Below, piece after piece: positions 1-64,000 of a stretch of DNA of 64,000 bases. Below the pieces are notes generated by a model that saw only the letters and a list, made by a program, of their open reading frames with translations, made no database searches and had not been told where the DNA came from. How positions within the stretch are numbered: position 1 is the stretch's first letter; every line of letters starts with the position of its first letter. This stretch comes from Cryobacterium sp. (GTDB lineage: Bacteria > Actinomycetota > Actinomycetes > Actinomycetales > Microbacteriaceae): contig NZ_JAODBG010000074.1 in NCBI RefSeq assembly GCF_025463825.1, forward strand, positions 1 to 64,000, read 5' to 3'. The translations under genes and the position numbers were made by a program.

Positions 1-83
1 GCCTGACCCGCGCAACCCGTGCATCTCGCGCGGGCGCTCTCGCCGGCGTGGGCGGTGGCGGGGACGGGGCGCAGCGGCTGGCG

Positions 84-1019
84 CTAGGGGTGGATGATGC
101 GGGCGCCGTGGACGGGGCCGGTGGCGCGCACCACACGCAGGCGCGCGGCGCTCAGGGCCACCTGCAGCTCAAGGCTCGCGTCGAGGTCGGGCACGAGGAA
201 CGCCACGGTGGGTCCTGAACCGGACAGGATGCCCGCCAGGGCGCCATTGGCCTCGCCGAGCTCGAGCACCGTGCCGAGGCCGGGCGCGAGCTGCAGCGCG
301 GGCGCCTGCAGGTCGTTGTGCATCGACTCGGCCAGCATCGCCGGGTCGCCCGCGCGCAGGGCCTGCAGCACGTTGGCGTCCACGGTGGGCTGCCGGCTGG
401 CCGGGAAGATGTCCTGGGCGTGCCGGGTGCGGTGCCGGTCCAGTTCGCTGTACACCGACGGGGTCGACATGCCGAACTCGGCCAGGGCGAGCACCCAGTG
501 GAACTGGCCCTTGGCCAGCGCCGGACTGAGCTGGTCGCCGCGGCCGGTGCCGACGGCGGTGCCGCCGGTGACGGCGAAGGGCACGTCGGCGCCGAGGGTC
601 GCCGCGATCCGCAGCAGCTCTTCCTTGCTCGCCTCGGTGCCCCAGAGTGCGTCGCAGGCCAGCAGCGTGGCCGCCGCATCCGCCGAACCGCCGCCCATGC
701 CGCCGGCGATGGGAACGTTCTTGTCGATCTCGAGGTGCACCCCGCCGGCATACCGGGTGGCCTTCGCCAGGGCGCGGGCCGCCTTGATGGCCAGGTTGCT
801 CTCGTCGACGGCCAGGCCAGAGGTGTCGATGGACCCGGTGAAGGCGACGCTGAACCCCTCCGCCGCCGTGGCACGGACGTCCTCGTAGAGCGAGACCGCC
901 TGGAAGGCGGTGGCCAGATCGTGGTAGCCGTCGTCCATCACGGCCCCCACCTTGAGGAAGACGTTGATTTTGCCCGGTGCCCTCGCATGCACAACAGGTG
1001 AGGTCGCCGTGTCGGTCAT
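84..1019 (-). CDS. ispE: 4-diphosphocytidyl-2-C-methyl-D-erythritol kinase
   Basis: GHMP kinase motif [18 protein letters not shown]-term [12 protein letters not shown]-term [12 protein letters not shown]. Confidence 0.95.
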
Positions 1020-1062
1020 GTTTCTAACCTAGCCCAGCGGCACCGGCGCCCCGGGACATCGC

Positions 1063-1944
1063 CTAGGTCGCCAGCCAGGCCTTGGCGATGGTGAGGAAGT
1101 CGTTCACCGTGAGCTGCTCGCCCCGTTCGGTGGGGTCGATTCCCGCGGCCGTGAGCACGGCGGTGGCCCGGGTGGAGTCGCCCAGCACCGTGGAAAGCGA
1201 CTGGCGCAGCATCTTGCGGCGCTGCTGGAACGCGCCGTCGACGAGCGCGAAGGTGGCCAGGCGCAGCTCCTCGGAGTCGAGCTCGGCGCTGCGACGGTCG
1301 AAGGCGATGAGGATGGAGTCCACGTTCGGCACCGGCCAGAACACCTGCCGGCTCACCTTGCCCGCGGTGCGGAACGAGCCGTACCAGGCGGCCTTGACAC
1401 TGGGGCTGCCGTAGATCTTCGATCCGGGCGCCGCGGCGAGCCGCTCGCCCACCTCGGCCTGCACCATGACCACGCCGGCGCGGATGGACGGGAAGTGCTC
1501 GAGCAGGTGCAGCAGCACCGGCACCGACACGTTGTACGGCAGGTTCGCCACCAGGCGGGTGGGGTCGCCCGGCAGCTCGGCGATCTTCAGCGCGTCGGCG
1601 CGGATGACGGTGAGCAACGCCTCCGGCTGCATCAGCTGCACGGTCAGCGGCAGCTGCTCGGCGAGCCGGTCGTCGATCTCCACGGCCACGACGGATGCGC
1701 CCACCTCGAGGATGCCCAGCGTGAGCGAGCCGAGGCCGGGGCCCACCTCGACGACGGTTTCCCCGGACTGCACGGCGGCGACCTTGACGATGCGGCGCAC
1801 GGTGTTGCCGTCGATGACGAAGTTCTGGCCGAGCTTCTTGGTCGGGTTCACGCCCAGCATCTCGGCGAGGTCGCGGATCTCCGCGGGGCCGAGCAGGGTG
1901 GGTGCGGCGGGGTCCTTGGCGGGCTGGGGAGCAGAGTCGGTCAT
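1063..1944 (-). CDS. rsmA: 16S rRNA dimethyladenosine transferase
   Basis: KKLGQNFVIDGNTVRRIV, VVEVGPGLGSLT, ANLPYNVSVPVL; start MTDSAPQ at 1944, not the longer ORF start. Confidence 0.95.
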   Translation of the reverse strand: MTDSAPQPAKDPAAPTLLGPAEIRDLAEMLGVNPTKKLGQNFVIDGNTVRRIVKVAAVQSGETVVEVGPGLGSLTLGILEVGASVVAVEIDDRLAEQLPLTVQLMQPEALLTVIRADALKIAELPGDPTRLVANLPYNVSVPVLLHLLEHFPSIRAGVVMVQAEVGERLAAAPGSKIYGSPSVKAAWYGSFRTAGKVSRQVFWPVPNVDSILIAFDRRSAELDSEELRLATFALVDGAFQQRRKMLRQSLSTVLGDSTRATAVLTAAGIDPTERGEQLTVNDFLTIAKAWLAT

Positions 1945-2951
1945 GCGAGGCCTCCGGCCGGGCTGATGCGGGGGTCTCGGCGGGTGTCGGGCAACACCAC
2001 GGGTTCCGCATCCCAGCGGCCGTAGACGAGTTCGGTGTTCGAGGTGATCTGGGCGGCGAGCACCGAGACATCCGTGTCCAGGTGATCGGCCATCGCGCGC
2101 AGCGTGTACGGCAGCAGGTAGGGGGCGTTCGGCCGGCCTCGGTGCGGGCTGGGCGTGAGGTACGGCGCGTCGGTCTCCACCAGGAGCAGCGCGCGCGGTG
2201 CCACGTCGAGCGCTTCGCGCAAGGGGGCGGCGTTCTTGAAACTCACCGGGCCGGCGAAGGACATGTACCAGCCGTGCTCGGCGCACAGCCGGGCCAGGTC
2301 GGCGCCGCCGGAGAAGCAGTGGAACACGGTGCGTTCGGGCGCGCCCACCCGCAGCAGGGTCTCCACCACCTCGTCGTGGGCGTCCCGGTCGTGGATCTGC
2401 AGGGCCAGGCCGTGCCGCTTGGCGATCTCGATGTGCGCCTCGAACGAGCGGTGCTGAGCCGCCCGGCCCTCGGGCGCGGTGCGGTAGAAGTCCAGGCCGG
2501 TCTCACCGACCGCGACCACGCGGGGCCGGCCCGCGAGTTCGTCGATGACGGCGAGGCCTTCGTCGAGGGTGCCCGCTTCCTCCAGCGCCGGCGCGTCATT
2601 GGGGTGGATGGCGACGGCGGCGAGCATCCGCGGCTCCCGTGCGGCCAGCTCGGCCGACCACCGGGAGGTGGCCACGTCGGTGCCCACCTGGATGACGCCG
2701 CGCACACCCACGCCGCTGGCCAGGTCGAGCTGCTCCGCCACGGTCAGCGGGGTGATGCCGTCCGAGATTTCCAAATGGGTGTGGTTGTCGTACACGCCGA
2801 CGACCAGGGGCGCCGGGGCCGGCGGGTAGACCAGGTCCCGCCCCTCGGTCGCCGCTCGCGACCGGATGTGGGTGGTGCCGGGCGGCTCGTTAGCCAACAG
2901 TCGCCTCGATGCGCGGGAACAGGGCGGCCAGCGGCGACACGTGGGTGCCAC
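1941..2951 (-). CDS. TatD family metal-dependent hydrolase (true start uncertain, likely about 2893)
   Basis: YDNHTHLE, GETGLDFYR, HCFSGG, ETDAPYLTP motifs; 4-bp overlap with rsmA. Confidence 0.9.
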   Translation of the reverse strand: MAPTCRRWPPCSRASRRLLANEPPGTTHIRSRAATEGRDLVYPPAPAPLVVGVYDNHTHLEISDGITPLTVAEQLDLASGVGVRGVIQVGTDVATSRWSAELAAREPRMLAAVAIHPNDAPALEEAGTLDEGLAVIDELAGRPRVVAVGETGLDFYRTAPEGRAAQHRSFEAHIEIAKRHGLALQIHDRDAHDEVVETLLRVGAPERTVFHCFSGGADLARLCAEHGWYMSFAGPVSFKNAAPLREALDVAPRALLLVETDAPYLTPSPHRGRPNAPYLLPYTLRAMADHLDTDVSVLAAQITSNTELVYGRWDAEPVVLPDTRRDPRISPAGGLA

Positions 2952-4452
2952 CGGTCCACTCCCACGCCCGGTCGATGCGGGACTCCTCGACGGCGCCGGT
3001 GCCGCCCAGGGCGGTCCACAGGGTTGCGGTGGCCTGCGGGGTCACCGGGGACAGCAGCACGGCGAGGGTGCCGAGGCCGCGCACCACGGTGTGCAGCACG
3101 GTCTCAAGGCGTTCGCGATCGTCGGGGTTCTTCGCCAGCGCCCATGGCTCCTGCGCGGTGATGTAGCCGTTGAGCTCGTCGACGAGCTCCCACACCGAGG
3201 CGAGCGCCTCGTGCAGCGCGAACCTGTCGATGGCCTCGCCGGCGGCCTCGGTGACCCGCCTCGACGTGGCGTGGATGGCGGCATCCGCGTCCGTCGGCGT
3301 GCCGCCGGCCGGGATCTCGCCGTCGCAGTAGCGCACCACCATGGCGATGACGCGGGAGGCGAGGTTACCGAAGCCGTTGGCGAGCTCGGACTGGTAGCGG
3401 GCGGAGAGGTCCTCCCAGGAGAACGAGCCGTCCTGGCCGAAGCTGATGGCGCGCATGAAGTAGTAGCGGAACGTGTCGGAACCGAACGTGTCGGTGATCT
3501 GGTTCGGCGCGATGCCGGTGAGCTTGGACTTGCTCATCTTCTCGCCGCCCACGAGTAGCCAGCCGTGCCCGAAGACCTTGGCGGGCACCGGGAGCCCCGC
3601 CGCCAGGAGCATGGCCGGCCAGATCACCGCGTGGAAGCGCAGGATGTCCTTGCCGACGATGTGGGTGGCCGGCCAGAGGCGGCTGAACTTCTCATCGTCC
3701 TGGCCGTAGCCGGCGGCGGTGATGTAGTTCAACAGCGCGTCGAACCACACGTAGACCACGTGGCTCTCGTCCCAGGGCACCTTGATGCCCCAGTCGAAGC
3801 TCGAGCGCGAGATCGACAGGTCGCTCAGGCCCTGCTTGACGAACGAGATGACCTCGTTGCGGGCGGACTCGGGCTGGATGAAGGTGGGGTCCGCCTCATA
3901 GAGCGCCAGCAGCTGGTCGGTGAAGGTGCTCATCCGGAAGAAGTAGTTCTTCTCGTGCAGCAGTTCGACCGGGATGGAGTGGATGGCGCAGACCTGCTGG
4001 CCGATGAACTCGCCGGTGCCGTCGACGAGGTCGCTGGGCTGCTTGTACTCCTCACAGCCCACACAGTAGAAGCCCTCGTACTCGCCGGTATAGATGTGAC
4101 CGGCGTCGAAGAGGTGCTGCAGGAACTTCTGCGCGTTCACCTCGTGGCGCACGTCGGTGGTGCGGATGAAGTCGTCGTTTTGAATGTCGACGGTCTTCAG
4201 CAGCGGCTTCCACGCGGTCTCGACCAGGCGGTCGGCCCACTCCTTCGGGGTGACCCCGTTGGCGGTGGCGGTGCGCAGGATCTTCTGGCCGTGCTCGTCG
4301 GTGCCGGTGAGCAGCCAGGCGTCCTCCCCGCGCTGGCGGTGCCAGCGGGCAAGCACATCCGCGGCCACCTCCGTATAGGCGTGCCCGATGTGCGGGACAT
4401 CATTCACATAGAAAATAGGCGTGGTGATGTAGAAAGAAGAGCCGTCGGACAT
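2890..4452 (-). CDS. metG: methionyl-tRNA synthetase
   Basis: TTPIFYVNDVPHIGHAYTEV, GTDEHGQK, KMSKSKLTG; start MSDGSS chosen because TAAGAT lies 7 nt upstream. Confidence 0.95.
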   Translation of the reverse strand: MSDGSSFYITTPIFYVNDVPHIGHAYTEVAADVLARWHRQRGEDAWLLTGTDEHGQKILRTATANGVTPKEWADRLVETAWKPLLKTVDIQNDDFIRTTDVRHEVNAQKFLQHLFDAGHIYTGEYEGFYCVGCEEYKQPSDLVDGTGEFIGQQVCAIHSIPVELLHEKNYFFRMSTFTDQLLALYEADPTFIQPESARNEVISFVKQGLSDLSISRSSFDWGIKVPWDESHVVYVWFDALLNYITAAGYGQDDEKFSRLWPATHIVGKDILRFHAVIWPAMLLAAGLPVPAKVFGHGWLLVGGEKMSKSKLTGIAPNQITDTFGSDTFRYYFMRAISFGQDGSFSWEDLSARYQSELANGFGNLASRVIAMVVRYCDGEIPAGGTPTDADAAIHATSRRVTEAAGEAIDRFALHEALASVWELVDELNGYITAQEPWALAKNPDDRERLETVLHTVVRGLGTLAVLLSPVTPQATATLWTALGGTGAVEESRIDRAWEWTGGTHVSPLAALFPRIEATVG

Positions 4453-4518
4453 GCTCATCATCTTATGGTGCGTCACCAAAGCGGCCGACCCTGTGACGCC
4501 GCGCGCCGGGGCGGCCGG

Positions 4519-5394
4519 TCAGGAGAACGGGAAATCGGGCTGCGGGGCCGCTTTGGCCCGCGCCGGACCGGTTCCACCGGACTTGCCCGTGAGGGCCGCT
4601 TCGTAGAGGTCACGCTTGCCCAGGCCGGATGCGGCGGAGACGTCGGCCGCGGCGTCTTTCAGGCGGGCGCCGCCGGCGACGAGGGCGAGGACCTCCTCCA
4701 CACCGGTGGCGAGGTCGAGCACCTTGGCCTCGGCTCCGGCCACGACGACGCAGATCTCACCGCGAACGCCTTCGGCTGCCCAGACGGCGAGTTCGGCGGC
4801 GGTGCCGCGTTTGACCTCTTCATAGAACTTGGTCAGCTCCCGGCACACCACCACGCGCCGCCCGTCGCCGAGCACCGCGGCGAGGTCGGTGAGGGAGGCG
4901 GCGAGCCGGTTGGGCGATTCGAAGAAGACCATGGTGCGACGCTCCGTGGCCACCTCGCGCAGGGCCTGCATCCGCTCACCGTGTTTGCGCGGAAGGAATC
5001 CCTCGAAGGTGAACCTGTCGGTCGGCAGCCCGGAGACCGCCAGAGCAGTGAGCACCGCGGACGGGCCGGGGATGGCGGAGACGACGACGCCGGCGGCGAT
5101 CGCTGCATCCACCAGGTGGAAGCCCGGGTCGGACACTGTGGGCATGCCGGCGTCGCTGAGCACCAGCAGGTCGGCGTCGCGGGCGAGCTCGACCAGCTCG
5201 GCGGCCTTGCCCCGTTCGTTGTGGTCGTGCAGGGCGATCAGCCGCGGCCGGTTCTCCACGCCCAGCGCCTTGAGCAGGTGCACGGTGACCCGGGTGTCCT
5301 CCGCGGCGATGACGGTGCTGGTGCGCAGCGCCTCGATGAGTCGACTCGAGGCATCCCCGAGGTTTCCGATGGGGGTGGCTGCCAGAATGATCAT
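4519..5394 (-). CDS. rsmI: 16S rRNA (cytidine(1402)-2'-O)-methyltransferase
   Basis: ILAATPIGNLGDAS, AAEDTR, LLVLSDAGMPTVSDPG, FEGFLPRK. Confidence 0.95.
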   Translation of the reverse strand: MIILAATPIGNLGDASSRLIEALRTSTVIAAEDTRVTVHLLKALGVENRPRLIALHDHNERGKAAELVELARDADLLVLSDAGMPTVSDPGFHLVDAAIAAGVVVSAIPGPSAVLTALAVSGLPTDRFTFEGFLPRKHGERMQALREVATERRTMVFFESPNRLAASLTDLAAVLGDGRRVVVCRELTKFYEEVKRGTAAELAVWAAEGVRGEICVVVAGAEAKVLDLATGVEEVLALVAGGARLKDAAADVSAASGLGKRDLYEAALTGKSGGTGPARAKAAPQPDFPFS

Positions 5395-5447
5395 GGTCCC
5401 AGTCTCGCAGCACGCAGGCCCGTACGGCGGCTCACTACGATGGTCAC

Positions 5448-7139
5448 GTGCTCACCACCCTCCGCGAGACCGACCGCGCGACCGACCGCCTGAAGCGCCT
5501 GTGGTCCCACCGCTGGGTGCGCCTGGCCGGTCCGGCGCTGGTGCTGATCCTGGCCGCGTTGCTGCGGTTCTGGAACCTCGGCCATCCCGCCAGCCTGGTG
5601 TTCGACGAGACCTTCTATGTGAAGGACGCCTGGAGCCTGTTCAACAACGGCTACGAGTGCACCTGGCCGGAGGGGGCCGACGCCCTGTTCGCCGCCGGTC
5701 AGAGCAATATCTTCGCCACCACCGCGTCGTTCGTGGTGCACCCGCCGCTGGGCAAATGGCTGATCGCCCTGGGCATGGCCGTGTTCGGCGCGGACAACCC
5801 GGTCGGCTGGCGGGTGATGACCGCACTGGTCGGCCTGCTCGCCGTTGGGGTCCTGATGCTGATCGCGCAGAAGCTCTTCGGGTCGGTGCTGCTGACCTCG
5901 ATCGCCGGTTTCCTGTTCGCCATCGACGGCAACGCCATCGTGATGAGCCGGGTGGCGCTCCTCGACAACTACGTCATGTTCTTCACCCTGCTCGGCTTCG
6001 GCGCCGTCCTGATGGACCGCGCCCAGCAGCGCACCCGGCTGGCCGCCTGGCTCGCCGAGCGCCGGGACAACGAGGTCGAATCCACTTGGGGACCCGCCCT
6101 GTGGTGGCGCCCGTGGGTTCTCGCCGCCGGGCTCGCATTCGGGCTGGCCTGCTCGGTGAAATGGTCCGGGGCCTATTTCCTGGCCGCATTCGGCATCTAC
6201 CTCGTTGTCGTCGACGCGCTCGCCCGGCGCCGGGCCGGGCTGCCGTTCTGGATCAGCGGCGCGATCCTCAAGCAGGGACCGGTGACGTTCCTGTTGCTGG
6301 TCCCGGTCGCCGTGGCCACCTTCCTGGTGTCCTGGACCGGTTGGTTCGTGACCGGCGGCGGCTACTACCGCGACTTCGCCGACCAGGCCGGCCAGGCCTG
6401 GACCGGGGCGCTGGCCTGGGTGCCGCACTCCGTGCAGAGCTTCTGGCACTACCAGTCGGCCGCGTACGGCTACCACATCGGGCTGGTCACCCCGCATCCG
6501 TACCAGGCGAACCCGCTCACCTGGCTGCTGCTGAGCCGCCCGACGAGCATGTACTACCAGGGCAGCTCCCTGGGCGAGAGGGGCTGCGACTACGCCACCT
6601 GCTCCGAGGCCATCACCGGCATCGCCAACCCGATCATCTGGTGGGGGGCCACCGCGGCGATCCTGTACCTGGTATACCGGTTGGTCCGCTACCGCCAGTG
6701 GCAGGTCGGGCTGATCCTGATGGGCATGGTCGCCGGCTACCTGCCGTGGCTGGGATACCTGAATCGCACGGTGTTCCAGTTCTACACGATCGCCTTCGAG
6801 CCGTACCTGATCCTCGGCCTCACCCTGGCCATCGGGATGCTGCTGGGCATCACCACCACTCCGGCCGGCCGAGCGGGTCCCAAGGTGCGTCTGGACCGGC
6901 CGGAGCTGGCCGACCGGGCGGCGCCTCACGGTCCCGCCGGAGAGCCGGCCGAATGCGCTCAGGTGCCACCGGCCGCCCAAGCGGGCACCGCGGGTCCCGG
7001 CACCGCGGGACTGGTCATCGTCGTCGCGTTCCTCTGCGTGGCGACACTGGTCAGCGCCTTCTTCCTGCCGCTCTGGATGGGCACCCAGGTGCCCTTCGCC
7101 TTCTGGCAACTGCATATCTGGCTGCCCAGCTGGCGGTGA
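5448..7139 (+). CDS. dolichyl-phosphate-mannose-protein mannosyltransferase (PMT family)
   Basis: multi-TM; FDETFYVKDAWS, HPPLGKW, SVKWSGAYFL, PTSMYYQ. Confidence 0.92.
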   Translation: MLTTLRETDRATDRLKRLWSHRWVRLAGPALVLILAALLRFWNLGHPASLVFDETFYVKDAWSLFNNGYECTWPEGADALFAAGQSNIFATTASFVVHPPLGKWLIALGMAVFGADNPVGWRVMTALVGLLAVGVLMLIAQKLFGSVLLTSIAGFLFAIDGNAIVMSRVALLDNYVMFFTLLGFGAVLMDRAQQRTRLAAWLAERRDNEVESTWGPALWWRPWVLAAGLAFGLACSVKWSGAYFLAAFGIYLVVVDALARRRAGLPFWISGAILKQGPVTFLLLVPVAVATFLVSWTGWFVTGGGYYRDFADQAGQAWTGALAWVPHSVQSFWHYQSAAYGYHIGLVTPHPYQANPLTWLLLSRPTSMYYQGSSLGERGCDYATCSEAITGIANPIIWWGATAAILYLVYRLVRYRQWQVGLILMGMVAGYLPWLGYLNRTVFQFYTIAFEPYLILGLTLAIGMLLGITTTPAGRAGPKVRLDRPELADRAAPHGPAGEPAECAQVPPAAQAGTAGPGTAGLVIVVAFLCVATLVSAFFLPLWMGTQVPFAFWQLHIWLPSWR

Positions 7140-7329
7140 CCAGCACATTCGCAGAATTTGCAGCCTCTGCAAGCGGCCGGACATATGCCAAAACTGGAAT
7201 ACGTCGCCTGTTAAAGGCCTGTAAATTTTCGTCTTTTCGAAGCCCGCGACCCGTAGGATATCCGGTATCTGCTTGACGAGTGTTTGCTCTATTCCCGACT
7301 GAGAAGTCCAGATACAAACCAAAGGCCTC

Positions 7330-8430
7330 ATGTCGGAAGCATCTGCCGCACCCACGGTGCGTATTGTCCGCACTCGCAAGGGTGGCGACTCCAAGAACCC
7401 CACCACCGAGTACTCCTCGCTCCTGCACACCGTGCGGAACCTGGACCTCCTCCAGCGGGCCACGGCCTTCTATTGGGGCGTCTTCGCCGCCCTGGTACTG
7501 ATCACCGCCGGCCTCGGCGTCGGCTTCGTGCTGCTGGGCGACTCCTGGTACCAGTTGATCATCGCCGGTGTACTCGGGATCATCCTCACCCAGTTCGCGT
7601 TCCTCGCCCACGAGGCCTCGCACCGCCAGGTGTTCGAGTCCGGACCGGCGAACGACCGGGCCGGCCGGATCCTCGCGAACCTCTTCGTCGGCATCAGCTA
7701 CGCCTGGTGGATGACCAAGCACAGCCGTCACCACGCCAACCCGAACGTGGTCGGCAAGGACCCGGACATCGAGCCGGACGTCATCCGTTTCAACGAGAAG
7801 GACGCGTCAGAGGTCAACTGGCTTACCTCCTTCATCACCCGGAAGCAGGGCTACCTCTTCTTCCCGCTGCTCACCCTCGAAGGCATCAACCTGCACATCC
7901 ACGGCTTCAAGACCGTGTTCGGCAAGGGCCGGGTCGACAAGCGCTGGCTCGAGATCACCATGCTCACCAGCCGCATCGTGATCTACTTCGCCGTGATCTT
8001 CTACTTCCTGCCGCTGGGCATGGCGTTCGCCTTCATCGGAGTGCAGATGGCGGTGTTCGGCGTGTACATGGGCGCCTCCTTCGCCCCCAACCACAAGGGC
8101 ATGCCCCAGCTGCCGCACGAGAGCAAGGTCGACTTCCTGCGCCGCCAGGTGCTCACCAGCCGCAACATCCGCGGCGGCAGCTTCATGGACACCTTCATGG
8201 GCGGCCTGAACTACCAGGTCGAGCACCACCTGTTCCCGAACATGGCCCGCCCACACCTGAAGAAGGCGCAGGAGATCACCAAGGAATACTGCGAGTCGAA
8301 CAAGATCCTCTACACCGAGACGGGCCTGTTCGAGTCCTACGGCATCGTGATCGCCTACCTCAACAAGGTGGGCCTCGCGGCCCGCGACCCCTTCGACTGC
8401 CCGATGGTGCAGCGCTTCCACCACCGCTGA
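7330..8430 (+). CDS. membrane fatty acid desaturase (acyl-CoA desaturase)
   Basis: histidine boxes HEASHRQ, HSRHHANPN, QVEHHLFPNMAR. Confidence 0.92.
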   Translation: MSEASAAPTVRIVRTRKGGDSKNPTTEYSSLLHTVRNLDLLQRATAFYWGVFAALVLITAGLGVGFVLLGDSWYQLIIAGVLGIILTQFAFLAHEASHRQVFESGPANDRAGRILANLFVGISYAWWMTKHSRHHANPNVVGKDPDIEPDVIRFNEKDASEVNWLTSFITRKQGYLFFPLLTLEGINLHIHGFKTVFGKGRVDKRWLEITMLTSRIVIYFAVIFYFLPLGMAFAFIGVQMAVFGVYMGASFAPNHKGMPQLPHESKVDFLRRQVLTSRNIRGGSFMDTFMGGLNYQVEHHLFPNMARPHLKKAQEITKEYCESNKILYTETGLFESYGIVIAYLNKVGLAARDPFDCPMVQRFHHR

Positions 8431-8467
8431 CGCGCCCCCTCGCGGGCCGATGGGTAGGGTTGGGGGG

Positions 8468-9487
8468 ATGTGGATCTGGGGAGTTGCCGTCGCCGCCGGG
8501 GCCACCCTGGTGGCGTGGGGCGTGCATGCCGCCGCCCCGGCGGTGCCGCTGCTGACCGCCGCCGTCGTGCTCGGCATCGTGGTGGGGCAACTGCCGGTGC
8601 TGCGCCCGTACGTCACCGGCCCGCTGCGGCCCGGCCTGTCCCTCGCTGCCAAACGCCTGATGCGGATCGGCGTGGTGCTGCTCGGACTCAAGCTCAGCCT
8701 GGTCGACATCGCGGGCCTGGGCTGGGTCACCATCACCACCACCGTGCTGATCGTGGTGCTCACCTTCTTCGGCACCCTCTGGCTCGGCCGCGTCGCCGGC
8801 CTGCCCGGCCATCAACCGCTGCTCATCGCCACCGGCTTCGCCGTCTGCGGCGCCTCCGCCATCGGCGCCATGAGCGGTGTGGTCAAGGCCAAGGACGACG
8901 AGACCGCCACCCCGGTCGCCCTCGTGACCCTGTGCGGCACCCTCGCGATCGGCGTGCTGCCGGTGCTCTGGCATCCGCTGGGCCTGACCGCACTGCAATT
9001 CGGCCACTGGGTGGGCGCCGGGGTGCACGATGTGGGCCAGGTCGTCGCGACGGCGCAGATCGCCGGCTCGGCCGCCCTGGCCGTGGCCGTGGTGGTCAAA
9101 CTCACCCGGGTGCTGATGCTCGCCCCGCTCGTGGCCGGTGTCGCGGTCTATGAACGCCGCCGGGTGGCCGCGACGGCTCCGGCCGGGCGCCCGGTCGACT
9201 CCCCCGCCACCGGCCGTGCACCGGCCCGGCGCCCGCCGGCGGTCCCGCTGTTCGTGGCCGGGTTCCTCGCCATGGTGCTCGCGCGCACGGTCCTGCCCCT
9301 GCCGGATGCCGTCCTCGGCGCCGCCGACCTGGTACAGATGATTCTGCTGGCCATGGCGCTGTTCGGCCTCGGCACCGCGGTGCGGCTCGGCACCCTGCTG
9401 CGCACCGGCGGCCGGGCACTCGGAGTGGGCCTGGGCTCCTGGCTGCTCATCGCCGCGCTGGCCCTGGCGGCCGTCTCTATCAGCTGA
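8468..9487 (+). CDS. YeiH/UPF0324 family putative sulfate exporter
   Basis: about 10 TM; LKLSLVDI, ATGFAVCGASAIGAMSGVVKAKDDE, VGAGVHDVGQVVA. Confidence 0.88.
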   Translation: MWIWGVAVAAGATLVAWGVHAAAPAVPLLTAAVVLGIVVGQLPVLRPYVTGPLRPGLSLAAKRLMRIGVVLLGLKLSLVDIAGLGWVTITTTVLIVVLTFFGTLWLGRVAGLPGHQPLLIATGFAVCGASAIGAMSGVVKAKDDETATPVALVTLCGTLAIGVLPVLWHPLGLTALQFGHWVGAGVHDVGQVVATAQIAGSAALAVAVVVKLTRVLMLAPLVAGVAVYERRRVAATAPAGRPVDSPATGRAPARRPPAVPLFVAGFLAMVLARTVLPLPDAVLGAADLVQMILLAMALFGLGTAVRLGTLLRTGGRALGVGLGSWLLIAALALAAVSIS

Positions 9488-9577
9488 ACCACCGGAGCGC
9501 CGCACGAGCGCCGTCCATGTGGCGCTCTGTTACGCCGTGCGACACGGGAGCCCGCACCGGACGGGTAGCGTACTCCC

Positions 9578-10879
9578 ATGGCAGATCGCGAGTACGGCTT
9601 CACCACCAGGGCAATCCACGCCGGGAATATCCCCGACGCCGTCACCGGGGCGCGGGCCCTGCCCATCTACCAGACCAGTGCCTTCGTCTTCGATGACACC
9701 GCGGATGCCGCGGCCCGGTTCGCCCTGCAGAAGTACGGCAATGTTTACTCCCGGCTGGCCAACCCCACCGTGGCCGCGTTCGAAGAACGCATCGCCAGCC
9801 TCGAGGGCGGCCTGGGCGCCGTCGCCACCGCGTCCGGTCTGGCCGCGCAGTACATCACCTTCGCCAGCCTGGCCGGTTCCGGCGACCACATCGTCTCCAG
9901 CGCCAACCTCTACGGCGGCTCGATCACCCAGCTCGACGTGACCCTGCGTCGGTTCGGCGTGGAAACCACCTTCGTGCAGTCCGCCGACCCGGCCGACTAC
10001 GCCGCGGCGATCACGCCCCAGACCAAGCTGATCTTCGCCGAGACCGTGGCGAACCCCTCCGGCGAGGTCGCCGACATCGAGGGCCTCGCGGCCGTCGCGC
10101 ACGCCGCCGGCATCCCGCTGATCATCGACTCCACCATCGCCACGCCCTACCTTTGCCGGCCCATCGAGTGGGGCGCCGACATCGTCATCCACTCCGCCAC
10201 CAAGTTCCTCGGCGGCCACGGCACCACCCTCGGCGGCGTGGTGGTGGAAAGTGGCCGGTTCAACTGGCACAGCGACAAGTTCCCGCTCTTCACCGAGCCC
10301 GTGCCCAGCTACGGCGGCCTGGAGTGGTCGGGCAACTTCGGCGAGTACGCCTTCCTCACCCGGCTCCGCGCTGAGCAGCTGCGCGACATCGGCCCGGTCC
10401 TGGCCCCGCACTCCGCGTTCCTGCTCGCCCAGGGCGTGGAGACCCTGCCGTACCGCCTCCAGGCGCACGTGAACAACGCCCGCATCGTGGCCGAGTGGCT
10501 CGAGGCCGACCCGCGCGTCGACTTCGTCAACTGGGCCGGCCTGCCCAGCCATCCGCACTACGAACGCGGCCTCAAATATCTGCCCAAGGGTCCGGGATCG
10601 GTGTTCAGCTTCGGCGTGAAGGGCGGCCGCGATGCCGGCCGCACCTTCATCGAATCCGTGGACCTGGCCAGCCACCTCGCCAACATCGGCGACGCCAAGA
10701 CCCTGGTGATCCACCCCGCCTCCACCACCCACGCCCAGCTCAGCGAGCAGCAGCTGGTCGACGCCGGCGTGCTGGCCGGGCTGGTGCGGATCAGCGTGGG
10801 GATTGAAGACGTGGACGACATCATCTACGATCTCGACCAGGCCCTGGCCCAGGCCGCCGGAACGGGAGGACACGCATGA
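9578..10879 (+). CDS. metY: O-acetylhomoserine aminocarboxypropyltransferase/cysteine synthase
   Basis: Cys/Met metabolism PLP fold: [51 protein letters not shown]. Confidence 0.93.
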
Positions 10880-11460
10880 GCACCGACACCGTCAGCGCCG
10901 GGAACGAGACCGTCCAGCTCACCAACGGCCTGAGCTGCAGCGTTCCCGTCAACTCCCCGCTCGCCAAGCTGCTGCGCACCCAGCGCACCTGGGAGGGCCC
11001 GGACGCCAAGGCGCGGCTGGGCATCCTGCGCCGCGCGAAGTCGGTCGCCATCGTGGGCGCCTCGCCCAATCCGGCCCGGTCCAGCTACTTCGTGGGCACC
11101 TACCTGCAGCAGTCGAGCGACTACCGGGTCTACTTCGTCAACCCGCGCGCGGACACCATCCTGGGCCAGAAAGCCTACCCTGACCTCGCCTCCCTGCCCG
11201 AGGTGCCCGACATTATCGACGTGTTCCGCAAGGCATCGGACATCCCGTCCGTCATCGACGACGCCCTCGCGGTCGGCGCCAAGACGGTGTGGGTGCAGTT
11301 GGGCATCTGGAACCAGGAGGCCGCCGAGTACGGAGAGTCGAAGGGCATCACCATCGTGATGGACCGATGCATCAAGATCGAGCATGCCCGCTTCCACGGC
11401 GGGCTGCACCTGCTCGGCTTCGACACCGGGCAGATCACAGCTCGCAAGACCATCCGCTAG
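10876..11460 (+). CDS. CoA-binding protein (YccU-like)
   Basis: KSVAIVGASPNPARSSYFVGTYL, YFVNPR, Rossmann-like; ATGA overlap with metY. Confidence 0.85.
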   Translation: MSTDTVSAGNETVQLTNGLSCSVPVNSPLAKLLRTQRTWEGPDAKARLGILRRAKSVAIVGASPNPARSSYFVGTYLQQSSDYRVYFVNPRADTILGQKAYPDLASLPEVPDIIDVFRKASDIPSVIDDALAVGAKTVWVQLGIWNQEAAEYGESKGITIVMDRCIKIEHARFHGGLHLLGFDTGQITARKTIR

Positions 11461-11527
11461 ACGTACCGCACACGCCCCGGGGCGGCAGCACCATCCCGAG
11501 CGGAGCCGCCCGCGTACGATGGGGCAG

Positions 11528-12907
11528 GTGACAGCGTACGTTTCGGCTCTCGACCTGTTCTCCATCGGAATCGGTCCATCCAGTTCCCACACGGTCGGCC
11601 CGATGCGCGCCGCCCAGGCCTTCGCGGAGCACCTCGCCGGCAGCGGCCGGTTGACCGAGGTCCGTCGACTCCGCTGCTCACTGTTCGGCTCGCTCGGCTC
11701 CACCGGCCTCGGCCATGGCACCCCCGACGCCATCCTGGCCGGCCTGGCCGGCCTGACGCCGGAGGTCTGCGACCCCGCCGATGTGCGCAACCGGTGGGCG
11801 CACCTCGAGGGCGAAACCACGCTGCTGCTGAACGGCACCCACCCGGTGGCGGTGAACAAGACCGACGTGGTGTTCGAGCCGCGCACCCGACTACCCGGGC
11901 ACCCCAACGCGATGACCCTCTCCGCCTGGGGCGCGGACCCGACCGGCCCCGCCCTGCTCGAGGAGACCTACTATTCGATCGGCGGCGGCTTCATCCGCCG
12001 CGACGGCGACCCGGTGGGCCCGGTCGCCATGGTGGCGCAGCCGATGCCGTACGCCTCCAGCGCCGCCCTGCTGGCGCTCTGCGACGGCCACGGCATCGGC
12101 ATCTGCGACGTCGCCCGCGCCAACGAGGAGGCCGTGCACGGCGCCGACCGCCTGGATGCCGGCCTCGATGCGATCTGGACCGCGATGCACGCCTGCGTCG
12201 AGGCCGGCCTGGACGCGTCCGGCACCCTGCCCGGCGGGCTGGGCGTCAAGCGCCGGGCCGCCGCTGTTCGTATGCAGCTGGAAGAATACGACGGCCTGCG
12301 GCAACGTGAACGGGACACCTCGACCGAGTGGCTGCACGCCTTCGCCCTGGCCGTGAACGAGGAGAACGCCTCCGGCGGCCGGGTCGTCACGGCGCCCACC
12401 AACGGGGCCGCCGGCATCATCCCGGCGGTCGCGCACTACTATCTGCGGTTCGTGCCCGGGGCGGACCCGGCTGGCATCCGCCGGTTCCTGCTCACCGCCG
12501 TGGCGATCGGGTCGCTGGTGAAGGCGAACGCCTCGATCTCCGGCGCCGAAGGCGGCTGCCAGGCCGAGGTCGGCTCCGCCTGCGCCATGGCCGCCGGCGC
12601 GCTCTGCGCCGTGCTCGGCGGCACCCCCCGGCAGGTGGAGAACGCGGCCGAGATCGCCATGGAGCACCACCTCGGCCTCACCTGTGATCCCGTCGGCGGG
12701 CTGGTGCAGGTGCCCTGTATCGAACGCAACGCCATCGCCGCCTCCACGGCGGTATCGGCTGCCCGGCTCGCCCTGCACGGGGACGGCACCCATCTGGTAT
12801 CGCTCGACACCGTGATCGAGACCATGCGGCAGACCGGCCTTGACATGATGACCAAATACAAGGAGACCAGCGAGGGCGGCCTCGCGGTCAACGTCATCGA
12901 GTGCTGA
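11528..12907 (+). CDS. sdaA: L-serine ammonia-lyase (single chain)
   Basis: [58 protein letters not shown] start 7 nt after TACGAT. Confidence 0.93.
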
Positions 12908-12996
12908 CCGGCCACTCGAACGGGGGCAGCACCGGATGCCACGTCAGTGCGGTCCCTGGCCTAAACTAGATTCCCTGGGGGTACACCATCAACGAT

Positions 12997-13506
12997 TTGC
13001 GCTCTTCCGCACGCACCGGCGCGTCTGGTCGCGCCACTCGCCTGGCATTCCCTGCCCTGGCGGTCATCGCCGGCCTGGCTCTCACGGGATGCGCGGCGGA
13101 ACCGGCACCGGTGGTGACCCAGACCGTGGTCGTCACCGCCACGCCGACGCCGACCCCCACGCCGACGCCGACTGCCACGCCGACGCCCACTCCCACGGCC
13201 GCCGCCAAGGTCGTCCCGGAGGACCCGTCCCTGGACCCGAACCCCGAGTTGCCCGCCGAACCCCTGCCGGAGGGCCCGGCCCAGGACCTCGGCGCCATCC
13301 TCGGTGCGCAAGGCGCCCCGGTGCTCGACGGCGCCGGAGTGCCGATCAGCTACAAGGTGCTCGAGGGCGATTCCTTCTTCGACATCGCGCAGCGCTTCAA
13401 CGTGCCCATGCAGCAGCTGCTCAAAATGAACCCCAAGGTCTCGGGCATCGGTGAGGACATCTACATCCGTCAGGTTCTCAACCTGGACTGGACCAAGACC
13501 GGCTGA
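12997..13506 (+). CDS. LysM-domain lipoprotein with Thr-Pro-rich linker
   Basis: lipobox LALTGC, (TP)n tract, LysM-like SYKVLEGDSFFDIAQRFNVPMQQLLKMNP; TTG start uncertain. Confidence 0.75.
   Translation: MRSSARTGASGRATRLAFPALAVIAGLALTGCAAEPAPVVTQTVVVTATPTPTPTPTPTATPTPTPTAAAKVVPEDPSLDPNPELPAEPLPEGPAQDLGAILGAQGAPVLDGAGVPISYKVLEGDSFFDIAQRFNVPMQQLLKMNPKVSGIGEDIYIRQVLNLDWTKTG
13141..13202 (+). repeat. low-complexity ACGCC/GACGCC repeat encoding (Thr-Pro)n
   Basis: direct reading: acgccgacgccgacccccacgccgacgccg... encoding TPTPTPTPTPTATPTPTPTA. Confidence 0.85.
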
Positions 13507-13515
13507 TAACGGCGG

Positions 13516-14571
13516 TCAGCGCGTCAGGGCGTGGATGCGCTCCATCACCTCGATGGTGCGGAGCGCATCGCCGGCATCCACCGGCAGCGCCGCGCCGCGC
13601 AGGAGCGCGTCGGCCAGTTCCGCGTAGAAGGAGACATACCGGCCACGTCGGGTGGGGACCACCGTTGTGGCACCGTCGGTGCCGAGGGTGCCCCAGGCGC
13701 TTTCCGGCTCCAGGCCGAAGTCCGGCTCGGTCGGCAGATGACCGGCCTGGATGGCTTCCTCCTGACCGTCGAGTCCCCACTTGACGTAGGCGGCAGCGGC
13801 GCCCAGTACCCGGTATCGGGGGCCGACCTGGGCGGCGAACTTACTCATCCAGAGGTGCGACCGCACCCCGGACCCGTGGTGCAGTGACACGAAGGTGTCG
13901 TCGTCGGCGGCTCCGTCCGGATACCGGGTGGTCACCTCGGCGCTCACGTCGTCGACCGGCCCGAACAAGAGCACCGCCTGGTCGATGAGGTGCGCGCCGA
14001 GGTCGAAGAGGATGCCGCCGCCGGCCGCCGGCGTCGCCTGCGCCTTCCAGCTGCGCGGCGGACCCGGCTTGAAGGACTCGAACCGGGACTCGAACCGGTA
14101 CACCTGGCCCAGGGCGTTCTCGGCCAGGAGGGCCCGCAGGGTGAGGAAGTCGCCGTCCCAGCGCCGGTTCTGGAACACCGTGATCGGCAGGCCGAGGCCG
14201 TGGGCGCGGTTGACGAGCTCCCAACCCGCCTCGGAGGTGGTGGAGAACGGTTTGTCGATCACCACGGCCAGGCCCGCGTCCAGCGCCGCGTGCGCGAGCG
14301 GAACGTGGGTTTCCGGTGGCGTACCGATCACGACGAGGTCCAGGTCACCGCGGGCGAAGAGCTCCTCGGCGCTGGCCAGCACCCGCACGCCGGGATAGCT
14401 CTGCCGGGCCGATGCGCCGCGCTCGGCGTTCGAGGTCACGATGACGTCGAGTGAGAAGTCCGGATTGGCCGCGAGGAACGGCGCGTGGAACACCCGCCCG
14501 GACAGGCCGTAGCCGAGAACGCCGGCGCGGATCGGAACGGTACGGGGCAGGTCACTGGGTGCGGAGGGCAT
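13516..14571 (-). CDS. Gfo/Idh/MocA family oxidoreductase
   Basis: RAGVLGYGLSGRVFHAPFL, VIDKPFSTT, FDLGAHLIDQAVLLFG. Confidence 0.9.
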   Translation of the reverse strand: MPSAPSDLPRTVPIRAGVLGYGLSGRVFHAPFLAANPDFSLDVIVTSNAERGASARQSYPGVRVLASAEELFARGDLDLVVIGTPPETHVPLAHAALDAGLAVVIDKPFSTTSEAGWELVNRAHGLGLPITVFQNRRWDGDFLTLRALLAENALGQVYRFESRFESFKPGPPRSWKAQATPAAGGGILFDLGAHLIDQAVLLFGPVDDVSAEVTTRYPDGAADDDTFVSLHHGSGVRSHLWMSKFAAQVGPRYRVLGAAAAYVKWGLDGQEEAIQAGHLPTEPDFGLEPESAWGTLGTDGATTVVPTRRGRYVSFYAELADALLRGAALPVDAGDALRTIEVMERIHALTR

Positions 14572-14821
14572 TCTTCGAGCGTACGCCTGTGGCCCGGGGC
14601 CGCCGGAACCCGACCAGCCCAAGCCAGACCCAGAGCTCGGCGACACCGTGCGGGCGAAGGAGCCCGCGGTGTGGTCGGCGTCGAACGAGTCGAAGGTGAA
14701 GTCCGCGAGAAGGCACCCAGGATCAGTGCCAGTGCCACGGCGCCCGTCCGTGTCTAGGTGAAAGTGCGGGTCATCGTTGTTCGCCCGGTTGGATCACGTT
14801 CAGCGGTTCAGCGCCCCGCGG

Positions 14822-17320
14822 CTACAGCCGGTTCACGCCGGTGACCTTCAGCACGGCGACGCCGGCCTCGTCGCTGGCGGCCAGGTCGACGGTGGCGCTG
14901 ATGCCCCAGTCGTGGTCGCCGGCCGGGTCGTCGAAGATCTGCCGGGCGGTCCACACCTCGGCGCCCTCGTCGAGGATCAGCAGGCCAGCGCCGCGGGCAT
15001 TCGGCCCGACCAGCAGCTCGTCGTGCTCGGCGTAGTACCCGTCCATGGCGTCAGCCCAGACATCCGCCCTGAAGCCGTGCGCGCGGTCGAGCTCGCCGAG
15101 GGCGTCGTAGTCCTCCCGCGCGGCCAGCTGCACCCGGCGGAACAGTTCGTTGCGCACCAGGATCCGGAACGCGCGGGTGTTGGTGGTGAGCCGGTGCGGA
15201 GCGGGCGGCACCACGGTGTGCGCGGTCGATTCGTGCGCGGCCAGGTCGGGGTGGATCAGCTCTTCCCACTCGTCGAGCAGGCTGGAGTCCACCTGGCGCA
15301 CTAGTTCCCCCAGCCACTCGATGAGGTCGAGCAGGTCTTCGGTCTTGGCTTCGTCGGGGATGGTCTGCCGGGCGGCGCGGTAGGCGTCCGAGAGGTAGCG
15401 CAGCACCACGCCCTCGCTGCGGGCAAGCTTGTAGTAGGCCACGAACTCGCCGAACGACATGGCGCGCTCGTACATGTCGCGCACCACGGTCTTGGGGCGC
15501 AGCGGGAAGTCGGCGATCCAGGGCTGGGACTGCTTGTAGGTCTCGAACGCGTAGCTGAGCAGCTCGTCCAGGGGCTTCGGCCAGGTGATCTGCTCGAGCA
15601 GCTCCATGCGCTGGTCGTACTCGATGCCCTCGCTCTTCATGGCGTTGACGGCCTCGCCGCGAGCGGCGAACTGCTGGCCCATCAGCACCGGCCGGGGGTC
15701 GTCGAGGGTGGACTCGAGCACCGAGATCATGTCAAGGGCGTAGGTCGGCGCCTCGATATCGAGCAGGTCGAACGCGGCCAGCGCGAACGGCGACAGCGGC
15801 TGGTTGAGCGCGAAGTTGGCCTGCAGGTCGACGGTCAGTCGGATGCTGCCATCCGCGTCCTGCTCTACGATCCCCGCGGCGCGCAGGGTCTTGTAGATGC
15901 CCAGGGCCCGCCGGGCGTGGGCGAGCTGCCGCTTGAACGGTTCGTGGTTGTCGAACACCAGCGAGTAGACGTTCGCGAAGGCATCCCCGCCGCGGGCGAT
16001 CACGTTGATCAGCATGGCGCTGGTCATCTGCATGCTCGAGGTGAGGGTCTCCGGTTCGGCGTCGACGAGGCGCCGGAACGACGGTTCTCCCCAGGACACG
16101 AAGCCCTCCGGAGCGCGCTTGCGGATGATCTTGCGCTTCTTCTTGGGGTCGTCGCCGGCCTTCTGGATGGCCTTGAGGTTCTCGGTCTCGTGGTCCGGGG
16201 CCTGGACCATCACGGTGCCGGCGGTGTCGAAGCCGGCCCGGCCGGCGCGGCCGGCGATCTGGTGGAACTCACGGGCGTTGAGCTGGCGCATCTTCACACC
16301 GTCGTACTTGGTCAGCGCCGTGAAGAGCACGGTGCGGATGGGCACGTTGATGCCCACCCCCAGGGTGTCGGTACCGCAGATCACCCGCAGCAGGCCACGC
16401 TGGGCGAGCTGCTCGACCAGTCGGCGGTACTTGGGCAGCATGCCGGCGTGGTGCACGCCGATGCCCATCCGGATCAGCCGGGAGAGGGTCTTGCCGAAGC
16501 TGGTGGTGAACCGGAATTCGCCGATGAGGTCGGCGATGGCCTCCTTCTGCTCCTTGGTGACCACCTTCACGCTGGAGAGCGCCTGGGCGCGCTCGAGGGC
16601 GGCGGCCTGGGCGAAGTGCACGATGTAGACGGGCGCCTGGCCGGTCTTGAGCAGGTCCTCCACGGTCTCGTGCACCGGGGTGGTCTCGTAGAAGTAGTGC
16701 AGCGGCACCGGTCGCTCGACGCCGGTGACGACGGCGGTGTCGCGGTTGGTGCGGCGGGACAGGTCCGCGGCGATGTCGGTGACGTCGCCGAGGGTGGCCG
16801 ACATCAGGATGAACTGCACCCGCGGCAAGAGCAGCAGCGGCACCTGCCAGGCCCACCCGCGGTCGGGGTCGGAGTAGAAGTGGAACTCGTCCATCACGAC
16901 CTGGTCGACCGGGGTGTCCGCGCCGTTCCGGAGCGCCAGGTTGGCGAGGATCTCGGCTGTGCAGCAGATGATCGGGGCGTCGGAGTTCACCGAGGAGTCG
17001 CCGGTCATCATGCCGACGTTCTCGGCGCCGAAGATCTCCACCAGGGCGAAGAACTTCTCGCTCACCAACGCCTTGATCGGGGCGGTATAGAAGGTGCGCT
17101 TGCCGGCGGAGAGCGCGGCGAAGTGGGCACCGACGGCCACGAGCGACTTCCCGGTTCCGGTGGGGGTAGAGAGGATCAGGTTCGCCCCCGACACGATCTC
17201 GATGACGGCTTCCTCCTGCGCCGGGTAGAGGCGGAGGCCCGCATCCGCGGCCCACAGCTCGAACGCTTCGAAGAGGACGTCGGGATCGGTGACGTGCGGG
17301 AGGGCGCTGAGGGTTGCCAT
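14822..17320 (-). CDS. SKI2-like DEAD/DEAH-box helicase with C-terminal DUF3516
   Basis: STPTGTGKSLVA, MDEFHFYSD, SATLGD, HQIAGRAGRAGFD motifs; long C-terminal extension. Confidence 0.9.
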   Translation of the reverse strand: MATLSALPHVTDPDVLFEAFELWAADAGLRLYPAQEEAVIEIVSGANLILSTPTGTGKSLVAVGAHFAALSAGKRTFYTAPIKALVSEKFFALVEIFGAENVGMMTGDSSVNSDAPIICCTAEILANLALRNGADTPVDQVVMDEFHFYSDPDRGWAWQVPLLLLPRVQFILMSATLGDVTDIAADLSRRTNRDTAVVTGVERPVPLHYFYETTPVHETVEDLLKTGQAPVYIVHFAQAAALERAQALSSVKVVTKEQKEAIADLIGEFRFTTSFGKTLSRLIRMGIGVHHAGMLPKYRRLVEQLAQRGLLRVICGTDTLGVGINVPIRTVLFTALTKYDGVKMRQLNAREFHQIAGRAGRAGFDTAGTVMVQAPDHETENLKAIQKAGDDPKKKRKIIRKRAPEGFVSWGEPSFRRLVDAEPETLTSSMQMTSAMLINVIARGGDAFANVYSLVFDNHEPFKRQLAHARRALGIYKTLRAAGIVEQDADGSIRLTVDLQANFALNQPLSPFALAAFDLLDIEAPTYALDMISVLESTLDDPRPVLMGQQFAARGEAVNAMKSEGIEYDQRMELLEQITWPKPLDELLSYAFETYKQSQPWIADFPLRPKTVVRDMYERAMSFGEFVAYYKLARSEGVVLRYLSDAYRAARQTIPDEAKTEDLLDLIEWLGELVRQVDSSLLDEWEELIHPDLAAHESTAHTVVPPAPHRLTTNTRAFRILVRNELFRRVQLAAREDYDALGELDRAHGFRADVWADAMDGYYAEHDELLVGPNARGAGLLILDEGAEVWTARQIFDDPAGDHDWGISATVDLAASDEAGVAVLKVTGVNRL

Positions 17321-17337
17321 GATTCCCTAATCCTCCC

Positions 17338-19416
17338 CTATCCGGCTGGCGGCGTCCTCCACTGCATCAGCCAGGCGAGTAGGTAGGCCCGGCTGTTGCC
17401 GTCGTCGATCCGGGCCGCCGGCAGGGTGTCGGCGGCCTCGAGGGCGGCGGCCGCCGCGTCCGGGCCCTGCAGGGCCGCGTACATCAGCAGGTAGTCACCG
17501 AACATCACGTCGTAACTGCCCCCGGGCACCGAGTCGGCCAGGTTGGCCGCCACCCGGGCCGGGTCGCGGCCGAGGTACCCGGCCACCGGACTCATCGGCA
17601 GCACCAGGATGCCGAGCATGGCGCTCGGCTCCGCGCTGAACCAGGTGGCGTAGTCGCGTTTGCCACCCCACACCAGTGAGGTGACGGTGTGGTCGAAGCT
17701 CGCGTAGACCGGGTCGGCCAGGTCGAAGTCGGTCCAGTAGGCGCTGGCGGAGGCAGCCTCGCTGGAGAGCATCCACTCGGCCTCGGCCTGCAGGCCGGCC
17801 TGGTCGCTGGCGGCGGCCCACAGGGCCAGGCCGTTCCACGCCGTGACCGCCTCCGAGCTGGACTCCTGGTTGTTGCCGTCGCCGAACGGCGAGGTGCCGC
17901 TGGCCCAGGAATGGCCGGCATAGGCGTCGAACACCCGTCGAGTGGGGAAGTACTCGCTGTCGCCGCTGGTGGCGAGGTCGGCGGCGAGCAGGTTCAGCAC
18001 CGGCGCCCAGCGTTCGGCGGCGGCGGGGTCGCCGGCCGCGACGACGGCGGCGGCGTAGAAGAAGTAGCCGTAGTGGAAGTGGTGGTCGTTGAACTCCTCC
18101 GAGCCGAACGAGGTCGCCAGGCCCACGATCCCCCGGGCTTGCGGGTCGTAGACGAAGCACCGTTCGGTGCGGTCCACGCAGCCGGCCGCCTCCAGCCACT
18201 CGTCGAGCGCCGTGGCGAGCCGGTCGGTGAGGTCGGCCGCGGCGTCGTCGGCGCCCACCTGACGCGCCACGGCCAAGAGGTTCGCCGCCCGGTAGAGCGA
18301 CTTGCCGCCGAAATAGGTGTCGGCGGCGAAGGTGCCCGTGCTGTCCACGTCGGCGCGCACCTGGTCCGCCAGGCGCTGGCGGTCCTCGCCCTCGACGGCG
18401 GACAGGTCGAGTGTCCCGCTGGGCTGCACGGTGGGCACCGTCCAGGTCAGCGCGGTGCCGGCGCACAGGGTGAGGGTGCCGTAGATACTGGGGTAGCTGC
18501 CGGCGTCGCAGCGGGCGTCCGCGGCGAGGCCGGCCTGCTGGTGCGGCATCGCCGCGACCAGGGTGTCGCCGCCGTCCACGGTGTCGTAGGCGATGGTGGT
18601 GGCGGCCGCATCCGTCGTGCTGCCGTACTCGAGGCGGGTGCCGGTGACCGGATGCCCGGCCGCTTCGGCGAGGGTGGCCAGCGATCCGTCGGCGGGCACC
18701 GCGAACCAGGTGGCGGTACTGCCTCGCGGCACCGCCAGGCCGGTGCCGGAGAGGGCACCCGCCGATACCAGCCCGTACTCGGTGCCGTCCACCTCGGCTC
18801 TCCAGACGCCGTCCCCGGCCGCAGTGAACCCGGCCGGCAGGGTGAGGTCCACGTCGGTCGCGGCGGTGAAGGACACAAACGGGGAGCCTTCCGCGATCAC
18901 CGTCGAACCGAGGTCGTTTCCGGCGCTCCGCTGGGTGATGGTGACCGACGCCTCGTCGTAGGCGGTGACGACCTGCTCGAGGGCCTGGCCGTCCGCGGCG
19001 AGGGAAATGCGGATGGCGGGGGTGTTGCCGCCCAGGATGACCGCGCTGTCACTGGTCACGGTGGGCAGCCCGAAGGCGAGGCCGGTGCCGGTGAGCTGGA
19101 AGGACAGCGGCAGCGGGAACACCGGCATCGGCTCATCGCCGAAGACGAGACCGGAGAACCAGCGATTTGTGGGCGGGATGAGGCCGTCGGCCAGGCGTGC
19201 TGCCGGCAACGGCTTGATCGTTCGCTCGGGCAGGGCGTTGACCAGTGGACCGATCTCTGCGGTGGGGAAGATCGGGTCGGTCGGCTGGGCGCTGCCGGCG
19301 GGCGGGGCGGCGGGCGGCCCGGCCGTGGGCGTGCAGGCCACCAGCCCGGCCGCGGCGGCGAGGGTGGCGGCGGCGACCAGAACCGTCACTGCTCGGAATC
19401 TTGTCGCCATGCTCAC
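17338..19416 (-). CDS. lipoprotein glycoside hydrolase family 81 (endo-beta-1,3-glucanase)
   Basis: lipobox GLVAC; PTNRWFSGLVFG...PLPLSF, EFNDHHFHYGYFFYAAA, HSWASG...NQESSSEAVTAWNGLALW typical of GH81. Confidence 0.85.
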   Translation of the reverse strand: MSMATRFRAVTVLVAAATLAAAAGLVACTPTAGPPAAPPAGSAQPTDPIFPTAEIGPLVNALPERTIKPLPAARLADGLIPPTNRWFSGLVFGDEPMPVFPLPLSFQLTGTGLAFGLPTVTSDSAVILGGNTPAIRISLAADGQALEQVVTAYDEASVTITQRSAGNDLGSTVIAEGSPFVSFTAATDVDLTLPAGFTAAGDGVWRAEVDGTEYGLVSAGALSGTGLAVPRGSTATWFAVPADGSLATLAEAAGHPVTGTRLEYGSTTDAAATTIAYDTVDGGDTLVAAMPHQQAGLAADARCDAGSYPSIYGTLTLCAGTALTWTVPTVQPSGTLDLSAVEGEDRQRLADQVRADVDSTGTFAADTYFGGKSLYRAANLLAVARQVGADDAAADLTDRLATALDEWLEAAGCVDRTERCFVYDPQARGIVGLATSFGSEEFNDHHFHYGYFFYAAAVVAAGDPAAAERWAPVLNLLAADLATSGDSEYFPTRRVFDAYAGHSWASGTSPFGDGNNQESSSEAVTAWNGLALWAAASDQAGLQAEAEWMLSSEAASASAYWTDFDLADPVYASFDHTVTSLVWGGKRDYATWFSAEPSAMLGILVLPMSPVAGYLGRDPARVAANLADSVPGGSYDVMFGDYLLMYAALQGPDAAAAALEAADTLPAARIDDGNSRAYLLAWLMQWRTPPAG

Positions 19417-20144
19417 AGTCCGATCGTGCGCAGGAAGCCGAAGAACCCGTCGCTGACGCCGGCGAGGGGCCCGTCATCGCGGAGCGTCAGGGTGGCAGAG
19501 ACAGGGGTCCCGGGTGCGGCGAGCCCGTTGTATTCACCGTCGGTGAGCCCGGCGGTGACCACCCGGGCGGTGGTTTCGGCCTGGCCGTCGACGGTGGTCA
19601 CCTCCACGGACTCCAGGGTGCCGGCGATCCTGGCCTGGTTGGGCAGCACGATGTCGACCGTCGCGCCATCCTCGACCCTGGCGTAGTCGGTGCTCGTGAG
19701 CACGAACTGGGCGGAGACGAACAGGGACCCACCCCGGTCGATGGTGGCGAGCACCTGGCCGGCCTGCACGAACGAGCCCCGTTCGGTCTTGATGCCGGTG
19801 ACGGTGCCGTCGATGGAGGCCGTGAGGGTGAGCACCCCGTCGCCGGACACCGAATAGGCAACGTTCTCCAGGCTCACCAGCCCCTCGGCGACGTCCGCCT
19901 GCAGGGTGGGGCTCTGCACCGTGAACAGGGGCTGCCCGGCGGTGACGGTGTCCCCCTCGTCGATGAGGCGATCGATCACGATTCCGCCGTAGTCGGTGCC
20001 GACCGGGTACTGGGCGGCCTGGATCGATGCGGATGCGCTGGCCACCTGCGATTGGCGCTGGTTGAAGAGCACCGTGAGCACGGCGACGAGTGCGACGACC
20101 CCGACCAGGCCGACGAACAGCCGGACACGGTTGGCCCAGGTCAT
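19413..20144 (-). CDS. HlyD/membrane-fusion-like single-TM protein
   Basis: N-terminal TM, then biotinyl-lipoyl-like barrel (LIDEGDTVTAGQPLFTVQSP, GTVTGIKTERGSFVQAGQVLATID); 4-bp overlaps with both neighbours. Confidence 0.75.
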   Translation of the reverse strand: MTWANRVRLFVGLVGVVALVAVLTVLFNQRQSQVASASASIQAAQYPVGTDYGGIVIDRLIDEGDTVTAGQPLFTVQSPTLQADVAEGLVSLENVAYSVSGDGVLTLTASIDGTVTGIKTERGSFVQAGQVLATIDRGGSLFVSAQFVLTSTDYARVEDGATVDIVLPNQARIAGTLESVEVTTVDGQAETTARVVTAGLTDGEYNGLAAPGTPVSATLTLRDDGPLAGVSDGFFGFLRTIGL

Positions 20145-21889
20145 GCGGTCACCGCCTCGCGGCCGGGCGCATCCGCCGGCAGCGGCGGGCCGGCCCACTG
20201 GGTCACCCGGCGCCGCCCGAGCAGCATCCGTCGCTCGGCCGCGAGACTCAACCGGGTGGCGCGGCTCTCGTGCAGCGCGGCGCCGATGAAGCTGCCGAGA
20301 ATCACGGTGTTGGTCACGTTCCACGCCGTGGCCAGGGTGGGGGCGCCGATGCCGACGTCCCGCCAGAGGGCCACGACCGAGGTGAGTAGCAGGAACACGA
20401 ACACCAGCACCTGCGGAATCATGAAGTTGAACGGTGAGGACACCGTCGACTTGTTGCCCGTTGCCCGCCACTGCTGTTCCTTGCCGATGACCACATTGAC
20501 CAGGGCGGCCAGGTAGATCGGGAACGACGCGGCGGCGAGCATCAGGGTCTCCCAGCGGAAGGAGCCCATCGTGTAGAACGCGAGCGCCACCTGCATCAGG
20601 TAGAACCCCGCGTAGTACAGCAGCCAGGTGCCCAGGGTGGTCGACAGGTTCATCGGCCGCAGGTCGAAGTAGATCTCCAGCGGCGGCACGATGAGCAGCA
20701 GCAGCGGGGCGATACCGGTGAGGTAGAACGACGCGGTGACCAGGTACTGCAGGCGCTGGTCGAAGGTGAGACGCCGGCGGCGGCTGAGCGGGTTGCTGGT
20801 CAGCAGGATCTCGAACCCGCCCGTCGCCCAACGCAGTTGCTGCTTGGTGTAGGCCTCGACGGTGTCCGGTGCGTGGCCGGTGGCCAGCACCATCGGGATG
20901 AAAATTGTCTTCCAACCCCGCTCGTGCAGCTTGAGCGAGGTCCAGACGTCCTCCGACTTGGAGTCGGTGTACATGCCGCCGACATCCACGATGGCGTCCC
21001 GGCGGAAGATCACGTTGGTGCCCACGCAGAACGCGGCGTTGAACCGGTTGCGGCCGGGCTGGATGAACCGATAGAACACCGACTGCATGTACCCGGCGCC
21101 GCGCGAGATCACGTTGTGCAGGTTCCGATAGGCCTGCGGCGTCTGCACGAAGGCGACCCTGTCGTCACTGAAGAACGGCAGCGTCTCCACCAGGAACTCC
21201 GGCTCCGGCACAAAATCGGCGTCGAAGATCACGAAGTACTCACCGGAGCTCGCCGTCAGCGCGTGGTTGACGTTGCCCGCTTTCGCCCCGTTGGGGCTGA
21301 GCCGACGCAGGTACCGCGCGCCGAGGTCGGACGCCAGGGCCCGAACGTCGTCGGACCGGCCGTCGTCGAGGATCCAGGTGAGGTGCGCCCCCCGGATGGC
21401 GAGGGCGGCGGTGACGGTGTCCCGGATCACGTCGAGGCTCTCGCCGTAAGTGGTGATGAACACGTCGATGCTGGTGGGCTGCCCGCACAGGTGTAGTTGC
21501 CGCCGGTCGGCGCCGGACGTCCCCGCTCCCCGGGGGTTCGACCTGGTCGCGAACAGGGCGGCCTGGGCCTGGTGGAAGGCGAAGTCGCGGGGGTCCTGGG
21601 AGCCGGAGAGGATGGTCCACATCGACAGCAGCGCCTGGAAGATCAGGCTCGATTCCGCGACGATGACGAGCGTGTACGGCAGCCAGTCGCCGCGGCTGGC
21701 CGGGTTCAACAGAAAGTTGGCGTAGGCCAGGATGCCGATGGTCGCGACCAGCACCAGCAGTACCAGCGAGGGCGAGTGGTCATGCCCGGCGCGCGGCGGT
21801 CGCCCCGATTTCGGGTCCGCGAGCTGCCGGTGCGGTGGGATGCGGTGCATCAGCGCGGGGTCGTCGATGCGGGGATGAAGAGAGGTCAT
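20141..21889 (-). CDS. processive family 2 glycosyltransferase (cellulose/curdlan synthase-like)
   Basis: ILDDGRSDD, FDADFVPE, KSEDVWTSL, QQLRW (QxxRW) and multiple TM helices; start MTSLHP. Confidence 0.85.
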   Translation of the reverse strand: MTSLHPRIDDPALMHRIPPHRQLADPKSGRPPRAGHDHSPSLVLLVLVATIGILAYANFLLNPASRGDWLPYTLVIVAESSLIFQALLSMWTILSGSQDPRDFAFHQAQAALFATRSNPRGAGTSGADRRQLHLCGQPTSIDVFITTYGESLDVIRDTVTAALAIRGAHLTWILDDGRSDDVRALASDLGARYLRRLSPNGAKAGNVNHALTASSGEYFVIFDADFVPEPEFLVETLPFFSDDRVAFVQTPQAYRNLHNVISRGAGYMQSVFYRFIQPGRNRFNAAFCVGTNVIFRRDAIVDVGGMYTDSKSEDVWTSLKLHERGWKTIFIPMVLATGHAPDTVEAYTKQQLRWATGGFEILLTSNPLSRRRRLTFDQRLQYLVTASFYLTGIAPLLLLIVPPLEIYFDLRPMNLSTTLGTWLLYYAGFYLMQVALAFYTMGSFRWETLMLAAASFPIYLAALVNVVIGKEQQWRATGNKSTVSSPFNFMIPQVLVFVFLLLTSVVALWRDVGIGAPTLATAWNVTNTVILGSFIGAALHESRATRLSLAAERRMLLGRRRVTQWAGPPLPADAPGREAVTA

Positions 21890-22177
21890 CCGGTTCTCAT
21901 TTCGGCTGCCGGATTCGGGTCCGGGGTTCGCGAGCGTGGTCTCGGGCGAGGCTCGCGGGGTGTGCTCTGCCAGTCCCGGGGGCGCTAGGGACGCGGGGAC
22001 GGAAACTGGCCGCCGGCGAGGGAAACCGGCTTCGATGGGGCGAGGTATCGATGGAGCGGAATCGTTGAGGATCCTTCGGCATTGGCGGGTGACCGGCCGA
22101 ATGGACCTGGCGTCACTGTAAGCAGATCGACACCACGGACGCACGGCTTCGTGCACTTTCAAGCGGAGGGTTTTCCT

Positions 22178-22198
22178 GTTCGTAACATGCTGGTAACC
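22178..22198. promoter_or_regulatory. candidate 11-bp-period direct repeat (GTAAC-N6-GTAAC)
   Basis: gttcgtaacatgctggtaacc; GTAAC at 22182 and 22193. Confidence 0.35.
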
Positions 22199-22256
22199 GG
22201 GGCTTTCGCTGTGTCACCTGGGTGGGGGCCGTGCGGGCAGGGCGGGCGTCAGGCAC

Positions 22257-22276
22257 ATTCGTAAGAGATTCGTAAG
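22257..22276. promoter_or_regulatory. direct repeat ATTCGTAAG-ag-ATTCGTAAG, candidate OmpR/PhoP-type response regulator site
   Basis: exact 9-bp repeat with 11-bp period, 44 bp upstream of the 22321 start. Confidence 0.45.
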
Positions 22277-22320
22277 CCACCCCCAGCGCTTCCGGCAGCA
22301 GGCAAACCTAAGCTGAGAGC

Positions 22321-23976
22321 ATGTCCAGCACTCCCCCGGCACCGGCCGCCCCGCCGCCCACCGAGCCATCCGTGCGCCCGCGCGGGAACACGTCGGCACG
22401 CTGCTGGTGGCCGGCGCTGGCCGGACTGGCCGCGGTGCTGGCAGGGTTCGGCCTGGGCGAGCTTGTCGCCGGGCTCATCGCCCCCGGTGCCAGCCCGGTG
22501 CTGGTGGTCGGCGCCCTGCTCATCGATCTGGCGCCCGCGCCGGTGAAAGAGCTGGTGATCGGTCTGTTCGGCACCGCGGACAAGGTGGCGCTGATCGTCT
22601 TCATCGCCCTGGTCGCGGCGGCCCTGGCCGCCGCGGCCGGAGTTCTCGAATACCGCCGGCCGCCGTTCGGGCGGTTCGTGGTGGTCATCGCGGGCCTTGT
22701 GGCGCTCGTCGCGGCACTCACCCGAGCCGACGCGTCCCCGTTCGACGCCGTGCCACCGGTGCTGGCCATGGTGGTCGCCGCCCTCGTGCTCACCATGCTG
22801 CTGAAGCGGCTGCACGCGAGCACCGCGCCCGCCGAGGCCGCCGCCGCCGCGACCGCCCACACCGGCCGCATCGCATCCGTCACCCCCCACGCGGCCGCCC
22901 GGGCCGCCCTCGACCGGCGCCGGTTTCTCCTGTACACCGGGGTCAGCGCCGGCGCCGGCGTGCTCGCGGCGATCGGCGGCCAGCTGCTCACGGCCGGCAG
23001 CCGGGCAGCGGACGCCGCCAGGGCGCTGTTCACCCTGCCCGCCCCCAGCACTCCGGGCGCGCCGATCGCCGCCGGGGCATCCTTCGACATCGACGGTCTC
23101 GCGCCGATCATCACTCCCAACGCCGACTTCTACCGCATCGACACAGCGCTCTCCGTGCCCCGCATCGACCCGTCCACCTGGACCCTGAAGATCAGCGGGC
23201 TGGTCGAGAACGACGTGGAAATCGACTTCGCCGAGCTGCTCGCCCTGCCCCTGGAAGAGAGCACCACCACCCTCGCCTGCGTGTCGAACTACGTGGGCGG
23301 CGACCTGATCGGCAACGCCGTGTGGCTGGGCTACCCGATTCGCGAGCTGCTCAAGCGGGCCGCGCCGACCAGCGACGCCGACATGGTGCTTTCCCGCAGC
23401 CAGGACGGCTGGACCGCCAGCACCCCGCTCGAGGCGCTCACCGACGACCGCAACGCCATCCTCGCCGTGGGCATGAACGGCGACCCGCTGCCCCTGGAGC
23501 ACGGCTATCCGGTGCGGATGGTCGTGCCGGGCCTCTACGGCTACGTGTCCGCCACCAAATGGGTCACCGAGCTCGTGGTCACCCGCTTCGACACGGAGAC
23601 GGCGTACTGGTCCACGCGCGGCTGGTCGGAGGAGGGACCGGTCAAGCTGTCGTCGCGGGTGGACGTCCCCCGGGACAATGCCACCGCCGCCGCCGGAACC
23701 GTGACGGTCGCGGGTGTGGCCTGGAGCCAGCACGTCGGGGTGTCCGCCGTGGACGTGCAGGTGGACGACGGCGAGTGGAACGCGGCGACGCTGGCCGACG
23801 CCATCTCCGTGGACACCTGGCGGCAGTGGCGTTGGGACTGGACGGCAACCGCGGGTTCGCACTCGATCCGGGTGCGCGCGACGGATGCCAACGGCTCGGT
23901 GCAGACCAGCAAGCTCGCCGATGTGGCACCGGACGGCGCCACCGGGCTGCACGAGGTCAGCGTCTCGGTGCCCTGA
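22321..23976 (+). CDS. membrane-anchored molybdopterin-dependent oxidoreductase (sulfite oxidase family)
   Basis: N-terminal TM region; LACVSNYVGGDLIGNAVWLGYPI, GYPVRMVVPGLYGYVSATKWVTEL, C-terminal dimerisation-like domain. Confidence 0.88.
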   Translation: MSSTPPAPAAPPPTEPSVRPRGNTSARCWWPALAGLAAVLAGFGLGELVAGLIAPGASPVLVVGALLIDLAPAPVKELVIGLFGTADKVALIVFIALVAAALAAAAGVLEYRRPPFGRFVVVIAGLVALVAALTRADASPFDAVPPVLAMVVAALVLTMLLKRLHASTAPAEAAAAATAHTGRIASVTPHAAARAALDRRRFLLYTGVSAGAGVLAAIGGQLLTAGSRAADAARALFTLPAPSTPGAPIAAGASFDIDGLAPIITPNADFYRIDTALSVPRIDPSTWTLKISGLVENDVEIDFAELLALPLEESTTTLACVSNYVGGDLIGNAVWLGYPIRELLKRAAPTSDADMVLSRSQDGWTASTPLEALTDDRNAILAVGMNGDPLPLEHGYPVRMVVPGLYGYVSATKWVTELVVTRFDTETAYWSTRGWSEEGPVKLSSRVDVPRDNATAAAGTVTVAGVAWSQHVGVSAVDVQVDDGEWNAATLADAISVDTWRQWRWDWTATAGSHSIRVRATDANGSVQTSKLADVAPDGATGLHEVSVSVP

Positions 23977-24356
23977 TGGTGGCCGAACCCGCCGCGGAGC
24001 TCACCGCGGCCGACCGTGCCCACTTCGAAACGCTACTGCGCGGGAAACGCCGGGATCTCGAGCTGGAGCTGGGCCGGCAGGGCGACTCCCTCGACGCCGT
24101 GCGTGCCGCCCGCAGCGGCGGTGATGCCGACGACGAGCACGACCCCGAGGGCCCCACCCTCTCCGACGAGTGGTCGCTCCGGTCGGGGGTGCACGCCGAG
24201 CTTGCCGCAGCCCTGGCCGCGATCGACGCCGCCCTTGCACGCATTGATGACGGCAGTTACGGCCGGTGCCTGCGGCGGGGTGAACCCATCGGCCGGGGCC
24301 GCCTGGAGGCCCGCCCGGCCGCAGAATTGTGCATCGACTGCGCACGGGAGCCGTAG
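23976..24356 (+). CDS. TraR/DksA-like zinc-finger protein with one Cys replaced
   Basis: YGRCLRRGEPIGRGRLEARPAAELCIDCAREP; TGATG overlap with upstream gene. Confidence 0.8.
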   Translation: MVAEPAAELTAADRAHFETLLRGKRRDLELELGRQGDSLDAVRAARSGGDADDEHDPEGPTLSDEWSLRSGVHAELAAALAAIDAALARIDDGSYGRCLRRGEPIGRGRLEARPAAELCIDCAREP

Positions 24357-24382
24357 ACGTCCCGCTCCCCTAGGCTCGAGTC

Positions 24383-25078
24383 ATGTCATCGGAGGGGCGG
24401 GCGCGGCTGGGTTGGGGTCCGAGCGTGGTCACGGCCGTCCTGTGGCTGGTCTGCTCCGCCACCTTCGGCTACCTCACCTGGCGCGATCGGCTCCCTCGCC
24501 AGATCCTGGCCCACGCCGTGGCGGAGGGGATGCCGGCGGGCGTGTGGAACCTGCCCGGGCCGTGGGTCGCCCTGGTCGCCGTCGTCTCGACCGTGGCTGT
24601 GTTCCTCGTGCACCTGCTGCTGGCCGACCTGGTCGGCCGTGGCTCGTCCGGACCGCGCATCACCCTGTTCTTCGCGCTCTGGTTCGCCGCTGTGGCGACT
24701 GCGGTGCTCGCCAGCGCCCCCTTCGCCCTCAGCGCGATCGTCACGGAGTTCCCGCCGGCCCGGGCCGCGTTCATCCTCGATCCGGCCGGCTCGGTGATGC
24801 TGCAGAGCGGGTACTGGGGTCTGCTCTGGGGCTGGATTCCAGCGCTGCTGGCTTCGCGTCGGCCCGCGGTCACCGTTCCGGCAGGCGGTTACGCGGTGAC
24901 CCGCATCGCCTGGAACGCCATGCCGACCGACGGCGAGCTGGTCGCCTATACCCTCTACGGGGCTCTGTATCCCGGACTGGAACGCGGCTCCTGGCCGGCG
25001 ACGCTCGACATCATCGCGGGCGGCGACGTGTCGGTCACGGCCTGGTCGGTGCGAGACGGCGGCACTCACACCGATTAG
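24383..25078 (+). CDS. hypothetical membrane protein (about 4 TM)
   Basis: continuous ORF, hydrophobic helices, TAGGCT 6 nt upstream of ATG. Confidence 0.65.
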   Translation: MSSEGRARLGWGPSVVTAVLWLVCSATFGYLTWRDRLPRQILAHAVAEGMPAGVWNLPGPWVALVAVVSTVAVFLVHLLLADLVGRGSSGPRITLFFALWFAAVATAVLASAPFALSAIVTEFPPARAAFILDPAGSVMLQSGYWGLLWGWIPALLASRRPAVTVPAGGYAVTRIAWNAMPTDGELVAYTLYGALYPGLERGSWPATLDIIAGGDVSVTAWSVRDGGTHTD

Positions 25079-25203
25079 CACCGACGCCGCCTCGGCACCA
25101 TCTGTGGTGAACCGCCGCTCCTCCACAGGTAGGAGTTTTTGACCTTGTCCACCAGTGATTGACTGGGCTCGGGGATGTCGGTGGTGAGTGGTTCACTGTT
25201 CCT

Positions 25204-26589
25204 ATGGCCCCCTCGAATGCCACACCCGAAGACACCCCGAACGGCGCCGACGATCCCGCGGTTGATCCGGTCGCGGCGGCAATCAGCGCGATCATCGATC
25301 CGCTGATCGAGAACGAGAAGGCGCTGGCCGGCTGCTACGCCGAACGCACCCGCTTGCTCTCGGCGTTGGACCGATTGGGTCACGAGCCGGGCATGATCGC
25401 GGGCCTGTGCGGAGATCCGGTCGAGTCCGGCCGGGACGATCCGGACACGCAGGCGCATGGCCCGGCCTGGGACGACGAGGAACTGGCCCGGCGCACCATG
25501 GCCGCCGAGGCCGGCGCGGCGTTGCGGTTGCGCGCCAACACCGCCGGCTGCATGATCTTCGACGCCACCCGACTCACCGACCAGCTGCCCGCCTTCCACG
25601 AAGCCCTCACCGACGGCCGGATCACCTGGGGGCACGCGCTGAAGATGCTCGAGCTCACCGTGAACCTGCCCGAAGAAGTGCTGCCCCGGTTCGAAGCGGC
25701 AGTGCTGTCGGCGGCGGAGCAGCGCACCTCCACCCAGTTCGTCAAGGTCGCCCTCAAGGTGCGGGAGCGCATGCACCCGGTGCCGTTGCAGGAACGCGTC
25801 GACGCCGGGTTCGCCACACGGCGGGTGATGTTCCGGCCCGACGCGGACGGGATGGCGTGGTTGAACGCCTACCTGAAGGCGGACGAGGCCCAGGCCGCGT
25901 ATGCGCGGCTCAGCCAGATCGCCGCGGACCTCGATGACGCCGACACCTCCGTCCCGGTGCTCCGCACCACGGACCAGCGCCGCGCGGACGCCTACCGGGA
26001 CCTGCTCCTGCACGGTATCGGGCCGGGCGGGCTCGGCCAGGGCATCCGCGGTACCGTGCACATCACCGTTCCCGCGCTCACACTGCTGGGCCGCAGCGAC
26101 GAACCCGCCATCCTGGAAGGCTACGGGCCGATCGACCCGGAGACCGCCCGCCGGATCGCGGGCACCGCGACCAGCTGGACCCGGATCCTGACCCATCCGG
26201 AGACCGGGTGCAGGCTCAGCGTCGGCCGAGAGCAGTACGCGCCGCCGGCGGACATGCGCCGGTACGTGCAGATCCGCGACGAAACCTGCCAGGGCATCGG
26301 CTGCAACCGGCGGGCCACGCTCAGCGAGATCGACCACACCCAGCCGTGGAGTACCGGCGGGCCCACCCACGTCGACAACCTCGTCTGCCTCTGCAAGGGC
26401 TGCCACCGGCTGAAACACCAATCCGCCTTCAGCACCAGCCAAGGCCATGGCGGGGTCCTCACCTGGACCAGCCCCGGCGGCAAGAAATACCCCAGCAAAC
26501 CCGGCACCGACGGCGCACTACCGGCGCCACCGACCGGTCCACTCCCAGCGCCCCCTGCTCAGCTAGCCGACGAACCGCCGCCCTTCTGA
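25204..26589 (+). CDS. DUF222 / 13E12-family protein with C-terminal HNH endonuclease domain
   Basis: C-term CQGIGCNRRATLSEIDHTQPWSTGGPTHVDNLVCLCKGCHRLKH. Confidence 0.88.
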   Translation: MAPSNATPEDTPNGADDPAVDPVAAAISAIIDPLIENEKALAGCYAERTRLLSALDRLGHEPGMIAGLCGDPVESGRDDPDTQAHGPAWDDEELARRTMAAEAGAALRLRANTAGCMIFDATRLTDQLPAFHEALTDGRITWGHALKMLELTVNLPEEVLPRFEAAVLSAAEQRTSTQFVKVALKVRERMHPVPLQERVDAGFATRRVMFRPDADGMAWLNAYLKADEAQAAYARLSQIAADLDDADTSVPVLRTTDQRRADAYRDLLLHGIGPGGLGQGIRGTVHITVPALTLLGRSDEPAILEGYGPIDPETARRIAGTATSWTRILTHPETGCRLSVGREQYAPPADMRRYVQIRDETCQGIGCNRRATLSEIDHTQPWSTGGPTHVDNLVCLCKGCHRLKHQSAFSTSQGHGGVLTWTSPGGKKYPSKPGTDGALPAPPTGPLPAPPAQLADEPPPF

Positions 26590-26604
26590 GCGCGACTGTG
26601 ACTG

Positions 26605-27000
26605 CTACCTCGTTGCAGCCCGGGTCAGTCTGGCGTTCTCCTTCTTGATCGCCTCCACCAGTTGGGCCTTGGTCATCGACGAGCGACCGGTGATCTTGAG
26701 GCGGCCGGCAATCTCATAGAGGTGGGCCATGGAGGCGTTGGCGTCCACGCCCTCCTCGGTGGGCTCCGGGCTGTCGACCCCGCCGGCCGCCTTGGCGTCG
26801 GACGGCCCCCGCTCCGCCTTTTCCTCCCAGTGATCGCCGACCTTCTCGTAGGAGTGCTTCAGCGCGGCGAAGGCGGTGCGGTGCGCGCGCTCACCCTCGC
26901 CGTAGGACTCGACGGCGGAATCGTGCGCCTCCGTCCAGATCGCCTGAGCGTGCTGGGGAGATCGGGCGATCGTGGCGGGCATTTCCTGTGCGGCGGGCAT
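26605..27000 (-). CDS. ChaB-like protein with C-terminal Rho_N-type domain
   Basis: ARSPQHAQAIWTEAHDSAVESYGEGERAHRTAFAALKHSYEKVGDHWEEK plus LYEIAGRLKITGRSSMTKAQLVEAIKK. Confidence 0.82.
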   Translation of the reverse strand: MPAAQEMPATIARSPQHAQAIWTEAHDSAVESYGEGERAHRTAFAALKHSYEKVGDHWEEKAERGPSDAKAAGGVDSPEPTEEGVDANASMAHLYEIAGRLKITGRSSMTKAQLVEAIKKENARLTRAATR

Positions 27001-27097
27001 GGTGTGGTCCTTCCCTCGTCGGTTCAGCGGTGGAATACATCCCACGGTAGGCAGGAGCGCCGCCGCCCGCAACGGCGTGGCCGGCAGGTGCGCGCCC

Positions 27098-27135
27098 AAA
27101 AAAAAGGCGCCCGACCTGTGGCCGGGCACCCTTCT
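27098..27135 (-). terminator. Rho-independent terminator of the superoxide dismutase gene
   Basis: minus strand GGTGCCCG-N9-CGGGCGCC then 8 T's. Confidence 0.85.
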
Positions 27136-27145
27136 TCGGTCAGTC

Positions 27146-27769
27146 TTAGAGCGTGATGAGACCGGAGGTCGTGTCGCGCGCCTTCTCGAAGCGAGCCGAG
27201 ACGTTCGCCCAGTCAGTGACGGTCCAGAAGGCCTTCACGTAGTCGGCGCGCACGTTCTGGTAGTCGAGGTAGTACGCGTGCTCCCAGACGTCGAGCATCA
27301 GCAGCGGAACAATCCCGGCGGGGAGGTTGCCCTGCTGGTCGTAGAGCTGCACGATGATGGGCTGCTGGCCCAGGGTGTCCCAGGCGAGGATGGACCAGCC
27401 GGAGCCCTGAACGCCCATGGCGACCGCGGTGAAGTGAGCCTGGAACTTCTCGAACGAACCGAAGGTGTCGTCGATGGCGGCAGCGAGCTCGCCGGTGGGC
27501 TTGTCGCCACCGTTCGGGGACATGTTGGTCCAGAAGATGGAGTGGTTGACGTGGCCGCCGAGGTTGAAGGACAGGTCCTTCTGCAGCTTGTTGACGAACG
27601 TGAGGTTGCCGGATTCGCGAGCCTCAGCGAGCTGCTCGAGCGCGGTGTTGGCGCCGGTCACGTAGGCCTGGTGGTGCTTGCTGTGGTGGAGCTCCATAAT
27701 GCGCCCGCTGATAGCGGGCTCGAGGGCGGAGTAGTCATAGGTCAGCGGGGGCAGCGTGTATGCGGTCAT
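27146..27769 (-). CDS. Fe/Mn superoxide dismutase
   Basis: [46 protein letters not shown]. Confidence 0.96.
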
Positions 27770-27775
27770 TTGCTT

Positions 27776-27806
27776 ACGATATCGTCTCAAGTGCACTTGA
27801 GATCAA
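27776..27806 (-). promoter_or_regulatory. SoxR-type sod promoter: TTGATC -35, 19-bp spacer, TATCGT -10, with 18-bp palindrome TCTCAAGTGCACTTGAGA (27785-27802)
   Basis: perfect palindrome resembling the E. coli SoxR site (CCTCAAGTTAACTTGAGG); overlong spacer as in MerR-family promoters. Confidence 0.85.
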
Positions 27807-27818
27807 GGAGAAGGCCCC

Positions 27819-28274
27819 GTGTCAGAGCACTTGTCCAGCAATGATCTCCTGCCGATCGGGCAGGTGGCGGCCCGAGCAGGCGTGCCGGTCTCCACCGTGC
27901 GGTACTACGAGACGCTGGGCCTGATCCCCGCCGTGCGCTCGAACGGTAATGTTCGTCTTTTTCCACGACATGTGCTGCGCCGAATCGCGCTCATCCAGGT
28001 GTCGGTGCGCTATGGCATCTCCCTGGCCGAGGTCGCCGAGTTGCTCAAGGACCTGCCCGACAGCCGTCCACCCACTCGCGCCGAGTGGAGCGCCATCTCC
28101 GCCACCTGGGGCGAGCACCTCGCCCGCCAGCAGGCGGTGCTCGAACGGATGCAGGCCGAGCTCACGGGCTGCATCGGCTGCGGCTGCCTCTCGCAGACCC
28201 GGTGCGCCGTAGTCAACTCCGACGACCGCCTGCGCAGCGACGGTTCGGGTCCCCGACGGGTGTTGGAGCCCTAG
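27819..28274 (+). CDS. soxR: redox-sensitive MerR-family activator SoxR
   Basis: MerR HTH (LLPIGQVAARAGVPVSTVRYYETLGLI) and [2Fe-2S] motif CIGCGCLSQTRC. Confidence 0.95.
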   Translation: MSEHLSSNDLLPIGQVAARAGVPVSTVRYYETLGLIPAVRSNGNVRLFPRHVLRRIALIQVSVRYGISLAEVAELLKDLPDSRPPTRAEWSAISATWGEHLARQQAVLERMQAELTGCIGCGCLSQTRCAVVNSDDRLRSDGSGPRRVLEP

Positions 28275-28280
28275 GGTCCC

Positions 28281-29075
28281 TCAGAGCAGCGTCATCACGT
28301 CGCGCGCTGCCGTCATCAGCAGCGGGGCGTACGACTCGAGCTTCTCCCTCGGCACCAGCGGAGCGATGGTCGTGATCCCGATCCCGCCGATGAGGTTCTG
28401 TTGCATGTCGAACACGGGAACTGCCATGCAGCGAATGTGCTCCTCGTTCTCCTGGTCATCGATCGAGAACCCGCGGTTGCGCACCAGGGCGCCATCGGTC
28501 AACAGGCTGCCTACGTCGGTGATGGTGTATTCGGTGCGGGTAGGCAGCCCGGTGCGGGCAGCGTAGGCGCGCACCTCGCTTTCGCTCAGGTGGGCGAGGA
28601 CCGCTTTGCCGATCGCGGTGGAGTGCAGGGGGATCTGCCCGCCGACCCGGGACGCGATCTGGATTGGCTGCGCGGTGTCTTCGATCTTTTCCACGTAGGT
28701 GGCGGTGTCACCGGTGCGCAGGGCGAAGTGGATGGTGCTGTGCACGTCGGTCTGCAGTCGTCGCAGCCGCTCGCCGACCAGGTCGGTATCCGTGTGCGCG
28801 GCCGTGAGCTTGAGCGCGAGGAGGCGCAGGGCGCGACCGGGAGCGTAGGTGCCGTCGTCGCGGCGGCTGACGTAGCCGCTGTCGATCAGCTCGGACAGCA
28901 GTCTGAACACGCTGGTCTTGGCGAGCCCGGTCTCCTTGACGAGGTCGCTGAGCCGGTGGGCATGACCGGTGTTCGACACTGCCTCGAGTACTCGGAGGAG
29001 CTTCTGGGCCGCGTTGTCCTTGGCCGAAGCGTCCCGCGTTCTGCTCGCCATCTCATTAACTGCCGTGTGCGCCAT
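28281..29075 (-). CDS. IclR-family transcriptional regulator, probable regulator of the divergent hexuronate operon
   Basis: KLLRVLEAVSNTGHAHRLSDLVKETGLAKTSVFRLLSEL; IPLHSTAIGKAVLAHL; RNRGFSIDDQENEEHIRCMAVPVFD. Confidence 0.93.
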   Translation of the reverse strand: MAHTAVNEMASRTRDASAKDNAAQKLLRVLEAVSNTGHAHRLSDLVKETGLAKTSVFRLLSELIDSGYVSRRDDGTYAPGRALRLLALKLTAAHTDTDLVGERLRRLQTDVHSTIHFALRTGDTATYVEKIEDTAQPIQIASRVGGQIPLHSTAIGKAVLAHLSESEVRAYAARTGLPTRTEYTITDVGSLLTDGALVRNRGFSIDDQENEEHIRCMAVPVFDMQQNLIGGIGITTIAPLVPREKLESYAPLLMTAARDVMTLL

Positions 29076-29096
29076 GAATCCCACCTGCTTGAAGTT

Positions 29097-29111
29097 CTGT
29101 CGTATGGACAG
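29097..29111. promoter_or_regulatory. inverted repeat CTGTC-GTATG-GACAG, candidate IclR operator
   Basis: perfect 5-bp arms just upstream of the iclR start. Confidence 0.35.
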
Positions 29112-29359
29112 TTAACCATGAATGTGGAATAGAGGCAGCGCGAACGACCTCGATCGGGGTACTCCCCGACGTCGGACTCTTGACAAAGCAGCATTCGTCT
29201 GGGTGACGCCCTCGCATGAGGCCCCGGTCGAATATTTGGCCACCGGGAGTTGCCAAAGCTCTTCGCGCGCGGATATGGTGAGTTCATGTGACGGACTACC
29301 ATTCTGTCAGGCGGAACAGCGGAAAGCGAACTCCGCTGATTCTCAACGAGGAGGAAGTA

Positions 29360-31774
29360 ATGCAGGGAACTGCGAACGAAGCCACATCGGCCCTTTCGGG
29401 CGGTCTGGTCCTGCCGGCCGGCATCCGGCTGGTCACCGCTCAGGGCGGTCTGCCCGCGCTCGAGGTGGCCATCGAGAGTGCCACGGCTCTCGTCTACCTG
29501 CATGGAGCGCACGTCGCCCAGTGGATCCCGGCCGGCCAGAAGCCGGTGCTGTGGATGAGCGAGAACAGCGCCTTCTCACCCACCGCCGCTCTCCGCGGCG
29601 GCATCCCCATCTGCTTCCCCTGGTTCGGCCCCAACCCCACCGACGCCAGCGCCCCCAACCACGGCTGGGCCCGCATCTCACCGTGGACGCTCACCGCCGC
29701 CACCCTCGTCGGAGGCGACGCCCATCTCACCTTCGAGCTGGCCGGCACGCACAGCGACCCAGCCGGCACCGCACAGCCGGTCGCCCTGCAGTACACGGTC
29801 TCCATCGGTGCCGCCCTGGCGCTGGCGCTGACCGTGCTGAACGACGGTGATGCCGCAGTGACGGTCGAAGCCGCGTTCCACACCTACTTCGCCGTGGGAG
29901 ACGCCCGCACGGCTCACATCCGCGGCCTGGCCGACCTGCCCTACCTCGACCGCACTCTCACCCCGCCGGCCACAGCGAGCTCGGCGCTGCCGGTGGCCAT
30001 CATCGGCGCCGAGATCGACAGGATCTACCCGATGCCCCGCGTCGTCACCATCGACGACACCCAGAACGGTCGCAGCATCCAGGTCGGCCACACGGACGCC
30101 GCTCAAACCGTGGTGTGGAACCCGGGCATCGTCAAGGCGGCGGCCATGGGCGACTACGGCGACGACGAGTGGACCGAGACCGTGTGCGTCGAGGCGTGCA
30201 ACGTCCGGGACCAGGCCATGGTGCTCGCCCCAGCCGCCAGCCACCGGATGCGCGTCACCGTCACGCTCACCCCGCTCCTCCTGAGCACTCCGAACACCCG
30301 CACCGCGCAGCACGACCACACAATTGAGGAAGCGAAAGTCATGGAAAGACTTACCAGCACCATCTACCCGAAGCCGGAACTGCCCACCAGAGCCATCCAG
30401 TTCGGTGAGGGCAACTTCCTGCGCGGATTCGTCGATTGGCAGCTGCAGCAGTTGAACAAGCAAGGCCTGTTCGACGGCGGCGTCAAGATCGTGCAGCCCC
30501 TCGCGGGCGGCCTGGTCGCCATGCTCGAGGAGCAGGACAACCTCTTCACGGTGCTGCTGGAGGGCAAGCAGGACGGCGCAGAAGTCCAGAGCCACGAGGT
30601 CATCACCGTGGTCACCGGCACGGTCAACCCGTACACCGACTACCAGGCCTACCTCGACCTGGCCGACGACGACGACATCGAGTTCATCTTTTCCAACACC
30701 ACCGAGTCCGGCATCGTCTACAACGCCGACGACAAACTCGGCGACACCCCGCACGCCAGCTTCCCCGGCAAGCTCACCGCGCTGCTCCAGCGCCGCTTCG
30801 AACTCGGCAAGAAGGGATTCACGCTCATCCCGTGCGAACTCATCGAGCACAACGGCGCCAAGCTCAAGGAAACGGTGCTCGCCACCGCCGCGAACTGGCA
30901 ACTCAGCGACGCGTTCGTGGCCTGGGTCGACACCGACAACACGTTCTACTCCAGCCTCGTCGACCGGATCGTGCCCGGCTACCCGAAGGACCGCGCCGAA
31001 GAACTGTGCGCCGGTTTCGGTTTCGAGGATCGCCTCATCGTCACGGCCGAACCGTTCCTGCTCTGGGTCATCGAAGGCCCGTCTGAGCTGACCGAGACCC
31101 TGCCGCTGGCCAAGGCCGGCCTCAACGTCACCGTGACCGACGACATGACCCCGTACCGCGAACGCAAAGTGTTCCTGCTCAACGCCCCGCACACCACCAT
31201 GGCCACCCTGGCCCGCCTCGCCGGCGTCGAGACGGTGCGCGACGTGATGCTCGACGCCGACTTCGGCCCGCTCGTCGAAGCCGTCATGTACGAGGAGATC
31301 ATGCCGGTGCTCGACCTGCCGCACGACGAACTCGCCGCATACGCCGAGTCGGTCAAGGAACGTTTTGAGAACCCGTTCATGCACCACGAACTCGCCGCGA
31401 TCGCGCTGAACACCGCCTCCAAGTTCACGAGCCGCCTGCTGCCCGTGCTGCTCGGCTTCCACGCGAAGAACGGCACCTTGCCGCGCCGCGTCACCCTGGC
31501 GCTGTCCGCCCTGCTGCTCACCTACAGCGGCGACCCGGCAGCGACCGTCACCCCGGTCGACAGCGCCGAGACCATCGCGGCCTTCCACGCCGCGTACGCC
31601 GCTGCCGCCGATGACACGGCTGCCTACGTCGCCACAATCCTGGCCGACACCACGCTGTGGGGCAGTGACCTCACCGCCATCGACGGCCTCGTCGACCTGG
31701 TCTCGGCCGGCGTGACCAGCCTCCGCACCCAGGGCGTTCGGGCCACCCTCGCGGACGTGGCGGTGCCCGCATGA
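29360..31774 (+). CDS. fused D-hexose-6-phosphate mutarotase (aldose 1-epimerase-like) / tagaturonate reductase
   Basis: N-half HGAHVAQWIPAGQKPVLWMSENSAF, GGIPICFPWFGP, HTYFAVGD; C-half RAIQFGEGNFLRGFVDWQL, FIFSNTTESGI, LIPCELIEHNG, NAPHTTMATLARLAG; no stop between. Confidence 0.88.
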   Translation: MQGTANEATSALSGGLVLPAGIRLVTAQGGLPALEVAIESATALVYLHGAHVAQWIPAGQKPVLWMSENSAFSPTAALRGGIPICFPWFGPNPTDASAPNHGWARISPWTLTAATLVGGDAHLTFELAGTHSDPAGTAQPVALQYTVSIGAALALALTVLNDGDAAVTVEAAFHTYFAVGDARTAHIRGLADLPYLDRTLTPPATASSALPVAIIGAEIDRIYPMPRVVTIDDTQNGRSIQVGHTDAAQTVVWNPGIVKAAAMGDYGDDEWTETVCVEACNVRDQAMVLAPAASHRMRVTVTLTPLLLSTPNTRTAQHDHTIEEAKVMERLTSTIYPKPELPTRAIQFGEGNFLRGFVDWQLQQLNKQGLFDGGVKIVQPLAGGLVAMLEEQDNLFTVLLEGKQDGAEVQSHEVITVVTGTVNPYTDYQAYLDLADDDDIEFIFSNTTESGIVYNADDKLGDTPHASFPGKLTALLQRRFELGKKGFTLIPCELIEHNGAKLKETVLATAANWQLSDAFVAWVDTDNTFYSSLVDRIVPGYPKDRAEELCAGFGFEDRLIVTAEPFLLWVIEGPSELTETLPLAKAGLNVTVTDDMTPYRERKVFLLNAPHTTMATLARLAGVETVRDVMLDADFGPLVEAVMYEEIMPVLDLPHDELAAYAESVKERFENPFMHHELAAIALNTASKFTSRLLPVLLGFHAKNGTLPRRVTLALSALLLTYSGDPAATVTPVDSAETIAAFHAAYAAAADDTAAYVATILADTTLWGSDLTAIDGLVDLVSAGVTSLRTQGVRATLADVAVPA

Positions 31775-33207
31775 GTGCTCCCACCCTCACCGCCCCCACT
31801 GCAACGACACAAGGTAAGAACATGCTCCTGAACGATGATTTCCTGCTCGGCACCGCCATGGCGAAGAAGCTGTTTCACCACCACGCCAAGAACATGCCCA
31901 TCATCGATTTCCACTGTCATCTGAACCCCCAGGAGATCTACGAAGACGACAACTTCAGCAGCATCACCGAGGTGTGGCTGAAGGGCGACCACTACAAGTG
32001 GCGCCTGATGCGCGCCAACGGAGTTCCGGAGAAGCTCATCACCGGCGACGGCGACGACTTCGACAAGTTCTACGCCTGGGCCGGCACCGTCGAGAAGGCC
32101 CTCGGCAACCCGCTCTATGTCTGGACCCACCTGGAGCTGAGGCGCTTCTTCGACATCGACCTGGTGCTCAGCCGCGACACCGCCCGCGAGGTCTACGACC
32201 GGGCCAACGCCCTGCTGGCCACGCCGGAGTTCTCCCGCCGCAGCCTGATCCGCTCCAGCAACGTCACCGCCATCTGCACCACGGATGACCCGGCCGACGA
32301 CCTGCATTTCCACGAGCTCCTGCAGAGCGAGAAGTCGTTCACCGTCGTCCCGGCCTTCCGCCCGGACAAGGCCATGAACATCTCCGCGGCCGGTTTCGCC
32401 GACTACCTGGTCACCCTCGGCGCGGCGGCCGGCGTGAGGATCGGCGCATTCGCCGACATCGTGTCAGCCCTGTCCGCCCGGGTGGACTTCTTCCATGCGA
32501 TGGGCGGGCGCCTCTCCGACCACGCCCTCGACACCGTCGTCTACGCCGAGGCCACCGAGACCGAACTCGACGCCATCGTCACCACCGCCATCGGCGGCGG
32601 CGCGTTGAGCTCCCTGGAAAACGCGCAGTACCGCACCGCGATCCTTCAGGCGCTGATGCGGATGTACACGGTCAAGAACTGGACCATGCAGCTGCACCTG
32701 CATGCCCTGCGCAATACCAACACGGTGATGCTCGGCAAGCTCGGCCCGGACACCGGCTACGACGGCCTGAACGACCGCCCGGTGGCCGAGCCGCTCGCCG
32801 CGCTGTTCGACTCGATGGAGTCCGAGAACTCCATCCCGCGCACCATGCTCTACTCGCTGAACGCGAATGACTACATGCCGCTGGTGACCCTGATGGGCTC
32901 GTACCAGAAGGACACCGTGCAGAAGATGCAGCTGGGCAGCGCCTGGTGGCACAACGACACCCGCAGCGGCATGCGGCTGCAGTTGCAGACCTTCGCCGAC
33001 GAGAGCCTGCTGTCCAATTTCGTGGGCATGCTCACCGACTCGCGCAGCTTCCTCTCCTACCCGCGGCACGAGTACTTCCGCCGCATCCTCTGCGAACTGA
33101 TCGGCGAATGGGTCGAGCTCGGTGAGGTGCCCGACGACGAGGCGATCCTCGGCCAGATGGTCGAAGACATCTGCTTCAACAACGCCGACAACTACTTCGG
33201 TCTCTAA
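31771..33207 (+). CDS. uxaC: uronate (glucuronate/galacturonate) isomerase
   Basis: MPIIDFHCHLNPQEIYEDDNF, TVVPAFRPDKAM, MQLHLHALRNTN; N-terminal start uncertain. Confidence 0.93.
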   Translation: MSAPTLTAPTATTQGKNMLLNDDFLLGTAMAKKLFHHHAKNMPIIDFHCHLNPQEIYEDDNFSSITEVWLKGDHYKWRLMRANGVPEKLITGDGDDFDKFYAWAGTVEKALGNPLYVWTHLELRRFFDIDLVLSRDTAREVYDRANALLATPEFSRRSLIRSSNVTAICTTDDPADDLHFHELLQSEKSFTVVPAFRPDKAMNISAAGFADYLVTLGAAAGVRIGAFADIVSALSARVDFFHAMGGRLSDHALDTVVYAEATETELDAIVTTAIGGGALSSLENAQYRTAILQALMRMYTVKNWTMQLHLHALRNTNTVMLGKLGPDTGYDGLNDRPVAEPLAALFDSMESENSIPRTMLYSLNANDYMPLVTLMGSYQKDTVQKMQLGSAWWHNDTRSGMRLQLQTFADESLLSNFVGMLTDSRSFLSYPRHEYFRRILCELIGEWVELGEVPDDEAILGQMVEDICFNNADNYFGL

Positions 33208-33246
33208 CCCGGCCGCGCCCGGTACCCACCAAAGGAATCGATTCTC

Positions 33247-34791
33247 ATGTCACACATCGAAAGCATCGCCACCGGCACCTCCGTACTGGTCATGGCGGAG
33301 GGCGACGACGTCGCCGTCGCCCTCCGGGACCTGCTGCCGGGGGAGTCCCTCCCGGTCGGCGAGGGTGTCCTGACCGTCACCACGCTGGTGCCGAGCGGTC
33401 ACAAGGTCGCCCTCACTGACTTGAGCGTCGGCGCCACCGTGCACAAGTACGGCCAGTCCATCGGCGTCGTCACGGCGCCGATTCGTCGGGGCGAACAGGT
33501 GCACAGCCACAACATCGGCATGGACCTCGCCGCCCGCACCCATGAATTCGGCACCGTGCACACGGAACTGCGGGCCCCGACCGAACGGCGCACCTTCCAG
33601 GGGTTCCGCCGGGCCGACGGCCGCGCCGGAACCCGCAACTACATCGCGATCCTCACCACGGTGAACTGCTCCGGCACCACCGCGAAGCTCATCGCCGACA
33701 AGTTCCGGCACGGCGCGCTCGACGAGTTCGAGAACGTCGACGGCGTCATCGCCCTCACCCACCAGAGCGGCTGCGGCCTGGTGCTGGGGAGCGACGGCGC
33801 CCAGGTGCTGCTGCGCACCCTGAACGGCTACGCCAGGCACCCCAACATCGCCGGCGTGCTGATGCTCAGCCTCGGCTGCGAGATGACCCCCACCAGCCTG
33901 GTGCTGGGCGAGGGCACCCTGCCCGCCGACACCGTCGTGGAGTCCCTGTCGATCCAGGAGACCGGCGGCATGCGCAACACCGTCGCCGCGGGCGTTGCGA
34001 AGATCCTCGCCCTGGCTGAGCAGATCAACACCCGCCACCGCGAACCCATCGACATCTCCGAGCTGGTGCTGGGCCTGAACTGCGGCGGCTCCGACGGCTA
34101 TTCCGGCATCACCGCCAACCCCGCCCTGGGCTGGGCGTCCGATGTCCTCGTCGCGCACGGCGGCACGTCCGTCCTCGCCGAGACCCCGGAGATCTACGGT
34201 GCGGAGCACCTGCTCACCGCCCGGGCCACCACCCCCGCGGTCGGCCACAAGTTGATCGACCGGATCGACTGGTGGGAGACCTACATCTCCGCCAACGGCG
34301 GCACCATGGACAACAACCCGTCCCCGGGCAACAAGGAGGGCGGCATCAGCACCATCCTGGAGAAGTCGCTGGGCGCCGTGGCCAAGGCCGGCCACGCCGA
34401 CCTCGCCGCCGTCTACGAGTACGCCGAACCGATCGACACTCGGGGTCTGGGCTTCATGGACACCCCCGGCTACGACCCGGTGTCGGTCACCGGCCTCGTC
34501 GCCGGCGGCGCCACCGTGGTGGTCTTCACCACCGGTCGTGGCTCGGTCTTCGGCTGCAAGCCCACCCCGAGCATCAAGGTCGGCACCAACACCGAACTGT
34601 TCGTGCGCCAGGGCGGCGACATCGACATCGACGCCGGCCGCATCGCGGACGGCAATGCCACCGTCGACGAGGTCGGCGCCGAGATCCTCGAGATGATCAT
34701 CGCCGTCGCCAGCGGCACCCAGACCGTCAGCGAAGAGTTCGACGTGGGCCAGGAAGAGTTCGTGCCGTGGCACATCGGAGCCGTGACGTGA
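33247..34791 (+). CDS. uxaA: altronate dehydratase
   Basis: SAF-like N-term plus FRRADGRAGTRNYIAILTTVNCSGT, THQSGCGL, LNCGGSDGYSGITANPALG, DTPGYDPVSVTGLVAGGA. Confidence 0.93.
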   Translation: MSHIESIATGTSVLVMAEGDDVAVALRDLLPGESLPVGEGVLTVTTLVPSGHKVALTDLSVGATVHKYGQSIGVVTAPIRRGEQVHSHNIGMDLAARTHEFGTVHTELRAPTERRTFQGFRRADGRAGTRNYIAILTTVNCSGTTAKLIADKFRHGALDEFENVDGVIALTHQSGCGLVLGSDGAQVLLRTLNGYARHPNIAGVLMLSLGCEMTPTSLVLGEGTLPADTVVESLSIQETGGMRNTVAAGVAKILALAEQINTRHREPIDISELVLGLNCGGSDGYSGITANPALGWASDVLVAHGGTSVLAETPEIYGAEHLLTARATTPAVGHKLIDRIDWWETYISANGGTMDNNPSPGNKEGGISTILEKSLGAVAKAGHADLAAVYEYAEPIDTRGLGFMDTPGYDPVSVTGLVAGGATVVVFTTGRGSVFGCKPTPSIKVGTNTELFVRQGGDIDIDAGRIADGNATVDEVGAEILEMIIAVASGTQTVSEEFDVGQEEFVPWHIGAVT

Positions 34792-35813
34792 TGGCCTCTC
34801 CCCAGGAGAACGACGCCGTGCAGCCCACCGTGGTGTGCTTCGGCGAGACGATGGGCATGTTCACGCCCACCAGCACCGCTCCGCTGAACACCGCCACGGG
34901 CTTCACCCTCGGTACCGGCGGTGCGGAGTCGAACGTGGCCATGCACCTGGCCGAGCTCGGCCACCGCGTGGCCTGGGTCAGCAAGGTCGGCACCGACCCC
35001 ATCGGCACCAAGATCATCGACGCCCTGCGTGGTGCCGGCGTCGACACCCGGTGGGCCGGCCGCACGGCCCACGCACCGACCGGGCTCTACCTCAAGGAGC
35101 CCGACACCGGCAGTGGAGCACACGTGTTCTACTACCGCACAGGCTCGGCGGCATCCACGCTGAAGATCGCGGATGCCGTCGACTGGCCCTTGGCCGGAGC
35201 CCGGTGGATCCACACCACCGGTATCACTCCCGCGTTGTCGGGGACCTGCTCCGCCCTGGTGGAGCACGTCCTCGACAGCGCGGCGGGGTGGGGCGCCACG
35301 GTCTCGTTCGACATCAACTTCCGGCCGGGCATCTGGAGCGTCGAGGAGGCCGCACCGCGGCTGCTCGCCCTGGCCCGCAAGGCCACCGTCGTGCTCGTCG
35401 GACTCGACGAAGCCGCCGTGCTGTGGGGCTCTGTCACCGCTGCCGACGTGCGCGCCCTGCTACCCGACCTGCCCTACCTGGTGGTGAAGGACTCGTCGAT
35501 CGACGCCACCGAGTTCGCGCTGGCCGCCGATGGAACCGAGACCGTCACGGTGGTGCCGGCTCGCAAGGTCGACGTGGTCGAACCCGTCGGCGCCGGTGAC
35601 GCGTTCGCCGCCGGCTACCTGTCCAGCTTGATCAGCGGGGAGGGCTCCGCGGAGTGCCTCGCCCGCGGCCATTCCCGCGCGGCCTGGGCGCTGGGCAGCC
35701 GGGAGGACTTCCGGCCTGGTCTCGGCAGACGCCTGCACGCCGACGAACCCCACAGCGTGGATCTGGCCAGCGTCGCCCTGAGCTCCGACCCCGCACTCGA
35801 ACCGAGGAGATAA
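34791..35813 (+). CDS. 2-keto-3-deoxygluconate kinase (PfkB family)
   Basis: VCFGETMGMFTP, GGAESNVAMHLAELGH, VEPVGAGDAFAAGYLSSL; overlap with uxaA stop. Confidence 0.87.
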   Translation: MASPQENDAVQPTVVCFGETMGMFTPTSTAPLNTATGFTLGTGGAESNVAMHLAELGHRVAWVSKVGTDPIGTKIIDALRGAGVDTRWAGRTAHAPTGLYLKEPDTGSGAHVFYYRTGSAASTLKIADAVDWPLAGARWIHTTGITPALSGTCSALVEHVLDSAAGWGATVSFDINFRPGIWSVEEAAPRLLALARKATVVLVGLDEAAVLWGSVTAADVRALLPDLPYLVVKDSSIDATEFALAADGTETVTVVPARKVDVVEPVGAGDAFAAGYLSSLISGEGSAECLARGHSRAAWALGSREDFRPGLGRRLHADEPHSVDLASVALSSDPALEPRR

Positions 35814-35818
35814 CCCGC

Positions 35819-36454
35819 ATGTTCGCATCGACCAGCACCGCCATCACTCCCACCCAGTGGTTCCCCGGCGACTTCTTCACGGTTCCCGTGATCGCGGTCT
35901 TCCGCGGCCTCTCCGCCGCAGAGGCCGTGCGCCTGTCGGCGCGCGCCTGGGACGCCGGCGTGGAGCACGTTGAAATCCCGATCCAGACCATCGACGCCGT
36001 TCCCGTGCTGCAGGCCGTGGCCGACGCCGCCGCCGAGCGCGGGCTCGTCGTCGGCGCCGGAACGGTCACCACCCTGGAGCAGCTCGACGCCGCGACCAAC
36101 GTGGGCGTCGCGTTCACGGTCTCGCCCGGCCTCGACCCGGCGATTGTCGCCGAGAGCGTCCGCCGCGGCATTCCGCACCTGCCGGGCATCGCCACCGCCA
36201 CCGAGATCTTGCAGGCCCGCGCCCTGGGCCTCACCTGGGTCAAGGCCTTCCCGGCAGCCCTGCTCGGGGCCGCCTGGGTCAAGGCACAGAAGGGCCCGTA
36301 CCCGGAGACGAACTTCATCGCCACCGGCGGCGTCACCGCCCTGAACGCACCGGAGTTCCTGGCCGCCGGCACCAGCGTCGTCGGACTTTCCGGCGCGTTC
36401 GCCGACGATGCCCAGCTCGACCTCGTGCGGGCACTCATCGCCGGCGCCCGCTAA
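35819..36454 (+). CDS. 2-dehydro-3-deoxyphosphogluconate aldolase (KDPG aldolase family)
   Basis: VPVIAVFRG, VEIPIQTIDAVPVLQ, VGAGTVTTLEQLDAA, KAFPAALLG, IATGGVTALN. Confidence 0.9.
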   Translation: MFASTSTAITPTQWFPGDFFTVPVIAVFRGLSAAEAVRLSARAWDAGVEHVEIPIQTIDAVPVLQAVADAAAERGLVVGAGTVTTLEQLDAATNVGVAFTVSPGLDPAIVAESVRRGIPHLPGIATATEILQARALGLTWVKAFPAALLGAAWVKAQKGPYPETNFIATGGVTALNAPEFLAAGTSVVGLSGAFADDAQLDLVRALIAGAR

Positions 36455-36458
36455 CCGC

Positions 36459-36484
36459 GAACCGCGGCGGCGCGACTGCGGTTC
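36459..36484 (+). terminator. hairpin downstream of hexuronate operon (GAACCGC / GCGGTTC)
   Basis: perfect 7-bp arms; weak T tract. Confidence 0.4.
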
Positions 36485-36530
36485 TCGGTCCCTGTTGCTA
36501 GGCTGGGGCCGAGACCTGGGGGAGAGTCAC

Positions 36531-38789
36531 GTGCGAGCACCACTGCGTGACACCCGTTCCCGTCTGCGCGCCGACCGCTGGCTGATCTGGGCCATGTTTG
36601 CCCTGGTGGCGGTGTACACCGTGGGGCTCCTGCTGCACGGAGAGGGCCCGAACGCCTTCGTCGACGTGGTGCTGGGGGAGCTGACCCAGTGGGTCCCCGC
36701 CGCGGTGTTTTGGATGGCCACCGTGCGCACGGGCTTCCGCCGCCCCGACGTGCTCTTCGCCACGCTCGCCGTCACGTTCAACTCCGCCGCCGATACCTAC
36801 TATGTGTTCTCCATGGATGCGGCCGGCCAGGCGCCGTTCCCCTCGCCGGCCGACATCGGATATCTGCTCTTCTATCCGCTGATGCTCGCCGCCCTGGTCG
36901 CCCTGATCCGAAGCCAGATGCGCGGGCTTGCCTGGTCGGTGCTGTTGGACAGCGCGGTCGGAGCGCTCGGCTCCGCGGCGATCCTCGCCGCCCTCCTCGG
37001 CCCGGTGCTCTCTTCGGCGATCGACGAGTCGGAGGCCCTGGCCACCGGCGTCGCGGTGGCGTACCCGATCTTCGACCTGCTGCTCGTGGCCGCGATCGCC
37101 GGCATCGCGTCCTCGCCCGGGCTCACCATGGGTCCGCGCTGGATCTATCTGGTCGGGGGCCTCCTGTTCTTCGCGGCGGCCGACGTCGTCTTCGCGCTTC
37201 TCGAGGTCAGCGGCAGCTACTTCGCCGGCCTGCCCATGGACGCTGCGTGGGCGTTCGGCCTGGCGCTGATGGCCGTCTGGGTGCACGCCATCGGGCGGCC
37301 GCGCTCCGGCAGGGTCCTCGCCGACACCAAAACCCCGGCACTCTTCGTCCCCGCCGTGGCCGTGGCAGCCGGGTTGGGCGTGCTGGTGGTCGGCACCCAG
37401 ATCGTCCAGCCCGTCGCTGCCGTGGTCCTGGCCGGCCTCACGGTGTCCCTCGCGGCCATTCCGCTCGTGTTCCGGCACCGTCTGCTGCGCCGGCAGGCCC
37501 GCACCGATGACCTCACCGGGCTGCCCAACCGACGGGCGCTGTATGCCGATGCGCCGGCGCTGCTCACGGTCAGCCGGGTCGCCGCCCGGCAACGGCAGTG
37601 CGCCCTGCTGCTGCTCGACCTGGACAGGTTCAAGGAGGTCAACGACAGCCTGGGCCACGACGTGGGCGACCAGCTGCTCGTGCAGGTCAGTGGTCGGCTG
37701 AGCGCCGCGCTGCCGCGGAATGCCATGCTCGCCCGACTGGGCGGCGACGAATTCGCCGTCCTTCTCGGCGGGGCCGGCGAGGCGGAGGCCATGGCGGTGG
37801 CGCTGGGCCTGAGCGACGCCCTCGAGACGCCATTTGTGCTGGAGGGCCTCTCCGTCCAGACCCGCGCCAGCATCGGCATCGCGCTCTTCCCCGAGCAGGG
37901 CCACGATCTCAGCGACCTGCTGCGCCGCGCAGACATGGCGATGTACAAGGCCAAAGCCACGCACGTGGGGGCGCACATCTATCGGTCAGAGGACGACAGC
38001 CACGGTGATGCGCGGCTGCGCACCCTGCAGGAGTTGCGCCTGGCTCTCGGCCAGGACCAGCTCCGGGTCTACTACCAGCCCAAGGTCAGCCTGCTCACCG
38101 GGGCGGTGACCGGAGTCGAGGCGCTGGTGCGCTGGCAGCACCCCGAGCGGGGACTGCTGCTGCCCGAAGACTTCCTCGACCTCGTCGAAGAGTCCGGGCT
38201 CATGCATTCCCTGACCCGGATCGTTCTGACCAAGGCCCTCGACCAGGCCGCCGAGTGGCACGCCAGCGGGCACGACCTCACCATCGCCGTGAATATGTCG
38301 GCGAGTTCCCTGGTCAACATCGACCTTCCCCAGCAGATCATCGGGATGGCGACGGAGCGTGGGCTGGCGGCATCGGCGCTGATGCTCGAAATCACCGAGG
38401 ACTTCCTGATGAGCGACCGGGAACGTGCCCGCTCGGTGCTCACCCGGCTGAGGGAGGCGGGTATCCAGGTCGCCGTCGACGACTTCGGCACCGGGTACAG
38501 CTCGCTGTCCTACCTGCGCGAACTGCCTATCGACGAACTCAAACTGGACCGATCCTTTGTGCTGCCCATGAATAACGACGCCAAGGCGGCGGCGCTGGTC
38601 GCCGCCACCATCGACCTGGCCCACAGCCTGGGCCTGCGCATGGTGGCCGAGGGCGTGGAGACCGGCGCCGCCTACGACGAACTCGCCCGATACGGCTGCG
38701 ACCACGCCCAGGGCTTCTTCATGTCGCAGCCCATCCCGGCCGCTGAACTCGACCTGTGGCTGAACGCCCGTCGCCTCGCTGAGCGCTAG
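36531..38789 (+). CDS. multi-TM GGDEF-EAL protein (putative diguanylate cyclase/phosphodiesterase)
   Basis: RLGGDEF; GVEALVRW, EITED, DDFGTGYSSLSYL, KLDRSF, AEGVET; GTG start with GGGGGAGAG upstream. Confidence 0.93.
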   Translation: MRAPLRDTRSRLRADRWLIWAMFALVAVYTVGLLLHGEGPNAFVDVVLGELTQWVPAAVFWMATVRTGFRRPDVLFATLAVTFNSAADTYYVFSMDAAGQAPFPSPADIGYLLFYPLMLAALVALIRSQMRGLAWSVLLDSAVGALGSAAILAALLGPVLSSAIDESEALATGVAVAYPIFDLLLVAAIAGIASSPGLTMGPRWIYLVGGLLFFAAADVVFALLEVSGSYFAGLPMDAAWAFGLALMAVWVHAIGRPRSGRVLADTKTPALFVPAVAVAAGLGVLVVGTQIVQPVAAVVLAGLTVSLAAIPLVFRHRLLRRQARTDDLTGLPNRRALYADAPALLTVSRVAARQRQCALLLLDLDRFKEVNDSLGHDVGDQLLVQVSGRLSAALPRNAMLARLGGDEFAVLLGGAGEAEAMAVALGLSDALETPFVLEGLSVQTRASIGIALFPEQGHDLSDLLRRADMAMYKAKATHVGAHIYRSEDDSHGDARLRTLQELRLALGQDQLRVYYQPKVSLLTGAVTGVEALVRWQHPERGLLLPEDFLDLVEESGLMHSLTRIVLTKALDQAAEWHASGHDLTIAVNMSASSLVNIDLPQQIIGMATERGLAASALMLEITEDFLMSDRERARSVLTRLREAGIQVAVDDFGTGYSSLSYLRELPIDELKLDRSFVLPMNNDAKAAALVAATIDLAHSLGLRMVAEGVETGAAYDELARYGCDHAQGFFMSQPIPAAELDLWLNARRLAER

Positions 38790-39198
38790 ACGGTGTCGGA
38801 CCGGCCTGGGTGTTGCCCAGAGCACGGTCCTTCAGTACCGAGTATTCGCCCTGCGAGATCGCTCCAGAGTCCAGGAGTTGCTTGGCCTGGGCGATGTCTT
38901 GCGCCGGATTGACGCCGACGACCGACCGGATGTACTCGTCGGTGGAGCGCTTCTGCGCCATCCCGGCGCTCACCTGGCGCTCCGCCATGCTGCGTCCGCG
39001 GGCGATGACGTAGACCAGGACGGTCAGTATGGGCACGAAGACCAGGAAGATCAGCCACACCGCCTTCACCCAGCCGTTCATCTCCCGGTCCCGGAAGATG
39101 TCGCCGATCACTGCGAACAGCGCGAACAAATAGGACACGAACACGAAGGTCCAGAAGAAGAACCCGATGAAATCCCAAAAACTCGACCAGAAGCTCAT
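38719..39198 (-). CDS. small membrane protein with PLDc_N-like and SHOCT domains
   Basis: two TM helices, then DIAQAKQLLDSGAISQGEYSVLKDRALG (SHOCT). Confidence 0.75.
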   Translation of the reverse strand: MSFWSSFWDFIGFFFWTFVFVSYLFALFAVIGDIFRDREMNGWVKAVWLIFLVFVPILTVLVYVIARGRSMAERQVSAGMAQKRSTDEYIRSVVGVNPAQDIAQAKQLLDSGAISQGEYSVLKDRALGNTQAGPTPSSAQRGDGRSATGRVQRPGWAAT

Positions 39199-39447
39199 GG
39201 CGGCGCCTTTCTCTCGACCACCACGCTAATCACCCTGCGCCGTTTTGAATCACCCGGATCGGGTGAGAAAAGCTGAAAACAACCTGCACATCGCATCCTC
39301 CCGAGCCGCCCGCATGCGAGGGGCGGGGCCGCTAGGCTGGGCGCAACAGCACGCTCAGCGCACCGGGTCTACCAGGGCGACTGAGCACTTCTGCACAGGG
39401 GTGCAGGAGCCTTGTGAGGGCCACCGCGGCTGCCTAAGCTCGGCACT

Positions 39448-40427
39448 GTGATGACCCTGCGTTCGTCGCTGCCCGCCGCTAAAGCCGCAATTGAAGCGGT
39501 CCACCTGGTCAAGAGGTTCGGCACGACAGTGGCCCTGGACGGCGTGAGTTTCAGCATCGCCCGCGGCAGCGTGTTCGGGGTGATCGGGCCGAACGGGGCG
39601 GGCAAGACCACTATCATGCGGGCACTCCTGGATCTCATCCGGCTCAGCTCCGGCCGGGCGACACTGCTCGGCACCGATTCCCGTAACGCCGGTCCCGAAC
39701 TGCGCCGCCGCATCGGCTACCTGCCCGGGGAACTCATCCTGGAGGGCCGCACCACCGGCCGCCGGCTGCTGGGGCACTACGCCAACATCTCCGGACCCGT
39801 CGTCCAGGGCCGCGTCGACGACCTGGCCGACCGGTTCGGGCTCGACCCCGACCGCACCGTGCGCACCCTCTCCAAGGGCAACAAGCAGAAGCTCGGCATC
39901 GTGCAGGCGTTCATGCACCAGCCGGACCTGCTCGTGCTCGACGAGCCGACCAGCGGACTCGACCCGCTGATGCAGCAGGAGTTCCTGAGCCTGGTGAGCG
40001 AGGCGCGCGACGCCGGTCAAACCGTCTTCCTCTCTTCCCACATGATCAGCGAAATCCAACAGGCCGCCGACGAGGTCGCGATCCTGCGGGACGGCCGCAT
40101 CATCACGGTGGCCGGGGTCGAAGCGCTGCGGGGCTCCGCGATCCGGCACCTGCGGATGAGCGCCACCGGTGTGGGCGTGGCCGAACTGCGTAGCCGGCTG
40201 GCGCCGCTCACCGGGATGGCGGAGCTGGACTGCCGGTCGCGGCGACCGGCACAGAGGCCACCGCCGTGTTCAGCGGTGCGATCGCGCCGTTCGTCCAGGC
40301 GATCGCCCCCCTGAACCTCACCGACCTGGTGGTGGAGGAGCCCGACCTGGAGGAGTCGGTGCTGCGGCTGTACTCCGCTCCAGCATCATCCCCCGCGGCA
40401 TCAGCAGCACCGGCGGCCCGGCGATGA
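39448..40427 (+). CDS. ABC transporter ATP-binding protein, apparently frameshifted near 40230
   Basis: GPNGAGKTT, LSKGNKQKLGIVQAFMHQPDLLVLDEPTSGLDP; C-terminus LPVAATGTEATAVFSG...APAARR in another frame ending at 40427. Confidence 0.8.
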
Positions 40428-41272
40428 CGGCCACCTCGGCCCGTCCGGCCGTTGTGCCGGCTCCGCTGGAGCGGCGCAGCCCGCTGCCGGTGTTCACCAA
40501 GTCGCTCACCGACAGTTGGCGTTCCCTGGTGGGATGGTCGCTCGGCTTCATCGCCGCGCTCAGCCTCTACCTGCCGATCTTTCCGAGCATGAGCGGCAAC
40601 TCGCAGATGCAGGACCTCATCGACAGCCTGCCGCCAGCGCTGACCCGCACCATCAACTACGAGAACATCAGCACCGGCGCCGGCTACGCCCAGTCCACCT
40701 TCTTCGGCCTGATGGGTTTCCTGCTCATCAGCATCGCGGCGATCAGCTGGGGTGCGGCGGCCATTGGCGGCGACGAGGAATCCGGCCAGCTGGAGCTGAC
40801 CCTCGCGCACGCGGTGACCCGGATGGAGGTGGCGGTGCAGCGCTTCGCCGCGCTGGCGGTCAAGATCCTGGCGCTGGCGGCGGTCGCGTTCCGGATGGTG
40901 CTGTTTTGGAACGGCCCCGCCGAGCTCGACATCGACGCAGCGAACCTCGCCTCGACCTGCCTGCTCTTCGCCGGGCACGCGCTGGTCTGCGGCAGCACCG
41001 CGCTACTCTGCGGGGCCCTCACCGGGCGCCGCATCTGGGGCATCGGCGGCGGGACCGCCGTGGCGGTGGGCGGATATGTCTTCAACGCCGTCGGTAACCA
41101 GAGCACCGATCTGGCCTGGCTGCACGCCTTGTCGCCCTACTACGCGGCCTACGGCCACCACCCTCTGATTCACGGCGCGGATGCCTGGACGCTGGCGCTG
41201 TTCTACCTGGCCGCGCTGGTACTCGGGGTCCTGGCGGCGCTCACGCTTCGGCAGCGCGACGTGGGGGTCTAG
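40424..41272 (+). CDS. ABC transporter permease
   Basis: multi-TM; WRSLVGWSLGF, GDEESGQLELTLAHAVTR, VFNAVGNQSTDLAWLHALSPYY. Confidence 0.85.
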   Translation: MTATSARPAVVPAPLERRSPLPVFTKSLTDSWRSLVGWSLGFIAALSLYLPIFPSMSGNSQMQDLIDSLPPALTRTINYENISTGAGYAQSTFFGLMGFLLISIAAISWGAAAIGGDEESGQLELTLAHAVTRMEVAVQRFAALAVKILALAAVAFRMVLFWNGPAELDIDAANLASTCLLFAGHALVCGSTALLCGALTGRRIWGIGGGTAVAVGGYVFNAVGNQSTDLAWLHALSPYYAAYGHHPLIHGADAWTLALFYLAALVLGVLAALTLRQRDVGV

Positions 41273-41760
41273 GCCGCAACGGGCAGCCCGGCCTCGATGG
41301 CGCTGAGAATCTCCGGAGCACCCGGCACCGTCGCCGGCCGGAACCGGTGCACCGTGCCCGCCGGGGTGACCAGGAACTTCTCGAAGTTCCAGCCGACATC
41401 ACCCGCTGTGCCGTCGGCATCCGCCACCCGGGTCAGTTCGGCGTAGAGCGGGTGCCGGTCGGCGCCGTTCACCTCGACCTTGTCGAACAGCGGGAAGGTC
41501 ACCCCGTAGGTGGTGGAGCAGAACTCCAGGATGGCCTCCATGCTGCCGGGCTCCTGGCCCTTGAACTGGTTGCAGGGAAACCCGAGCACGGTGAAACCGC
41601 GCGGGCCGTAGGTCCTCTGCAGCTCCTCGAGCGCCTCGTACTGCACGGTCAATCCGCACTTCGAGGCCACGTTCACCACGAGCACGACCTGGTCGGCGTA
41701 GTCGGCGAGGGTGACGGTGTCTCCGGAGGCGGTGGTCAGCGGAATGTCGCGAAGGCTCAT
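41269..41760 (-). CDS. glutathione peroxidase family protein
   Basis: VNVASKCGLTVQYEALEELQRTYG, GFPCNQFKGQEPGS, WNFEKFLV. Confidence 0.92.
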   Translation of the reverse strand: MSLRDIPLTTASGDTVTLADYADQVVLVVNVASKCGLTVQYEALEELQRTYGPRGFTVLGFPCNQFKGQEPGSMEAILEFCSTTYGVTFPLFDKVEVNGADRHPLYAELTRVADADGTAGDVGWNFEKFLVTPAGTVHRFRPATVPGAPEILSAIEAGLPVAA

Positions 41761-42061
41761 CCCTCGAGCTTAGGGATCCGGGTGGGCGGGGAACGAACCC
41801 CCGGTTACGGGCGGCTGAGAGTTCGCTGACCGTACAGTTGCCGCGGCCGTGCAGATGGCCAGGTTCAGCATCCGGCGGCTATCCGGCTCGGACGCCACCC
41901 GGCTCACCCGAAACGGGTGACGCCGGGGCGGGATGCGCTGGAGGACACTGTGCCTGACGCTGACCGCAAGCGAAGGGAAGCCCATGTAGCGGCGAGCCAG
42001 GACCCGATCAGGCGCCGAGAACGCCCGGCGGGCGGCGCGCCCGGCCATACCGGCTGCGCCG

Positions 42062-43197
42062 GTGGTAACCCACCGCAGCGCGTCGATTCTCATGGGGCTG
42101 GGCGGAGCCACCGTGGTGGTGTTCGGCCTGGCCGCGATCGCCGGCATCGCGGCGCCGATCCTCCTGGCGCTGGTGCTCACCATCTGCGCGCACCCGGTGC
42201 GGCGCGGCATGGAACGCCACGGGGTCCCGCGCGGCCTCGCGACCGGATCGGTGGTCATCACGGTGTTCGTGGTGTTGGCGGCCTTCGTGTTCGTCCTGGG
42301 GCTCGCGCTCGGCCAGTTCGCCGCTCTGCTGCCGCAATTCGCGAGCAGATCAGCGACATCGGCGCGAACGCGTCCGCCTGGCTCGCGAGCCTCGGTTTCG
42401 GTACCGCGCAGGTGCAGGCGGTGGAGGCGAGCTTCGACCCGAGTAACCTACTCTCGTTCGCGTCCGAACTTTTCGGCAGCATCACGAACATCACCGTGGC
42501 CCTCGTGATCGTGCTCACCATGCTCATCCTCATGGCCGCCGACGCCGGCTACCTGCCCAACCTGCTGCGTCAGCTGCGACCCTCCCGGCCGACGCTGGTC
42601 GAGGCCCTGACGAACTTCGCGTCCAGCGTGCGCCGCTACCTGGTGGCCACGACTCTCCTGGGAATCGCCCAAGGGGCGCTGAACGCGATCGCGTTGGTGC
42701 TGCTCGGGGTGCCCGGCGCCTTTCTGTGGGGGCTGTCGTCGTTCCTCCGCAGCTTCATCCCCAACGTGGGCTACTTCCTCGCCATCATTCCGCCGACGGT
42801 GTTCGGGTTCCTCGTCGGCGGCTGGGCGCTCGCGCTGCCCGTGATCGTGATCTACGCGATCGTGAATGCCGTCGTGCAGTCCATCGTGCAGCCCCGGGTG
42901 GTGGGCAACGCCGTCGCGCTCAGCCAGTCGCTCACCTTCGCATCCGTGCTGTTCTGGGCCATCGTGCTCGGCGCCATCGGCGCCATCCTGGCGATCCCGC
43001 TCACCCTGTTGATCCGCACGATCCTGGTGGACGCCGACCCCGCGGCCGCCTGGTGGCGCCCCCTGCTCGGCGATCTGAATGAGACCCGCACGCTGATGAA
43101 AACCGAGGATGCCCGCCAGCGCGCCCTGCGCAAGGCCGGCCGGACGGCCAAGGCCGGCCGGGGCAAGACCGCCAAGGGTGCGGCGGGGGCTGCCTAG
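42062..43197 (+). pseudogene. AI-2E family transporter split by an apparent -1 frameshift near 42337
   Basis: N-term in one frame (SILMGLGGATVVVFGLAAIAGIAAPILLALVLTICAHPVRRGMERHGVPRG...LLPQ), C-term in another (IREQISDIGANASAWL...PNVGYFLAIIPPTVFGF). Confidence 0.75.
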
Positions 43198-43269
43198 CCT
43201 GCTGGTCAGGGTCTTCTCCCAGGCCGCACTGACAGGATCGGTGCTCCATTCTGTTGTCTGGAGGTTCGC

Positions 43270-44691
43270 ATGCGCTCACACTACGACGTGCTCGTGATCG
43301 GAGCCGGCCCCGCCGGCACGGCGGCGGCCCTGCGGGCTGCCGAGCTCGGCGCCGGGGTGGTGGTGGTCGAATCCGACCGCACCGGCGGCACCTGTGTGAA
43401 CACCGGCTGCGTGCCCACCCGGGCGCTCGCCAAGGCGGCCCGGCTGATGCGGGAGGTGCGCACCGCGGAGACCTACGGCATCGAGGCCGTCATCCAACGG
43501 TTCGACTGGCGTACCACCGCAGCCAGGGTCACCGGGTCCGTGGACCGGGTGCGGGCGATCAAACGGGAGGCCGAGCGGTTCAGTGCGGCCGGTATCGACC
43601 TGGTCCTCGAGGGCCGGGCCCGGTTCGTCGACGCGCACACCGTGGTGCTCGACTCCGGCCGCCGGATCAGCGCGGACAACATCCTGGTCTGCGTCGGCGG
43701 GCACTCACGCCGGTTGCCGATCCCCGGCGCCGACCTCGCGACGGTGCCCGAACACGTGCTCACCCTGCCCGCCCTGCCCGAACGCCTCGCGGTCATCGGC
43801 GGCGGCAACACCGGCGCCCAGCTGGTCACCATCTTCAGCTCGTTCGGCTCCCGGGTGACGCTGCTCGACGTGGCCCCGCGCATCCTGATGGCCTCGGACG
43901 CCGCGATCTCCGCGGCGGTGACCAAGGCGTTCCGCGAGCAGGGCACCCGGGTGGACACCGGCATCGACACCGTCGAGTCCCTCGAGCGGCAACCGGACGG
44001 CTCGCTCACCCTCACCTGGCGGATGGCCGGAGAAGCCGTCGCCGACAGCTTCGACGCCGTGATCATGGCCACCGGGTGGCCGGCGGATGTCGACGACCTC
44101 GGCCTGGCGACGGCCGGCGTGGCCACGGTGCGCTCCGCGATCCCCGTCGACCAGTACTTCCGCAGCGAGGTGTCGCACATCTTCGCCGTCGGCGACGCGA
44201 ACGGTCGTGACATGCTCGTGCAAGCGGCGCAGTTCGAGGGGGAGGCCGCGGCCGAGAACGCCGTGCTCGGCACCAACCGGCGCACCCCGCACCACCTGCT
44301 GCCGGCCGGCGGGTTCACCGACCCGGACTACGCCGGGGTCGGGCTCACCGAAGCTGAGGCCCGCGCCCGCGACCCGCTCTGCGTGGTCGCGACGGTGCCG
44401 TACTCGAGCCTGGACCGGGCCGTGATCGACGACCGCGAACGCGGCTTCCTGATGCTCATCTCCGACCGCCGCCGGGACCTCATCCTCGGCGCGCACGCGG
44501 TGGGGGAGAACGCGATCGAGGTGGTGCAATCGGTCACCACGGCGATCGCCGCCGGCGTGGATGTGGCCACCCTCGCGCACGTGCGCTTCGCCTACCCCAC
44601 CTACAGTGCCATCATCGGCCTGGCCGCCCGGGCCCTCCTGGCCGAGGCGGCCCCCGCCGCCACCTCCGCCGCCGCGGCCCTCCCCGAGTGA
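43270..44691 (+). CDS. FAD-dependent pyridine nucleotide-disulfide oxidoreductase (lipoamide dehydrogenase/mercuric reductase-like)
   Basis: VIGAGPAGTAAALRAAELG, GGTCVNTGCVPTRAL, IGGGNTGAQL, HIFAVGDAN. Confidence 0.9.
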   Translation: MRSHYDVLVIGAGPAGTAAALRAAELGAGVVVVESDRTGGTCVNTGCVPTRALAKAARLMREVRTAETYGIEAVIQRFDWRTTAARVTGSVDRVRAIKREAERFSAAGIDLVLEGRARFVDAHTVVLDSGRRISADNILVCVGGHSRRLPIPGADLATVPEHVLTLPALPERLAVIGGGNTGAQLVTIFSSFGSRVTLLDVAPRILMASDAAISAAVTKAFREQGTRVDTGIDTVESLERQPDGSLTLTWRMAGEAVADSFDAVIMATGWPADVDDLGLATAGVATVRSAIPVDQYFRSEVSHIFAVGDANGRDMLVQAAQFEGEAAAENAVLGTNRRTPHHLLPAGGFTDPDYAGVGLTEAEARARDPLCVVATVPYSSLDRAVIDDRERGFLMLISDRRRDLILGAHAVGENAIEVVQSVTTAIAAGVDVATLAHVRFAYPTYSAIIGLAARALLAEAAPAATSAAAALPE

Positions 44692-44692
44692 T

Positions 44693-44756
44693 CTCGCGAG
44701 AGCGGGGATGTGGTCACCTCAGCGCGCTGAAGTAACCACACGGCCGCTCTCGCGAG
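44693..44756. repeat. 64-bp near-perfect palindrome between convergent genes
   Basis: CTCGCGAGAGCGG...AGCGCGCT...CCGCTCTCGCGAG; 32-nt half-sites with 5 mismatches, centre 44724/44725. Confidence 0.85.
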
Positions 44757-44759
44757 GGC

Positions 44760-47219
44760 TTAGACCAGGTCGACGGTTCCGGTGAGGGGGGTGTCCGTGA
44801 CCGAGGTGCCCACGTGCACCGCGAAGGCGCCGGCCTCGTACTGCCATCCCTCGTCCCAATTCGCGAAGGCGCGGGCGGGCAGGGCCAGTTCGAGTAGGGC
44901 GGATGCGCCGGCCTCCAGCGAGACCGCGGCGAAGCCGGCCAGCCAGCGCACCGGTCGGTCGATCGCACTGTCGGCGCGGCTCAGGTACACCTGCACCACC
45001 TGCTTGCCGGCCCGCTCGCCGGTGTTGGTCACGGAGAGGCTCAGCCAGCCGTCGGTGTCCGCGGACACGGTGGGCGCCACCGTCAGGTCGGCGAGCTCCC
45101 ACTCGGTGTAGCCCAGGCCGAAGCCGAACTCGAAGGCCGGCTCGGTGCCGGCCTTGAGCCAGGCCCGGTAGCCGATGTGGATGCCTTCGTCGTAGCGCAG
45201 GATCCCGTCCTCCGGGGTGACGTCGAGCACCGGCACATCGGTCAGCTCCTTCGGCCAGGTGGTGGGCAGGCGGCCGCCGGGCTCGGCCTGGCCGAAGAGC
45301 ATGTCGGCAAGGGCGTTGCCGTATTCCTGACCGCCGAAGTAGCTGAGCAGGATCGCCTGCACCTCGTCGCGCCAGGGGAGCAGCACCGGGGAACCCGAGT
45401 TGACGACCACGATGGTGCGCGGGTTCGCGTCGACCACAGCGCGCACGAGCTCGTCCTGGCGGCCGGGCAGATCCAGATCGCTGCGGTCGAAGCCCTCCGA
45501 CTCCACCTGCGCGTTGGTGCCCACCACGACGATGGCCACATCGGCGGCGCGGGCAGCATCGACGGCGGCGGCGAGGAGCGCCGCGGGGCCGGAATCGTCG
45601 GTCTCGACGCCGACGTTGATACCGAACACCCCGGGCAGGTCCATGTCGCGGGTCGACAGGTCGAACTCGACCTTCAACGCGACCGGCCGGCCGGCGACCG
45701 CCGCCACGGCGGTGACCACTGACGGCGGGGCCATCATGTTGGCGCCCAGCGTGCCGCCCACCGAGAGGCCCTCGCCCTCGTGGGCCACGGCGCCGTCCAC
45801 AAAGATGCGGCCACGCCCCACGGCGGCGAAGCCGAACGGCACGGTGGCCGAATCGGTCGGGGTCCACGTCATCGACAGTTCGATGGTGTGCGCGGTCTGG
45901 ATGGGGGCGTTGCCGCCGAAGTAGATGAGCGCGGTGGCCAGCCGGTCTTCGCGGAACAGCTCCGCGCCATCCGCGTCGAGGAAACGCACCAGCATGCCGG
46001 CGGTGCCGGTGGCCGGGTTGACGATCGAGTCCAACGGAAGCTCGGCGATGCCGTTCTGCACGACGGCGCCCACCGAGTAGCTCACCTCGGCGTGCGGGAG
46101 GGCCGAGCGGATGCCGTCCAGCGGTGTCACGATCTTCTCCGGCAGCACGGTGGCGCTGCCGCCACCCTGGGTTCGGGCGTGCAGGGCGTTGTGGCCGATC
46201 ACGGCCACGCTGCGGAGGCTCTCCGCCGCAAGCGGGAGTGCCTGATCGACGTTCCGCAGCAGCACGCTGCCGGCCGAGGATGCCTCCCGGGCGAACGCGA
46301 TGCCGTCCTCGACGGTCACCGGCGCGGCCTGTACGGCGTCGAAGCCGGCCAGGGCGCCCACCCGGGCGGCCAGGCGCAGGATGCGCAGCACCTTCCGGTC
46401 GATGTCGTTCTCGGCGACGTCGCCGGCCCGCACGGCGGCGACCAGGGCCGCGCCCCAGAACCCGTCCGGGCCGGGCATCTCCAGGTCCTGCGAGGCGCGG
46501 GCGGAGGCGGTGCTGCGCACACCGGTCCAGTCGCTGACCACTACGCCGTCGAATCCCCACTCGGAGTTCAACGGGGTCTCGAGCAGGTCGTTCTCGGTGG
46601 CGGTGACGCCGTTGATCGAGTTGTACGAGCTCATCACCAGCCAGGCGTGCGAGTCGGTGACGGACTTCTCGAACGCGAGCAGGTACAGCTCTCGCAGGGC
46701 GCGATCGCTCACTTCGGTGCTGGCGGTGAAGCGTTCGGTCTCGTAGTCGTTGGCGATGTAGTGCTTCGGGGTCGCGCCCACGCCGTTGTCCTGCACGCCG
46801 GCCACGTAGGCGGCGGCCATCTCGGCGGTGAGCACGGGGTCTTCGCTGAACGCCTCGAAGTGGCGTCCGCCGAGCGGCGAGCGGTGCAGGTTGATGGTCG
46901 GGCCGAGCACCACGTCCACGCCCTTGCGACGGGCCTCGACGGCCGACATGGCGCCGTAACGGGCGGCCATCTCGCCGTCCCAGCTCGAGGACAGGGCCGT
47001 ACCGGAGGGCAGGTTCAGTGACGGGGAGCGTTCGTCCCAGACCTCGCCGCGCACGCCGCTGGGGCCGTCGGAGACGAGCAAACGGCGCAGGCCGATCTTC
47101 TCGATCGGCCAGGTGGTCCAGAAGTCCCGGCCGGTGAGCAGCTGCACCTTTTCGTCGAGGGTGAGCCGCTCGAGAAGCGCGGTCAGGCGGGCGGTGTCCG
47201 CCGCTGAGGTGTACGTCAT
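44760..47219 (-). CDS. glycoside hydrolase family 3 (beta-glucosidase-like)
   Basis: VLGPTINLHRSPLGGRHFEAFSEDP, GFDGVVVSDWTGV, fibronectin III-like C-terminus. Confidence 0.93.
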   Translation of the reverse strand: MTYTSAADTARLTALLERLTLDEKVQLLTGRDFWTTWPIEKIGLRRLLVSDGPSGVRGEVWDERSPSLNLPSGTALSSSWDGEMAARYGAMSAVEARRKGVDVVLGPTINLHRSPLGGRHFEAFSEDPVLTAEMAAAYVAGVQDNGVGATPKHYIANDYETERFTASTEVSDRALRELYLLAFEKSVTDSHAWLVMSSYNSINGVTATENDLLETPLNSEWGFDGVVVSDWTGVRSTASARASQDLEMPGPDGFWGAALVAAVRAGDVAENDIDRKVLRILRLAARVGALAGFDAVQAAPVTVEDGIAFAREASSAGSVLLRNVDQALPLAAESLRSVAVIGHNALHARTQGGGSATVLPEKIVTPLDGIRSALPHAEVSYSVGAVVQNGIAELPLDSIVNPATGTAGMLVRFLDADGAELFREDRLATALIYFGGNAPIQTAHTIELSMTWTPTDSATVPFGFAAVGRGRIFVDGAVAHEGEGLSVGGTLGANMMAPPSVVTAVAAVAGRPVALKVEFDLSTRDMDLPGVFGINVGVETDDSGPAALLAAAVDAARAADVAIVVVGTNAQVESEGFDRSDLDLPGRQDELVRAVVDANPRTIVVVNSGSPVLLPWRDEVQAILLSYFGGQEYGNALADMLFGQAEPGGRLPTTWPKELTDVPVLDVTPEDGILRYDEGIHIGYRAWLKAGTEPAFEFGFGLGYTEWELADLTVAPTVSADTDGWLSLSVTNTGERAGKQVVQVYLSRADSAIDRPVRWLAGFAAVSLEAGASALLELALPARAFANWDEGWQYEAGAFAVHVGTSVTDTPLTGTVDLV

Positions 47220-47303
47220 GGTGAGAGTCCTTCTTCCAGCGGGCGTCGATGCCCGCTCACGATGCCACCGGCGGTACCGACGGTGGTGGTAGCGTACCAG
47301 CGG

Positions 47304-47322
47304 AACCTACCAACGGTAGGTT
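47304..47322. promoter_or_regulatory. TetR operator candidate AACCTACC-aac-GGTAGGTT
   Basis: perfect 8-bp inverted repeat in the GH3/TetR divergent intergenic region. Confidence 0.7.
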
Positions 47323-47355
47323 TGTGGTCAGGTTGGTCGGCGGTAGGGTGACGGC

Positions 47356-47961
47356 ATGAGCATCCACGGCCCGGCACGACGGTACGCCAAGGGTGCCGCC
47401 AAGCGACGCGAGATCCTCGACGCGGCCCTGGCCGTCGTCGCCAAGCACGGCTACCGCAACTCCTCGCTGCAGGAGATTGCGGATGCCGTCAACCTCACCA
47501 AGGCCGGGGTGCTGCACTACTTCGATTCCCGCGAGGAGCTGATGGCCGAGGTCGTCAGCGAACGAGACGAGCACGACCGGGCGGCGTTCGAAGGCGCCGA
47601 GCACGACATCCTGGACACACTGAGCCGCACCATCGAGCACAACGGCACGGTGCCAGGGCTCGTGCAGCTGTACTCCCGGCTGGTTGCCGAAGCCGAGGCC
47701 CCCGAGCATCCGGCGCACGAGTACGTGCGCGAGCGGTACGATCAGATCGTGGGGTCTCTCGCCGACAGCGTGCGGCAGCGCCAGCTGGATGGCACGGTGC
47801 GCGCCGACATCGATCCGATGGTGCTGGCGCGGGCTGCCACCGCACTCAGCGACGGACTGCAGCTGCAGTGGTTGCACGACAATTCGATCGACATGAGCGG
47901 GGTCTTCGACGCCGCCCTCGAGCTGATGCTCGGCGCCGCGCCACGAACCACCCAGTCCTGA
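47356..47961 (+). CDS. TetR family regulator, probably of the adjacent GH3 gene
   Basis: AKRREILDAALAVVAKHGYRNSSLQEIADAVNLTKAGVLHYFDSREELM. Confidence 0.92.
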   Translation: MSIHGPARRYAKGAAKRREILDAALAVVAKHGYRNSSLQEIADAVNLTKAGVLHYFDSREELMAEVVSERDEHDRAAFEGAEHDILDTLSRTIEHNGTVPGLVQLYSRLVAEAEAPEHPAHEYVRERYDQIVGSLADSVRQRQLDGTVRADIDPMVLARAATALSDGLQLQWLHDNSIDMSGVFDAALELMLGAAPRTTQS

Positions 47962-47966
47962 CCCGG

Positions 47967-48824
47967 TCAGCCCTTCCCGGTCTTGCCCTTCTTCTTCGTT
48001 CCGGCCTGGTCCTCGAGCCGGGCGGCGTGGTCGGGCACCGGCCGGTTCAGTTCCCGGGGCGGCCGTTCGTAATCCGACCCCGGCGGCCGGTGCGGGATGT
48101 GCACGACCGGCGGTTCCATGTCCTCGTACGGCACCACGGACAGGAGATGGCTGATCATGTTCAGGCGCGCGGCGCGCTTGTCCTCGCTCTCCACCACCCA
48201 CCAGGGGGCCTCGGCGATGTCGGTGTGCACGAACATCTCGTCTTTCGCCTTCGAGTAGTCCACCCACTTCGTGATCGAGAGCACGTCGGTCTCGGAGAGC
48301 TTCCACCGGCGCATCGGGTCCTCCTGGCGGGACCGGAACCGGGCCTCCTGTTCGGTGTCCGAGACCGAGAACCAGTACTTGACCAGCAGGATCCCGTCTT
48401 CCACCAGCATCCGCTCGAACAGTGGCGCCTGGTGCAGGAACCGGCGGTATTCATCGGGAGTGCAGTAGCCCATCACCTTCTCGACGCCCGCGCGGTTGTA
48501 CCAGGAGCGGTCCATCAGCACGATCTCGCCCGAGGTGGGCAGGTTCTTGATGTAGCGCTGGAAGTACCACTGGCCGCGTTCGCGTTCGGTGGGCACCGGC
48601 AGGGCGACCACCCGGGCGATGCGGGGGTTGAGGTACTGGGTCACCCGTTTGATCGCCGAGCCCTTGCCCGCGGCGTCCCGGCCCTCGAAGATCACCACGA
48701 TCCGGGCGCCGGATTCGCGCACCCACTCCTGCATGGTGACGAGGTCGGCCTGCAACCGTTTCAGCTCCGCCTCGTAGATCTTCTTGTTCATGCGGGGGGT
48801 GGCGTCTGCCGACTTCTTCGCCAT
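47967..48824 (-). CDS. polyphosphate kinase 2 family protein
   Basis: VIFEGRDAAGKGSAIKRVTQYLNPR, MDRSWYNRAGVEKVMGYC, LVKYWFSVSDTEQEARF. Confidence 0.95.
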   Translation of the reverse strand: MAKKSADATPRMNKKIYEAELKRLQADLVTMQEWVRESGARIVVIFEGRDAAGKGSAIKRVTQYLNPRIARVVALPVPTERERGQWYFQRYIKNLPTSGEIVLMDRSWYNRAGVEKVMGYCTPDEYRRFLHQAPLFERMLVEDGILLVKYWFSVSDTEQEARFRSRQEDPMRRWKLSETDVLSITKWVDYSKAKDEMFVHTDIAEAPWWVVESEDKRAARLNMISHLLSVVPYEDMEPPVVHIPHRPPGSDYERPPRELNRPVPDHAARLEDQAGTKKKGKTGKG

Positions 48825-48975
48825 GAAGCGCTCCGTCCGGGTCGTGTGCGTGGGCTCAGCGTACTCGCCGGCCGGCCGGCGCCCATAGCGGCCCGCCCAC
48901 CGGAGTGCCTAGGCTGGCGATCAACGGTGCACCCGACCCGGACGCGGCCGGTGACGCGTGTGAACGGGAGACCCC

Positions 48976-49365
48976 ATGGTCGAGGGAAGTAAAGCGGAAC
49001 CGTGGAGCCTCACCACCGCGCCGGGCACCGCTGCCTACTCGATGTACCGGGAGGGTGACGAGCTCGTCTGCCAGGTCGGTTCGACCACGTTGAAGTACCA
49101 GGCCAGGGCCATCGACGACCTGCACGCCTGGCTGGTCGCGCAGGGCGACTGGGTGTCGCTGGGCGCGGCCGACGAGCAGAAACCCGCCCCGGAGGGCTCG
49201 GTCGAAGCCTGGGGGCGGTCGTCGGATAACCCCGTCGGCGGCTGGTACGGGTTGCGCAAGGGGTATCGGGGACGCTTCGGCATGTACCTGCCGCCGTTGC
49301 TCGAGCACCTCGGCGTCGCCGAGCTGACGCACGAAAAACGCAACAACTCGATGCGGGCCCTCTGA
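48976..49365 (+). CDS. hypothetical protein (about 129 aa)
   Basis: ORF with GGGAG upstream of ATG; conserved-looking WGRSSDNPVGGWYGLRKGYRGRFGMYLPPLLEHLGVAE. Confidence 0.65.
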   Translation: MVEGSKAEPWSLTTAPGTAAYSMYREGDELVCQVGSTTLKYQARAIDDLHAWLVAQGDWVSLGAADEQKPAPEGSVEAWGRSSDNPVGGWYGLRKGYRGRFGMYLPPLLEHLGVAELTHEKRNNSMRAL

Positions 49366-49439
49366 GCTCGCACCCCACTCGCGGGCGGCCGAACCAGGCT
49401 GGCCGGCACGACTGGCACGGTGACTGGGAAAGGACACGG

Positions 49440-49787
49440 ATGCGCGCACGGATGCCGATGCCGCCCGCGTCGCCGACCGCCCGGCTGTGGGTCGCCCTTG
49501 GCCTCGGAGCGGGCGCGGGCTTCAGCCTCGCCGCCCTGCCGCTGGGCAGCCGCGGCTTCGGTGAATTCCTCGCCCTCGCGGCCCTGTTCACCCTGTGCGC
49601 CTCGGCCCTGGCCGTCACCGGCGCCGCCCAGCAGGTGCTGGCGATCCTGGTCATGGTGCTCAGCGGCGCCGGCACACCGGTCGCCCGGCCCTACCCCGAA
49701 CTGGCCTCCCAGGTCGGCCAGAGTGTTCCGGATGCTCCGGGCAAGCCTCAACCGCGCGCCCCGGGCCGCGCCCTCCCGGTCGCCTAG
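49440..49787 (+). CDS. small membrane protein (DUF6412-like) upstream of YidC homolog
   Basis: three hydrophobic segments; GAAAGGA upstream of ATG; position before a YidC-like gene. Confidence 0.6.
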   Translation: MRARMPMPPASPTARLWVALGLGAGAGFSLAALPLGSRGFGEFLALAALFTLCASALAVTGAAQQVLAILVMVLSGAGTPVARPYPELASQVGQSVPDAPGKPQPRAPGRALPVA

Positions 49788-49890
49788 GGCGCCTTCTGCG
49801 CACCGCACCCCATCGGGTGCCTGCTCTGCGCGCCAACCCTGTCGCGACCACACGGTTCCCACTTTCCGTATTTCCGACCGGGAGACTCCC

Positions 49891-50691
49891 ATGGACATCT
49901 ATGCCTTCGGCCCCATTGCGGCCGTTCTCGACGCGGCCTACCGCGTTCTGCACAACCTCACCCTGTTCCTCACTCCGCTCGCCGCGGCCGATGCGGCCGC
50001 CCTGGCGATCATCGTCGTCACCGTCACCCTGCGCCTGGTACTGATCCCGGTGGGGGTCTCCCAGGCCCGTGCCCAGCAGCTGCGCCAGCGGCTGGCTCCC
50101 CGCCTCGCCGAGCTGCGCCGCCGACACGGCACCGACCCCGCCCGGCTGCAACGCGAGACGATGGCGCTCTATGCGGCCGAGAACGCGTCGCCGCTGGCCG
50201 GCTACCTGCCCCTGCTCGTGCAAGCGCCCGTGCTCTCCATCGTCTACGGCCTGTTCGTGCTGCAGGACATCAACGGGCACGACAACGCCCTGCTGGCCGG
50301 CGGGCTGCTCGGCAGCCCTCTGGGCGCCAGCATCCTCACCGGCTGGGGTGCCGGCCAGGCGCCGGCCGTCCTCGCTGTCGGCCTGCTCCTGTTGGCGGTG
50401 CTTCTGGTGGCGCAGTTGCTCAGCCGGCGGCTGATGCTCGCCCAGGGGGCCGCGGCCGCCGGTGCGACCACGCCCGCGGTCGGCGCACCACCGGCCGCGT
50501 CGCCCGCCGCCGCCGGGCTGTCCCCGGCGGCACAGCTCACCATGACCCGCGCGCTCAGCTGGCTGCCGCTGATCAGCGTGGTCTTCGCGGCCTTCGTGCC
50601 GCTCGCTGCCGCGCTCTACCTCACGGTCAGCGCGCTCTGGAGCGTCACCGAGCGCGCCCTGCTCTGGCGCCTGCTGCGTCCCCGCCGGTGA
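49891..50691 (+). CDS. YidC/Oxa1 family membrane insertase (YidC2-like)
   Basis: VTLRLVLIPVGVSQARAQQLRQRLAPRLAELRRRHGTDPARLQRETMALYAAENASPLAGYLPLLVQAPVL. Confidence 0.88.
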   Translation: MDIYAFGPIAAVLDAAYRVLHNLTLFLTPLAAADAAALAIIVVTVTLRLVLIPVGVSQARAQQLRQRLAPRLAELRRRHGTDPARLQRETMALYAAENASPLAGYLPLLVQAPVLSIVYGLFVLQDINGHDNALLAGGLLGSPLGASILTGWGAGQAPAVLAVGLLLLAVLLVAQLLSRRLMLAQGAAAAGATTPAVGAPPAASPAAAGLSPAAQLTMTRALSWLPLISVVFAAFVPLAAALYLTVSALWSVTERALLWRLLRPRR

Positions 50692-50701
50692 CCCACACAA
50701 A

Positions 50702-50756
50702 ACTGGCCCATTTTCGCTGGTTGCAGCGGCTGCTGCACTAGCGGAAATGGGCCAGT
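50702..50756. repeat. 55-bp palindrome/hairpin ACTGGCCCATTTTCGCT...AGCGGAAATGGGCCAGT between convergent genes
   Basis: 17-bp arms with one G.T mismatch; inner GCAGC-g-GCTGC hairpin. Confidence 0.85.
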
Positions 50757-50772
50757 CATCCCGGGGGACGGG

Positions 50773-51180
50773 TCAGGCTGCGGTGGTGGCGTGGGACTTG
50801 GTGCGGGTGTCGGTCACGCTGGCGCCGGGCTGGCTCTTGGAGCAGAGCACGACCAGGATCACGGCGATGCCGACAGCGATGTGAGGGACCCACGCGTTCG
50901 GGGCCTCGTCGGCGAAGCCGAACAGGAACGGCGAGGCGATCAGGAAGACCGAGGCCAGCACGTCGAAGACCAGGTGCACCGGCATGCCGATGACCTTGAC
51001 CAGGCCGAGCTCGTATCGGGTCAAGAGGCTGTAGAGGATGAGCCCCACGCCGAGGACGCGGGGGATGATGACGGCGGCGCCGCCGACCTCCTCGAACATG
51101 AAGATGGTCGGGGCGAAAATGAGGGCGACGGCCACGACATAGTCGAGAACGGCGTGCACTTTGGTGGGAATGAAACGCAT
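50773..51180 (-). CDS. small four-TM membrane protein (SPW-repeat-like)
   Basis: HAVLDYVVAVALIFAPTIFMF, SLLTRYELGLVKVIGMPVHLVFDVLASVFLIASPFLFGF. Confidence 0.75.
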   Translation of the reverse strand: MRFIPTKVHAVLDYVVAVALIFAPTIFMFEEVGGAAVIIPRVLGVGLILYSLLTRYELGLVKVIGMPVHLVFDVLASVFLIASPFLFGFADEAPNAWVPHIAVGIAVILVVLCSKSQPGASVTDTRTKSHATTAA

Positions 51181-51370
51181 GGGGAGCTCCTGGTGGTTGA
51201 CCGGAGGCCGGATCGCCTCGCACTACTGGTTCGCCACCCTCGGGCCGGCGGATTGGTCCGGCGGCGCATCCGCCCGGTGAACCGCGAAGAATCAACACCT
51301 TGCCAGTTCTGACGGGTGCGCGCATAGTCAACGTGTCGGCACCACCCGGATGCCGGAGAGGACGTCACCG

Positions 51371-51859
51371 ATGTCTCAACAAACCATCACGCAAATGCGG
51401 CTCGAACGGTATTTCGACGCGCCGCCCGACCGGGTGTACCGGGCCTTCACCGATCCGGAGCAACTCGCCGAGTGGTTCGGCCCGCTCGGGTTCCACGTGC
51501 CCCGCTCCACCGTGCGCGTCGACGCCAGGCCCGGCGGTTACTGGCGCCTGGTCATGGTGAACAACGACAACCCGGCCATCACCTCGCCCGTCGACTCCGT
51601 CTTCACCGAGGTGGACGAGAACGCCAGGCTCGTCGGGTACGAGGATGCGAGGGGGATGCCGGGGGTGCGGGACGGCACCCGCCTCGTCCTGAGCATCGAG
51701 TTCACCCCCGACGGCGACGGCACCCTGCTGCGCATCGTGCAGGGACCTTTCCCGGAGGAGCTGAGCGATAAGGGCGCAGTGGGCTGGCGGCAGTCGTTCG
51801 GCAAACTCGATGCCTTGCTCCGGACCCGGCCGGAGCGGCGGACCGCCACGCGAGCCTGA
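51371..51859 (+). CDS. SRPBCC/AHSA1 domain protein
   Basis: ERYFDAPPDRVYRAFTDPEQLAEWFGP, DARPGGYWRLVM, GWRQSFGKLDALL. Confidence 0.9.
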   Translation: MSQQTITQMRLERYFDAPPDRVYRAFTDPEQLAEWFGPLGFHVPRSTVRVDARPGGYWRLVMVNNDNPAITSPVDSVFTEVDENARLVGYEDARGMPGVRDGTRLVLSIEFTPDGDGTLLRIVQGPFPEELSDKGAVGWRQSFGKLDALLRTRPERRTATRA

Positions 51860-51868
51860 ACGAGCCCG

Positions 51869-52714
51869 TCAGCAGCGTGAGTACACGTAGCCGGGGGCGC
51901 CGGCGGCCACGAGGTCGCGGTCGCGCAAGATCATCGACCGCGGCCGGCCCGGTTCGGCGCAGGCCGACGCGAAGTCCAGCCGAAGGTCGTCCGCGTACTC
52001 GATCGCCCACACCTGGTCGCCGTAGGCCCCGGTGTACAGCCCGCATTCCTGCCAGCGGTCGCACTCCTCCACGACGGCGAAATCGAACGTGCCGGCCAGC
52101 TCGCCCGCCAGCTCGGCGGCGTTCTTCTGTCCGATGGCGAGGCCGGCGGCGTGCGCGCCCGCCACGAACAGGCCCGCCAGGGCGAGGTTGTCATCCACGG
52201 TGAGCAGACCGGCCGATCGGGTGAACGAGTCGAGATTGTCGATCTCCACGGCGTCGAAGCCGTCGCGGGCACAGGCCGTGATCGCCGGCAGCAGCAGTGC
52301 GGCGATGGCGGAGCGGGACTGGGCGGTGCTCGTGTCGTACAGGAACTCGTCCGGCCAGTTCTCGTCGCGGACGGGCTCGCCGCCGTCGGTGAGGACCAGG
52401 TCGGGGGAGTCGGTCAGGACCCGCTCCGAGTCGGCCGGTTGGGTCTGGAACCCGTTCAGGTAGCAGACCGAATACAAGCCGGCGGCGGGTGATTCGGTGC
52501 TGTCGCGCACGATGACGCCGACGCCGGCCGGCGGGTCGTATGCGCCGCCGAGCTGATAGTCCAGACCGACCCCGGCGGGTGGCAGGGCGGGCGGGGCCGC
52601 CGGGGCTGCCGGCGCGGGCGCCGCGCAGCTGCCCAGGAGCAGCGCCGTGACCAGCACGGGCACCAGCCCGGGCGACACCTGTCGCCCGGGGGATGTGCGG
52701 CTGGTCATCCGCAT
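51869..52714 (-). CDS. GH114-like endo-alpha-1,4-polygalactosaminidase lipoprotein
   Basis: lipobox LLGSC; YQLGGAYDPPAGVGVIVRD, GFDAVEIDNLDSF, GLAIGQKNAAEL, FAVVEECDRWQEC. Confidence 0.87.
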   Translation of the reverse strand: MRMTSRTSPGRQVSPGLVPVLVTALLLGSCAAPAPAAPAAPPALPPAGVGLDYQLGGAYDPPAGVGVIVRDSTESPAAGLYSVCYLNGFQTQPADSERVLTDSPDLVLTDGGEPVRDENWPDEFLYDTSTAQSRSAIAALLLPAITACARDGFDAVEIDNLDSFTRSAGLLTVDDNLALAGLFVAGAHAAGLAIGQKNAAELAGELAGTFDFAVVEECDRWQECGLYTGAYGDQVWAIEYADDLRLDFASACAEPGRPRSMILRDRDLVAAGAPGYVYSRC

Positions 52715-52729
52715 GCCGCGGGCGAGAGG

Positions 52730-53230
52730 TTAGGCGACCTCGGCGACGCTGGCGTTCAGCACGTCGTCGAGGGTGACGAAGGCTTCTTCTTCGGTGGACT
52801 TCTGCGCGAGCGCGAGCTCGGAGACGAGCACCTGGCGGGCCTTGATGAGCATCCGCTTCTCGCCGGCGGAGACGCCGGAGATGCGGTCGCGGCGCCACAG
52901 GTCGCGAACGACCTCGCTGACGCGGTAGACGCTGCCGCTGCCCATCTTCTCGGTGTTGGCCTTGTACCGGCGCGACCAGTTGCTGGGCTCTTCCTCGACC
53001 TCGCTGCGGAGCACGTCGAAGACGGCCTCGACACCGGCGGCGTCGATGACGTCGCGAACGCCGACGAGCTCGGCGTTGTCGATGGGCAGGTTGATGGCCA
53101 GATCACTCTGGTGCACGGTGAGCGTGATGTACCGCTTCTCGACACCCTTGATCGTGCGGGTGTCGACCGCGGTGATCGTTGCTGCGCCGTGGTGGGGATA
53201 GACGACGGTCTCGCCGACTTCGAAAATCAT
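52730..53230 (-). CDS. carD: CarD family transcriptional regulator
   Basis: [52 protein letters not shown]-like C-terminus. Confidence 0.93.
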
Positions 53231-53431
53231 CTGATGCAGCCTCATAATTCTTTGAGCGTGGTTGACGTATCACCCGAACGTCAGCGCCGGGCGCGGACGT
53301 GCTCCACCGCGGTGCTGCGACAGCCGATTGGACGCACTCGGGGCGGATCACCGGGTACAGCATGCGACTGAAAATGGCACAGCGGTTCGTTAAGGGTATT
53401 CAGAGAGTGTATCATTCCCGCCTCGCTGGCC

Positions 53432-54112
53432 CTATTCGTTACCGGAGCCGTCCTTCTCGAGTTCGGTGACCCGTTGCACGATCCAGGACGACAGCGTCGC
53501 GGTGAGCACACCGAGCACGGCCACGCCGCCCAGCATCAGGCCGGTGGCGATGGCGCGCCCCCGCACGGTCACCGGCGTGAAGTCCCCGTAGCCGACCGTC
53601 GTCACGGTCACCGCCGCCCACCAGAGCGAGTCGCCGAACGAGGTGATGTTCGCGGCGGGGTCGTTCCGCTCGGCTTGGAGCACAGCCAATGCGGCGATAT
53701 AGGTGACCAGCACCGCGGCGCTGGCGAGGTAGACCAGTACCCGGGCGCGAAACGCGGCGCCGGCGGAGGACTGGAAGACGCTGCTGTGAGCGATCACCCG
53801 GAGCAGTCGCAGCGGGCGCAGCAAGGGGAGCAGCACGAAGAGCAGAGCCAGCGGATGCCGCCTCGCCCACTGCCAGGGGTGCGTTGCGAGGGCGAGGTTC
53901 ACGACGTAGCTCACCGGGAAGAGCGCCCAGGTGACCAGGATCAGCAGCCTGAGGACGCCCGCGGTCGCCAGGTCGACGGGGGCGATGACCACGACCGAGT
54001 AGGCGGCCAGGAAGACCAGGGCCGCGATGCTGAGGGGCCAGTCCGTGGCCTGCTGCCAGTGCGCCTGGCGCGGGCCACCCCACCGGTCCGGCCGCCTCTC
54101 GGTGGTGATCAT
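53432..54112 (-). CDS. voltage-gated-like potassium channel
   Basis: multi-TM, selectivity filter TVTTVGYGDFTPVT. Confidence 0.9.
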   Translation of the reverse strand: MITTERRPDRWGGPRQAHWQQATDWPLSIAALVFLAAYSVVVIAPVDLATAGVLRLLILVTWALFPVSYVVNLALATHPWQWARRHPLALLFVLLPLLRPLRLLRVIAHSSVFQSSAGAAFRARVLVYLASAAVLVTYIAALAVLQAERNDPAANITSFGDSLWWAAVTVTTVGYGDFTPVTVRGRAIATGLMLGGVAVLGVLTATLSSWIVQRVTELEKDGSGNE

Positions 54113-54305
54113 GCGGGCATCTTGCAACCGGCACTGTGGCACGCCAAGGACGGCCGCCGGCATGGAACTCTACCGGTTGGGTGCTTTTTCACCCCATCAA
54201 AGGGGGCTGGAACACGACCATCGTGCCAAAATGTGCAGGACGGTGACTGGACTCCACCCCGCTCAGCGCAGGAGCCCTCTGGCCGTGGTCAGGAGGTGCC
54301 CGATC

Positions 54306-55322
54306 ATGGTTGTACCGGTGCCGGGCCCGAGGGACGACGCCTTCGAACGGGCGGTGCGTGATCCGCTGTTCCTCGAGGCGGTACGCGCTGCACACCGGGG
54401 GAGCTGGGCTGTCCTCGACGCGCTGTGGTGGGCGTCGCATCCGGACGACACCGCGCCCAGCGGCACGGCCGCGCCCCAGGCGCGGGTCCGGGACCTGCAG
54501 CGGCGGGTGTTCGCCGCGGATGCCGATGCCGTCGGCGACCCCGCCGTGATCGGCGCTCTGCGAGAGTTGGAGAGTGAGATCGCCCGGGAGCGGATGGCGA
54601 TTGACGCGGCCGTCGTTGCCGTGCGGTTCGACGAGAGCCGCCGCGTCGGTGCGCCCCTGTTGGTGCAGGCCCCTGCCGCGCCCCCGGTGGTGCAGGCCCC
54701 GGCAGCTTTCCCCGTGCCTGTGGCGCCGGGCCCGCTCGCGCCCGGCCGCCCGGCGAGAGTTCGCCTGGCGGCCTACCTCGCCGCGGCCGTCCTGGTCGGC
54801 CTGGTGATCGGTGGCCAGCTGGCCGCGACGCCCGCGCGTGACGCGGTCCTGCCGCCGACGTCGTCGACGGCAGCGGACGACATCGATGAGGCCCCGGTTC
54901 TGGCCCTCGCCATCTTCGACCGCGCGCGAATTGTGACAGATATCCCACCGACGCCGGTGCCGTCCTCCTTCGACCGGTCGTCGCTGCGTGCGGTGTGGTC
55001 GGTGAGCTGGGACATTGCCGGCCCCCGGGCGGAGCCCCCGTATTTCGTCGCCCGGGGCGCCGGCGGCCGGGTGTGCCTCCTGGCGATGGTCACCGACGCC
55101 CGCCATGCATCCACCTGTGTGAGCACGGCTGAGTTCGCCGAAACCGGGATGCGGCTCTTCTGGACCACTGACGTCGCCGTCGATGCCACTGCGACGCCGC
55201 ATACGCAGAATCTGGTGCTCGAGTGGACCCCGGCCGGGCGGTTCGAGGTGGAGTCGGCCGACCCGCCCCGGCGCACGTGGCGGAGGGGCCTGTGCCCCAC
55301 CGACCTCCCCCGCCCCTGTTGA
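54306..55322 (+). CDS. uncharacterised single-TM protein, paralog A
   Basis: AGGAGG upstream of ATG; DALWWASHPDD, RDLQRRVFAADADAVGDPAV, TM AAYLAAAVLVGLVIGGQLAA, extracellular VCLLAMV...STCVS. Confidence 0.75.
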   Translation: MVVPVPGPRDDAFERAVRDPLFLEAVRAAHRGSWAVLDALWWASHPDDTAPSGTAAPQARVRDLQRRVFAADADAVGDPAVIGALRELESEIARERMAIDAAVVAVRFDESRRVGAPLLVQAPAAPPVVQAPAAFPVPVAPGPLAPGRPARVRLAAYLAAAVLVGLVIGGQLAATPARDAVLPPTSSTAADDIDEAPVLALAIFDRARIVTDIPPTPVPSSFDRSSLRAVWSVSWDIAGPRAEPPYFVARGAGGRVCLLAMVTDARHASTCVSTAEFAETGMRLFWTTDVAVDATATPHTQNLVLEWTPAGRFEVESADPPRRTWRRGLCPTDLPRPC

Positions 55323-55392
55323 CTCCGGCCGGCCTAGCGCGGCCGGAATCGCCGGCCCGTGGCAGGATGTGCGCAACAACGACGGGAGTGTC

Positions 55393-56394
55393 GTGGCAGA
55401 GGCGCAGCGTGAGAATGATCCGTATCGGCAGGCCCTCGACGATCCGGCCTTCCTCACAGCGGTGGGTGCGGTCTACCGCGGCCGGCTGGCGGTCCTCGAC
55501 GCCCTGTGGTGGGAGGCGCACCCGGATGACCCGGCGCCCGACGGCCGGCCGGCACCCGTGGAGCGGCTGCGCGCGCTGCAGCGCCGGGTGTTCGCGGCGG
55601 ACGGCGACGCCGCCGGCGACCGGGCCGTTGCGGAGGCGCTGCTGGAGCTCCAGGCGGACATCGCGGCGGAGCGGTCGGCCATCGGAGCGGCAATCGACGC
55701 GGCCCGCGCCGGTATCGCGGAGCCGCCGGGAGGAGCCGCCGCGCCAGCCGCCGGACCATCCGCCGGGCCGGAGCCGGACGCGGCCGGCCCGTGGCCGTCG
55801 CCGGAGACTCTGCCCGAGAAGAAGGGTTCCGGGCTGCACCCCCATGGCCGGGTGCTGGTGGCTGCCGGCCTGGCCGGCGCTGTGCTGCTCGGGGCGCTGC
55901 TGGGCAGCAACGTCACGACCGCGGTGAATTCGGCCGGCGGGGAACCGCCGGCGACGACGGCAAGCGACCCAACCCCGACGGACGACCAGTCGGCGCAGGT
56001 CGGCCGGGTCTTCGACCGGATCCAGACCGCCAGGGATATCCCGCTGGTGCCGATGCCCGAGACGTTCGACCCCGAGTCCTTCCGCTATCTGGGCTCGGCG
56101 GGATGGACGGACCGCGACGCCGACGGCCTGACGGATTCGCCGTACTACGCCGCGCGCGGGGCCAACGGAACCGTGTGCCTCGTCGTGGTGCCGGAGGGCA
56201 GCGGATACCTGTCGACCTGCGCGATCGAGGCCGCCTATCCGGGGTCGGGGCTGCACCTGTTCTGGCAGAGCACCGATCTGCACCCGACGGTACCGGCCGG
56301 CGCCGAGGCCGTCGTCCTGGACATCACCGTGGCCTGGCTGAGCGACGCCACGATCCAGACCAGGGGATCCGGCCGCACCATTGCGGGCCCCTGA
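55393..56394 (+). CDS. uncharacterised single-TM protein, paralog B
   Basis: DALWWEAHPDD, RALQRRVFAADGDAAGDRAV, TM VLVAAGLAGAVLLGALLGSNV, extracellular VCLVVVPEGSGYLSTCA. Confidence 0.75.
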   Translation: MAEAQRENDPYRQALDDPAFLTAVGAVYRGRLAVLDALWWEAHPDDPAPDGRPAPVERLRALQRRVFAADGDAAGDRAVAEALLELQADIAAERSAIGAAIDAARAGIAEPPGGAAAPAAGPSAGPEPDAAGPWPSPETLPEKKGSGLHPHGRVLVAAGLAGAVLLGALLGSNVTTAVNSAGGEPPATTASDPTPTDDQSAQVGRVFDRIQTARDIPLVPMPETFDPESFRYLGSAGWTDRDADGLTDSPYYAARGANGTVCLVVVPEGSGYLSTCAIEAAYPGSGLHLFWQSTDLHPTVPAGAEAVVLDITVAWLSDATIQTRGSGRTIAGP

Positions 56395-56406
56395 CCGCTC
56401 CGGCTT

Positions 56407-57048
56407 CTACAGCCCCTTCTCCACCATGTCGATCACCCGCACGATGAGGGTCTGCTTCACGGGTGCCGGCAGGGCGCGAAGCGGTCCGTCGATGAAGAGT
56501 TCGGCGAGACCGTGCACGGCAGACCAGGCCAGGAACTCGGCCGTGGGGCGGCGCTCCGGCGGCAGCAGGCGCACCGTGACGAGGTCGTCCAGGGCCCGAG
56601 TGAGCAACTGGAACGGGGTGAGGCCGCTGTTGCCGGCGCGGGCAGAGGTCGTGGCGCTGTCCATGTCTGAGGAGGCCGAGAACGCGGTCTGGAACTGGCC
56701 GGGCTCCTCGAGCGCGAAGCGGAGGTAGCCGGTCCCCACGGCGCGGAAGCGGAGCCGGGCGTCTTCAACGACGTCCGTCGGCGCGATGGCGGCTTGATCG
56801 GCCTCGATGGCCTGCGCGACCAGGGCCTGGCAGCTCGAGCAGACGGCATCCAGCAGCGCCTGCCGGTCGGCGAAGTGCCGGTACGCGGCGTTGGGCGTCA
56901 CCCCCGCTCGACGGGTCGCCTCGCGCACCACCACGGCCGCCGGTCCGCCCTCGCGCGCCAGGTCCACACCCGCCTCGATCAGGGCACGGCGCAGGTCGCC
57001 GTGGCGGTACGACGTTCGCACGGTTGATTCGCCGGTTCCCGTTGTCAC
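56407..57048 (-). CDS. TetR family regulator of the divergent ABC operon
   Basis: DLRRALIEAGVDLAREGGPAAVVVREATRRAGVTPNAAYRHFADRQALLDAV. Confidence 0.9.
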   Translation of the reverse strand: MTTGTGESTVRTSYRHGDLRRALIEAGVDLAREGGPAAVVVREATRRAGVTPNAAYRHFADRQALLDAVCSSCQALVAQAIEADQAAIAPTDVVEDARLRFRAVGTGYLRFALEEPGQFQTAFSASSDMDSATTSARAGNSGLTPFQLLTRALDDLVTVRLLPPERRPTAEFLAWSAVHGLAELFIDGPLRALPAPVKQTLIVRVIDMVEKGL

Positions 57049-57143
57049 GTCGCCTCCATCTGGTTAACATGGGATCTTACATGTGTACATCGTCCACATA
57101 CAGCCAGACCCATCCAATTCTCTTCAATCGGCAGGGGCATGAC

Positions 57144-58139
57144 ATGGCATTCATCGAAGCCGCCGGGCTCACCAAGGTCTACAAATCCAAGAGCGGTCCG
57201 GTGCACGCGCTGGCCGGGCTCGACCTCTCCGTTCCACAGGGCACGGTCACCGCGATCCTCGGCCCGAACGGCGCCGGCAAGACCACCGTGGTGAAGATCC
57301 TCACCACCCTCATCCGGCCCAACGCCGGCACCGCGATCGTCGACGGTATCAACGTCCTCGAGAACCCCAAGGCCGTGCGCAGCATCATCGGCGTGTCCGG
57401 GCAGTACGCCGCTGTCGACGAGAACCTCACCGGCTTCGAGAACCTGGAAATGGTCGGCCGGCTCTACCACCTGGGCGGCGCCGCCTCCCGCCGACGGGCG
57501 CAGGAACTCATCGACCTGTTCGAGCTCACCGCGGCGGGCAACCGGCCGGTGAAGGGCTTCTCCGGCGGGATGCGGCGCCGCATCGACCTTGCCGGTGCCC
57601 TGGTGTTCAACCCCAAGATCCTCTTCCTGGACGAGCCCACCACGGGGCTCGACCCGCGCAGCCGGATAGCGCTGTGGGGCGTGATCAACGGGCTGGTCGA
57701 GCGAGGCACAACCGTGCTGCTCACCACCCAATACCTCGAGGAGGCCGACCAGCTGGCCGACAGCATCGCGGTCATCGACGACGGCAGAGTGATCGCCGAG
57801 GGAACCTCGGATGAGCTGAAGGCGCAGATCGGCGGCCACCGGGTGGTGATCGCCCTCGTCGACGCGGCCGACGGCGCTGCCGGCCGCGAGGTCCTGGCCC
57901 GGTACGGCGCCGGCGAACCGCTGGTATCCGGCGACGGTCGCGGCCTCGACGTGGCGGTGACCGACGGGCCGCCCGCCCTGCAGCACGTGCTCGCGGACCT
58001 GCGCAGCGCCGGGGTGGAGCTGCACGACGCGGGCATGCGCCGGCCCACCCTCGATGACGTGTTCCTCAAGCTCACCGGCCACAAGGCCGACAAGGCGTCG
58101 GACGAGAACGAAGACGAAAAACTGGAGAAGGTGAAATGA
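57144..58139 (+). CDS. daunorubicin-resistance-type ABC transporter ATP-binding protein
   Basis: LGPNGAGKTTVVKILTTLIRPNAGTAIVDG, FSGGMRRRIDLAGALVFNPKILFLDEPTTGLDPRSR. Confidence 0.92.
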   Translation: MAFIEAAGLTKVYKSKSGPVHALAGLDLSVPQGTVTAILGPNGAGKTTVVKILTTLIRPNAGTAIVDGINVLENPKAVRSIIGVSGQYAAVDENLTGFENLEMVGRLYHLGGAASRRRAQELIDLFELTAAGNRPVKGFSGGMRRRIDLAGALVFNPKILFLDEPTTGLDPRSRIALWGVINGLVERGTTVLLTTQYLEEADQLADSIAVIDDGRVIAEGTSDELKAQIGGHRVVIALVDAADGAAGREVLARYGAGEPLVSGDGRGLDVAVTDGPPALQHVLADLRSAGVELHDAGMRRPTLDDVFLKLTGHKADKASDENEDEKLEKVK

Positions 58140-58978
58140 CCACGACGGCCGAACGGCCCCTGCTCGCCCCATCCAACTGGAACCCGCTCTCGCTGTGGCT
58201 CTCGGACGGCTGGACGACGACCAAGCGCAACCTCATCAAGATCAAGCGCACCCCCGACATGCTCGTCTTCGCGGTCATCCAGCCGATCATGTTCGTGCTG
58301 CTGTTCAGCCAGGTCTACGGCGGCGCCATCTCGGTGCAGGGCACCGATTACGTGCAATTCCTGATGGCCGGCATCTTCGCCCAGACCGTGGTGTTCGGGT
58401 CCACCTTCTCCGGCTCCGCCATGGCGCAGGACCTGAAGGACGGCATCATCGACCGGTTCCGCAGCCTGCCGATGAGCTCCTCCGCCGTGCTCGTCGGCCG
58501 CACCAACGGTGACCTGGTGCTGAACACCATCTCGATGATCATCATGATGGCCACCGGCTTCCTGGTGGGCTGGCGGGTCAACTCGTCGGTGGGGGAGTTC
58601 TTCGCCGGCCTGGCGCTGCTGCTGCTGTTCAGCTACGCGTTCAGCTGGGTGATGGCCCTGCTGGGCATGAGCGTGCGCTCGCCGGAGGTGATCAACAACG
58701 CCTCGTTCATCATCCTGTTCCCGATCACCTTCGTCTCCAACGCGTTCGTGCCGATCGAGACGCTGCCGGACCCGCTGCGGGTCTTCGCCGAGCTGAACCC
58801 GGTCTCGGCGCTGGTGCAGGCCGCGCGCGAACTGTTCGGCAACGAGGGCAGCGCCCCGGTGCCGGATGTCTGGACGCTGCAGAACCCTGTGATTACAGTG
58901 CTCATTGGCGTCGTCGTGCTGATCGTGGTGTTCGTGCCGCTGTGCATCCGCAAGTTCGCCTCTATCACCTCGCGCTGA
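58136..58978 (+). CDS. DrrB-type ABC-2 permease
   Basis: TKRNLIKIKRTPDMLVFAVIQPIMFVLLFSQVYGGAI, PITFVSNAFVPIETLPDPLRVFAELNPVS; ATGA overlap. Confidence 0.92.
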   Translation: MTTTAERPLLAPSNWNPLSLWLSDGWTTTKRNLIKIKRTPDMLVFAVIQPIMFVLLFSQVYGGAISVQGTDYVQFLMAGIFAQTVVFGSTFSGSAMAQDLKDGIIDRFRSLPMSSSAVLVGRTNGDLVLNTISMIIMMATGFLVGWRVNSSVGEFFAGLALLLLFSYAFSWVMALLGMSVRSPEVINNASFIILFPITFVSNAFVPIETLPDPLRVFAELNPVSALVQAARELFGNEGSAPVPDVWTLQNPVITVLIGVVVLIVVFVPLCIRKFASITSR

Positions 58979-59020
58979 CGCGACGCGGTTCGAGAACACA
59001 CCGAGACAAGGGAGTCGATC

Positions 59021-59407
59021 ATGGCGACAGCAACGAACTTGACCATTGAGCGCGGATTCGGCGGCTTCGCGGTGCCGGACCTGGAGGTTGCTCGCAGCTT
59101 CTATGGGGACGTGCTCGGACTCGACGTCTCTGACATGAAGGGCATGCTGATGCTCAACCTGCCTGATGGAACCGGGGTGTTCGTCTACCCCAAGGAGGAC
59201 TACCAGCCGGCGGTGTTCACCGTCATGAACCTTCTCGTTCCCGATATCGGGCCGGCCGTGGATGCGCTGACTGAACGTGGCGTGGAGATGCTGCACTACG
59301 AGGGATTCGGGCAGGACGATCGGGGCATCGCACGCGGGGAGGGCATGCCGACCGGCGGCTGGTTCGCCGACCCGGCCGGCACTATCATCGCGATCATGCA
59401 GGAATGA
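59021..59407 (+). CDS. VOC/glyoxalase family protein, copy 1
   Basis: GFGGFAVPDLEVARSFYGDVLGLDVSD, GGWFADPAGTIIAIMQE. Confidence 0.9.
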   Translation: MATATNLTIERGFGGFAVPDLEVARSFYGDVLGLDVSDMKGMLMLNLPDGTGVFVYPKEDYQPAVFTVMNLLVPDIGPAVDALTERGVEMLHYEGFGQDDRGIARGEGMPTGGWFADPAGTIIAIMQE

Positions 59408-59826
59408 CTGGAGAGAAGAAGACCATCATGGCCACCACAACGCACGTGACCTACAAGCACGGTTTCAGCGGATTCGCGGTGCCGGACATCGAGGCTGCCG
59501 GCACTTTCTACCGGGAGGTGCTCGGCCTCGACGCCGGCGACGGGGGGATCGGCTCACTGCGCCTCACCCTGCCCGGCGGTACCGACGTGTTCGTATACCC
59601 GAAGGACGACCACACGCCGGCGGGATTCACCATCCTCAACCTCGAAGTGGACGACATCGAGCGAGTGGTGGATGCGCTCGCCGAGCGGGGCGTCGAATTC
59701 CTTCGCTACGACGGCTTCGGACAGGATGATCGCGGCATCGCCGGTGGTGGCGAGTACGGTCCGCGGATCGCGTGGTTCACCGATCCGGCCGGCAACATCT
59801 TCTCCGTGCTGCAGAACGAATCGTGA
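59404..59826 (+). CDS. VOC/glyoxalase family protein, copy 2
   Basis: GFSGFAVPDIEAAGTFYREVLGLDAGD, IAWFTDPAGNIFSVLQ. Confidence 0.9.
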   Translation: MTGEKKTIMATTTHVTYKHGFSGFAVPDIEAAGTFYREVLGLDAGDGGIGSLRLTLPGGTDVFVYPKDDHTPAGFTILNLEVDDIERVVDALAERGVEFLRYDGFGQDDRGIAGGGEYGPRIAWFTDPAGNIFSVLQNES

Positions 59827-60455
59827 CCGAGGTGGTGGCGGCGCCCTCCGACGTGAAGCGCGCCCTGCGGGCGCTGTACGCCCCGAAGAATCGGGACTGG
59901 GAATCGGTGACGGTGCCGCCGCAACGCTTCCTCGCGGTGGACGGGTCTGGCGACCCCAATGCCGCACCGGCCTACGTCGAAGCCGTTGAGGCGCTCTACG
60001 CGGTGGCGTACACCCTCAAGTCCGCGGGCAAGCGCGCCGGCCGCGACTCGGTGGTGGGGCCGCTCGAAGGCCTCTGGTACGCCGACGACGACGCCGTCTT
60101 CGTGGCGCGGGACAAGGCCGCGTGGAGCTGGACCATGCTGATCTGCCTGCCCGACTGGGCGAGCGACGCCGAGGTCCACGACGCGATCGCGGCGGCACGC
60201 ACCACGAAGAAGGCGCTGCCGGGCCTGGACCGGGTGCGCATCGTGCGGCTCGACGAGGGGCAGTGCATGCAGCTGCTGCACGTGGGCTCCTACGACGAGG
60301 AGGCGCCGGCGCTGGCGCGGTTGCACGGCGAGGTGTTGCCCGCCGAGGGGTTGCGCGAGCGCGGCAAGCACCACGAGGTGTACCTCGGCGACCCGCGCCG
60401 CGCCGCGCCGGAGGAACTCAAAACGGTGGTGCGACAGCCGGTGCGGCCCGCGTAA
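59823..60455 (+). CDS. GyrI-like small-molecule-binding domain protein
   Basis: FLAVDGSGDPNAAPAYVEAVEALYAVAYTLK, LLHVGSYDEEAPALARLH, HHEVYLGDPRRAAPEELKTVVRQPV. Confidence 0.85.
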   Translation: MTEVVAAPSDVKRALRALYAPKNRDWESVTVPPQRFLAVDGSGDPNAAPAYVEAVEALYAVAYTLKSAGKRAGRDSVVGPLEGLWYADDDAVFVARDKAAWSWTMLICLPDWASDAEVHDAIAAARTTKKALPGLDRVRIVRLDEGQCMQLLHVGSYDEEAPALARLHGEVLPAEGLRERGKHHEVYLGDPRRAAPEELKTVVRQPVRPA

Positions 60456-60464
60456 CCCGTCGGG

Positions 60465-61262
60465 TCAGCGGCCGCCGCGGCGTTTGCCGGCCTGCGGGCT
60501 GGGCGAATTGCGGGTGCGTCCGGCGCTCTGCGTCTTCCGCGGTGTGGCCGGCTTCGCGGCGGCCGCGGCGGCGCGCACGGCCTTCGCCGCGGCCTTGGCC
60601 TTAGCGGTCTTCTTTTCCTTCTTCACCGGCTCGTCGCCGGCGGCGACGGCGTTGGTGCGGGAGCTGTCGCGGGTGCGACCGCGCACGATGCCGATGAACT
60701 CCTCCACGTCGGGGGTGGTGTCCTCGGTGCGCCAGGCCAGGGCGATGCGGCTTTCGGCGGTGTCCTCCACCGGCTTCGAGACGACGTCCTTGCGGCTGTG
60801 CAGCCGGGCCACGGAGTGCGGCAGGATGACGATGCCCACCCCCGCGGCGACCAACTCCATGGTCTCGTCCATGTCGCGCATCGGCGGCAGCGGCCGTCGG
60901 CTGCCGTCCCGCACCTCCACCGCGGCGTCGCGCCATTCCGGCACCTCGTCGGGGTCCTGCAGCAGGTGCTCGTCGACGAGGTCGGCGACGACCACACTGT
61001 CGGCATCCGCCACGAAATGGTCCTTCGCGACGACGACCACGGGAATTTCGTTGTACAGGGCGATCAGGCTCAGGCCCTCTTCGTTGATCGGCAGCCGCAC
61101 CAGGCTCACGTCGGCACGATTGTCCCGCAGCACGGTCTCCTGGTCGGCGGCGCCGGTGCGGAAGACGTCGAGCGGGGTCTCCGGGCGGCGGGACTCCCAG
61201 ATGCGGGTCCATTTGGTGGGGGTGACCCCGGCGACGAAGGCAATGGAAAAAGTCACCGGCAT
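60465..61262 (-). CDS. LysR-type substrate-binding domain protein without HTH, with Lys/Ala-rich basic C-terminal tail
   Basis: FSIAFVAGVTPTKWTRIWESRRPETPLDVFRT, DMDETMELVAAGVGIVILPHSVARL; tail KKEKKTAKAKAAAKAVRAAAAAAKPATPRK...KRRGGR. Confidence 0.85.
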   Translation of the reverse strand: MPVTFSIAFVAGVTPTKWTRIWESRRPETPLDVFRTGAADQETVLRDNRADVSLVRLPINEEGLSLIALYNEIPVVVVAKDHFVADADSVVVADLVDEHLLQDPDEVPEWRDAAVEVRDGSRRPLPPMRDMDETMELVAAGVGIVILPHSVARLHSRKDVVSKPVEDTAESRIALAWRTEDTTPDVEEFIGIVRGRTRDSSRTNAVAAGDEPVKKEKKTAKAKAAAKAVRAAAAAAKPATPRKTQSAGRTRNSPSPQAGKRRGGR

Positions 61263-61363
61263 CCTCTCGTTCTGCGTTTTTCACGGGTGGGCTGGTGGTG
61301 TGCACGGTGCGGGCGGGCAGACGACACCGAAACCATAGTGCTCTCAGGCTATACGCTGGAACA

Positions 61364-61804
61364 ATGAGCGAGAAGAAGCCCCAGACCATGAAGCCGGCCA
61401 CGGCCGCCCAGAAGCTTGGGATTCTGCTCGAAGCAGCACCCGAAGAGTTCCAGTCCGCCCCGGTGTCGCGCACCGAGCTGGCCGCCCTCGAGGCGAACCC
61501 GCCCGAGTGGCTCACCGACCTGCGCGCCAACGGTCCGCACCCCAAGCAGGTCGTCGCCGCCAAGCTCGGCGTCTCGATCTCCGGGCTGGTGCGCGGTGGC
61601 GTCACCGAACCCCTGACCAGCGCCGAGATCCAGGCGCTGCTCAAGGCGCCGCCGGCGTGGCTCGTCACCGAGCGCGCCACCCAGTTCGAGGTCCGCGAGG
61701 AGCAGATCCGCGTCAAGGACCGCGACGCCGAGAAGGCGCGCAAGAAGGCGCACATCGAGCGTCAGATCGCCCAGAACGAAGAGGCCGGCCGCAAGCTGCT
61801 CTAG
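61364..61804 (+). CDS. DUF5997 family protein with HTH-like segment
   Basis: PKQVVAAKLGVSISGLVRGGVTEPLTSAEIQALLKAPPAWL; divergent from 60465-61262. Confidence 0.75.
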   Translation: MSEKKPQTMKPATAAQKLGILLEAAPEEFQSAPVSRTELAALEANPPEWLTDLRANGPHPKQVVAAKLGVSISGLVRGGVTEPLTSAEIQALLKAPPAWLVTERATQFEVREEQIRVKDRDAEKARKKAHIERQIAQNEEAGRKLL

Positions 61805-61826
61805 TTTCGGCGGCGGATGCGAGGCG

Positions 61827-62489
61827 TCAGGCCGCCGGAACCGGGTACTGCTTCCGCAGGAACGTGACGATCTCGCCGAGTTCGGCCTGCGCGATCGAGT
61901 GGCCCAGCCCCTCATAGATGCGCTCGGTGAGGGTGCAGTGCCCCGGCAGCCAGGCCTGGGTGCGTGCCACCGCTGCTTCGGGGATCACCGGGTCGAGCGT
62001 GCCGCGGCCCCAGAACACGGGCGGCTTCACCTGGGCCAGGCGCGCATCACCCGGATGCGTGCCGCCGGCGATGAAGCCCGACAACTGCACCGCGAATGCG
62101 AACCGTTCCGGCGCGTGCCGCATCAGCTGCAGGGTCATCGCGCCACCCTGGGAGAACCCGAGCAGGCCGATCGAAGTGGGCTGCTCCGGCAGGGCGTCCA
62201 GCCACTCGAGGATCCCGAGGGCGGCCGCGTCGAGGGCGTCACCGACCGGGTCGCCGGGCACGTCGATCGGGAACCACGACCAGCCCTGCCCGGCCGGCAG
62301 TGGGGCCCGCAACGCGGCGATGGACGGCTGCAACGGGAGGTGCGGGGCCAACGAGAACAGGTCGCCCTCGTGGGAGCCGTAACCGTGCAGGATCAGGAGC
62401 AGCGGCCGCCCCACCCGGTCGGCGGCCGCGGCCGACCACAAAACGGCGTCCGGGTCGATCGTCGCGGGCCTGATGCTGCTGCTGTCCAT
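61827..62489 (-). CDS. alpha/beta hydrolase (carboxylesterase/phospholipase family)
   Basis: LLILHGYGSHEGDL, GLLGFSQGGAMTLQLM, GHSIAQAEL. Confidence 0.92.
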   Translation of the reverse strand: MDSSSIRPATIDPDAVLWSAAAADRVGRPLLLILHGYGSHEGDLFSLAPHLPLQPSIAALRAPLPAGQGWSWFPIDVPGDPVGDALDAAALGILEWLDALPEQPTSIGLLGFSQGGAMTLQLMRHAPERFAFAVQLSGFIAGGTHPGDARLAQVKPPVFWGRGTLDPVIPEAAVARTQAWLPGHCTLTERIYEGLGHSIAQAELGEIVTFLRKQYPVPAA

Positions 62490-62622
62490 GGGTCAAGCCT
62501 ACGGTGCCTCCCCGCCAGCGAACCGTGGGCACGACCCCGAAAAACCGGAGAACCCGGGGCTGTTCTTCCGGCTCGGCGGCGGCTTGGGATGCATCCGGGC
62601 GCGCGGTGGGACACAATGAACT

Positions 62623-63210
62623 ATGAGCGTGCGCACCCCTGACCCCGACCCGGACTGGACGAATGGTGGGGATGATGCTCCGCCGCCCAGCACCAACCCG
62701 GGCTGGCTGACCGACGTCGAACTCGCCGAGATCCGCCAGCGGCTGCCGCTGCTCTACGTCGAGGCCGTGCCCGTGCGGGTCGACGGACTGGGTCAGGTCG
62801 TCGAGGTCGGCGTGCTGCTGCGCGCCACTCCGGAGGGCAAGATGACCCGTACCCTGGTCTCCGGACGGGTGCTCTACGGCGAGACCCTGCGCGACGCGCT
62901 GTTCCGCCACCTCGAGAAGGACCTCGGCCCGATGGCGTTCCCGCAGCTGCCGCCAAGCCCGGTGCCGTACTCGGTCGCCGAGTACTTCCCGATGCCCGGC
63001 ATCACCGCCTTCACGGATGACCGCCAGCACGCCGTCTCGCTGGCCTACGTCGTGCCCGTCACCGGCACCTGCGATCCCCGCCAGGACGCCCTCGAACTTA
63101 CCTGGATGACCCCGGAAGAGGCGGCGACGGACGCCGTCTCGGCCGAAATGGAAGGCGGCCGCGGCGGCCTGCTGCGGATGGCCCTGGCCTCGGTCGGCGC
63201 CCTGCGCTGA
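62623..63210 (+). CDS. DUF4916/NUDIX-like hydrolase
   Basis: PGWLTDVELAEIRQRLPLLYVEAVPVRVD, LVSGRVLYGETLRDALFRHLEKDLG. Confidence 0.82.
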   Translation: MSVRTPDPDPDWTNGGDDAPPPSTNPGWLTDVELAEIRQRLPLLYVEAVPVRVDGLGQVVEVGVLLRATPEGKMTRTLVSGRVLYGETLRDALFRHLEKDLGPMAFPQLPPSPVPYSVAEYFPMPGITAFTDDRQHAVSLAYVVPVTGTCDPRQDALELTWMTPEEAATDAVSAEMEGGRGGLLRMALASVGALR

Positions 63211-63244
63211 CGCCGCTCACCCCCTCCTCCCGAACCGTGAGCCC

Positions 63245-64000
63245 CTACCCGGGGGCGGACAGGCCCAGCGTGTCGAGGAACAACCGCACGTAGCGCGGTG
63301 CGTCCACGTCGAGGGCCACCTCGGCAATTTCCCAGGTGCCGGCTGTGCCGTGCACGATGTCTTCGCCCACCCGGCGGCGCTGGTCGACGATGGTTTGACC
63401 ACGGCCGTATCCGGTCAGCTCCACCCGCACGGGCAGCAGCCGGGTCGCCAAGGCCTCCGGGTCCACCAGCGCGCAGAGCGCGCCGGCGTCGCCGATCAGC
63501 CCGGAGTACTCGGCCGAGCCGGACTCACTGCGGGCCACCCGGTTGGCCAGCAACGCGCCCACCACCCGGCCGTAGGCGGAGTCGCCGGCCTCCAGCGCGG
63601 CGGCCACCTCGCGGTCTACGCTCACCTGGTTGAAGACATCCAGCCCGTACATGAAGGTGGGGATACCGGCATCCAGCACGATCGCAGCCGCTTCGGGGTC
63701 GTGCCACACGTTGAACTCGGCCACGGCGGTGGCGTTGCCGGTGCTGGCCGAGCCGCCCATGAACACGATGCGCTCAATGTTCTCGGCCAGGTCGGGGTAC
63801 TGCCGCAACAGCAACGCCAGGTTCGTCTGTGGTGCCAGGGCCACCAGGGTCACCGGGCGGGGGCTGTCGGTGATCAGCCGGCGCATCAGCTCGATGGCAT
63901 TCACCGGCTCGGGTGTGCGCTCGCCCGGCGGCAGGTGCACCGTGCCCAAGCCGCCCTCGCCGTGAACGTGCGACGCCGAGCGGGCCGGCGAGATCAGCGG
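63245..64000 (-). CDS. inosine-uridine preferring nucleoside hydrolase (5' end beyond window)
   Basis: VTLVALAPQTNLALLLRQYPDLAENIERIVFMGGS, EFNVWHDPEAAAIVLDAGIP; frame stays open to the window edge. Confidence 0.88.
   Translation of the reverse strand, partial: PLISPARSASHVHGEGGLGTVHLPPGERTPEPVNAIELMRRLITDSPRPVTLVALAPQTNLALLLRQYPDLAENIERIVFMGGSASTGNATAVAEFNVWHDPEAAAIVLDAGIPTFMYGLDVFNQVSVDREVAAALEAGDSAYGRVVGALLANRVARSESGSAEYSGLIGDAGALCALVDPEALATRLLPVRVELTGYGRGQTIVDQRRRVGEDIVHGTAGTWEIAEVALDVDAPRYVRLFLDTLGLSAPG

Follow-up and report, generated by a model that had tools for sequence, protein, structure and literature searches.

Which polymer is made by an operon in which a family 2 glycosyltransferase (GT2), an HlyD-type adaptor and a GH81 glucanase are encoded one after the other, and how would this polymer leave the cell? 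The question is raised by a 64,000-nucleotide stretch of DNA from Cryobacterium sp. (in the following, the window), in which an earlier note had recognized a candidate operon for a curdlan-like or mixed-linkage beta-glucan. According to the analysis presented here, the locus is very probably a beta-glucan synthesis and export operon. Its product is, with a probability of roughly 0.6, a curdlan-type linear beta-1,3-glucan, and the locus would thus represent a monoderm synthesis operon with a tethered cognate glucanase.

The three minus-strand genes and both 4-bp overlaps were found as previously described (Table 1), with GT2 as the first gene, followed by HlyD and GH81. The GT2 gene was started at the ATG at 21889, while its open frame extends to 22162. 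The interval 14822-21889 formerly assigned to the operon does hold all three genes, but it also takes in a DUF3516 helicase gene, which was rejected as operon member because it borders the operon in Cryobacterium-type loci only and is missing from the operon's surroundings in other loci. Upstream of the operon, a molybdopterin sulfite-oxidase-type gene (22321-23976) is transcribed divergently.

Table 1 Features of the GT2-HlyD-GH81 locus, with positions in the window
Feature	Position	Strand	Length	Basis or conservation
GT2 processive polysaccharide synthase	20141..21889	-	582 aa	Pfam/NCBIfam, AF2, orthologs
HlyD/membrane-fusion-type adaptor	19413..20144	-	243 aa	PF13437, AF2, PDB folds
GH81 endo-beta-1,3-glucanase family lipoprotein	17338..19416	-	692 aa	PF17652, GH81 structures, motifs, lipobox
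GT2 stop/HlyD start, ATGA-type overlap	20141..20144	-	4 bp	kept in 62/69 orthologs
HlyD stop/GH81 start, GTGA overlap	19413..19416	-	4 bp	4 bp in 48/67 orthologs
DUF3516 DEAD/DEAH helicase, non-operon neighbour	14822..17320	-		PF12029 5e-199

The reading of the first gene as a processive GT2 with D, DxD, SED and QQLRW motifs and many transmembrane (TM) helices is confirmed by Pfam matches to PF13632 (5e-26), PF13641 (1e-24) and PF03552 (3e-13), by the presence of DDG, DAD, SED and QQLRW, which are invariant or nearly so among orthologs, and by two N-terminal and about five C-terminal TM helices. Ranking of PDB folds against the AF2 model (pLDDT 82.6) places bacterial BcsA first, followed by plant CesA and barley CslF6, and only then by hyaluronan and chitin synthases, kinship with which had been named beforehand as an outcome speaking against the proposal. 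The protein also matches the CelA model for cellulose synthases (TIGR03030; 9e-75), but its 252 bits are below the cut-off of 699. As noted earlier, PilZ is absent from its Pfam matches; beyond the last helix, the AF2 model contains about 19 disordered residues and no C-terminal c-di-GMP domain of the kind present in BgsA. The protein shares 88% identity with the GT2 of Cryobacterium sp. 1639.

For a comparison with synthases of known product, the crdASC operon (L065), bgsBA from pSymB of S. meliloti 1021 (L064) and BcsA sequences were used as references; every published AtCrdS residue number that was checked agrees with the crdS of L065. Another pSymB locus (L061) was discarded as bgsA candidate, its genes bcsN-bcsA-bcsB forming a cellulose operon. 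In the tree calculated with these references, the GT2 falls among other GT2s of actinobacteria and is excluded from the alphaproteobacterial CrdS+BgsA clade (SH-aLRT 100). A topology forcing it into this clade was rejected (p-AU 0.0002), and membership in either the CrdS or the BgsA clade was dismissed on these grounds. Of the suggested comparison with CrdS, BgsA and BcsA, BcsA emerges as nearest fold, while a place among the rhizobial synthases is not supported. PMC6821405 describes positions at the entrance of the channel (Q237, Q259 and K270 in CrdS numbering), where the operon GT2 carries Q/Q/R, compared with Q/Q/K in CrdS, Q/Q/R in BgsA and H/N/L in BcsA (H/G/N in the E. coli protein); relative to CrdS, R for K is a conservative exchange. 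Since Q/Q/R is also found in BgsA, this pattern excludes a BcsA-like signature without choosing between curdlan and mixed linkage. In addition, the CrdS-specific channel residues H374, K382, W422, E439 and H442 are replaced by V, G, I/V, L and A, respectively, and these replacements are nearly invariant within the operon GT2 family. Tree position and residue pattern together set the GT2 apart as a separate subfamily that is not BcsA-like at these positions. Judged from sequence and model, the enzyme is a putative beta-glucan-type processive synthase of BcsA fold with a subfamily of its own.

The second gene was correctly read as a single-TM biotinyl-lipoyl/HlyD-like protein. It matches HlyD_3 (PF13437) with 2e-13, above the cut-off, and its AF2 model (pLDDT 86) combines a single N-terminal TM helix with a barrel-sandwich and a beta-barrel domain. 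Fold matches in the PDB comprise ZneB, MexA and MacA as well as Streptococcus Spr0693 (5xu0); given the latter, membrane-fusion proteins in monoderms, formerly regarded as unusual, are not without precedent. In the model, no alpha-hairpin is present, only a helix at residues 79-86 between the lipoyl halves, whereas BgsB, CrdA and other rhizobial partners have a coiled-coil of about 150 or more residues at the hairpin position. The short form is the rule, as 68 of 69 orthologs have 236-247 aa, and the predicted hairpin-less architecture would fit a cell without an outer membrane.

Identification of the third gene as a GH81 lipoprotein is supported by its match to Glyco_hydro81C (PF17652; 2e-57, 195 bits versus a cut-off of 25.6), by matches to solved endo-beta-1,3-glucanases (6fop with 1e-65 and the BH0236 structures) and by the lipobox LVAC. 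The catalytic motifs NDHHFHYGY and NNQESSSE are intact, and they show little or no variation within the two phyla in which the operon was found, Actinomycetota and Saccharibacteria. Hydrolases linked to a synthase usually cut the polymer of that synthase, as is the case for BcsZ, CcsZ and PgaB.

Loci for a synteny survey were gathered by protein searches among relatives, the order and a named genome collection, yielding 70 GT2 orthologs at an identity of at least 50%. The GT2-HlyD-GH81 synteny that the earlier note had wished to see surveyed in Actinobacteria is pronounced: the HlyD gene adjoins GT2 in 69 of the 70 loci, while the remaining one is truncated where its contig stops; GH81 was detected at 67. 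In at least one of the other loci (L106), the GT2-HlyD pair is tandemly duplicated with GH81 after the second copy. In a set of 60 genomes of relatives, exactly the same 13 carry the GT2 ortholog and the HlyD gene, with GH81 in these 13 and two more; if kinship is ignored, such a co-occurrence would be expected by chance with p of about 2e-13. Synteny of the trio is far beyond chance, and the trio is an ancient conserved unit. Its distribution is patchy: within the order, GT2 matches at E<=1e-60, some of them distant, were obtained for 57 of 396 genomes, and a sparse sample of 396 genomes from across the phylum yielded no close GT2 ortholog. A match in an Acidobacteria MAG (L038), which groups with Microbacteriaceae, was treated as a probable mis-bin.

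The Saccharibacteria were entered through assembly L048 of the named collection, and in a search of the class, 11 of 295 genomes proved to contain a close GT2 ortholog, in all 11 cases with the gene order GT2-HlyD-GH81. Binning error was rejected as an explanation in view of the 11 genomes, of contigs of 952,504, 1,164,240 and 845,464 bases carrying the operon in three of them, and of a GC content at the operon that resembles the flanking DNA in most genomes. Instead of the lipobox, the Saccharibacteria GH81 proteins carry an N-terminal TM helix (10 checked, as in L048), so that the enzyme is still tethered to the membrane, but by other means. Both in the operon tree and in the tree of GT2 alone, the copies from Saccharibacteria cluster as a single group next to those from Actinomycetota; the rooting is unstable near A_L123, which bears on the direction of transfer between the phyla. 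It is conceivable, at somewhat less than even odds, that Actinomycetota and Saccharibacteria share one ancestral operon for beta-1,3-glucan, its adaptor without a hairpin, which moved between the phyla as a unit and gives the ultra-small Saccharibacteria a curdlan-like coat or holdfast. The literature searched yielded no exopolysaccharide synthase of this kind for Saccharibacteria.

A direct bearing on the product comes from Cellulomonas. The complete GT2-HlyD-GH81 operon was found in the genomes of C. flavigena 134T, C. fimi and C. gilvus, and GT2 matches at E<=1e-40, including a few distant GT2s, were obtained for 54 of 82 genomes of the genus. C. flavigena is a known Gram-positive producer of abundant curdlan, while C. 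fimi reportedly makes little (PMC3544764); a patent cited there dates reports of Cellulomonas curdlan back to at least 1990. For each genome, the same study listed two GT2 candidates that share 35-39% identity with Agrobacterium CrdS, in C. flavigena Cfla_3154 and Cfla_2615, but tested no function of these candidates, and its main text mentions neither HlyD or GH81 partners nor an operon. The operon GT2s are very likely Cfla_3154, Celf_3456 and Celgi_1506 of that study, because their positions fit the locus-tag order, from which the assignment is inferred, and the identity of the C. flavigena operon GT2 to CrdS (38%) fits as well. Apart from PMC3544764, the literature searched contained no paper dealing with these locus tags. 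In the papers found, Cellulomonas curdlan genes have so far been suspected from 35-39% similarity alone, whereas the operon names a specific synthase and two conserved partners for Gram-positive curdlan. Its occurrence in C. flavigena, C. fimi, C. gilvus and Saccharibacteria is new here, and the trio is probably a curdlan operon so far overlooked in such bacteria. The operon-encoded GH81 also offers a possible route for the re-use of curdlan by C. flavigena, which PMC3544764 left unexplained.

Among known systems, crdASC of Agrobacterium is the nearest functional analogue, as it likewise combines an HlyD-like protein, CrdA, with a GT2, CrdS. Its product is known to be beta-1,3-glucan, while that of the trio is deduced. 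The two differ in the clade of their synthases and in the CrdS-specific channel residues, in the adaptor (CrdA has about 485 aa and a hairpin) and in the third gene, which is CrdC instead of GH81. CrdC belongs to no Pfam family but weakly matches an endo-beta-1,2-glucanase structure (E=0.002); hence, crdASC may follow the same plan. In both crdASC and bgsBA, HlyD lies upstream of GT2. The bgsBA system of Sinorhizobium shares a PilZ-less GT2 with an HlyD-type partner, but it lacks a glucanase gene in the operon, its BgsB has a coiled-coil, and BgsA has a C-terminal c-di-GMP domain and falls into a separate clade. The proposed kinship with BgsA/BgsB is therefore abandoned in view of clade, reversed gene order, missing c-di-GMP domain and hairpin-less adaptor. 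BcsAB with BcsZ and the clostridial Ccs system resemble the trio in their inner-membrane GT2, extracytoplasmic accessory subunit and cognate hydrolase reporting on the polymer; the trio, however, has neither PilZ nor BcsB, GH81 replaces GH8/GH5, and its residues are of non-cellulose type. Romboutsia RiGT2 is likewise a Gram-positive GT2 beta-glucan synthase, set beside the trio by its description, but carries a C-terminal PilZ domain (PMC10374906). The Actinoplanes sporangium matrix cluster (PMC12691653) is unrelated. The best reading is that the trio works like crdASC, its synthase not being a member of the CrdS family.

The trio would then form a beta-glucan secretion module built for single-membrane cells. 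GT2 would polymerize UDP-glucose in the cytosol and extrude the product via a channel formed by its own TM helices, like BcsA. The membrane-anchored HlyD protein, lacking the coiled-coil that would reach an outer membrane, would sit at the channel exit outside the membrane and organize or guide the chain, possibly in a physical complex with its partners. There, the lipid-anchored GH81 could cut the emerging beta-1,3-glucan for length setting, release or unjamming, or for later recovery of glucose.

A beta-1,3-glucan is favoured because GH81 is part of the operon and because curdlan-producing C. flavigena carries it. Further points in favour of curdlan are the translational coupling of the cognate GH81 in most loci, its retention across two phyla, and Q/Q/R residues like those of CrdS and unlike H/N/L of BcsA. 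Against it count the position of GT2 outside the CrdS clade, the replaced CrdS-specific channel residues, the presence of the operon in C. gilvus and in C. fimi with its little curdlan, and a second candidate GT2 in C. flavigena. A mixed-linkage (1,3;1,4)-beta-glucan as made by BgsA or RiGT2, with GH81 acting on beta-1,3 runs or on another substrate, is unlikely. The equivalents of Q237, Q259 and R270 match BgsA as well as CrdS, and HlyD pairing also occurs in bgsBA; CrdA, however, is equally HlyD-like, so that the HlyD partner favours neither product. In contrast to BgsA, the GT2 has no c-di-GMP domain and stands outside the BgsA clade, the operon is present in a curdlan producer, and a strictly alternating glucan would offer no contiguous beta-1,3 stretch to GH81. 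From the former proposal, contiguous beta-1,3-glucan is thus retained as the favoured product on account of GH81 and C. flavigena, while the HlyD partner is dropped as a pointer to mixed linkage.

A cellulose-like (beta-1,4) or other beta-glycan, with GH81 as a fortuitous neighbour directed at fungal beta-glucan, appears improbable: although the nearest curated matches are a cellulose synthase HMM and fold, the CelA score stays below its cut-off, BcsA-type residues are absent, and GH81, coupled by overlap at most loci and retained in two phyla, is anchored to the same membrane. Slightly more improbable still is a chiefly catabolic beta-1,3-glucan locus, in which HlyD would be the export partner of GH81 and the GT2 polymer unrelated. 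GH81 enzymes are usually degradative, and two relatives possess GH81 without the operon, but gene calls and Pfam reveal no sugar transporter or beta-glucosidase adjoining the operon in the window, and GT2 is the first gene of three that co-occur as a unit.

The complete GT2-HlyD-GH81 operon is carried by 11 Saccharibacteria genomes (loci L136, L137, L138, L139-L143, L144, L145 and L146), in which GH81 is anchored by a transmembrane helix in place of the lipobox in those copies checked. A MAG contig labelled Acidobacteria (L038) harbors the operon as well, but this contig is probably mis-binned since its operon is nested among those of Microbacteriaceae. Linkage of the operon to a SorA/SoxC-like gene is found only in Cryobacterium-type loci. 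Tandem duplications occur in three loci. In a few Cellulomonadaceae genomes, the GT2 frame is broken or the match contains an in-frame TGA (L124; matches in G606, G881, G848 and G949), reflecting either decay or sequencing error.

Features and their coordinates
Locus	Positions	Feature	Arrangement
Window	22321-23976	SorA/SoxC-like molybdopterin sulfite dehydrogenase gene	divergent, upstream of operon
L115	3459-13158	tandem duplication	entire operon, twice
L116	5069-12448	tandem duplication	GT2-HlyD pair twice, then single GH81
L117	2729-10356	tandem duplication	GT2-HlyD pair twice, then single GH81
L124	4602-6755	GT2, broken frame or in-frame TGA	
L065	1255-2709	CrdA	curdlan operon
L065	4908-6188	CrdC	curdlan operon

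HlyD and GT2 pairs are encoded on plasmids of Bradyrhizobium, Agrobacterium and Azospirillum (L062, L066, L067, L069), most of them adjoined by a cache-domain protein. Their GT2s constitute a synthase clade close to CrdS and BgsA, for which no named product was found. In the curdlan operon itself, CrdA is an HlyD-family protein (PF13437 over cut-off). The sequence of CrdC gives a weak match (E=0.002) to 6imw, the structure of an endo-beta-1,2-glucanase, a hint that CrdC may fold like a glucanase.
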